NCBI GenBank assembly: GCA_947482125.1
Contig: CANKIV010000003.1
Location: 1 to 40,538 of the forward strand
Origin: Alphaproteobacteria bacterium
GTDB lineage: Bacteria > Pseudomonadota > Alphaproteobacteria > Micropepsales > Micropepsaceae
Length of the DNA: 40,538 nt
Direction of reading: 5' to 3'
Shown here: in pieces, positions 1 through 40,538 of the stretch
Layout of the letters: each line of letters starts with the position of its first letter
Numbering within the stretch: the first letter of the stretch is position 1
Position numbers and translations under genes: made by a program
The notes under the pieces: model-generated
What the model was told of the DNA's origin: nothing
Seen by the model: only the letters and a program-made list of their open reading frames with translations
Database searches by the model: none

Positions 1-435
1 ACCGGCGTGATGAACCGCATGTTCCTGGACTATGCCCCGCACAAGGGCAGCGTCGGCGGCCGCATCAATGGCGTGCTGATTTCGACCGAGCAGGGCGAAG
101 CGGTGACCTATGGCCTGTGGTACATCGAGGAACGCGGCAAGCTGTTCATCGGCACCGGCGCCAAGGTTTACGAAGGCATGATCATCGGCCAGAACGCCAA
201 GGACAATGACCTGGACGTCAATCCGCTCAAGTCTAAGCAGCTCACCAACATCCGCACCACCTCGAAGGACGAAGCCGTCAAGCTGACTCCGATCGTGCCG
301 ATGACCCTGGAACAGGCGATGGCCTATATCCAGGACGACGAGCTGGTCGAGGTGACGCCGCTGAACATCCGCCTGCGCAAGCGGGCGCTGAAGCCGCATG
401 AGCGCAAGCGCGCCAAGCAGACGGCCGACGCCTAA
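1..435 (+). CDS. typA: GTP-binding translation factor TypA/BipA, C-terminal part (5' truncated by window)
   Basis: In-frame from base 1; SVGGRINGVLISTEQGEAVTYGLWYIEERGKLFIGTGAKVYEGMIIGQNAKDNDLDVNP...KQLTNIRTTSKDEAVKLTP is the TypA C-terminal signature. Confidence 0.95.
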   Translation, partial: TGVMNRMFLDYAPHKGSVGGRINGVLISTEQGEAVTYGLWYIEERGKLFIGTGAKVYEGMIIGQNAKDNDLDVNPLKSKQLTNIRTTSKDEAVKLTPIVPMTLEQAMAYIQDDELVEVTPLNIRLRKRALKPHERKRAKQTADA

Positions 436-531
436 GGACCCCAACCGGCTCCGCCGCGGTCACGCGCCCGAGCCGTGAGGCCGCCAGCGGTTTTGCTCGC
501 CCTTGCAGGTCGCTGCGGATAGGCTTCCGCC

Positions 532-1656
532 ATGGTGCGGACATTCTTCAAAAGCGAGGCGGCCAGCGGCATTCTGCTGCTGGGGGTGACGGTGCTGGCG
601 CTGGCTGTCGCCAACTCGCCCTTGTCGGGCGCCTATTTTGATTCCCTGCATATCGTGGCCTTTGGCCTCAGCCTGCATCACTGGATCAATGACGGGTTGA
701 TGGCTTTGTTCTTCCTGCTGGTGGGGCTGGAAATCCGCCACGAGCTGAGCGAAGGCCAGCTTTCCACCTGGGCGGGCCGGGCTCTGCCGGGCGCGGCGGC
801 GCTGGGCGGCATGGTGGCGCCCGCGCTGATCTATGCCGCGCTCAACCGGGACGGCGCACTGCATGGCTGGGCCATTCCCACCGCCACCGACATCGCCTTT
901 TCGCTGGGCGTGCTGGCGATGCTGGGGTCGCGCGCGCCTGTGTCGTTGAAAATATTTCTCACCGCGCTGGCCATCATCGATGATCTGGGCGCGGTGTTGA
1001 TCATCGCGGTATTTTACGGTTCAGGCCTGTCGCCCATGTACCTGGGACTTGCCGCCGCGACACTGGCGATTCTGGAGGGGTTGAACCGGTTGGGCGTGAA
1101 ACGTCTTGCGCCCTATCTGCTGCTTGGCGCAGTGCTGTGGTTCCTTGTCCTGAAGTCCGGCATCCACGCCACCATTGCCGGCGTGCTGCTGGCCTTCGTC
1201 ATCCCCAAGGGGCGCGGTGCGGCGTCGCCGGCGCTGAAACTGGAAGAACGTCTGACGGGTGTGGTCGCCTTCTTCATCGTGCCGCTGTTCGCCTTCGCCA
1301 ATGCCGGCGTGTCGCTGGCGGGGATCACCGCCGCCACCTTCCTGCAGCCGATCACCCTGGGCGTCGCGGCGGGATTGTTCATCGGCAAGCAGATCGGAAT
1401 CTTCGGCGCCTGCTGGCTGGCGGTGAAGAGCGGGCTGGCCAGGCTGCCGGCCGGCGCCAACTGGACGGCGGTCTATGGCGTGTCGCTTTTGTGCGGCATC
1501 GGCTTCACCATCAGCCTGTTCATCGGCGCGCTGGCCTTCAGCGATGAAGCCGGCGTGGCGGCCGCCAAGCTGGGCGTGATCGCCGGCTCGTTCGTATCGG
1601 GCGTGGGCGGCTGGCTGGTGCTGAGCCGGGGCAGATTGAAAAGGCGCGCGGCATGA
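532..1656 (+). CDS. nhaA: Na+/H+ antiporter NhaA
   Basis: 374 aa polytopic protein; [45 protein letters not shown] is the NhaA signature including the paired Asp residues. Confidence 0.95.
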
Positions 1657-1985
1657 ATTCCCTTCTTGCTTTTGCGGGCGCGGCGGTTCTGGAGATTGCC
1701 GGCTGTTTCGCCTTCTGGTCCTGGCTGCGCCTGGACAAGCCGGCGCTTTGGCTCGTGCCGGGCATCATCGCGCTGGCCGGCTTTGCCTGGCTTCTGACAA
1801 TCGCCGACAGCCCGTTCGCCGGACGGGCTTACGCCGCCTATGGCGGCATCTACATCGCGGCAGCGCTGATCTGGGGCTGGATGATCGAAGGCCACAAGCC
1901 CGATACATGGGACCCGACCGGCGCGGCGCTGTGTCTGGCGGGAATGGCCGTTATCCTGTTCGCGCCCCGTTCGCTGCCGGCCTAG
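1653..1985 (+). CDS. YnfA/UPF0060 family small membrane protein
   Basis: 110 aa; [18 protein letters not shown]...[47 protein letters not shown] matches the UPF0060 pattern; 4-nt ATGA overlap with nhaA. Confidence 0.9.
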
Positions 1986-2037
1986 GTCGCCGTCAGGCAC
2001 CTAGCGGGGTGCACCCGGCTGCATCTATAAACGCACC

Positions 2038-2835
2038 ATGACAGTCGAAGAAAAAATGATCGCTTTCGCGAACCGCCTGGCCGATGCCTCGGGCGCGGCG
2101 ATCCGCCCCTATTTCCGCCAGCGCATCGAGGTGACGCACAAGCCGGGCGTGCATGCCTACGATCCCGTCACCGAAGCGGACAGGGGCGCCGAGCGCGCCA
2201 TCCGCGCCATCATCGACCGCGACCGCCCCCAGGACGCGATCCTGGGCGAGGAGTATGGCGAGAAGCCCGCCGGCCTTTCCGCCAACAAGTGGCGCTGGGT
2301 TCTCGATCCGGTGGACGGCACCCGCGCCTTCATCACCGGGCGGCATGAATGGGGTTCGCTGATCGCGCTGGAGCATGACGGCGTGCCGGTGCTGGGGATT
2401 CTCGACCAGCCGGTGCTGGGCGAGCGCTTCCTGGGCGTCAATGGCCGCAGCGTCTTGACGACAGGCGAGGGCCGCACTGTGATGAAAGTGCGCGAATGTC
2501 CTGACATCAAGGACGCCATACTCTGCGCCACAGATCCGTCGGCCTATATGCCCGCCGACCAGCAGGACGCCTTCGCGCGGGTGAAAGCCAGGGCGCGCAT
2601 GACCCGTTTTCATGGCGACTGTTATATCTACGCTCTTCTGGCGATGGGTTTCATCGATGTGGTGGTCGAAAGCGCGCTCAAGCGGTGGGACATCGCGGCG
2701 CTGATTCCGATCATCGAAGGGTCGGGGGGCATCATCACCGGCTGGGACGGCGAGCCCTGGCGCGAAGGCTCCAGGACCCTGGCCTGCGGCGACAGGCGCG
2801 TGCATGCCCAGGTGATGGAATTGCTCAAGGGGTGA
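2038..2835 (+). CDS. hisN: Inositol monophosphatase-family histidinol-phosphatase
   Basis: 265 aa; DPVTEADRGAERAIR, GEEYGE, WVLDPVDGTRAFITG and WDIAALIPIIEGSGGIITGWDG motifs. Confidence 0.85.
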   Translation: MTVEEKMIAFANRLADASGAAIRPYFRQRIEVTHKPGVHAYDPVTEADRGAERAIRAIIDRDRPQDAILGEEYGEKPAGLSANKWRWVLDPVDGTRAFITGRHEWGSLIALEHDGVPVLGILDQPVLGERFLGVNGRSVLTTGEGRTVMKVRECPDIKDAILCATDPSAYMPADQQDAFARVKARARMTRFHGDCYIYALLAMGFIDVVVESALKRWDIAALIPIIEGSGGIITGWDGEPWREGSRTLACGDRRVHAQVMELLKG

Positions 2836-2982
2836 GGAGCGGCGCGCAACAGCGCGTGAGCCCGCAGTACAGGCGGCGGGCCGGGGGCCGTCACAATAGC
2901 TTCACGAAACAAATCCCGCCCATTAACCGGGCACTCATTCGCGCCCCGTTAGCGTTGGCACAACGCAAGAACGGGGTCCTGT

Positions 2983-3345
2983 GTGCGGCACGAAGACGAC
3001 AGCGCAGCAAATCGCGACGTGCTGACAGCGGGCATGCTGGCGGCGCGCACGTCCTGCTTGAGCGAGCGCACCAGTTGCGGCGAGTGTTTCGACTGGCTTG
3101 TCGGCCACCCCGGCGTCAGCGCGGTAGCCATTGTCGACAGCCGCAGCGGCGCGATCCTGGGCCTGGTCAACCGCTTCATCTTCTTGGCCCGCTATGCGCG
3201 CCAGTATGTGCCCGAGCTGTTTCGCAGGAAATCCATCCTGCGGCTGGCCAATCCCGCGCCCCTGATCGTGGACGAGAAAGTGCAGGTGGCCGATCTGGGG
3301 CCAGGCGCAGCGCGCCCATCTCTGAAGGTGCCGCGGTGCGGATGA
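2983..3345 (+). CDS. Short CBS-like domain protein resembling the N-terminal sensory domain of GGDEF proteins (no GGDEF present)
   Basis: VSAVAIVDSRSGAILGLVNRFIFLARYARQYVPELFRRKSILRLANPAPLIVDEKVQVADLG; start uncertain (GTG at 2983 or downstream ATG). Confidence 0.5.
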   Translation: MRHEDDSAANRDVLTAGMLAARTSCLSERTSCGECFDWLVGHPGVSAVAIVDSRSGAILGLVNRFIFLARYARQYVPELFRRKSILRLANPAPLIVDEKVQVADLGPGAARPSLKVPRCG

Positions 3346-3596
3346 ATGCCGATAGCCAGGCCCAGACCACCCAGCCTGCGCAACAGGCCGTGGTGATCCC
3401 GGAGCGGGTGTCGCCGACCCCGTCGCCGTCTGACGTGGCCATCGCCAATCCGCAGTCCAGCGTGGCGGTCTCGCCGAACGCGGTCACCGCGCAGGACATG
3501 CCGGCCCAGGCCGCGATGCCCGATGCGGCGCAGCCGGAAGCCGCGGCTCCCGCCCAGGCCCAGCCCGAACAGCCGGCTGGCCAGGTCGCGCAGTAA
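3342..3596 (+). CDS. Pro/Ala/Gln-rich, probably disordered hypothetical protein
   Basis: ATG at 3342 overlaps the preceding stop codon (ATGA); followed by a strong terminator. Composition is low complexity, so coding status is uncertain. Confidence 0.4.
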   Translation: MNADSQAQTTQPAQQAVVIPERVSPTPSPSDVAIANPQSSVAVSPNAVTAQDMPAQAAMPDAAQPEAAAPAQAQPEQPAGQVAQ

Positions 3597-3615
3597 CAGC
3601 GTTGTTGTGAAAAAG

Positions 3616-3648
3616 AGCCGCGCTCCTAACCGGGCGCGGTTTTTTTTT
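3616..3648 (+). terminator. Rho-independent terminator
   Basis: CCGCGC/GCGCGG stem followed by a run of nine T. Confidence 0.75.
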
Positions 3649-4567
3649 GTCCGGCCGCGAAAGCGTCGAACGCTTCCCAGAACTTCGCGCGGATGGCGTT
3701 CTTCTCCATCAGGATTTCGTGGCCCGCATCCGCGACCTCGACATATTGCGCATTGGGCGCGCGCGCCGCGAAGGCCCTGGCTTCGGGCGTCAGGCAGATG
3801 CGGTCCTTGCCTGCGCCCACCACCAGCAGCGGCGTGGTGATCGTCTCGGCCTGGCCGCGCAGCCACTTCATCGAGCGGATGGCCGCCGCCAGCCAGCCCC
3901 AGGTCGCGCCCGCCAGGCGCAGGTCGGGATTTTCCCGCAGCAGCATCTGGGTACGCTCGAAACGCTGCGGGTCGGAGGTGACCAGCTGGGTGGAGAAGGA
4001 GACATTGTGGGGATCGCGCGCCTCCATCCCCCAGACCCAACCGCCACGGTTGCCGCGCCAGATTTCAAACGCCGTAACCGCCGCCACCAGGAACTGGCGC
4101 TGGCCGCGCAGCGAGATGGCGATCATCGGCGCGTTCAGAACGCACCAGGCGAAACGCGCGGGATTGTGGGCGAGGGCGCGCAGCAGATTGTGTGCCCCCA
4201 TGGAGTGGGCCAGCGCCACCGGCCTTTCGCCCGGCGCCAGCATGGGGGTGACGATCCAGTTCAGCAGCGTGTCCAGGTCCTGGTCGTATTCGGAGAAATC
4301 GCCGATGAAGCTCTTGCGGTGATCGTCGGCCAGCAGCCGGGCGCTGCCGCCCTGGCCGCGCCAGTCCATCGTCGCCACCGCGAAACCGCGCCCCCGCAGT
4401 TCGTCGATCACCTCGAAATACTTCTCGATGAATTCGGTCTGGCCGTTGAGGAGGACGCAGACCCCCTTGCGCGCCACGCCAGGGTCGGCGTCGAAGCGGG
4501 CGGCGCGCAGCTGCGCCCCCACCGCCTTGATGGGCACCGGATCGAACAGGGTGGCGGCGGGGACCAT
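3626..4567 (-). CDS. Alpha/beta hydrolase (lysophospholipase / monoacylglycerol lipase-like)
   Basis: 313 aa; GRGFAVATMDWRGQGGSARLL, ALAHSMGAHNLLR nucleophile elbow, VVGAGKDRI and DAGHEILME. Confidence 0.88.
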   Translation of the reverse strand: MVPAATLFDPVPIKAVGAQLRAARFDADPGVARKGVCVLLNGQTEFIEKYFEVIDELRGRGFAVATMDWRGQGGSARLLADDHRKSFIGDFSEYDQDLDTLLNWIVTPMLAPGERPVALAHSMGAHNLLRALAHNPARFAWCVLNAPMIAISLRGQRQFLVAAVTAFEIWRGNRGGWVWGMEARDPHNVSFSTQLVTSDPQRFERTQMLLRENPDLRLAGATWGWLAAAIRSMKWLRGQAETITTPLLVVGAGKDRICLTPEARAFAARAPNAQYVEVADAGHEILMEKNAIRAKFWEAFDAFAAGQKKTAPG

Positions 4568-4652
4568 GGAAAAAATTCACGGAATCGGGGGTTTCCTAGG
4601 CACTTAAACCGGTATTTCAAGGCCGGCAAAGGGTCTTGAAGGGCCTTTTTCC

Positions 4653-4746
4653 TTTCCTAAATACGGTTTGCCGGGCGCCTTTTGGGCCCGGTTCCATGCC
4701 CGGCGCGGGCCTTTCCGGCGGGGCGAACCGCAACGCTTTTAGGAGG
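4653..4746 (+). promoter_or_regulatory. Candidate RNA thermometer / SD-sequestering 5' leader of hsp20
   Basis: TTTCCTAAA (4653-4661) can pair with TTTAGGAGG (4738-4746), which contains the SD, and encloses a CGGGC(G)CC-TTTT-GGGCCCG hairpin. Confidence 0.35.
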
Positions 4747-4753
4747 TTGTCTC

Positions 4754-5191
4754 ATGCGTATTGATTATTCCCCGTTCTACCGTTCCACGGTCGGCTTCGA
4801 CCATCTTCTCAACCTGCTCGACACCAGCGCCGACCAGGGCTATCCGCCCTACAACATCGAGCGCAGCGACGAGAATAATTACCGCGTCACCGTCGCGGTC
4901 GCCGGCTTTGCCGAGAAGGACCTGTCGGTGGATGTGAAGGACCGGGTGCTGACCGTCTCGGGCAAGAAGGAAGAGGCCGAAAAGCCGACCTTCCTGCACC
5001 AGGGCATCGCCGGGCGCGCCTTTGAGCGCAGTTTCCAGCTGGCCGAGCATGTCGAAGTGAAGGCGGCAAGGCTGGAAAACGGCCTGCTCCATGTCGACCT
5101 GGAGCGCCGCGTGCCGGAGGAAAAAAAGCCCCGCCGCATCGCCATCAATGCTCCGGACCTCAAGACCATTGAAGGTTCGAAGGCGGCCTGA
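4754..5191 (+). CDS. Small heat-shock protein, Hsp20/IbpA family
   Basis: MRIDYSPFYRSTVGFDHLLNLLD...YPPYNIERSDENNYRVTVAVAGFAEKDLSVDVKDRVLTVSGKK; AGGAGG SD at 4741. Confidence 0.95.
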   Translation: MRIDYSPFYRSTVGFDHLLNLLDTSADQGYPPYNIERSDENNYRVTVAVAGFAEKDLSVDVKDRVLTVSGKKEEAEKPTFLHQGIAGRAFERSFQLAEHVEVKAARLENGLLHVDLERRVPEEKKPRRIAINAPDLKTIEGSKAA

Positions 5192-5215
5192 CGGTCCCTT
5201 GTGGTATTCAGCAAG

Positions 5216-5250
5216 ATCGGGGGCATCCTTTGGGGTGCCCCCGATTTTTT
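5216..5250 (+). terminator. Rho-independent terminator after hsp20
   Basis: ATCGGGGGCATCC-TTT-GGGGTGCCCCCGAT followed by TTTTT. Confidence 0.9.
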
Positions 5251-5286
5251 GTTAGGTTATCAGGGTAAACACTGCTTCGGTCCTGT

Positions 5287-6168
5287 ATGGCGATCTGGCC
5301 GCAAAACCTGGCGACCCCCAAGTACCCCTCCGGCATCGAAGAGGTGCGGGCGCGCTATGCCGCCATGTTCGTCCGGTTCGGCGCGGCGTCGGGGGCGCTG
5401 GATGTCAGCCCCGGCCAGCTTGGCCCCATCGGCGGGGAATGGGTGCGCGCGCCCGGCAGCGATCCGGCCCGCACCATCCTCTATTTCCATGGCGGCGGCT
5501 TTGTCGCCGGCAGCCCCGAAACCCATCGCCCCCTGGTGGGAAAGCTGGTGGAAGCCAGCGGCGTCGGCGCCTTTTCCGTCGGCTACCGTCTGGCGCCGGA
5601 ATGTTTCTTTCCCGCCGCGGTGCGCGACGGCATCGACAGCTATCGCGCCCTTCTCGCCAAGGGCATGCCGGCCACCTCGATCATCCTGGCGGGCGACGAG
5701 GCGGGCGGGGGGCTGGCCTTTGCGGTGGCGCTGGCGGTGCGCAATGCCGGCCTGGAAATGCCCGGCGGTATCGCGGCCATGTCGCCCTGGGCCGACCTGT
5801 CGCTGTCGGGTCTGTCGGTGCTGGGCAACCGCCGCACCGACACCGCGCTGGAATGGGAAAGCCTGTTCCTCTGCGCCCGCAGCTATCTGCGAAAATCCAA
5901 TCCCTGCGATGCCTATGCCTCGCCGGCTTGGTCCAGCCTCAGCGGCTTTCCGCCGGTGATGGTCCATGCCGGGTCCACCGAAATATTGCGCGACGACGCG
6001 TCGAAGCTGGGCGACCGCGCCGCCGACGCCAATGTCTCGGTCAGTGTCGAGATCTATGACGGGATGGGCCACCTGTTCCAGATGGATGCAGGGCGCAACG
6101 AGGCCAAGGTCTCGCTGTCGCGCCTGGCCCAGTTCATCCGCGCCAAGAGCGCGGTGATGGCGGCCTGA
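5287..6168 (+). CDS. HSL-family (alpha/beta hydrolase fold-3) esterase homologue with substituted nucleophile
   Basis: LYFHGGGFVAGSPETHRPL oxyanion motif; GDEAGGG where the family has GDSAGG; YDGMGHLFQM histidine retained. Confidence 0.88.
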   Translation: MAIWPQNLATPKYPSGIEEVRARYAAMFVRFGAASGALDVSPGQLGPIGGEWVRAPGSDPARTILYFHGGGFVAGSPETHRPLVGKLVEASGVGAFSVGYRLAPECFFPAAVRDGIDSYRALLAKGMPATSIILAGDEAGGGLAFAVALAVRNAGLEMPGGIAAMSPWADLSLSGLSVLGNRRTDTALEWESLFLCARSYLRKSNPCDAYASPAWSSLSGFPPVMVHAGSTEILRDDASKLGDRAADANVSVSVEIYDGMGHLFQMDAGRNEAKVSLSRLAQFIRAKSAVMAA

Positions 6169-6228
6169 GCAGCCCAGCCTCATCCAGACCGAGCAGTGCG
6201 TCGGCTACCGCTTGCGCGCCGACGGCGC

Positions 6229-6891
6229 CTAGGCGGGCTCGGCAAAAAGCCATTTCAGCATCGGCCCCGCGGCGGCGGCGGCCAGCAGCTGCGCGGCGAT
6301 GAAGCCCGGCGCGGATGCGGGCGCAATTCCGGAAAAGCTGTCGGTGAGCGCGCGGGCAATGGTGACGGCGGGATTGGCGAAGGAGGTCGAGGCGGTGAAC
6401 CAGTAGGCCCCGGTGATATAAAGCCCCACCAGCATGGGGATGGAGGCTGGCGCGAAACGCAGCCCGCCCGCGATGGCGCCTAGCAATCCCAGCGTGGCGA
6501 TGGCCTCCGCCAGCCATTGTGGCGGGCCGTCGCGCAGATGGGTCGAGACTTCCAGCACCGGCATGGCGAACATCAGATGGGTGAGCCATACGCCGATGAT
6601 GGCTGCGATGATCTGCACCAACGCGTACCGCGCCGCGACCCGCCATTCCATCTCGCCGCGCAGCGCGAAGAACAGGGATACGGCGGGATTGAAATGCGCG
6701 CCCGACAGCGGACCCAGGATGGTGATCAGCACCACCAGCGCCGCCCCGGTGGCAATGGCGTTGGCCAGCAGCGCTATCCCCATGTTTCCGCCCGCCAAGC
6801 GTTCGGCCATGATCCCCGAACCCACCACCGCGATCAGCAGGAACGCCGTGCCAAGAAATTCCGCCGCGAGGCGGCGTTGACCGCGGGCCAT
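6229..6891 (-). CDS. aqpS: Aquaglyceroporin/aquaporin family channel, AqpS-like, in the ars operon
   Basis: Two NPA motifs (SGAHFNPAVS and TSFANPAVTIAR); directly downstream of two arsenate reductase genes. Confidence 0.88.
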   Translation of the reverse strand: MARGQRRLAAEFLGTAFLLIAVVGSGIMAERLAGGNMGIALLANAIATGAALVVLITILGPLSGAHFNPAVSLFFALRGEMEWRVAARYALVQIIAAIIGVWLTHLMFAMPVLEVSTHLRDGPPQWLAEAIATLGLLGAIAGGLRFAPASIPMLVGLYITGAYWFTASTSFANPAVTIARALTDSFSGIAPASAPGFIAAQLLAAAAAGPMLKWLFAEPA

Positions 6892-6893
6892 TG

Positions 6894-7313
6894 CTAGATC
6901 AACCGCATGCCGTTGCTGTCTACCACCCGCTCGCCATCTTCCTTGGTGAACGCGCCGCGCTGGGAGGAGGGCAGGATGTCCAGCACCTCTTCGGACGGGC
7001 GGCACAGTTTTGCTCCCAGCGGGGCGATGACAATGGGCCGGTTGATAAGAATGGGATGGGCCATCATTGCGTCGATCAGTTCGTCATCGGTCCTAGCCGG
7101 ATCGCCGAGACCCAGTTCCTGGTAGGGCGTGCCCTTTTCCCGCAGGAGTTGCCGGGGCGTCAAACCCATCAAGCGCAGCAGCACGACCAGTTCCGCGCGG
7201 CGGGGCGGTGTCTTCAGATATTCGATGATCTGCGGCTCGTTGCCGGAATTGCGGATCATCGCCAGCGTGTTGCGGGACGTGGCGCAATCGGGATTGTGAT
7301 AAATGGTAATCAT
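6894..7313 (-). CDS. arsC: Arsenate reductase, glutaredoxin-dependent ArsC type
   Basis: MITIYHNPDCATSRNTLAMIRNSG...HPILINRPIVIAPLGAKLCRPSEEVLDIL; ATG overlaps the upstream stop (ATGA). Confidence 0.93.
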   Translation of the reverse strand: MITIYHNPDCATSRNTLAMIRNSGNEPQIIEYLKTPPRRAELVVLLRLMGLTPRQLLREKGTPYQELGLGDPARTDDELIDAMMAHPILINRPIVIAPLGAKLCRPSEEVLDILPSSQRGAFTKEDGERVVDSNGMRLI

Positions 7314-7798
7314 GAGTGCTTGGCGATATCCGATACCTGATGCTGCAGGGAAAGCCGGTCCAGTCCCGACATTTTCAGATTGGCGAAGGCGGAAAGCCGG
7401 TTGTTGAGCATGCGGTAGGTGTCGGCGAAGGCCACCGCGATTTCGGCGGGGCTGCCTTCGGCCGCCGCCGGATCGGGCATGCCCCAATGGGCGGTCATCG
7501 GCTGGCCGGGCCAGACCGGGCAGACTTCGCCCGCCGCATTGTCGCAAACGGTGATGACGAAATCGAGCTTGGGCGAATCCGGCTTGGCGAATTCATCCCA
7601 GGGCTTGGAACGAAACTGGCTGATGTCGTAATCCAGCCGCCCCAGCAATTCGAGCGCGTGCGGATTCACTTCGCCCCGGGGCTGCGATCCGGCGGAATAG
7701 GCCTTGAAGCGTCCGGCGCCGATTTTGTTCAGGATCGCCTCGGCGAGGATGGATCGCGCCGAGTTGCCGGTGCAGAGAAACAGGACATTGTAGGTCAT
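7310..7798 (-). CDS. Low-molecular-weight protein tyrosine phosphatase-like arsenate reductase
   Basis: MTYNVLFLCTGNSARSILAEAIL (CX5R loop), FVITVCDNAAGEVCPVWPGQPMTAHWGMPDP. Confidence 0.92.
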   Translation of the reverse strand: MTYNVLFLCTGNSARSILAEAILNKIGAGRFKAYSAGSQPRGEVNPHALELLGRLDYDISQFRSKPWDEFAKPDSPKLDFVITVCDNAAGEVCPVWPGQPMTAHWGMPDPAAAEGSPAEIAVAFADTYRMLNNRLSAFANLKMSGLDRLSLQHQVSDIAKHS

Positions 7799-8151
7799 GC
7801 GCGCAGCCGTTTTTTGGGTGGGCAGCAGCCGGTGGCGACGGATGCCAGCGGCGCACAGATTTCGGGGCGTCCGCCGCAGCAATCTTCCGTCAAGAACACC
7901 AGGAGGGCGCTCATCGCGTCGAAATCCGCCGCATAGATGATGGAGCGTCCGTCGCGGCGGGCGCGGATCAGGCCGGCGTTGGACAGGAGCAGAAGCTGCG
8001 CCGACATGGTGTTGGGCGCGGTCTTGAGCTTGCGGGCGATATCGCCTGCCGCCATGCCGTCCGGCCCGCACCGAACCAGCAGGCGAAACACCGCCAGCCG
8101 CCCGTCCTGCGCCAGTGCCGAGAGTTTCTGAACGGCTTTTTCCGATTCCAT
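7795..8151 (-). CDS. arsR: ArsR-family transcriptional regulator
   Basis: Winged-helix pattern LRAAP-like TAPNTMSAQLLLLSNAGLIRARRDGRSIIY, with Cys-rich tail EDCCGGRPEICAPL..GCCPP; ATGA overlap with the next gene. Confidence 0.9.
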   Translation of the reverse strand: MESEKAVQKLSALAQDGRLAVFRLLVRCGPDGMAAGDIARKLKTAPNTMSAQLLLLSNAGLIRARRDGRSIIYAADFDAMSALLVFLTEDCCGGRPEICAPLASVATGCCPPKKRLRA

Positions 8152-8176
8152 ATTTCATAGATTATGGAAATATGGA
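8147..8176. promoter_or_regulatory. Putative ArsR operator (inverted repeat)
   Basis: TCCATATTTCATA-GAT-TATGGAAATATGGA, near-perfect dyad that includes the arsR start codon. Confidence 0.55.
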
Positions 8177-8263
8177 CGCAAGTCAATCCTGCAGACCGCG
8201 ATCAGGCCGAGATGTCGAGCTGCCTGCCCAGATCGCTTGCAGGAGACCGGCTGATGTCCGTGT

Positions 8264-9538
8264 TCAGGCCGTCGCGGCCAGGGCCTCGGCAAAGCGCCCG
8301 GGCAGCTTCGCGCCGGTGAAATCCGCCCCTTCGATCTCGGTGTCGCGCATGTCGGCGTCGCCGAGATTGGCGTAGGAGGCATCGCAGCCCGACAGGCGGG
8401 CGCGGCGCAAATCCGAACCGCGGAAATCGGCATAGCGGGCCTGGGCATTGTCCAGCCGCGCCGGCAGCAGGCGTCCGCCCGCGATCATCAGCGGGCCCAG
8501 CTTGGTGTCGCGCAGGTCGGCATGGTTGAGCTGCGCGCCCGAAAGATTGACGCCGCGCAGGTCCGCGCCGCCCAGCTTGGCCGAGCGCAGGTCGCAGCCC
8601 GCCAGGTTGGAGCCTTGCAGCGAGGCGCCTTCCAGGTTGACGCCATAGAACAGCGCGTCGGGCGCGATCAGGGCGGTGAGCATGCGGTGGGAAAGGGAGG
8701 TGACGTGGCGCAGGTCCATGCCGGTGAGGTCGGCGGGCTTGCCGTCGCGGCCATTGCTTTCGGCCCAGCGGGTATGGTCTTCCAGCAGCTTGTCGACGAT
8801 CAGCACCTGGTTGACGTCGGGCACGGCCGCTTCGGTGAGGATCTTGCTCATGTCCGCGCCATGGGTGGTGGCGAAATCCATGGTCGCGCCGATCAGGATG
8901 CAGCCCGCCATGTCGGCGCCGGTCAGGTTGCAGCCCGACAGGTCGGCATTTTCCAGGTTGGCGCCGGTCAGGCGGGCCTGGCGCAGGTTGGCGCGGGTCA
9001 GGCGGCAGCCCTTCATGATGGCGTCGGTGAAATCGGCCTGCACCGCCATGGCGCCGGTCATCTTGGCGCCCGACAGGTTGGCGCTGTTCATCATCGCCGC
9101 CGGCAATTCCGAAGCGCCGATGTCATGCTGCAGCACGCGCAGGTTTCCGTATTTGTCCTTTTCCGCGATGGTGCCTTCGCGCAGGTCCGCCTCGTAGAGA
9201 TCGGTGCCGATCAGGTTGGCGCCGCGCAAGGATGCCCCGCGCATGTCGGCGCGACGCATCGAGGCGCCGGAAAGATTGCAGCGGCGCAGGTCGGCGCCGA
9301 AGAAGCTGGCCGTGTCGAGCTTGGCGCCGGCGAAATTGGTTTCTTCCATCACCGCGCCGGTGAAGTCGGCATCGGCCAGGTTTCGCCCCGCCAGGTCGAG
9401 GCCGGAGACATCGCAGAAGGCGAACACGGCGCGCGCCCCGCCCATGCGGCCGGAATAGAGCATTTCGTGGCGCGCGATGGCCGCGCTCACGTCCTTTTGG
9501 GTCAGCTTGGCGAAGCCTGTATGGCGGGCGCTGGTCAT
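8264..9538 (-). CDS. Pentapeptide-repeat protein
   Basis: Many A(D/N)LXX repeats in several blocks separated by a non-repeat linker (LLEDHTRWAESNGRDGKPADLTG); start chosen at MTSARHTG. Confidence 0.92.
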   Translation of the reverse strand: MTSARHTGFAKLTQKDVSAAIARHEMLYSGRMGGARAVFAFCDVSGLDLAGRNLADADFTGAVMEETNFAGAKLDTASFFGADLRRCNLSGASMRRADMRGASLRGANLIGTDLYEADLREGTIAEKDKYGNLRVLQHDIGASELPAAMMNSANLSGAKMTGAMAVQADFTDAIMKGCRLTRANLRQARLTGANLENADLSGCNLTGADMAGCILIGATMDFATTHGADMSKILTEAAVPDVNQVLIVDKLLEDHTRWAESNGRDGKPADLTGMDLRHVTSLSHRMLTALIAPDALFYGVNLEGASLQGSNLAGCDLRSAKLGGADLRGVNLSGAQLNHADLRDTKLGPLMIAGGRLLPARLDNAQARYADFRGSDLRRARLSGCDASYANLGDADMRDTEIEGADFTGAKLPGRFAEALAATA

Positions 9539-9904
9539 GTCAAAAAATTCACGGGTTGAGGCTTTTCTCCCCCGATTTTGCGCGTCCAGACCTAATGTCC
9601 CATTAATAAGCGCGCCAATGCCCGGTAATAAGCCGGCCAAGGCCCCGTTTCGCCGGAGTTATTTGGGGGGCGGGGGCGCTCCACGCGCGAAATTTGCTGT
9701 TGAACCGGGACCATAGCCGGGTACAAAGGCGCTGGCAGGACCCCTTAGACCCCCATTGGGGCGGCGGGTGTCCTGGCACAGGACAAACGGGTGGGCTGCC
9801 GGCGATTTCGACGCCAGGTGGCGGGTTCGGATGCGGACCTTCCCTACAGGCAATGCCGGGACCACGACCGTGAGCCTAGTGCAGGAATTTTGAAAGAGGT
9901 TGCG

Positions 9905-12900
9905 TTGACCAAGCACCGTTTGATGCTTTCCGCCGCTGCGGCTGCCCTGCTGGCGGCCGTTCCCGCCGCGCGCGCCGACATCACCGTCTCCACCAACACC
10001 ACCGCGCCGCTGTCCACCAGCACATCCGGCAACATCATCATCGCGGCCACCGGCGGCATTGGCATCACCACCGCGGCCATCGCGGCGGCGACGATCGGCT
10101 CCAACCATTCGTTGAACAATGGCGGCTTTCTCGCCAACACCGGCACCAGCGACGCCATTGGCGTGGCGATCAACACCTCCGCCGGCAATATCTTTCCCAA
10201 TTCGGCAGGCCTGACCTCAACCGGCACGATCGATCTTGCCGGGGCCGGCGCCGGCAAGAAGGGCATCTATGTCTATGGCGGCAAGACCCTGTATGCCCCC
10301 ATCACCCTGACGTCGCTGACCGCCAGCACCGTCGGCGCCCAGGTCACCGCCACCCAATCCAGCATGCTGATCCAGGGCGACAGTTCCGTCGCCTTCCATC
10401 TGGCCTCGGACACCACGATCACCAGCAACATCCTGTTCGGCGGCGGCGGCGTCATCCAGAACGCCGCCCAAGGGTCCACCCAGTCCAATTCGGTCATCTT
10501 CTTTCTCGACGGCAAGGTGAACGGCAACTTCGTCAACAGCGGCGCCCTGTCGGGCGCCGGCCCCGGCCTGATCGGCATCCAGGTCAATGGCGGCATCAAT
10601 TCCTGCGCCAGCGATGCGGGCAAGCCCGCGGGCTTTGCCTGCCCCACCGTTTCGGGCGGCAGCTTCGTCAATTCCGGCGCCATCTCGCTGGTCGGCACCG
10701 GCACGCCCAATGCGCGCGGCGGCAATGCGGAAAGCGGCTCGGCCATCGTCATCGCCAGCTCCATCGCCGGCGGCTTCGTCAATGCCGGTCCGGGCACCTC
10801 CAGCAACATTCCCACGGCGCTGATCTCGTCCAACGGCATCGTCAACGCCACCGTGGTGGCGCCGACCTTCCTGATCGATCCGGCCAGGTCGGTGTCCGCC
10901 ACCACGCTCACCCCGCGCGGTTCGGCCATCCTGGGGCCGGTCACCGCCGACATTGATGCGGTCAATCCCGGCTATTCCTTCATCAACCGCGGCAACATCT
11001 ACGCCCAGCCGATGGATCCGCAGCTGTCCACCGCGGCCCTGGTGATCCAGGGCACCAGCAGCGCCATCGTCACCTGCCTCAGCGCCTCGGTGGGTACTTG
11101 CACCGGCGTCAACGCCAATCCGGCGCTGAACACCGGCGGCTTCCTCAGCACCGGCGACATCACGGCCCTGGCCGCGACCAACATCACCAACCGCAACGCC
11201 GGGACCATCTCGGCCACCGCCATGTATATCGGTGACTTCGCCACCGTTCCGCGCATCGACATCATGAAGCAGACCGTCGGCGGCACCACCTTGACGCCGG
11301 GCTCGATCACCGCCGGGGTCTCGGGCGTGGGACAGGGCAGCGCCACGGCTTTGACCATCGCCACCAACGCGGTGGTCCCTGCCATCAATATCGGCCGCGG
11401 CGCCACCATAACCGCCACCGCGGAAACCAATACCACCACGCCGGCCCGTGACGTGGCCACCGCCACCACGCCCTTCACGCTGCTCTCGCAGGCCATTGTG
11501 GACCAGTCCGGCAGCCTCAAGCTGATCAACAATGCCGGCACCGTCAAAGCCGCCAACACGCCCCTGACGCCCCAGGCGGGCACGGTGGTGGTCAACATCC
11601 AGCGCGCCATTGACCTGTCGTCCTCCACCACCGGCGGCACCACCGTCAACAATAGCGGCGTCCTCCTGGGCGACGTGCTGTTCAGCTCGGCCGGCAACGG
11701 CAACACGCTGAATGTCGGCAATACCGGCGCGGCTGGCACGGCCAACGCCACCGGCGTGATCAACACACCCACCAACTATGCGGTGGTGGGCGAATCCTTC
11801 ACCAGCCGCCCGAGCAACGGCGCGCCGACCACCGGCGCGACCCTGCTGACCTTCGGCTCTGGCCAGGGTCACCGGCTGCATGTCGGCGGCTATGGTTATG
11901 TCAACGCCGACATCCGCGCCGGCGTCAGCGCGCTGGATGTGCAGGTGGACAATAACGGCCAGCTTTTCATCGCCAACACCGCCACCTCGCTGCAGGCCAA
12001 CAACTTCTTCACCCAGACGAATGCCACTGTCGGCCTGTCCATCGCCCAGGCCAATCTCAACAGCCTGAATCCGGTGGTGCAGGCCAACAACGTCAATATT
12101 TCGGGCGCCCAGCTGGCGCTGCAGTTCGGCACCTTCATTTCCTCGGGCTTCACCGCCGCCTCGGTCGCCGCCCCCACGGTGCAGACCGTCACACTTTTCC
12201 GCGCTCCGGTCCTGACCGACACCTCCCTGGCGGACCAGAATGCGCTGCTGGGCCAGAACACGCCCTTCCTGTTCGAAACCCCGGCGGAAAGCCGGATCGC
12301 GCCCTTGGCGCTCGGCACCTCCGGTGGCCAGACGACCCTGGTGCTGCAGCTCAAGCCGCGTTCGGTCAACGCGCTGAACGCTGATGGCTCGCCGGGCCTC
12401 AACCTGTCGGGCGACGCCCGGAACCAGTTCCCCTTCATTGCGGCGGCGCTTTCCACCGACAACGACCTGGGCGCGGCGGTGGCCACCAGCATGACCGTCT
12501 ACAACACGCCCAACGTGGCTTCGAGCGGCATCAATGTGCTGGCCAGCCAGCAGCAGGCCTCGCAGGTCTTCTCGCAATTCTCGCCTGACGTTTCGGGCGG
12601 CACGCGCGAAATCGCCATCCTGATCACCGACCAGGCCACCGGCCCGGTGGCGGCGCGCCAGCGCCTGCTGCGCCAGTATGGCAAGGTGCCGGGCGAAATG
12701 ACGCTCTGGGCCGAGGAGTTCACCGGCCAGATCAACAACAAGGGCCGGGTTGGCGGCTCGGGCACGCTGTCCTCCTACAAGGATCACGGCTTCGGCTTCG
12801 CGCTGGGCGTGGATGGCGGGTCCCCGCGCAACGGCTGGTACGGCGGCGCCTTCACTTTCTATACCGGCGATGTCTCCCAGCAGCTGCCGCGCGCCACCAA

Positions 12901-13558
12901 GACCAACACCCAGTGGTTCATGCTGACCGGCTATACCCATTGGCAGGGCCGCAAGGTGTTCCTGGACACCCAGCTCAGCGCCGCTTACGGCCAGCTCAAC
13001 ACCACCCGTCCGCTGGCGGTGGCCGGCACGACGCGCATCGCCGAGAGCAAGCGCGCCGCCGCGATGGGCGCGATCGGCGCCAAGGGCGGCGTGATGCTGA
13101 AGTTCCTGGGCATCGACACCGACCCCTATATCAGCTTCGACGGCCTGACCATGCGCGAAGAGGGCTATATTGAAACCGGCGGCGGTCCGGGCTTCAACCT
13201 GCAGGTCGGCTCCTACTACGCCAACTCGGCGCGCACCGCGCTGGGCGTGGACTTCAAGAAATCGGTGTCGGTATGGGGCATGGACCTGACGCCTGGCGGG
13301 CGGGTCGGCTATCGCTACGAACTTCTGGGCCAGCCGGTGAAGGTCAAGGCCGGTTTCGAATCCACCGGCGGCCTGGGCACGGCCGGCAATGTCCTGACCT
13401 TCGTCGGTCCCGATCCGGACAAGGGCAACGTGCTTGCGGGCGCCAGCCTGGGCCTGGGCACCGACACCTGGCATGTGGGCGTGAATTACGACTGGGTGCG
13501 CGGCAACAACGGCTCGACCACCCAGGTCGGCATCATCAGCGTGCTGGGCAAAATCTAA
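9905..13558 (+). CDS. Large autotransporter-like protein with passenger and C-terminal beta-barrel
   Basis: Signal peptide MTKHRLMLSAAAAALLAAVPAARA (TTG start, or ATG 9923), Ser/Thr/Asn/Gly-rich repetitive passenger, C-terminal barrel (MTLWAEEFTGQ...GYRYELLGQPVKVKAGFESTGG...VGVNYDWVRG). Confidence 0.85.
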   Translation: MTKHRLMLSAAAAALLAAVPAARADITVSTNTTAPLSTSTSGNIIIAATGGIGITTAAIAAATIGSNHSLNNGGFLANTGTSDAIGVAINTSAGNIFPNSAGLTSTGTIDLAGAGAGKKGIYVYGGKTLYAPITLTSLTASTVGAQVTATQSSMLIQGDSSVAFHLASDTTITSNILFGGGGVIQNAAQGSTQSNSVIFFLDGKVNGNFVNSGALSGAGPGLIGIQVNGGINSCASDAGKPAGFACPTVSGGSFVNSGAISLVGTGTPNARGGNAESGSAIVIASSIAGGFVNAGPGTSSNIPTALISSNGIVNATVVAPTFLIDPARSVSATTLTPRGSAILGPVTADIDAVNPGYSFINRGNIYAQPMDPQLSTAALVIQGTSSAIVTCLSASVGTCTGVNANPALNTGGFLSTGDITALAATNITNRNAGTISATAMYIGDFATVPRIDIMKQTVGGTTLTPGSITAGVSGVGQGSATALTIATNAVVPAINIGRGATITATAETNTTTPARDVATATTPFTLLSQAIVDQSGSLKLINNAGTVKAANTPLTPQAGTVVVNIQRAIDLSSSTTGGTTVNNSGVLLGDVLFSSAGNGNTLNVGNTGAAGTANATGVINTPTNYAVVGESFTSRPSNGAPTTGATLLTFGSGQGHRLHVGGYGYVNADIRAGVSALDVQVDNNGQLFIANTATSLQANNFFTQTNATVGLSIAQANLNSLNPVVQANNVNISGAQLALQFGTFISSGFTAASVAAPTVQTVTLFRAPVLTDTSLADQNALLGQNTPFLFETPAESRIAPLALGTSGGQTTLVLQLKPRSVNALNADGSPGLNLSGDARNQFPFIAAALSTDNDLGAAVATSMTVYNTPNVASSGINVLASQQQASQVFSQFSPDVSGGTREIAILITDQATGPVAARQRLLRQYGKVPGEMTLWAEEFTGQINNKGRVGGSGTLSSYKDHGFGFALGVDGGSPRNGWYGGAFTFYTGDVSQQLPRATKTNTQWFMLTGYTHWQGRKVFLDTQLSAAYGQLNTTRPLAVAGTTRIAESKRAAAMGAIGAKGGVMLKFLGIDTDPYISFDGLTMREEGYIETGGGPGFNLQVGSYYANSARTALGVDFKKSVSVWGMDLTPGGRVGYRYELLGQPVKVKAGFESTGGLGTAGNVLTFVGPDPDKGNVLAGASLGLGTDTWHVGVNYDWVRGNNGSTTQVGIISVLGKI

Positions 13559-13577
13559 AAAACATTCGCGAAAAGAC

Positions 13578-13609
13578 AAAACCCGCCGTCGCAAGACGGC
13601 GGGTTTTTT
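13578..13609 (+). terminator. Rho-independent terminator
   Basis: AAACCCGCCGTC-GCAA-GACGGCGGGTTTTTT. Confidence 0.93.
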
Positions 13610-13696
13610 GTTCGTAGCCACAGGGGTGTTGATGTGGTCACAAATCCGCCCAAGATGACGGGCGAAGATCGCCGCACAAGCCAAAGGGGGATTTCC

Positions 13697-14566
13697 ATGA
13701 AGACTATTGCCGTCGCCATTATCGCGTTGCTGGCCGCATCCAGCGGCGCCATCGCCCAGACCTCGGTTTCGCCCAGCGAGGCGGAATCCCGCCCCGAAAG
13801 CATGGCCGTGGGGCCGGACGGCACGCTGTATCTGGGCTCGCAGAAGGACGCGCGGATCTACCGCGCGGCGCCCGGCCAGGCCGTGGCCCAGCAGTTCATC
13901 GACATGCGCCCCTCGGCCTTCGTGCTTGGCGTCCTGGCCGACGGGCCTTCCAACACGCTGTGGGCCTGCGAGATGGTCAGCATGAACCGCGGCTCGCCGC
14001 TGCTGAAAGGCAAGGGCATACTGCGCAGCTTCGACCTGAAGACCGGCGCGCCGAAGGTGAATATCCCGCTGCCCGAGGAAACCAACATCTGCAATGATTT
14101 CGTCGTCGGCCCGGACAAGGCGCTGTATGTCGCCGACACCTCCAACGCCAAGATCCTGCGCCTGCGCCCCGGCGCAGCCAGCTTTGAAATCGTGAGCCAC
14201 AATTCGGCGCTGTATGGCGCCGACGGCCTCACCTTCCTGGACGGGCAGCTTTACGTGAACACGGTGTGGGCGGGCGGCCTCTACCGCATTCCGGACGCCA
14301 CCTCCGCCAAGCCGGGCAACCCGGTGCAGGTCCACACCCCGCGCGTGCTCAAGTCGCCCGACGGCATGCGGGCGCAGGGCGGGGTGATGTACCTGGCCGA
14401 AAGCGGCAACGGCACCGTCAGCGCCGTCACGGTGAAGGACGACGTCGCCACCCTGAAGACGCTCAGGACCGGTCTTGAAGGGCCCTGCGCGCTGGAGCCG
14501 CACGGCAAGACGTTGTGGGTGGTGGAGCGGCCCGCCAGCCGCGTGACGGCGGTGCCGATCCCCTGA
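13697..14566 (+). CDS. Secreted SMP-30/gluconolactonase-like beta-propeller protein
   Basis: Signal peptide MKTIAVAIIALLAASSGAIAQ; repeating VGPDGTLYLGS / VGPDKALYVADTSNAKILRLRPG blades. Confidence 0.8.
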   Translation: MKTIAVAIIALLAASSGAIAQTSVSPSEAESRPESMAVGPDGTLYLGSQKDARIYRAAPGQAVAQQFIDMRPSAFVLGVLADGPSNTLWACEMVSMNRGSPLLKGKGILRSFDLKTGAPKVNIPLPEETNICNDFVVGPDKALYVADTSNAKILRLRPGAASFEIVSHNSALYGADGLTFLDGQLYVNTVWAGGLYRIPDATSAKPGNPVQVHTPRVLKSPDGMRAQGGVMYLAESGNGTVSAVTVKDDVATLKTLRTGLEGPCALEPHGKTLWVVERPASRVTAVPIP

Positions 14567-14589
14567 ACCTGGAAACAGCCGTAAAATGA

Positions 14590-14619
14590 AAAACCCCGCC
14601 AGCGATGGTGGGGTTTTTT
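14590..14619 (+). terminator. Rho-independent terminator
   Basis: AAACCCCGCC-AGCGAT-GGTGGGGTTTTTT. Confidence 0.85.
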
Positions 14620-14625
14620 GTCGGT

Positions 14626-14747
14626 GTCATTCCCGGCGAGCATCGCGAGCGATGCGAGGGAAGGGAATCCAGGCGGTGCCGTTCGCGCAGGTTTAAATGC
14701 CTGGATTCCCTTCCCCTCGGCGCAAGCGCGCCTCGGCCGGGAATGAC
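14626..14747. repeat. Palindromic intergenic repeat element, copy 1
   Basis: GTCATTCCCGGC...GCCGGGAATGAC terminal inverted repeat with nested GGGAATCCAGG/CCTGGATTCCC; similar to 21745-21876. Confidence 0.88.
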
Positions 14748-14756
14748 AGGATGAGG

Positions 14757-15215
14757 TTACCAGCTTCCGGTGTTGGGCATGGAGGCCCAGGGTTCTTTGG
14801 GGGGCAGGGTGCCTTCCTGCAAAAGCTCGATGGAGATGCCGTCGGGCGAGCGGATGAAGGCCATGTGGCCGTCGCGCGGCGGGCGGTTGATGGTGACACC
14901 GCCGTCCATCAGCTTCTGGCACACCGCATAGATGTCCCCCACGCGATAGGCGAGATGCCCGAAATTGCGCCCGCCGGCATACCCCTTCTCGTCCCAGTTA
15001 TAGGTGAGCTCGATCACCGGGCTCTCGGCGGCCAGCTCGGTGCTGGCCTCGGCCCGGATGCGTTTGGCGTCATCGGGCGTGGCCAGAAACACCAATGTAA
15101 ACCGGCCTTTTTCGTTCTCCATGCGGCGGACCTCCACCAGCCCCAGCTTGCCCACGTAGAAATCCAGCGAGGCGTCCAGGTCGGAAACACGCACCATGGT
15201 ATGCAGATATCGCAT
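14757..15215 (-). CDS. gloA: VOC-family lactoylglutathione lyase (glyoxalase I)
   Basis: [26 protein letters not shown]...[30 protein letters not shown]...[11 protein letters not shown]. Confidence 0.92.
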
Positions 15216-15742
15216 TGATCATTCGTCCTTCGTGATTGTCGCAAGAATCCTTATCGCCGTTCGCCGGCGCATGACATCGCCAAGCATCGCCAACAAATGA
15301 GACAAAGCAACAATGTCGCAAGGGAACCTGCGGCTTGCAAAAAAACGATGCATTCCTGTGCGCCGCTGCACACGAAATCGCGACTGCCGGATGCATGAGT
15401 CTATACGCAAAATTACGAATTCCATCATTGCTTCCGAGGTTTAACCTCGACCAAAGCCCATGTTGCAGATGCGAAGTGAGCAGCCGCAAAATGCATCAAC
15501 TGTCGTGGGGAAAAGCTTTGCCTCCGACAGGGATAGTGGGATGATGAGAGGGCTGCGGGAGAAGGAACAGTTATGCCTCTTGCAAAGAGCATAACCGATT
15601 GCTTTAAAAGCGGCCGGCAAGGCGCCAGTCATAGGCGCCAGGTTGGGTAAACTTCGGGTTTAGACTTAAATCGATCTCGAAGAGTTTTTGTCGGACCGGG
15701 CGCAGCAGGTGCCGGGTCTTTTCCTGTCTTGAGTGAGAGCGC

Positions 15743-16366
15743 ATGGAACGTCCAAATCATCTGCACATCGAAGAGAAGAGCGCCGCCAGCCGCGCCAGCA
15801 GCGTCGCCATCGTGGCCGCCATTCATGTCGTTGCCATCCTCGGCCTGGTCGCCGCCCTGAACCAGGGTGCGATCATGGAACAGCTGGCCGACATCAAGGC
15901 GACCGTCGAAGCGGAAAAGACACCGCCCAAGGCCCCGCCGCCGCCGCCGCCGGATCTGGTGAAGCCGCCGCCGCCGGTCGCCATCGTTCCCGACTTCACG
16001 GTCGCCACCGCGCCGCCGCCCGCCGCCGTCACCACCGCGCCCAAGCCGCCGCCGGCCCCGCCGAAGGCCGTGGCCAGCAGCGACCCGCTGCGCCCCATCG
16101 CCCGCACGCGCACCCTGCCGCCCTATCCGCCGATCTCGGTGCGCCTGAATGAATCGGGCACCACCCTGATGGAAGTCCACATCACCACCGAAGGTAATGT
16201 GGACGACTGCAAGGTCATCACCTCCTCCAGCTCGGAACGCCTCGACCAGGCCGCCTGCGATCACGTCAAGCGCGTGTGGCGCTGGCAGCCGCCGACCAAC
16301 CAGGGCGCCCCCATCGCCGTTTCGACCCGCGTCTCGGTCAAATGGGACCTTAAAGACGCCAGGTAA
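15743..16366 (+). CDS. TonB-family energy transducer
   Basis: N-terminal TM segment, Pro-rich spacer (PPKAPPPPPPDLVKPPPP), TonB C-terminal domain with YPP and VKWDL ending. Confidence 0.88.
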   Translation: MERPNHLHIEEKSAASRASSVAIVAAIHVVAILGLVAALNQGAIMEQLADIKATVEAEKTPPKAPPPPPPDLVKPPPPVAIVPDFTVATAPPPAAVTTAPKPPPAPPKAVASSDPLRPIARTRTLPPYPPISVRLNESGTTLMEVHITTEGNVDDCKVITSSSSERLDQAACDHVKRVWRWQPPTNQGAPIAVSTRVSVKWDLKDAR

Positions 16367-16411
16367 TCCTCATCTCACCTCATTAATCTGAATTTTCACG
16401 GAGTAAGAAAA

Positions 16412-17251
16412 ATGAACTTCAAGAAACTGACGGTCGCTGTTGCCATCGTCGCCATGACCAGCCTGAGCGCCGTTGCTCCGGTTTACGCGCTGCAGGCCGC
16501 CGCGCCCGCCGCCGACGCCGCTGCCGCACCGGCCGCGGAACCGGCTGCTGCTCAGGCTCCTGCCGCCCCGACGGCCGCCGAAAAGGCTGCCGCTTCGGAC
16601 GCCCCCGTCCCGAACCAGTATTCGCTGGGTCACATCTGGGAAGAAGGCGACTGGATCTCCAAGGCGATCCTGGGCTGCCTGGCCATCATGTCGGCCGGCA
16701 CCTGGTACATCTTCTTCACCAAGTGGATCGACCAGCAGCGCATTCTCTCGCAGGCCCAGGTCGTCGAGAAGAAGTTCTGGACCTCCGCCACGCTGAATGA
16801 AGGCGTCGACAAGCTGCCGAAGAACTCCGTGTTCCGCGGCATCGCCGAAGCGGGCCTGAAGGCCTCGACCGGCGGCACCACCCTGGTGGGCATGAGCGAC
16901 TGGATCGGCATGACCCTGACCCGCCAGCTCGAAGACGCCAATGCGCGTCTGCAGGGCGGCATCGCGTTCCTGGGTTCGGTCGGTTCGGTCTCGCCGTTCG
17001 TCGGTCTGCTCGGAACCGTCATGGGCATCCTGAACGCCCTGATCGGCATCGGCGTCGCCGGCCAGGCCTCGATCGACAAGGTTGCCGGTCCCGTCGGCGA
17101 AGCGCTGATCATGACCGCTCTGGGTCTGGGCGTCGCGGTTCCGGCCGTGTTGCTCTACAACTACCTGATCCGCCGCAACAAGGTGATCACCGAGAAGCTG
17201 CGCGCCTTCGCGGGCGACCTGCAGGCCTATCTGATCAGCAAGAGCAAGTAG
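16412..17251 (+). CDS. exbB: MotA/TolQ/ExbB proton channel protein
   Basis: LGSVGSVSPFVGLLGTVMGILNALIGIGVAGQASIDKVAGPVGEALIMTALGLGVAVPAVLLYNY. Confidence 0.93.
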   Translation: MNFKKLTVAVAIVAMTSLSAVAPVYALQAAAPAADAAAAPAAEPAAAQAPAAPTAAEKAAASDAPVPNQYSLGHIWEEGDWISKAILGCLAIMSAGTWYIFFTKWIDQQRILSQAQVVEKKFWTSATLNEGVDKLPKNSVFRGIAEAGLKASTGGTTLVGMSDWIGMTLTRQLEDANARLQGGIAFLGSVGSVSPFVGLLGTVMGILNALIGIGVAGQASIDKVAGPVGEALIMTALGLGVAVPAVLLYNYLIRRNKVITEKLRAFAGDLQAYLISKSK

Positions 17252-17281
17252 TCGCACACACGCTGAATCGGAGTAACGCTT

Positions 17282-17737
17282 ATGGCCGTTGACGTCCAAC
17301 ATGCCGTCGAAGATGACGTTGCAGAGTTGAACGTTACGATCAACACGACACCGCTGGTGGACGTGATGCTCGTGATGCTCATCATCTTCCTCGTCACCAT
17401 CCCGGTGATCAACAAGACCGTTCCGCTTTCGCTGCCGACCTATCGCAATATCGTGACGGTGACGAAGCCGGAAAATATCGTGATCGCGGTGACCGAGGAC
17501 GAAACGATCTACTACAACAACGTTCCGGTCGATCAGCAGACTATGCGCCGCAACTTTGTCGATGCCCTGAAAGCCGCTCAGGCCGCGGGCATCGACTTCC
17601 CCGAAGTTCACATCCGCGGCGACAAGGGTGTGCGTTTCGAGGCGATCGGTCGCGTCATCCTGGCCTGTCAGCAGGCCGGTATCCAGAAAGTGGGCTTCGT
17701 CACCGAACCCCATGCTCTGGACGCCAGCAGCTATTGA
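17282..17737 (+). CDS. exbD: ExbD/TolR-family biopolymer transport protein (1)
   Basis: ELNVTINTTPLVDVMLVMLIIFLVTIPV. Confidence 0.92.
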   Translation: MAVDVQHAVEDDVAELNVTINTTPLVDVMLVMLIIFLVTIPVINKTVPLSLPTYRNIVTVTKPENIVIAVTEDETIYYNNVPVDQQTMRRNFVDALKAAQAAGIDFPEVHIRGDKGVRFEAIGRVILACQQAGIQKVGFVTEPHALDASSY

Positions 17738-17748
17738 GGTAATTCGCC

Positions 17749-18162
17749 ATGGCAATGAGTTCAGGTACAGCTGAAGGCGAAGTAATGGTGGAAATGAACA
17801 CCACGCCGTTGATCGACGTGATGCTCGTTCTTCTGACCCTTCTGATTATTACCCTGCCGATCCAGACTCACGCGGTGAAGCTGGACATGCCCGCCCCCAA
17901 CCCCAACCCGCCGACGGTCATTCCGGAGACGGTGGAGCTGGTGGTGGACTTTGACGGCACCGTCATCTGGAACGGTACGGCGGTGGATCGCTCGACCATG
18001 GACGCCTATCTGGCGGACGCGGCCAAGAAGGATCCGCAGCCCGAAATCCACGTCAGTCCCAACCGTCTGGCCAAATATGACGCGGTTGCCAGGGTGTTGG
18101 CGGATGCCCAGCGCCTGGGCGCCACCCATATTGGCTTCACGGGGATTGATCAGTATAACTAG
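17749..18162 (+). CDS. ExbD/TolR-family biopolymer transport protein (2)
   Basis: VMVEMNTTPLIDVMLVLLTLLIITLPIQTHAVKLDMP. Confidence 0.92.
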   Translation: MAMSSGTAEGEVMVEMNTTPLIDVMLVLLTLLIITLPIQTHAVKLDMPAPNPNPPTVIPETVELVVDFDGTVIWNGTAVDRSTMDAYLADAAKKDPQPEIHVSPNRLAKYDAVARVLADAQRLGATHIGFTGIDQYN

Positions 18163-18249
18163 GCTGTGAGGGTCACAGCCGTCGGTAAAAGCGTGCGGCG
18201 AACCCGCGCGCTTTTCCGTTTTTTAGACGAATGCGAAAGAGGTCGTGTA

Positions 18250-19380
18250 ATGACTGCGAGTAATCTGCGTGCCGCCCTGGCGGCGATTTTCCTCGGCACC
18301 GCCGCCATGGCGATGGTCGTCCCGGCTTCCGCTGCAACGGTCAGCGCCCGCGTCGGCGCTGCCCTGAAAGAAGCCCAGGCCCTGGCCACGGCCGGCAACT
18401 ATCGCGGCGCGATGGCCAAGGTCAACGAAGCCGACGGCGCGCCCGGCAAGACCGCCGACGACACCCAGATCATCAACGCGATGCGCAATTTCATCGCCGT
18501 GAAGTCGGGCGATACCTCGACCCCGGCCGGCGCCAAGGCGAAGTTCGCCAATGACTACAATGCCGGCAAGTTCCGCGACGTGATCGCCAGCGCCGATACC
18601 CTGCGCAAGCAGGGCGCGCTCGGCGCCCAGGAAATGCAGATCATCGCCCAGGCCTATTACCGTGCCGGCGATTATCCGGGATGCGTGCGCTACATCCGCT
18701 CGACCTTCTCGACCCCGAACGACGCGATGCTGGAAATGCTGGGCCGCTGTGCCTACGAGACCGGCGACGAAGCCACCCAGCGCCAGTCGCTGGAAACCCT
18801 GGTTGCGCGTTCCGGCCGGCCTGAGCAGTGGAAGAGCCTGCTGCGCCTGGCCGAGCGGTCGCGCGGCCTGTCGGACCACAACTCGCTCGACATCAACCGC
18901 CTGCGCATGATGACCAGCAACATCAGCACCAAGGATGACTATCTGCTGCTGGCGCAGCTTGCGCTGCAGCTGGGCAACGCCGCCGAAGCCCAGTCCGTGA
19001 CGGAAAAGGGTATCGCCGCCAAGGTGCTGAATGACGAACGCAGCACCCGCCTGCTCAACCTGGCCAAGACTCAGGCGGCCGCCAACACTGCAAACCTCGC
19101 CAAGAACATCGCCGCCGCCCGCGCCCAGCCGCAGGGCGACGCGCTGGTGAAGGTCGGCGAAGACCTGGTTTCGCAGGGCAAGGCCAAGGAAGGCCTGCCG
19201 CTGATCCAGGAAGGCGTGAAGAAGCCGATGAAGGACGCGGCGAACGGCCAGATCCGCCTGGGCCATGCCCAGATGGCGGCTGGCATGAAGGCCGATGCCC
19301 TGAAGACCTTCAACGCCGTCAAGGCGCCGGAGAAGGACGCCATGGTCGCCCATCTCTGGTCGCTGGCGGCCCGCCGCTAA
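18250..19380 (+). CDS. Secreted TPR-like protein at the end of the ton operon
   Basis: Signal peptide MTASNLRAALAAIFLGTAAMAMVVPASA; helical repeats; follows exbD2 after a short gap. Confidence 0.75.
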   Translation: MTASNLRAALAAIFLGTAAMAMVVPASAATVSARVGAALKEAQALATAGNYRGAMAKVNEADGAPGKTADDTQIINAMRNFIAVKSGDTSTPAGAKAKFANDYNAGKFRDVIASADTLRKQGALGAQEMQIIAQAYYRAGDYPGCVRYIRSTFSTPNDAMLEMLGRCAYETGDEATQRQSLETLVARSGRPEQWKSLLRLAERSRGLSDHNSLDINRLRMMTSNISTKDDYLLLAQLALQLGNAAEAQSVTEKGIAAKVLNDERSTRLLNLAKTQAAANTANLAKNIAAARAQPQGDALVKVGEDLVSQGKAKEGLPLIQEGVKKPMKDAANGQIRLGHAQMAAGMKADALKTFNAVKAPEKDAMVAHLWSLAARR

Positions 19381-19400
19381 CAACGGCCTGAAAGAAACAA

Positions 19401-19435
19401 GGGGCGCCGGTTTCCACCGGCGCCCATTTTGTTTG
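19401..19435 (+). terminator. Rho-independent terminator
   Basis: GGGGCGCCGGT-TTCC-ACCGGCGCCC followed by ATTTTGTTT. Confidence 0.8.
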
Positions 19436-19492
19436 TGGAGTGGCTTGTAGAGACGGGCGCTTACTTGAAGCCCCTGTGTCACGGCCGCTGCT

Positions 19493-19672
19493 TCAGTCCC
19501 GGCCGCCAAAGGCGAACATGAAGAATACCATCGCGGCCAGGATGGAGACGGTACCGAGCGCGCCGATGCTCACCAGCCGCAGCACAGGATCGACATCGAT
19601 GATCTGGAGCAGGGCGGCCACGCCCAGGGCCGCCAGCACCATCGCCATCGCAAAGCTTTGCAGCTTGCTCAT
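19493..19672 (-). CDS. Small two-TM membrane protein (59 aa)
   Basis: MSKLQSFAMAMVLAALGVAALLQIIDVDPVLRLVSIGALGTVSILAAMVFFMFAFGGRD. Confidence 0.6.
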   Translation of the reverse strand: MSKLQSFAMAMVLAALGVAALLQIIDVDPVLRLVSIGALGTVSILAAMVFFMFAFGGRD

Positions 19673-19888
19673 CTCATACCCTTTGCCCACAGCGATTCTA
19701 GCGCAAGCCCCGGCACAGCGCACGTATCGCGCAAGTTGTTGAAAGTGGATGACAATTTGTAACCAAGATGCGCCACGGCCTGTCGCGCGCGCGGTAGTAA
19801 GTTGTTTTTAATGAAAAAATTCCGGCTTGGTACGGAACCGGACGGGTGCCCGCCGGTTGTCTGACCGAACCGGGGGCGGATTCCAGTC

Positions 19889-20290
19889 ATGGCCGAAATC
19901 ATTCAATTTCCACAGTCGACGCCGCACCAGCCCACGGTGCTGCTGGTGGACGATGAATATCTGGTGCGCGGCGTGCTCAGCGAAATCCTCACCGAGTCCG
20001 GCTTTCAGGTCGTGCAGGCCGAGAACGGCGCCGAGGCGATCCATATCCTGTCGAAGCTCGACCATGTCGACCTGGTGTTCTCGGACATCAAGATGGCGCC
20101 GCTGGACGGGTTTGCGCTGGCCAAATGGGTGCATGAGAACAGGCCGGGCCTGCCGGTGATCCTGGCCAGCGGCTATAGCGGCAAGACCAACATGGCGGCG
20201 GAACTGAACGGAGCGGAATTCTTCAGGAAGCCGTTCGATTTCGATGCAGTGGTCGAAAAGATCCGCGACGCCATCGGCAACAGGCCCTAG
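19889..20290 (+). CDS. Single-domain CheY-like response regulator
   Basis: TVLLVDDEYLVRGVLSEIL...VDLVFSDIKMAPLDGFAL...PVILASGYSG...FFRKPFD. Confidence 0.92.
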   Translation: MAEIIQFPQSTPHQPTVLLVDDEYLVRGVLSEILTESGFQVVQAENGAEAIHILSKLDHVDLVFSDIKMAPLDGFALAKWVHENRPGLPVILASGYSGKTNMAAELNGAEFFRKPFDFDAVVEKIRDAIGNRP

Positions 20291-21729
20291 CGCCGGGTCC
20301 GCAGGAAGGCGGCGGTGTCGGTGTCCGGCGGCGATGAAACGCCGCCGCGCCCTTCTTCCAGGTCGCCCAAGGCAAAATCCATCCGCGCTTCATAGGAGCG
20401 GTCGAGCTGGTTGCGCAGGCGTTGCTGCGCCTCGTACCAGCGGCGCTTGAGCGGACCATCGCGGCAGGTGGCGCCTTCCGCGCCCCATCGCCGCTCCACA
20501 CAGTGATAGGGATCGAAGGACAGACGGAACAATCGCCGCCGTGCTTCCTCATAGCCGAAGCGGACCTGGCTGCCATCGCTGCGGCGATAGGAAATGGCGC
20601 AACTGGCGGCGGCGCGGTCATGGGCGGCCAGCATGTCGCCCGCCAAGTCGCAGCCATTATAGACCAGGCGCGCATCGCGGGTGCGCCACAGGGTCAGGAA
20701 ACGCTCGGCATAGTCGCGCACTTCCTTGAAGGCGGTTTTCAGCCGGGCATCGCGCGACGGGGTCGAATAGGTCTCCCAGTCGCCCTCGGTGCCATAGATG
20801 TTGGGCGGCAGGCTGGCGCGGACAAAGTCGTAATAATCCATCACCGCGTCTCCCAGGACGAAGGTGCCATTGCGCCACTGGCTGTCGGCGGGGCGCGGGC
20901 TCATTTTCAAGTATTCGGTGCCGAAAAACTGGGTGAGGGCGAAGTCGGGAATCTGGGCGTTGGACGCCAGCATGATGCGCCCGCCCTCCAGCGCGCCGTC
21001 AGGGGCGCGCGATGCGCCCACCAGGCGGGCGGGGCGCCAGTTCTCGAAGCCGGCGCCCATGCCCGGCGAGGCGCGCACAAAGCGCAGGTCATAGGTGCCG
21101 CGGGTAAGGCTGTTGTCGGGATGGGCGTCGATATAGCGGATGCGGCCGTCGCGCTCGATCCTCCAGATCACCGCCAGGTGGCCGTTGGGATCATAGATCA
21201 CGGTGCCGGGGCGGATGGAGCGCGGGTCCAGGGCCGGGGAATAGAGATCGTCGCCCCCCAGCTCGGGATGGATACGGTATGTGGCAGAGGAAATCTGGTC
21301 GCGCAGGTTGTTCAGCAGGCGCAAGGCATTGTCGCCGGTCAGCACATCGCGGCGGGCTTCCACCTGGTTGCCGCGCGGGCTGTAGCGGATGTCGCGCGAC
21401 CGGCCGCGCGGGCTGACATCGCGGACATAGGAGAAAGGCAGGCCGCGCTTCCAGGCGTAATAGAAGCGCAGGAAATAGGGCAGGTCGGCGCAGTCGGCGT
21501 TGAAATAGAAGCCGGGTGGATCGCTGGCGCGGAAGGGATTGGACGGGTGGGCGATGCACTGGGCGACGGTGCGGCAGTTCGATTCCCCGATGGCGGTGAT
21601 GAATTCGCCATAGCCGCGCTCGTCGGCTGCGCTCCAGCTTTCGCTGGTGATGCGCATGATTGCGTCGGTATGGGCGGGGGCGGCGAAGGTGAGAAGCAGC
21701 AGGATCGCAGCCGCAAGGGTTTTACACAT
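20287..21729 (-). CDS. Secreted hypothetical protein with a possible papain/NlpC-like Cys-His core
   Basis: Signal peptide MCKTLAAAILLLLTFAAPAHT; NADCADLPYFLRFYY and PGTVIYDPNGHLAVIWRIERDGRIRYIDAHPD; stop codon overlaps the stop of the convergent response regulator. Confidence 0.75.
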   Translation of the reverse strand: MCKTLAAAILLLLTFAAPAHTDAIMRITSESWSAADERGYGEFITAIGESNCRTVAQCIAHPSNPFRASDPPGFYFNADCADLPYFLRFYYAWKRGLPFSYVRDVSPRGRSRDIRYSPRGNQVEARRDVLTGDNALRLLNNLRDQISSATYRIHPELGGDDLYSPALDPRSIRPGTVIYDPNGHLAVIWRIERDGRIRYIDAHPDNSLTRGTYDLRFVRASPGMGAGFENWRPARLVGASRAPDGALEGGRIMLASNAQIPDFALTQFFGTEYLKMSPRPADSQWRNGTFVLGDAVMDYYDFVRASLPPNIYGTEGDWETYSTPSRDARLKTAFKEVRDYAERFLTLWRTRDARLVYNGCDLAGDMLAAHDRAAASCAISYRRSDGSQVRFGYEEARRRLFRLSFDPYHCVERRWGAEGATCRDGPLKRRWYEAQQRLRNQLDRSYEARMDFALGDLEEGRGGVSSPPDTDTAAFLRTRR

Positions 21730-21744
21730 CACATCTACGCAAGT

Positions 21745-21876
21745 GTCATCCCCGGCGAGCATCGCGCAAAAGCGCGATGCGAGGGAAGGGGAACCAGCTG
21801 GTTGAATTCGTGCCGGTGGTCAGGCCTGGATTCCCTTCCCCTCGGCTTGCTGACGCAAGTCTCGGCCGGGAATGAC
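21745..21876. repeat. Palindromic intergenic repeat element, copy 2
   Basis: GTCATCCCCGGCGAGCATCGCG...CTGGATTCCCTTCCCCTCGGC...CTCGGCCGGGAATGACAGG, closely matching 14626-14747. Confidence 0.88.
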
Positions 21877-21884
21877 AGGAATTC

Positions 21885-22640
21885 TCACACATAGATCATC
21901 TTCACTGTCATGCCGCCGTCGATCACGATGTTCTGGCCGGTCATGAAATCCGCGCCTTCGGCCAGATACTGGCAGGCCCTGGCGACATCCTCGGGGGTGC
22001 CGACCCGGCCCGCCGGATGCTGTTCCTTGTCGGCTTTGGAATGTTTGGGCGGTTTGGCTTTCGAGGCCTTCTGCCAGTCGCTGGTCTCGATCCAGCCGGG
22101 GCTGATGCAGTGCACCCGGATGCGGTGCTCGGCCAGGCTGATCGCCATGCCGTGGGTCAGCGCCACGATGCCGCCCTTTGACGCCGTATAGCCCTCGGTG
22201 CCGGCTTCCGACATGAAGGCGCGGGTGGAGGCGAGATTGATGATGGCGCCGCCGCGCTTTCGGGCCGCCATCATTCGGGCGGCAGCCTGCGAGGCGATGA
22301 AGGTGCCGCGCAGGTTGACCGCGATTACCTTGTCGAACTCGGCGACGGACAGTTTCAGAACCGGCTTGCGGATTTCGATGCCGGCATTGTTGACCAGCAC
22401 GTTGGGCACACCCAGCCTGGCCCTGGTGGCGGCCAGCCAGCGGGTCACATCGGCCGGCTTGGAGACATCGCCGGGGGTGAAGAGGGCCTTGACCCCCACC
22501 TCGACCATCACCTGCAGGGCTTCCTTCCCGGCCTGCCGGTCGGCATCCATGATGGACACCGCGTAACCCAGACGCGCGAAGTGCCAGGCGATGCCGCGTC
22601 CGATGCCCGCGCCGCCGCCGGTGATGGCAATGACTTTCAT
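21885..22640 (-). CDS. SDR-family NAD(P)-dependent oxidoreductase
   Basis: ITGGGAGIGRGIAWHFA, NVLVNNAGIE, YTASKGG, ISPGWIET, IVIDGGM. Confidence 0.93.
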   Translation of the reverse strand: MKVIAITGGGAGIGRGIAWHFARLGYAVSIMDADRQAGKEALQVMVEVGVKALFTPGDVSKPADVTRWLAATRARLGVPNVLVNNAGIEIRKPVLKLSVAEFDKVIAVNLRGTFIASQAAARMMAARKRGGAIINLASTRAFMSEAGTEGYTASKGGIVALTHGMAISLAEHRIRVHCISPGWIETSDWQKASKAKPPKHSKADKEQHPAGRVGTPEDVARACQYLAEGADFMTGQNIVIDGGMTVKMIYV

Positions 22641-23083
22641 ATCGGGCCCTTGAAGGTGTCGGTGGCGACGTCGCGGCGGAACACCATCTTCTTGGACAGG
22701 ACGAAGTTGAACACCAGCCCCAGCAGCACGCCGCAGACAAAGGCGAGGTTGAGATCGTTGAAGGGCGGCGGGGCGAAGCGCAGCATCACGCTGTAGAGCC
22801 CGACATTGACCAGCCCGCCCACCGCATTGGCGGCGAGGAAGCGCAGCCATTCGCCCGCGGCCCCGACCGGCCCGCGCGCGCGGCTGTCGGCGAAGGTGAA
22901 ATAGCGGTTGCCCAGCCAGGTAAAGGTGGCGGCGACCAGCCAGGCCAGCACACGTCCGAAATAGGGTCCGGTGCCCAGGTGCAGCCACAGCTGCAGGGCG
23001 CACCAGTCCACCGGCATGCCCAGCGCGCCGATCACCGCAAAGCGCAGGATCGAAAACCGCGACAGGCGCGCCAGCAGGGTCAT
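22637..23083 (-). CDS. GtrA-family protein
   Basis: RFAVIGALGMPVDWCALQLW...TWLGNRYFTFAD...FLAANAVGGLVNVGLYSVML...FNFVLSKKMVFR. Confidence 0.92.
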   Translation of the reverse strand: MTLLARLSRFSILRFAVIGALGMPVDWCALQLWLHLGTGPYFGRVLAWLVAATFTWLGNRYFTFADSRARGPVGAAGEWLRFLAANAVGGLVNVGLYSVMLRFAPPPFNDLNLAFVCGVLLGLVFNFVLSKKMVFRRDVATDTFKGPI

Positions 23084-24036
23084 TCGGAGCGTCGGCGAGA
23101 GCCGGAGCGACCATCGTCCAAGTTTTGGGGGCCGGGAATGGCGAGATAGGCCATGCGCTTGGCCTCCCAGCGGCCGCGGGTCACCGTGTCCAGGATCATG
23201 CCCGCCGTCACCGCCAGGAAGGCGATCACCATCAGCACCATCGACAGGACGGCGGTGGGCAGACGCGGTACTTCGCGGGTCTGGAAGAACTCGGCTAGCA
23301 CCGGCGCGCCGATCAGGACCGACACGACGGCGAAAAGGACGGCCAGCGCCGTGAAGAACAGAAGGGGGCGTTCCTCGCGCAGCAGGTAGAAGATCATGGA
23401 GAGGATGCGAAAGCCGTCGCGCCAGGTGTTGAGCTTGCTGACCGATCCGACCGGGCGTTCCTTGTAGGGCGTGTCCAGCTCGGTCATCGGCATCATGAGG
23501 CGCACCGCATGGATGGTCAGCTCGGTCTCGATGGCGAAGCCTTCGGCGGTGAAGGGGAAGCTCTTGACGAAGCGGCGGGAAAAGACCCGGTAGCCGCTCA
23601 GCATGTCGGGCATGTGCACGTTGAACAGGGTGGCGGTCAGGCCGGTCAGAAGCTTGTTGCCGAAGACATGGCCGGGGCGATAGGCCGATGCCTCGGTGTG
23701 GATGCGCCGGGCGGTGAGCAGGTCGGCGCCCTCGGCCGTCAGCTTTTCCACCATGGCGCCGGCGCTGGCGGCGTCATAGGTGTCGTCGCCGTCCACCAGC
23801 ACATAGATGTCGGCCTCGATGTCGGCGAACATGCGGCGCACCACATTGCCCTTGCCCTGGCGGGCTTCGGTGCGCACCACGGCGCCGGCGGCGGTGGCGC
23901 GGGCCACGGTCGCATCGCGGCTGTTGTTGTCATAGACATAGATGGTGGCGGCGGGCAGGGCCGCGCGGAAGTCGGCCACCACCTTGGTGATGGCGGCTTC
24001 CTCGTTATAGCAGGGCACCAGCACCGCGATCTTCAT
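23080..24036 (-). CDS. Glycosyltransferase family 2, GtrB/DPM1-like with C-terminal TM helices
   Basis: MKIAVLVPCYNEEAAITKVVADF...YVYDNNSRDAT...VLVDGDDTYD...SGYRVFSRRFVKSFP. Confidence 0.92.
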   Translation of the reverse strand: MKIAVLVPCYNEEAAITKVVADFRAALPAATIYVYDNNSRDATVARATAAGAVVRTEARQGKGNVVRRMFADIEADIYVLVDGDDTYDAASAGAMVEKLTAEGADLLTARRIHTEASAYRPGHVFGNKLLTGLTATLFNVHMPDMLSGYRVFSRRFVKSFPFTAEGFAIETELTIHAVRLMMPMTELDTPYKERPVGSVSKLNTWRDGFRILSMIFYLLREERPLLFFTALAVLFAVVSVLIGAPVLAEFFQTREVPRLPTAVLSMVLMVIAFLAVTAGMILDTVTRGRWEAKRMAYLAIPGPQNLDDGRSGSRRRSE

Positions 24037-25625
24037 GACAGTCTCGCTAGCGGGCACCACTGGTAGGTGCCCGTGATGTTTGTATCGAATTGCTGGCATT
24101 CCGGCCAGCGGATCGCCAGGCCGTAATCCTTCAGCGCGTTCTTGGCGCGGGTCATGTCGGTGGCGTCGGCCAGCAGGTACAGGTCGCCGCCTTCGCGCCG
24201 GTGGCGGGTCACCCGCTCCTTCATCATCGCCGTCAGCCGGGTGCCGTCGCGCGGCTGCAGGAACCAGCCGTCAATCCGCAGCACTGGAATCTGGGGCGGC
24301 AGGGTGGTGGCGATGAAGCCCAGCGGCGCGTCGCCGGTCATCACCACCATGGTGCGGTCGGGGCGGGGAATGGGCGGCAGGGCGGTCTGGATATAGGGGT
24401 CCTCGACGGGCGCGCGCTCCAGGAATTCGCTGCGGGTGGTGATCAGCACGCCGGCGCAGAGGGCGGCCAGGGCCAGAAAGCGGTTGCGGCGCGGGATGGG
24501 CAAGAGCCCGATGGCGGCAACGATCAGCAGGACGCTGAGCATCTCGAACAGGATGGCATAGCGGTAGATGGCGAAGAATTTCAGCCAGGCGACATAGGAG
24601 GCGGCGGCGAAGGCGAACAGGATGATGGCGGCGCGGCGTTCGACCAGCGCGTCAGGATTGTCCTTTTTCAGCAGCAGCAGGATGCCGGCGGGGATCACCA
24701 GCAGGTAGGCGATGAGAATGCGGATGTCCTGCAGCGCAAGATCGCCCGCGACATGCCAGTCGGCGGTGAACAGGAAGGGGAAGAACAGTTGCCGCCAGAA
24801 GCTTGTGGGAACAAAGCGCAGGTCGCGGTAATGGGCTTCAAGGGCCAGCGGCGATTTCCAGTAGGCGTTGAAATAGGGAAACAGCGGATTGCCGGTCAGC
24901 TCATAGACATGCAGCATCCAGGGCGCGGCGAAGATGGCGCAGCCGATCACGCCCGCAATGCCGCCCGCGATCAGGCGCACCGCAATGTGCTTCCAGCTTC
25001 CGCCCACCGCCAGCAGGGCGGCGGCGAAACCGACGCACCAGGGCATGGCGGGCAGTTTCAGCCCCATCGCCATGCCGGTGATCAGCCCCGCCAATGCCGA
25101 GAGAAGCGCCGCGTTGCGCAAGGACCCGCCGCGCAGGGCCTCGCGGTTGCAGACGATGATGGCCAGGCCCGCCAGCGCGAAACCGGCCATGACGTTGTCG
25201 TAATAGGTGGTGCCGAACTCGGTGATGGTCAGGGCGCCGAACTGGCCCAGCAGGGCCAGCGCGCCGGCCAGCAACTGGGCGTCGCCGGGTTTGGTGACGA
25301 CGCGCAGGATGGAACGTCCCATCAGGTAGAGCGGAATGACGGTGGCGCCCTGCACCGCGCCCAGCACCCCCAGCGCGATCCAAGCCTTTGTGTATTTGGC
25401 CAGCAGATAGAAGGGCACGTCGAGGTAGGGGTTGTAGTAACTGCCGTGATGGGCGACGGCGACGTCCAGCCCCGCGCGCCCGTTCAGCAGGGCATAGGGG
25501 CCGTACCAGTGGTAATTGCGGAAGTCCCAGCTGGTGTCCTTGCCCAAGAGGATGACGAAGGCGGCCCAGAACAGCAGGGTGACGCCCAGAAAGGTCCATT
25601 CGCGGGCGGTGAGGCGCGGCGTCAT
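24033..25625 (-). CDS. Polytopic membrane protein, probable GT-C-type glycosyltransferase
   Basis: 530 aa, ~10+ hydrophobic segments; early-loop motif KDTSWDFRNYHWYGPYALLNGR; ATGA overlap with the GT2 gene. Confidence 0.7.
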   Translation of the reverse strand: MTPRLTAREWTFLGVTLLFWAAFVILLGKDTSWDFRNYHWYGPYALLNGRAGLDVAVAHHGSYYNPYLDVPFYLLAKYTKAWIALGVLGAVQGATVIPLYLMGRSILRVVTKPGDAQLLAGALALLGQFGALTITEFGTTYYDNVMAGFALAGLAIIVCNREALRGGSLRNAALLSALAGLITGMAMGLKLPAMPWCVGFAAALLAVGGSWKHIAVRLIAGGIAGVIGCAIFAAPWMLHVYELTGNPLFPYFNAYWKSPLALEAHYRDLRFVPTSFWRQLFFPFLFTADWHVAGDLALQDIRILIAYLLVIPAGILLLLKKDNPDALVERRAAIILFAFAAASYVAWLKFFAIYRYAILFEMLSVLLIVAAIGLLPIPRRNRFLALAALCAGVLITTRSEFLERAPVEDPYIQTALPPIPRPDRTMVVMTGDAPLGFIATTLPPQIPVLRIDGWFLQPRDGTRLTAMMKERVTRHRREGGDLYLLADATDMTRAKNALKDYGLAIRWPECQQFDTNITGTYQWCPLARLS

Positions 25626-25717
25626 TGTTGTTATCGGACCCCAGTCAGCGGGGCTGTTCTAGCCTGTCCCGGGGGCGGCGATAAGGGCCGTCCGGGCAAG
25701 GGGTTAAAGGCCGAAAA

Positions 25718-25966
25718 TCAGCCGATTTCCGGACCGGGCCGAGGGCCTGGAACGGCCTTGGGTGGGCCAAAGCCGCTGGGTGCAAGCCGGCGGCGGCCAT
25801 CGAACAGCATGGGTTCGCGCAGCCGCAGCGGCGGCACGGCCTTCTGGCCATTCTCCAAAGCGAGTGCGGGCGGGCTGGGCGCGACGGGTGGTGTGGGCGG
25901 CGTCGGCGAGGCCGCGAAAGCGGACGTTGTTGCGGTCAGCGCGGCAATCAGGAACAGGGCTCTCAT
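25718..25966 (-). CDS. Small secreted Pro-rich protein
   Basis: Signal peptide MRALFLIAALTATTSAFA followed by Pro/Ala-rich chain. Confidence 0.5.
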   Translation of the reverse strand: MRALFLIAALTATTSAFAASPTPPTPPVAPSPPALALENGQKAVPPLRLREPMLFDGRRRLAPSGFGPPKAVPGPRPGPEIG

Positions 25967-26008
25967 CGGGCACCTCTTTGTTGCCGGCATCCTAGCACAG
26001 ACTGTCCG

Positions 26009-27046
26009 TCAGGGCTGGTCGGGTTCGACGGCGAGATTGCGCAGGAACTGCAGGGTGCAGGCGCGCCAGCTGTGCCGTTCGGCGAAGGCGCGCGGGGTGA
26101 GGGTCTGGGGGTGCTGTTTCATCTGCCAGGCGGCAAGGCAGGCATCGCGCAGGTCCTCGTTCAGGGCGGCGACGTCGCTGCCGCCCGGCACCTCTGGCCC
26201 CACCACATCGCGCGGGCCTTCCACCGGATAGGCGGCCACGGTCAATCCGCAGGCCAGGGCCTCCAGCAGGACAAGGCCGAAGGTGTCGGTGCGGCTGGGG
26301 AACACGAACACATCGCTGCCCGCATAGGCGCGCACCAATGCTTCGCCGGTCAGGTTGCCGAGGAATTTCGCGTCCGGGTATTTCTTCGTCAGCGCGGCTT
26401 TCGCCGGGCCGTCGCCGACAATCACCTTGGTGCCGGGCAGGTCGAGGGCGAGGAAGGCCTCGATGTTCTTTTCGATCGCGACGCGGCCGACATAGATCCA
26501 GATCGGGCCCGGATAGGGGTGGCGCGCATCGGGAAGCGGACGGAAGCGCTCGACATCGACGCCGCGTGACCAGATGCGCAGGTCCTTGAAGCCATGGCCC
26601 GCCAGTTCGCGCTTCAGGGCCTGGGTCGCCACCATCACCGCCGTGGCGGGCGCGTGGAAGCGGCGCAGCCAGCGCCACATCAGCGATTCCGGCACGAACG
26701 AAAAGCGGGCATGGACATATTCGGCGAAGCGGGTGTGGAAGGCGGTGGTGAAGGCGATGCCGTGCCTGATGCAGATCCTGCGCGCCGCCATGCCCAGGAT
26801 TCCCTCGGTGGCGATATGCACCGCGTCGGGGGCGAAGGCCTTGATCTCGCGCGTCAGGGCCCTGGTGGGAAACAGCGCCAGGCGGATTTCTGGATAGGTC
26901 GGCATGGGAAAGGTGCGCCGCCCGAGCGGCGTGACCATTTCTACCGTATGGCCCAGGGCGGTGAGGTCCTTGGTGGTGATCTCGATGGTGCGCACCACGC
27001 CATTGACCTGCGGCGCCCAGGCGTCGGTGACGATCAGGATCTTCAA
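26009..27046 (-). CDS. Glycosyltransferase family 4 (GT1-fold)
   Basis: LKILIVTDAWAPQVNGVVRTI...IYVGRVAIEKNIEAFL...VFVFPSRTDTFGLVLLEALACGLTVAAYPVEGP; start set at TTG 27046, uncertain. Confidence 0.9.
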   Translation of the reverse strand: MKILIVTDAWAPQVNGVVRTIEITTKDLTALGHTVEMVTPLGRRTFPMPTYPEIRLALFPTRALTREIKAFAPDAVHIATEGILGMAARRICIRHGIAFTTAFHTRFAEYVHARFSFVPESLMWRWLRRFHAPATAVMVATQALKRELAGHGFKDLRIWSRGVDVERFRPLPDARHPYPGPIWIYVGRVAIEKNIEAFLALDLPGTKVIVGDGPAKAALTKKYPDAKFLGNLTGEALVRAYAGSDVFVFPSRTDTFGLVLLEALACGLTVAAYPVEGPRDVVGPEVPGGSDVAALNEDLRDACLAAWQMKQHPQTLTPRAFAERHSWRACTLQFLRNLAVEPDQP

Positions 27047-27092
27047 CCGCGCCGCCACGCCGGGAATGACACCCGGTTCCAGCTTTTTCGCC

Positions 27093-27989
27093 CTACGCTG
27101 GTATAAGCGCGGCCTTGGCGGATGCGGCTTTGGCCCGGTTGTCCAGGACTTGTCTTTGAGGAGGGGTTGCCCAGCGCAGAATCTCCATATGGCCGCTGGC
27201 ATCTTCGACAAGGGCGCTGCAGCTTTCAACCCAGTCTCCGTCGTTCAGGTAAAGGACATCGCCGATCCGGCGGATTTCGGCGTGATGGATATGGCCGCAG
27301 ACCACGCCGTCGACGCCGCGCCGGGCGGCCTCGTGGGCGACGATCTCCTCGAAGCGGGAGATGTACTGGGCGGCGTTCTTGACCTTGTGCTTCAGCCAGG
27401 CCGACAGCGACCAGTAGGGCAGGCCCATGCGCTTTCTGACCGCAAACAAAAGCGTGTTGGCGCGCAGCATCAGGGCATAGGCGCGGTCGCCCAGATGGGC
27501 CAGCCACTTGGCATTGGTGATGACGCCGTCGAAACAGTCGCCGTGCAGCACCAGATAGCGCCTGCCGTCGGCGCCTTCATGGATGGCTTCATTGACGATC
27601 TCGATGCCGCCGAACAGGCGCCCGGCATAGTCGCGGGCGAATTCGTCATGGTTGCCGGGCACGAAGATCACGCGCACGCCGGCATCCACCTTGCGCAGGA
27701 TTTCCGCCATCACCCGGTCCTGGGCGTGGCTCCAGTACCAGCGGCGCTTCATCTGCCAGCCGTCGACGATGTCGCCCACCAGGAACAGCGTGTCGCAGTC
27801 GTTATGGGCGAGGAAGTCGCTGAGGGCCTCGGCCTTGCAGCCGCGGGTGCCCAGATGGGTATCGGAGATGAAGATGGTGCGGTGGCGGTTGAAGCGGGCA
27901 GTGTCGGTGTGGGAGGGCGATGCGGTCCGGTTGGGAATGAAGCCGGTGAAGCTCCGGTTTGCGTCTTCGAACCACACGGTATCGGTCAT
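27093..27989 (-). CDS. LpxH-like metallophosphoesterase (UDP-2,3-diacylglucosamine diphosphatase family)
   Basis: TIFISDTHLGTRG, LVGDIVDGWQM, FVPGNHDEFAR, VLHGDCFD, VCGHIHHAEIR motifs. Confidence 0.88.
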   Translation of the reverse strand: MTDTVWFEDANRSFTGFIPNRTASPSHTDTARFNRHRTIFISDTHLGTRGCKAEALSDFLAHNDCDTLFLVGDIVDGWQMKRRWYWSHAQDRVMAEILRKVDAGVRVIFVPGNHDEFARDYAGRLFGGIEIVNEAIHEGADGRRYLVLHGDCFDGVITNAKWLAHLGDRAYALMLRANTLLFAVRKRMGLPYWSLSAWLKHKVKNAAQYISRFEEIVAHEAARRGVDGVVCGHIHHAEIRRIGDVLYLNDGDWVESCSALVEDASGHMEILRWATPPQRQVLDNRAKAASAKAALIPA

Positions 27990-28192
27990 GGCATGCCATC
28001 CGGCTTGTTCATGACGGGACGTTTAGGTGCTTCGCGCGACTCTTTTGTTGCCCGCACGCGAAGATCGCGTGACGGAAAACTTAAGAGGGAATCGGGGCTT
28101 GGTTAAAACGTCCTTCCGTGGACGGACAATTGTTTCACGCCGCTGTTTCACAGCTGCCGTGAACTTTGTGCGAGTCACGCCATGCCCCAGGA

Positions 28193-28274
28193 TTTTTGCG
28201 GCCTGAGCAGGAGCGTGGAGCGACGTGTACCAAACGTACACGAGCGAACGCGCGACGAACTCAGGACGCAAAAA
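28193..28274. repeat. Imperfect inverted repeat / cruciform-capable intergenic sequence
   Basis: TTTTTGCGGCCTGAG ... CTCAGGACGCAAAAA arms, with inner CGTGTAC-CAAAC-GTACACG. Confidence 0.6.
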
Positions 28275-28282
28275 GACGGGGC

Positions 28283-28309
28283 AAAAAAAGGCCGCTCCGA
28301 AGAGCGGCC
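28283..28309 (-). terminator. Rho-independent terminator, minus strand
   Basis: On the minus strand GGCCGCTC-TTCG-GAGCGGCC followed by TTTTTTT. Confidence 0.85.
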
Positions 28310-28656
28310 AAGTTCAGGGAGGAAACGCCCAGGAAGGGCGGCGGCTTCACGGCGCAAACCGTAATACCGCGCCGCAACAATATGCAGGAACGAGGCTTTG
28401 TCCGCAAGGATCAAACTATAACCATTCCAGACAAAACGCCGCAGAAACTCTGGGAAAATATGACACTTCTGCCTCAATCCTGTTCAGTCTGCTGACTTTC
28501 AAGTCATGTGTGCGGCGCAGTAAACCAAGACGCTTATTGTACGAAAACAGCGCCCGCTTCGCGCAAGGCCTTTTCGCGTTCCTGGGCGCTGGACGTTTGG
28601 AAGGAAGCGTAGTTTCGCGGACCGCGAAAATCATTGCCGCCGCAATTGCCTAGCTG

Positions 28657-29529
28657 TCACTCCGCAGCCTGCGGCAGCGCGCCGCCGCCGAGGCCCGTCA
28701 GCGGCAGGGCGGTGAGATATTCCATGCTGCGGGTCAGGCGGGCCCGCACCGATTCAAACGCGGCTTTCTTGGTGATCTTGTCTTCGTCCAGATACAGGGC
28801 GCGGTTGATCTCGATCTGCAGCGCATGGCAGCCGTCGGCGGCCTTGCCATACAGGACGGTGGTGTGGCCGCCGGCATAGGGCGTGTTGCGGGTGACGGTG
28901 AAGCCTTCGCGCAGGAAGGCGGATTCGGCGCGGGCCGACAGCGCCGGGGCGGCGCTGGCGCCATAGCGGTCGCCCAGCACGATGTCGGGCACCGCCAGCG
29001 CCGACGGCATGGAATGGCAATCGATCAGCACCGCCACGCCGAAGCGGGCGTGGGTCTCGTCCATCAGTCCGGCCAGGGCGGCGTGATAGGGTTTGTAGAG
29101 CTGTTCCAGCCGCGTGTGGACTTCCGCGCTGTCCAGCTTGCGGGAATAGATCTCGGCCCCGTCGCGCACGATGCGCGGAATGACGCCAAGCCCGGCGGCG
29201 ACGCGGGGGCTGGGGGTGTCCACCTTCATGTTCAGCGCCCCGTCGAACATGGCCCGGTCCAGCTCGGCCATGCCGCGATTGACGTCGATGAGGGCGCGGG
29301 GGAACTGGGCGCTGAGCAGCGGCGCGCCCAGGGCGGCCATGCCGGCGAACAGCTCGTCTACAAAGGCGTCCTCGGAGCGGCGCAGGGTGACGCTATCGAG
29401 CCGGGTCAGGGCCAGCAGCTCCCTGGGATAGGCGCGGCCTGAATGGGGGGAGGCAAAGACAAAGGGCACGCTTTGGCGGGCCGGGCGGTCCAGGCGGAAG
29501 GGGGGCGAGGGGGGCGGGGGCTGAGTCAT
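28657..29529 (-). CDS. N-formylglutamate amidohydrolase family protein
   Basis: VFASPHSGRAYP, RSEDAFVDELF, DVNRGMAELD, LIDCHSMPS, GGHTTVLYG...ALQIEINRALYLDE. Confidence 0.9.
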   Translation of the reverse strand: MTQPPPPSPPFRLDRPARQSVPFVFASPHSGRAYPRELLALTRLDSVTLRRSEDAFVDELFAGMAALGAPLLSAQFPRALIDVNRGMAELDRAMFDGALNMKVDTPSPRVAAGLGVIPRIVRDGAEIYSRKLDSAEVHTRLEQLYKPYHAALAGLMDETHARFGVAVLIDCHSMPSALAVPDIVLGDRYGASAAPALSARAESAFLREGFTVTRNTPYAGGHTTVLYGKAADGCHALQIEINRALYLDEDKITKKAAFESVRARLTRSMEYLTALPLTGLGGGALPQAAE

Positions 29530-29610
29530 GGCTGGGTTCAGGGAAACACCGCCCGGGCAGGCTGGCAAGGCGGGAACCGGCCCGCCTCGCCCGTCCCGGG
29601 GCGGGGGACG

Positions 29611-29625
29611 TTAACTCTGGTTTAC
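29611..29625 (+). promoter_or_regulatory. Candidate CtrA box upstream of cpdR
   Basis: TTAA-CTCTGGT-TTAC, one mismatch from TTAA-N7-TTAA. Confidence 0.35.
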
Positions 29626-29672
29626 AGGTTCGCCCTGTATAGGCTTGTATAAGGACGGCAGGGGCGGAAACC

Positions 29673-30035
29673 ATGGCGCATATCCTATTGGCGGAAGACG
29701 ACGAATCCCTGCGCAAGTTCCTTGCGGCGGCGCTGGTGAAGGCTGGCCATGCCGTGACCGATTTCGGCGACGGGGGCGATGCCTGGGAATGCGTCAAGGG
29801 CGAGACGTTCGACCTTCTGCTGACCGATATCGTGATGCCCGGCATGGACGGGATCGAGCTGGCCAAGCGGGCCGCCGAACTGAACGCCACGTTGAAGATC
29901 ATGTTCATCACCGGCTTTGCCGCCGTGGCGCTGCACCCGGCCAGCGGCGCGCCCAAGCAGGCCAAGGTGTTGTCCAAGCCGTTCCACCTGCGCGAAATCG
30001 TGGCCGAAGTGGACCGCATGCTGGCGGCGGCGTAG
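29673..30035 (+). CDS. cpdR: CpdR-like single-domain response regulator
   Basis: MAHILLAEDDESLRKFLAAALVKAGHAVTDFGDG...FDLLLTDIVMPGMDGIELA...FITGFAAVAL...VLSKPFHLREIVAEVDRML. Confidence 0.88.
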   Translation: MAHILLAEDDESLRKFLAAALVKAGHAVTDFGDGGDAWECVKGETFDLLLTDIVMPGMDGIELAKRAAELNATLKIMFITGFAAVALHPASGAPKQAKVLSKPFHLREIVAEVDRMLAAA

Positions 30036-30048
30036 CGCCAGCATCCGC

Positions 30049-30603
30049 ATGTCTTTCATCCGTCTCTTATTGTTCGTGCTGGCGATGGCCGGCACAGGCC
30101 GCGCGGCATTTGCGCAAGACAGCGCGCTGGCGCGGCTGAAGGCCGATCTGTCGGCCAATCCCAGCGCGACGCAGGTTCTGACGCAGTGGTGCGGGGATCT
30201 TCACCTGGCCTCGCCCGCCGTGATCCGCGCGATGCGCGACCGCGCGGCGGACAAGCCCGCCACGCCGGAAATCCGCGCAGCGCTGGGCGCGGCAGAGGAC
30301 GAGCCGATCCGCTATCGCCGGGTGAAGCTGATGTGCGGCACGCACGTTTTGTCGGAAGCCGACAACTGGTACAGGCCATCGCAACTGACGGCGGCGATGA
30401 ACGCGCAGCTGGACGAGACCGACACGCCGTTCGGCACGGTGGTGCGCCCGCTGGGATTCTCCCGCCGCACGCTGGACGTGGCGGCGGGGCCTGATGCGAT
30501 GACGGTGCTGCGGGTCAGGGGCCTGCTGCTGGCCGGCGCCACCCCCTTCAGCCTGGTGGTGGAGAATTACCGCCCCGACCTGGTCGCCCCCACCGGGCGC
30601 TAG
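30049..30603 (+). CDS. Secreted hypothetical protein with weak resemblance to chorismate lyase-like (UbiC-like) domains
   Basis: Signal peptide MSFIRLLLFVLAMAGTGRAAFA; RYRRVKLMCGTHVLSEADNWYRPSQLTAAMNAQLDETDTPFGTVVRPLGFSRRTL. Confidence 0.65.
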   Translation: MSFIRLLLFVLAMAGTGRAAFAQDSALARLKADLSANPSATQVLTQWCGDLHLASPAVIRAMRDRAADKPATPEIRAALGAAEDEPIRYRRVKLMCGTHVLSEADNWYRPSQLTAAMNAQLDETDTPFGTVVRPLGFSRRTLDVAAGPDAMTVLRVRGLLLAGATPFSLVVENYRPDLVAPTGR

Positions 30604-30723
30604 GCCCTGAATTTGGCCCGGGGACCGGCCAAAAAGCCGGGTCCGGCGCGGGTTTAGGGGGATTTCAGGGGGTCCTTGCCCATGCCCGGCCCCGACGTTA
30701 TAGAAGCCGCCTACCCACAGGTG

Positions 30724-30798
30724 GGGCGCGTAGCTCAGCGGGAGAGCACTTCCTTGACATGGAAGGGGTCACAGGTTCGATCCCTGTCGCGCCCACCA
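30724..30798 (+). tRNA. tRNA-Val (anticodon GAC)
   Basis: GGGCGCG/CGCGCCC acceptor, TAGCTCAGCGGGAGAGC D-arm, TTCCTTGACATGGAA anticodon arm, GGTTCGATCC T-arm, encoded CCA. Confidence 0.95.
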
Positions 30799-30969
30799 TC
30801 CAGTCTCGCCAATAGGCGAGTGCTGGTTTTCTATCCCGCAATATCAGGCGATTTCCGCCAGATAGCGCGGCCGGAGACGTGGCCGCGCGTCTCTGCCGCC
30901 GCCAATGTGCCCAGAACAGGGTCTATTTTGAGGGCGGTTCTCTAGCCCGATTTCAAAAGTGTGCGTTTG

Positions 30970-31197
30970 CCTGTTATTGCGCGAATAACAGGTGAAACAC
31001 GGCCGCGCGGCCGCAGGCAACATGCAACAGAGACGGAGAACTTCAATAGTCTCTATGCCTTAGCGGGCATCGACGATCCGCGCCGCCGGCAAAAAACAGG
31101 CTCAATAACAGGTACGGAACAGGTCCATAACAGGGCAATAACAGGGCCAGTTTCGCGCAAATAACAGGGCAGTAAATCGAATAACCGGACCTGTCAT
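30970..31197. repeat. Iteron-like ATAACAGG repeat cluster at the 3' side of the recombinase gene
   Basis: Perfect dyad CCTGTTATT-GCGCG-AATAACAGG (30970-30992); ATAACAGG at 31105, 31127, 31138, 31161; degenerate copies at 31093, 31116, 31181 and an inverted one at 31190. Confidence 0.85.
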
Positions 31198-31215
31198 TTT
31201 CGGAATCGATTGGTG

Positions 31216-32808
31216 CTAGCGAAACGTCGCAAACAGTTTGCGCTGCTCGCTCCAGTCCATCGGCATCGCCCTTTTCACCAGTGCACCCAACGTCAGGGTC
31301 TTGGGCTGTGCGCCTTCCAGTATGGCCGTCGCCAGATCCGGCGCAAGCCAGGCGAACGGCATCAGCTTGGCCGTATAGTGATTGCAGAAGCCATACCGCA
31401 GCGACAGATCCCGGACTGAGGCGACCTCGCCTATCGCTAGCAGCCCCGCCCAGGCCCGTGCCAGGCAGAGGGCACGTAGGAGGGCCCGGTCTACGCGAGG
31501 GGCCTGCGGCGCGGTTCCTGGCGCTTCGATCACGATCGCGGTTTGGCGATGCTTCAATTGGATGCCGATGCTCAGTTCGACCCCGTCTTCGATCTCACGG
31601 ATGTTGGAATGGTCGACCCTCTGATTGGCGTTCGCGGCATCTGCGCGAAGCACTATGGCCACATGCTTCTCGCTAATGGTCACCCGTAAGAGGGCGGCCG
31701 TGACGCGGTCTTCGACCGGCTCGCTGGGCCGCCAGTTTGGCGACAGTGCCGCAGAGACGTGGTCGAGAACAAAGGCATCAAGGACCCCCACACTCATACG
31801 GGGCATGGTCCCGGCCACCTTGCCCTCGTTGTGCAATACTGCGCCAGACACATAGTAGCGGTACCGCTGCCCGCGCCGCGTACAATGCACGTTGCGCATC
31901 GGATGCCCCCGGTCATCGAATAGGACGCCACGTAAAAGGTTTGAAACTGCGAGGCGCGGCGTCGTGGGGAGGTCCGGAGCGTTCACATTTAGTTTGGTCC
32001 GTACCGCCGCCCAGGTCGCGTCATCGACGATTGCGGGGTGGGAGTTTTCGTAGCGCAGGTCCCGATGACAGATAATTCCCCGGTAAACTGGATTGGCCAG
32101 CAGATGATAAAGCGCGCCGCGGCTGAATAGGGCGCCACCGACCTCCACACCCTGCTTATTGGTCCAGCGTTTGGAACGGATGTTCCGCGTTTTGAGATCC
32201 ACGGTGAGTGTCAGGACCGAGCCCAGCTCCAGATAGCGCTGGTAGATATGCCGGACGAGATCAGCTTCCTCGGGGTTGATGACCAGCTTACGGCCGACGC
32301 CATCATAGCCGAGCGGCGGCCGGCCGCCCATCCAGAGTCCCTTGGCCTTCGAGGCCGCAATCTTATCGCGAATGCGCTCGGCGGTGATTTCCCGTTCGAA
32401 CTGGGAGAAAGACAGAAGCATATTGAGGGTTAGGCGCCCCATGGACGTGGTGGTGTTGAAAGCCTGGGTCACCGAAACGAAGCTGACCTTGTGACTATCG
32501 AACTGGTCCACAATCTTGGCAAAGTCGGAGAGCGAGCGCGTCAGGCGGTCTACCTTGTAAACAACCACGACATCGACTTCGCCGCGGTGGATGTCGGTCA
32601 ACAGCTGCTGCAGGCCGGGGCGATTGGTCGAGCCACCTGAATAACCGCCGTCATCATACTCGGCTGCTTTGGCGATCCAGCCCTCGCTCGCTTGTGACCG
32701 CACATAAGCCTCGCAGGCCTCGCGCTGGGCATGCAGACTGTTGAAGTCCTGCTCCAAGCCCTCGTCGGTCGATTTGCGGGTGTAGATGGCGCACCGAATC
32801 CTGTTCAT
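31216..32808 (-). CDS. Large serine recombinase (resolvase + recombinase domain)
   Basis: MNRIRCAIYTRKSTDEGLEQDFNSLHAQREACEAYV...YDDGGYSGGSTNRPGLQQLL...VVVYKVDRLTRSLSDF...FDRERE-like FSQFEREITAERIRDKIAASKAKGLWMGGRPPLGYD. Confidence 0.95.
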   Translation of the reverse strand: MNRIRCAIYTRKSTDEGLEQDFNSLHAQREACEAYVRSQASEGWIAKAAEYDDGGYSGGSTNRPGLQQLLTDIHRGEVDVVVVYKVDRLTRSLSDFAKIVDQFDSHKVSFVSVTQAFNTTTSMGRLTLNMLLSFSQFEREITAERIRDKIAASKAKGLWMGGRPPLGYDGVGRKLVINPEEADLVRHIYQRYLELGSVLTLTVDLKTRNIRSKRWTNKQGVEVGGALFSRGALYHLLANPVYRGIICHRDLRYENSHPAIVDDATWAAVRTKLNVNAPDLPTTPRLAVSNLLRGVLFDDRGHPMRNVHCTRRGQRYRYYVSGAVLHNEGKVAGTMPRMSVGVLDAFVLDHVSAALSPNWRPSEPVEDRVTAALLRVTISEKHVAIVLRADAANANQRVDHSNIREIEDGVELSIGIQLKHRQTAIVIEAPGTAPQAPRVDRALLRALCLARAWAGLLAIGEVASVRDLSLRYGFCNHYTAKLMPFAWLAPDLATAILEGAQPKTLTLGALVKRAMPMDWSEQRKLFATFR

Positions 32809-33263
32809 GCTGAAGCCGCCTTTCGCTTCAGGCCAAAGAACACCGGACCGTTCCATTTGGTCCCGGTGATGTGGTGGGCGACGCGGGATAGGGAACGAAA
32901 TTTCTCGCCCTGGTAGATAAAGCCATCGGCCACCACGGCCACCTCATGGCGTTTGCCCTGCCATTCGCGGATGAGGGATGAGCCTGGCAGCAGGGTTGCG
33001 GCTGCCTGAGGGGCGAACCCGCGGTCAGCCATGAACCGCTCAGCGAGATCGGACGCGTTGCGTCGGACGGAAGCAGGCAGATCACCAAAGGCTTCAGTCT
33101 GAATCCTGTGCGCGAACGCACGGGCCAGCAGTTCACGAGAGCGATATAGCGGCGGCTCACCCCAGCGGCAACGCCACCCAGCGCGCAAAGACTCAAGGTC
33201 AAGGGTGGTGATGCCCATGACCTCGGATGCGACCGTTTTGCTTGTATGATCAAATTTGGACAT
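32805..33263 (-). CDS. DUF2924-family protein
   Basis: LESLRAGWRCRWGEPPLYRSRELLARAFAHRIQ...LLPGSSLIREWQGKRHEVAVVADGFIYQGEKFRSLSRVAHHITGTKWNGPVFFGL; ATGA overlap with the recombinase gene. Confidence 0.88.
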   Translation of the reverse strand: MSKFDHTSKTVASEVMGITTLDLESLRAGWRCRWGEPPLYRSRELLARAFAHRIQTEAFGDLPASVRRNASDLAERFMADRGFAPQAAATLLPGSSLIREWQGKRHEVAVVADGFIYQGEKFRSLSRVAHHITGTKWNGPVFFGLKRKAASA

Positions 33264-33838
33264 AGGGGCTCCGGTTAGCGCTGGCGGCGCGCAACTGCGC
33301 ATCGCCGTCACTGCCCAAAGCCCCGCATTGCCCGTACCGCGAGGCGCCTTGCCTGTGACTACCACCCCAGCCACCACGCCACTGGCGCTCTCTTCGGGGC
33401 CGAAGTCCAGCGCTAATTCAAGGCTCTTCTACGAGACACCAGCCCGTTACCGGGAGCAGACATTTGGCATCCGGCCATTGCAGGCGAAATAGGCCATCTG
33501 CACCCGCTCGAAATAACGCTCCCGACTGCGGGTACAAATCGGACGTACCATTTGAAAATTTCATCGCGACGATGCAGATCGTCTTCATTTGCGCCCCGCT
33601 GTTGCTCGACCATCTCCCCATAATATCGGATGATGTTCGGCTCATCAGGCTGCTAGTTGAACCACTTCAGGGCCTGTGATGTGGAATCGACGTGATCGTT
33701 GTGGTGCCCTTTGGGGAAGTGATCATTTTCTGAAGATAGTTCGCCAGCCATGGGGCTTGGTGCGGGATCAGGGCATGCCAGTTGGCGATCACGGCCGCCC
33801 GCACCACAGGCATTTAGCTCAGTCTCGCCACCTCTGGA

Positions 33839-34036
33839 TTGGGCTGCCGTGATGCTATAGTCTGTCTATGCAGATGGTACAAAATATCTGTCAGGTCAGT
33901 CTTGGTCCTAGCTTTCGATCTGAATGGCAAGCTCGTGCGTACGGTGAACGAATTAGCGATCGGCGATCCCAAAGCCTGTGCCGCCAGGATAGCAGCGACA
34001 CAAAAGAAGATGAAAACCAAGAAAGCGAGCAACTAG
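33839..34036 (+). CDS. Hypothetical small basic protein (low confidence)
   Basis: 65 aa ORF with a Lys-rich tail (AATQKKMKTKKASN), TTG start; no recognised family. Confidence 0.25.
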   Translation: MGCRDAIVCLCRWYKISVRSVLVLAFDLNGKLVRTVNELAIGDPKACAARIAATQKKMKTKKASN

Positions 34037-34037
34037 A

Positions 34038-34583
34038 ATGTCCTTCAGGACGCCCCGCACCTGGCCGCCTCAGGGCGGCCGGGTGTTTCTTTCCGCCATC
34101 CTGTTGGGTCTGCTAGGCATCGGCGCCGCCACGGCACAGCTGCCGGCGCGGCCGGTGATCGACGCTGTCAAGGAACTGGCCGCCATCAAGGCCGTGTCGG
34201 ACTTGGACGACGACCCGGCAGATGCAGAGGCTGTTCAGCAGGTTTGCACGACTTGCCACTCATCTAGCCAGTTTCTAGGGACACCGCGTTCATCCGGCCG
34301 CTGGGAGCAGGTGTTCGGCCAGATGGCACAGCTCGGTGCCAGACCGACAGACACCCAGGTTGACCAAATCGTGCGCTATTTCCAGCGCAACTTGATGGTG
34401 GTCAACGTCAACACCTCGCCCATGGAAGAGCTAGGGCCGACGCTACAGGCTGATCCCAATGCTACCACGGCCATCGTCATGCGGCGCGGCGAGCGTAGGT
34501 TCACTGGCATCGCCGACCTTGCTGCCATTCCCGGCGTGAAAAGGTCAGTTCTGGAAAGGTTGAAGGGGCGCTTGCAGTTCTAG
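34038..34583 (+). CDS. Secreted cytochrome c (CxxCH) fused to a C-terminal helix-hairpin-helix-like domain
   Basis: VQQVCTTCHSSSQFLGTPRSSGRWEQVFGQM (heme c) and VNVNTSPMEELGPTLQADPNATTAIVMRRGERRFTGIADLAAIPGVKRSVLERLKGRLQF (ComEA-like HhH). Confidence 0.75.
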   Translation: MSFRTPRTWPPQGGRVFLSAILLGLLGIGAATAQLPARPVIDAVKELAAIKAVSDLDDDPADAEAVQQVCTTCHSSSQFLGTPRSSGRWEQVFGQMAQLGARPTDTQVDQIVRYFQRNLMVVNVNTSPMEELGPTLQADPNATTAIVMRRGERRFTGIADLAAIPGVKRSVLERLKGRLQF

Positions 34584-34616
34584 TCCGCGCCTAGCTCAAG
34601 GGTTAGAGTGGCCGCC

Positions 34617-35975
34617 ATGTCATCCGCCTTCGAAGTCATGCTGAACCGGGCGATTGCGCTGCACCGGCAGGGCGATGCCCCGGCGGCCGAGTCGCTGTAT
34701 CGGACGGTGCTAGCAGAACAGCCGGCCAATGGCGAGGCGAACCACAATCTCGGAATGCTGCTAGCGCAGCGGGGTTCAGATGCGGAGAGCCTGCCTTTGT
34801 TCCAGATGGCGCTGAAATCACAACCCGGCGTGGAGCAATATTGGCTTTCCTATGCAAGCGCCCTGCTGGCCACCGGGCACCCGCGGGAGGCGCAGTTGGT
34901 GCTGACCCGCGGGCAGCAGCGCGGTATTTCTGGTCAGGCAGTGAATACCCTACTGCAAAAAACGCAGGCCGCACTGACCCCAAGCGAGGCGGACCTGCGG
35001 GTCGAGTACGGCACTGCCCAAGCGATGCAGGGCCGTCTAGAGGACGCCATCTCGGCCTATCGCGAAGCGATCGCGATCGCGCCGGACCATGCCGAGGCGC
35101 ATTTCCGCCTGGGCTCGATCCTGTCTGAAACTGGTAATATTGCGGAGGGATTCGCCCACTACATGCTGCGTGCCACCCTAGTCCATGGAGGCCGCCCTTG
35201 GCGGCACGACAAAGCGCAGCCGGCTCACAGGACCAAGCATGACCGCGAGCAGGAAAAATACCTAGCCGAATTGCTCGGCCACAGTGCGCCGAACTTTCAC
35301 TTAGAGGATGGCGCGCGCTTGCCCGGCCCTGCCGTCAATCCTATTAACGCCACGCCTGAACTGGTGAAGCAGTGGCAGGGCAGCCTGCCCAAACTCGTAG
35401 TGATCGAAAACTTTCTTACCCCGGCGGCACTGGCCAAGCTGCGCTGCTACTGCGCAGGCTCCACGATCTGGCGCCGTAACTATGACGCTGGCTATATCGG
35501 CGCAACACCAGAGGACGGGCTGGCCTGCCCCTTGATGGCGCAGATTGCGGAGGAGACACGCGCGACCTTCCCCCAGATTCTCGGCGCGCACGCCTTCCGC
35601 TATCTGGGTGCCTTCAAGTATGACAGCGAGGCGTCCACTGGTACCAATACGCATGCGGACAATTCAGCCGTGAACGTCAATTTCTACATCGCGCCTGATG
35701 AGGCAAACACGGACCCCGAAAGCGGCGGTATGGACATCTGGGACGTTAGCGCACCGGGCGGCGAAGAAATGCGCCGCTACAATGGTGACGAAGCGCTAGC
35801 GCAGGATTTTCTGAAGCAATCAAGGGCGCACCTAACACGGGTCCCACACCGCGCCAACCGCGCGGTGATCTTTAAGTCCGATCTCTTTCACAAGACCAGC
35901 GACTGTCGGTTCCAAGAGGGTTACCTGAACAAGCGAATCAATATTTCGCTGCTATTCGGGCATCGCGCCGCCTAA
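34617..35975 (+). CDS. TPR protein with C-terminal 2OG-Fe(II) oxygenase-like domain
   Basis: N-terminal TPRs (ALHRQGDAPAAESLYRTVLAEQPANGEANHNLGMLL); THADNSAVNVNFYIAPDEANTDPESGG...AVIFKSDLFHKTSDCRF...NKRINISLLFG (HxD...H...R). Confidence 0.78.
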   Translation: MSSAFEVMLNRAIALHRQGDAPAAESLYRTVLAEQPANGEANHNLGMLLAQRGSDAESLPLFQMALKSQPGVEQYWLSYASALLATGHPREAQLVLTRGQQRGISGQAVNTLLQKTQAALTPSEADLRVEYGTAQAMQGRLEDAISAYREAIAIAPDHAEAHFRLGSILSETGNIAEGFAHYMLRATLVHGGRPWRHDKAQPAHRTKHDREQEKYLAELLGHSAPNFHLEDGARLPGPAVNPINATPELVKQWQGSLPKLVVIENFLTPAALAKLRCYCAGSTIWRRNYDAGYIGATPEDGLACPLMAQIAEETRATFPQILGAHAFRYLGAFKYDSEASTGTNTHADNSAVNVNFYIAPDEANTDPESGGMDIWDVSAPGGEEMRRYNGDEALAQDFLKQSRAHLTRVPHRANRAVIFKSDLFHKTSDCRFQEGYLNKRINISLLFGHRAA

Positions 35976-36014
35976 TGTTCTCGAGTGTCGGAACCGACGG
36001 ACCATGCAGCCGTT

Positions 36015-36180
36015 GGTGAGCGTTTCAATTCAGCAGGCCACTTGTATTTCTCACAAGCTTCCCACAACCGCCAGCCGGCGCCGTTGGGGGCTTACAAGTT
36101 CCCCGGGGCGACATCCTTGAGGACCTGCTTATCAAGCGAAAGATCAGCCACCAGGCGCTTCAACCGGGGTTCTCCTTCTC
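36015..36180 (-). pseudogene. Degenerate IS3-family transposase fragment (OrfA C-terminus / OrfB N-terminus)
   Basis: Minus strand reads PRLKRLVADLSLDKQVLKDVAPGNL, then in a shifted frame SPQRRRLAVVGSL, matching the ...LKRLVADLSLDKQ.LKDV..GN(F/L).SP.RRR.AV pattern at the IS3 OrfA/OrfB junction. Edges approximate. Confidence 0.7.
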
Positions 36181-36492
36181 CAAATTCTTTATCCGCCTGG
36201 CATGACCAAGCTCCAAACCGCCATATTCCTTGCGCGAGCGGTATTAGCTCTGCTGCGATATTCCAAAATCTCGGCATCGAATCGGCACAGACTTGCCCTG
36301 CAACAACAAAACCTCAATCTGGAGTAGAAAAATTACAATCTGTTCCGCGCTAAAACGGTTCTTCAGCATAACCAGCTTCCTTCCCAAGGCGATTTCTATC
36401 AAATCGCTTGGTACAAAAAGACCTGGTCAGGTCAGGCGACCGCGTCGCGGTTATTTTGCATCAATCTCTATCGCGCCGCTAGCGAGCCGCTG

Positions 36493-38838
36493 TTACTTGA
36501 GTGCGAAGGTCAAAATATTGCTGCCGGATGCCACCGCAATATACTGGCGCCCATTCAGCATGTAGGTCATCGGAGACCCCTTCCAAGCCTGGTTGCCACG
36601 GAAGGTCCATAACGTCTTTCCGCTCTTGGCATCGACCGCGGCAAATCCGCCGCCGGTCTCGCCATAGAACACCAACCCTCCGGCGGTGCTGAGCACGCCG
36701 GCATAGTTGGCCTCCTGCGGTCCTTCCTGCGGAATTTCCCAGACCGTCTTGCCGGTCTCGATGTCGAGGGCGCGCAGATATTTCAGTCCGGGATCGTTGG
36801 GATCGCGAACGCCTTCATATCCCCGGCTCTCCTGGGAAGTCTTACGGTAGATGCTGCAATCCTCCACCGCCATCACATAGAAGAGCCTTGTGTCCGGGCT
36901 GAAGGAGGTCGAATACCAGTTAGTGGCGCCGCGCACCGACGGACAGCCCTTGACGCCGGCCGCGGTCACACTGTTGCCGGGCAGGAGACGGGGCTTGCCG
37001 TCCGCGCCATAGCCGCTGGCCCAGTTCATCTTGCGCACGAACGGTTTGGCCGTGAGGAACTCGCCCGTTATGCGGTCCAGCACGAACATGAAGCCGTTGC
37101 GATCGGCCTTGAGCAGCAGCTTGCGGGGGCGGCCCTGATACTCGGCATCGACCACCAGCACCGGCTCGGTCGCGTCCCAGTCGTGCAGATCGTGCGGCGT
37201 GTACTGATAGTACCAGCGCAGTTTGCCGGTCTTGACGTCCAGAGCGATCACGCAATTGGTGTAGAGATTGTCGCCACCACGCTCGTCGCCATCGGTGGCG
37301 GGGAACGGATTGCCGACGGTCCAGTAGAGCGTGCCGGTCTCCGGGTCATGGGAGCCCGTTAGCCAGGTGGCGCCGCCGCCTATGGCGATGGCGGTGCCCT
37401 TCCAGGTTTCGGAGCCGGGGTCGCCGGGCTTTGGCACCGTCAGGAAACGCCAGGCCTGTTCGCCGGTGGTGACCTTGTAGGCCGCCAGGAAACCGCGCAG
37501 CGGGCTGTCGCCGCCGCCGATGCCGGCAATGACCAGGTCACCCACGACCAGGGGAGCGGAGGTCGCGACGAAATGGCCGGGCGTTTCGGGCATGTGGACG
37601 TTCCACATCAACCCGCCGGTCAGCTTGTTCAAGCAGATCAGATGGGCGTCGGTGGTGGTGAAGAAGACGCGGTCCCCCAGCACCGCCACGCCCCGGTTGG
37701 GCTGGCCCGGACTGCGCCGCCGGCCATCCAGCGGGGTATCGGTGTGCATGTAGCACCAGAGCTGGCGTCCCGTGGCAGCGCCCAGGGCGCAGACCTTGTC
37801 GGCCGCGGTGACATACATGACGCCGTCGACCACTATCGGCGTTGTCTCGAGATTGGGAACGCCCAGCGGGTAAACCCACTCGGCCTGCAGGTTGCCGACA
37901 TTGCTGGTGTTGATCTGGTTCAGGAGGCTATGGCGATTGCCGCCCAGGACGCCGTTATAGGTCGGCCACTCGCCCGGCTTGGGCTTCGCGATGGCGTCCA
38001 TGGTTTCGGCGGAGACCTTCTCCTCCAGCCCCGGCCTTGGACCGAGCTTTGGCACGCCGCCCAGGCTGCTCAGATAGGCGATGAGATCGCGCCGCTCCCC
38101 GGCGCTCGCCTTCAGCGGCGGCATGTAGGAATTTTTCTCGGGCGTGATCGTGAGATATTGCTTGTCGGTCAGGAAATGCAGGCGCCCATCCAGGGTCTGC
38201 AATTCCAGGTCGTGCTCGGCGCGGCCGCGCGCGAAGCCGCGCAGATTTTGTCCATCGCGCAGCCGGACATTGACGATGCGCCAGCTATCGTCGGGGCAGA
38301 AAGCCCATCGCGGGCAACTGGCCGTCGTGTGGATGCCCATCTGGGAGGTGGGATTTTCCAGCACCAGTTCCAGTTCGCGGATGGTGGATTTTCGGCCGAT
38401 GGATGACAGGTCCGGCCCGTTCACTTTTCCCAGGCCATCGACCATGTGGCAGCCGGCGCACTGGCCCTTGCCGAAAAAGAAGTCCGCGCCCGCTTGCACG
38501 TTCCCGGCGGACTTGGTGTCGAAAGCGGACATGTTGAGAGAGCGCAGCCACCCCGCCATCGCGCGAAGTTCGCTATCCGGCAGCTTGAAGGACGGCATGC
38601 CGCCGGGCGTGCCGTTGCTGATCACGTCACGGATCTGCACCTCGGTCATGCTGCGAAGCGTAGGATTGTTGACCAGCGCGGGGGCACGGTCCCCGCCGCC
38701 TGCGCCCTCGCCATGGCACCCTTCGCAGAGGGCGTCATATTGCTTCTCTGCCACCGCGAACACGGCGGGCGCCTGCGCCATCGCCGCTGAAAAGGGCAGG
38801 GCTGCGATCATCAATGCGCCGGCAATGATCTTGATCAT
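36493..38838 (-). CDS. PQQ-dependent quinohemoprotein dehydrogenase with two N-terminal heme c motifs
   Basis: Signal peptide; CEGCH and CAGCH; PQQ beta-propeller blades (VVDGVMYVTAADKVCALGAATGRQLW, GGLVFYGETGGGFAAVDAKSGKTLWTFRGN, MTYMLNGRQYIAVASG). Confidence 0.92.
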   Translation of the reverse strand: MIKIIAGALMIAALPFSAAMAQAPAVFAVAEKQYDALCEGCHGEGAGGGDRAPALVNNPTLRSMTEVQIRDVISNGTPGGMPSFKLPDSELRAMAGWLRSLNMSAFDTKSAGNVQAGADFFFGKGQCAGCHMVDGLGKVNGPDLSSIGRKSTIRELELVLENPTSQMGIHTTASCPRWAFCPDDSWRIVNVRLRDGQNLRGFARGRAEHDLELQTLDGRLHFLTDKQYLTITPEKNSYMPPLKASAGERRDLIAYLSSLGGVPKLGPRPGLEEKVSAETMDAIAKPKPGEWPTYNGVLGGNRHSLLNQINTSNVGNLQAEWVYPLGVPNLETTPIVVDGVMYVTAADKVCALGAATGRQLWCYMHTDTPLDGRRRSPGQPNRGVAVLGDRVFFTTTDAHLICLNKLTGGLMWNVHMPETPGHFVATSAPLVVGDLVIAGIGGGDSPLRGFLAAYKVTTGEQAWRFLTVPKPGDPGSETWKGTAIAIGGGATWLTGSHDPETGTLYWTVGNPFPATDGDERGGDNLYTNCVIALDVKTGKLRWYYQYTPHDLHDWDATEPVLVVDAEYQGRPRKLLLKADRNGFMFVLDRITGEFLTAKPFVRKMNWASGYGADGKPRLLPGNSVTAAGVKGCPSVRGATNWYSTSFSPDTRLFYVMAVEDCSIYRKTSQESRGYEGVRDPNDPGLKYLRALDIETGKTVWEIPQEGPQEANYAGVLSTAGGLVFYGETGGGFAAVDAKSGKTLWTFRGNQAWKGSPMTYMLNGRQYIAVASGSNILTFALK

Positions 38839-38885
38839 GGAGTTGGGTGCTTTCGCTTTGCTCGTGGGAGGATTGCAAGGCCAGG

Positions 38886-39878
38886 CTAGGTCAGGCTGGG
38901 CTGGTTCGCGCGCCGCTTCTTCCAGCGATAGGCCGCCAGCGAATTCTTCCAGAAGACTTTCTCCATCACCTCGCGGCCCTTGGGCGTGAAATATTCCAGG
39001 TCCAGCGCCACCAGCTCGCCGAAGGTGCTCATGGGTTCGCTGTTGGTCCAGTCGCTGCCGAACATCAGCCGATCGGGCCCGAAAGTCTCATAGATTTCGT
39101 CCAGGCGCGGTTTGTAGAAAGCGAGGTCCTTGGGGATGCGGCCGCCTGTCTGCACTCGGCGGCCGCGTTCGTCCACGCGTTGGAAAATTGCGGAGAACTT
39201 TCCATAGATGTGCGGGCGCTTGACTAGTTCCTCGGTCTGCTTTTGCCAAGTGGCGCGCACCGCCGGATCGTCGGGGATCCGCTGGGCCGGCAGGTGGTTG
39301 AGTACGACCCGCAGATTGGGAATCCGGTCGGTGATCTGCAGCAACTGGCGCACCTGTTCTGGGCCAGCGCCAAAGTCCATGGCCAGACCGGCTTCGGCCA
39401 GCGCCTTGAGGTCGGCCCAGACCTGCGGCTTTTTCAGCAGCGCCTCGACATCGCGGCCCCAGAGATTGGAAACGCGGATGCCGAGATAGAGAGGATTGCG
39501 GTGCAGCCGCTCCAAATGTTCGCGATAATCGGGATGGCCGAGCAACAGGTCGCCCACTTCGCCGACCATGAGGGGCTCGTTCTTCGAAACGTCCATCACC
39601 CAGTAATTGTCTTCAATCCAGGGACTGCATTCGGTCTCGATCGCGCCGACCACGCCATGGGGTTCGGCGATCTTGGCGTAGTCCCCGGGCAGAAAGCGGC
39701 GATAGATGCTGGTGGGCTGGTCTTTGTTCGGCCATGGCACGCCTTGCGGGCGCGTAGGGTCGTACAGATGCACGTGCGTATCGATAATCGGGACGGAATA
39801 TTTCTGGGCCTTGGCGCCTGTCGCAGACGCGCCAATCGCGGCCGCTCCTGCAGCTTCTATGAATCTGCGTCGATCCAC
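38886..39878 (-). CDS. Tat-exported amidohydrolase-family (TIM-barrel; predicted lactonase/COG3618-like) protein
   Basis: Twin-Arg signal MDRRRFIEAAGAAAIGASATGAKA; IIDTHVHLYDPTRP (HxH), VVLNHLPAQRI, DRLMFGSDWTNSEP. Confidence 0.82.
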   Translation of the reverse strand: MDRRRFIEAAGAAAIGASATGAKAQKYSVPIIDTHVHLYDPTRPQGVPWPNKDQPTSIYRRFLPGDYAKIAEPHGVVGAIETECSPWIEDNYWVMDVSKNEPLMVGEVGDLLLGHPDYREHLERLHRNPLYLGIRVSNLWGRDVEALLKKPQVWADLKALAEAGLAMDFGAGPEQVRQLLQITDRIPNLRVVLNHLPAQRIPDDPAVRATWQKQTEELVKRPHIYGKFSAIFQRVDERGRRVQTGGRIPKDLAFYKPRLDEIYETFGPDRLMFGSDWTNSEPMSTFGELVALDLEYFTPKGREVMEKVFWKNSLAAYRWKKRRANQPSLT

Positions 39879-40029
39879 CCCAGTTCCCTCCGCGATTACA
39901 ATGGTCGCATCGCTGCTCCATTTTTTGGCACTTCCGCTATTCGAATTCGCGGTATGTCATAGTGTAGTACGATCAATCAGATATTGAAATAGCAGGCTCC
40001 GGCAGGGCGCCGCGCCGAATAGGTGGGAT

Positions 40030-40538
40030 ATGGCATTTCCGAAGATCAAGCATGTGCGCGCCTTTGTGGTGCGCGGCGGCGGCGCCGATTATCACGACCA
40101 GGTCGGCGGACACTGGATTGACGACCATATCGCCACGTCCATGGCGCGCTATCCCGAATACCGCCAGAGCCGCCAGAGCTTCGGCATCAATGTTTTGGGC
40201 ACGCTGGTAGTGGAAATCGAGGCCGATGACGGCACGGTCGGCTTCGCGGTCACCACCGGCGGCGAACCTGCCTGCTTCATCGTGGAAAAACATCTCGCCC
40301 GCTTTCTGGAAGGGCGCGATCCCGCCCATACCGAGAAGATATGGGATCAGATGTATTTCTCCACCCAGTATTACGGCCGCAAGGGCTTGGTGATCAACGC
40401 CATCTCGGGCGTGGACTTGGCGCTGTGGGACCTGTTGGGCAAGCTGCGCAAGGAGCCGGTGCATCAACTCTTGGGCGGGGCGGTGCGCGATGAACTTCAA
40501 TTCTATGCCACCACGGCGCGGCCGGACCTGGCCAAACA
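40030..40538 (+). CDS. rhmD: L-rhamnonate dehydratase-like enolase-superfamily protein (3' truncated by window)
   Basis: Not in the supplied ORF track because it runs off the window; [98 protein letters not shown]...[46 protein letters not shown]. Confidence 0.88.

Follow-up and report, generated by a model that had tools for sequence, protein, structure and literature searches.

The window analysed here is a stretch of 40,538 nucleotides from an alphaproteobacterium of the family Micropepsaceae (contig CANKIV010000003.1). In it, a tRNA-Val gene and a large serine recombinase (LSR, integrase) face each other across an intergenic stretch holding a dyad, a set of short inverted boxes and an array of iterons, and a DUF2924 gene and the remnant of a phage terminase lie behind the recombinase:

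30724 to 30798, plus strand: tRNA-Val(GAC), called by ARAGORN; its 3' end, ..CCCACCA, is the predicted island junction (attL)
30803 to 30807, no strand assigned: GTCTC box, 4 nt past the tRNA CCA
30805 to 30820, plus strand: terminator-like hairpin from a consensus scan alone, with ~0.7 such sites expected by chance
30874 to 30893, no strand assigned: inverted box pair, GAGAC (30874) and GTCTC (30889)
30970 to 30992, no strand assigned: dyad CCTGTTATT-GCGCG-AATAACAGG, two perfect 9-bp arms
31030 to 31053, no strand assigned: second inverted box pair, GAGAC at 31030 and GTCTC at 31049
31093 to 31145, plus strand: five iterons starting at 31093 (degenerate), 31105, 31116 (degenerate), 31127 and 31138, about one helical turn apart
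31161 to 31188, plus strand: two more iterons, 31161 (exact) and 31181 (ATAACCGG), at steps of about two turns
31216 to 32808, minus strand: LSR, intact (PF00239, E 2e-38; PF07508, E 6e-14)
32805 to 33263, minus strand: DUF2924 protein of 152 aa (PF11149, E 1e-40), directly upstream of the integrase, as in relatives
33575 to 33766, minus strand: decayed remnant of the gene for a phage terminase large subunit (TerL), 41% identical to the TerL of L051 by tblastn, frames broken

The LSR has the layout of a large serine integrase, with an N-terminal Resolvase domain followed by a Recombinase domain (expected ~450-600 aa), and its gene sits at the end of the element beside the att junction, which also matches large serine integrases. 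Translation likely starts at 32808, where ATGA overlaps the stop codon of the DUF2924 gene; the longest open reading frame begins at 32856. In 28 loci of LSR relatives, the stop codon of the LSR gene faces the 3' end of a tRNA gene, on the opposite strand in 28/28, at a distance of ~170-500 bp and with many kinds of tRNA. A DUF2924 gene is found directly upstream of LSRs of the window's family in ~60 loci, including those of the phages WO and AcaML1, and this pairing implies that DUF2924 is a general partner. The upstream position spans phyla (window 32805-33263; L225 5056-5487; L226 5531-5974). When the model of the DUF2924 protein (pLDDT 93) was compared with the PDB, no match was better than E 0.2, so the fold gives no clue to DNA binding. 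A search for tyrosine recombinases (PF00589) gave no match in the islands checked, from nine genomes, or on the window contig.

From the TerL fragment upstream of DUF2924, the window island appears to belong, in decayed form, to a broader group of islands with a module of ParB-MTase, DUF5681, TerL, DUF2924 and LSR. Beyond the recombinase, at 34608-39878, lie genes for a TPR protein, a PQQ dehydrogenase with cytochrome domains and an amidohydrolase, which may be island cargo, the far end of the island being off the contig. Elsewhere in the window, two similar stretches of ~135 bp (14625-14749 and 21743-21878) form a dispersed repeat that recurs in the congeners L134 and L135.

Exact copies of the iteron ATAACAGG stand as direct repeats at 31105, 31127, 31138 and 31161, and the same unit makes up both arms of the dyad (30970-30977 on the minus strand and 30985-30992 on the plus strand). 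The window thus holds six exact copies, compared with 0.30 per shuffle, and six was never reached by the shuffles; ten dispersed copies occur elsewhere in the source draft genome. With AAAACAGG (31093) and GGAACAGG (31116), both degenerate, and with the degenerate unit at 31181 that was absent from the sequence-only reading of this DNA, the array comes to seven units, with start-to-start spacings of 12, 11, 11, 11, 23 and 20 bp. When the 417-bp intergenic stretch was shuffled 5000 times by dinucleotides, neither eight copies of AACAGG (mean 0.12) nor four intervals of 10-12 bp ever arose. The exact copies and the degenerate copies at 31093 and 31116 reported by the sequence-only reading are therefore present far above shuffle expectation, and its 11-bp register holds; what it took for a gap before 31161 is itself about two turns (23 bp), and the dyad that it described as perfect over 23 bp has arms perfect over 9 bp each around a central GCGCG that is not palindromic. 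Relative to the recombinase gene, the array is on the 3' side, past the stop codon (31216) and not near the promoter.

On the other side of the array from the recombinase is the 3' end of the tRNA-Val (30798), and between the tRNA and the array/recombinase side there are five GAGAC/GTCTC boxes compared with 0.39 expected; both the tRNA and the boxes had gone unmentioned in the earlier reading. Similar boxes occur between recombinase and tRNA in relatives, and in the island G160 the spacing of the box next to the tRNA is the same (CCA-CCCA-GTCTC). The hairpin at 30805 may serve the tRNA. At the dyad, no promoter or terminator was called and no RNA family was matched. The closest congener, G204, is homologous to the window through the last base of the tRNA and not past it, and the sequence 3' of the tRNA-Val is different in each of the eight congeners compared, which makes this a variable insertion site. 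None of the congeners compared, each with its own tRNA-Val 3' flank, provided an empty site for the window island. From these comparisons the window island is placed at the 3' end of tRNA-Val, with the window showing its attL end; the distal end is off the contig, which ends at 40538.

Several LSR relatives carry TTCCCTG iterons and a three-unit dyad, TTCCCTG-N4-TTCCCTG-N5-CAGGGAA, between the LSR and the tRNA, and the dyad of the window is the counterpart of this dyad without a clear outer unit. Allowing up to three mismatches, the three-unit dyad was matched in 58 of 385 alphaproteobacterial genomes, and the reversed control in only a handful. As to whether arrays are equally common in genomes lacking the recombinase, a point raised with the original proposal, the answer is no: dyads with at most two mismatches were found in 8/30 genomes with a strong recombinase relative vs 6/160 without one (odds ratio 9.3, p = 2e-4). 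The association of dyad and LSR across these genomes is clear, if not complete. Two arrangements, assigned by hand, could be recognized. In type B, to which the window belongs, the order is LSR, iterons, dyad, GAGAC boxes and tRNA; in type A, the array is at the far end of the island, where the iterons and dyad stop 6-18 bp short of a conserved half-site. This half-site, GAGACGGGTTCGC....GACTGC...CACCGCCA, was aligned in 37 copies with conservation ending right after CCA, and its consensus, being drawn from loci found via the dyad, describes those loci and not all LSR islands. The sequence CCGCCACC is common to the tRNA end and the distal half-site, ~55 kb apart in G160 and ~64 kb apart in G022, and its presence at both places marks them as the two ends of an island. 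A contiguous empty site for the G022 island was looked for and not found.

Across the Alphaproteobacteria, the common layout is a dyad, ~90 bp, and then the iterons, mostly TTCCCTG. Relative to the dyad, the closest units lie near -98, -119 and -140 bp, with one inverted unit near -81. The intervals between neighbouring units across the related arrays are 21-22 bp, i.e. two helical turns, in 76 of 103 cases; in the window and L037 the spacing is 11 bp, or one turn. The 100 bp between the dyad of the window and its first unit fits the common distance once the missing outer dyad unit is allowed for. The unit itself drifts, from TTCCCTG in most islands to TTCGCTG in G066 and CCTGTT in L037 and the window, a pattern to be expected of a unit that keeps pace with an evolving protein. 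Whichever side the array lies on, it is the single arm of the dyad that points to the core, so that the orientation to the crossover stays constant, although by the LSR tree the array has changed sides three times or more. With respect to the MTase-TerL genes, the orientation varies. The array is thus tied to att and not to a gene.

Several of the islands compared are tandem or decayed. In L037, L199, L208, L221 and L240, the core separates the LSR from the array, an arrangement that attP or tandem copies would show. G037 was considered as a clean attR and rejected since the sequence past its distal core resembles another P' arm; its elements are probably in tandem. The distal site of G301 was dropped as weak. 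For L053, an interpretation as attP was replaced by one in which an array island is inserted in a ~50-bp tRNA-Ser 3' fragment beside phage structural genes (4700-5100), the fragment having probably been left by a prophage; such an insertion would cap the size of attB. The tRNA-linked relatives L017 and L021 have the dyad and few or no iterons, which indicates that the iterons are not indispensable.

The gene content of the islands was followed in G160, which carries metal-related cargo, and G022, which carries phosphonate, sulfatase and transport genes, each along with LSR, DUF2924, MTase, DUF5681 and TerL. Among the best 25 families listed for these two islands there were no capsid, portal or tail genes, and the idea of a full prophage was rejected on that basis. 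DUF5681 is encoded between ParB-MTase and TerL (L054 2159-2641, L234 9041-9436) and has a conserved KPPxxxxFKxGxSGNPxGRPxG motif; the position of its gene suggests a putative terminase small subunit. Tandem units of 2.5-11 kb keep the array and half-site without a detectable LSR or terminase. Such recombinase-less units are seen in L192 (9057-14653), L201 (6741-13559), L196 (3478-14390) and L214 (8286-10834), each between two array/half-site ends in the same direction, and the unit in L192 encodes proteins matching the candidate defence families PDC-S31 and PDC-S06. From their genes, the islands look like satellite-like cargo elements that could move in trans.

On balance, we favor the interpretation that the dyad and iterons are probably the att accessory arm of a tRNA-targeting island whose integrase would be the adjacent LSR. 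An att or accessory site was among the functions put forward by the sequence-only reading, and this is well supported: in dozens of genomes, related arrays keep a fixed place and orientation next to the half-site or to the 3' end of a tRNA gene. Its suggestion of autoregulation is not supported, the array being downstream of the recombinase in the window and separated from it by tens of kb in further islands. The evidence for an accessory arm is the 28 LSR-tRNA loci, the abutment on the half-site, the phasing, the orientation of the single arm and its at least three switches of side, along with the shared CCGCCACC ends, the lack of a tyrosine recombinase, the drift of the unit and the recombinase-less tandem units that keep the array. 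Counted against it are the occurrence of the dyad in some genomes without a strong recombinase match, the scarcity of iterons in L017 and L021, the search for an empty site that found none, and the known serine integrases, for which ~50 bp without accessory sites is enough (PMC4111918). The comparisons establish the sequence architecture, the phasing and geometry in other islands, the tie to att, the targeting of tRNA genes and the lack of tyrosine integrases in the islands checked; from them we infer the role of the array in recombination, and which proteins might bind it. A possible mechanism has the GAGAC boxes around the crossover occupied by the integrase (or by DUF2924 or another partner), and the iterons contacted from one face of the DNA by an integrase domain or a partner protein. 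Being helically phased and at a fixed distance, the array, once bound, would be able to fold back onto the core and so license or direct recombination, like the arm sites of lambda attP, which serve an unrelated enzyme class. A more far-reaching scheme, which we offer as a tentative one and would not expect to hold in full, can also be envisioned: an LSR family widespread in Alphaproteobacteria would assemble a lambda-like complex on the phased array with a dedicated partner (DUF2924 or other), placing cargo islands at tRNA genes, the same ends would mobilise the recombinase-less units in trans, and the islands' own terminase would package them into helper particles.

The main rival is that the array is a packaging (pac/cos) signal beside att, from which the island's terminase, perhaps with DUF5681 as its small subunit, fills the capsid of a helper phage. 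The terminase of the islands makes such a role possible, with ParB-MTase and DUF5681 adjoining TerL, and phased direct repeats are a plausible layout for terminase binding. However, the position and orientation of the array track the att core, not the terminase genes, and the window retains its array despite a broken terminase, as do the small tandem units in which no terminase was detected, although a packaging signal can act in trans; we regard packaging as unlikely. Less likely still is a replication origin of the excised circle, in the intergenic space next to att. Iteron origins do have a similar general layout of helically spaced iterons and a dyad, but no replication initiator was among the best families listed for G160 and G022, and neither the fixed spacing to the half-site nor the mirror placement around the core would be expected of an origin.

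Two further explanations were considered. Tyrosine integrases classically pair a core at a tRNA 3' end with short phased arm repeats, and the repeats of the window could be the arm sites of such an enzyme, with the serine recombinase as a passenger. Since PF00589 was matched neither in the islands checked, from nine genomes, nor on the window contig, this obvious rival is removed and largely refuted, and it is the LSR itself that faces tRNAs of many kinds in the 28 loci, so that we give this explanation almost no weight. It is also highly improbable that the repeats have no role in mobility and are just a terminator, operator or chance repeat. Lying 3' of the recombinase, the dyad might fold into a short hairpin, but no terminator, promoter or RNA family was called there, and other islands show the same layout with tens of kb between it and the recombinase; the strong excess over shuffles and the conservation of array and half-site in many islands argue against chance.

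In the open-licence literature we found no description of the array, the half-site or the island group, and a prior description elsewhere is possible. The half-site and dyad provide a sequence signature for locating the ends of many mobile islands in Alphaproteobacteria, and metal-related, phosphonate or candidate defence genes are found in some of the islands marked in this way. The value of serine integrases as tools comes from their short att sites and their independence of accessory sites. A natural branch with a conserved helically phased array would show that serine integrases can also build regulated complexes, and would supply integrases aimed at tRNA 3' ends.

Among known elements, the phage satellites PICI, VEIMEs and tycheposons use a tyrosine integrase, whereas the present islands have a serine one. 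The likeness to these satellites (PMC11389934), judged here from genes, is that of an integrative element with a packaging gene and cargo, and in G160 and G022 TerL is present without structural genes among the best 25 families listed; in the window, TerL is broken. The Wolbachia phage WO and the Acidithiobacillus phage AcaML1 have an LSR of the same family (35-48% identity) with DUF2924 directly upstream, but these are complete tailed phages and the present elements are cargo islands. Phage WO is reported to integrate in a magnesium chelatase gene or between genes, and the paper describing this does not mention tRNA (PMC9203015). The serine-recombinase prophages of Paracoccus are likewise from Alphaproteobacteria; the part of that report on which we draw gives 16 of them, assigns vB_PamS_Pami6 to a tRNA-Met gene, identifies no integration site for the largest cluster (11 recombinases) and mentions no repeat array (PMC6536676). 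With the lambda-type attP there is a likeness in a core and phased arm repeats at a fixed distance, which would be one of working principle only, the enzyme class being unrelated and the islands checked having no tyrosine integrase. Textbook serine integrases have att sites of at most ~50 bp, with no accessory sites and no accessory factor needed for integration (PMC4111918). The LSR of the window resembles the large serine integrases of the phiC31/Bxb1 type in its Resolvase and Recombinase domains and in the position of its gene at the end of the element; the difference is that here a conserved phased array reaches ~170 bp or more from the half-site and that the targets are tRNA 3' ends. This suggests that the attachment site used by the serine integrases of these alphaproteobacterial islands is large and elaborate, in contrast to that of textbook integrases.
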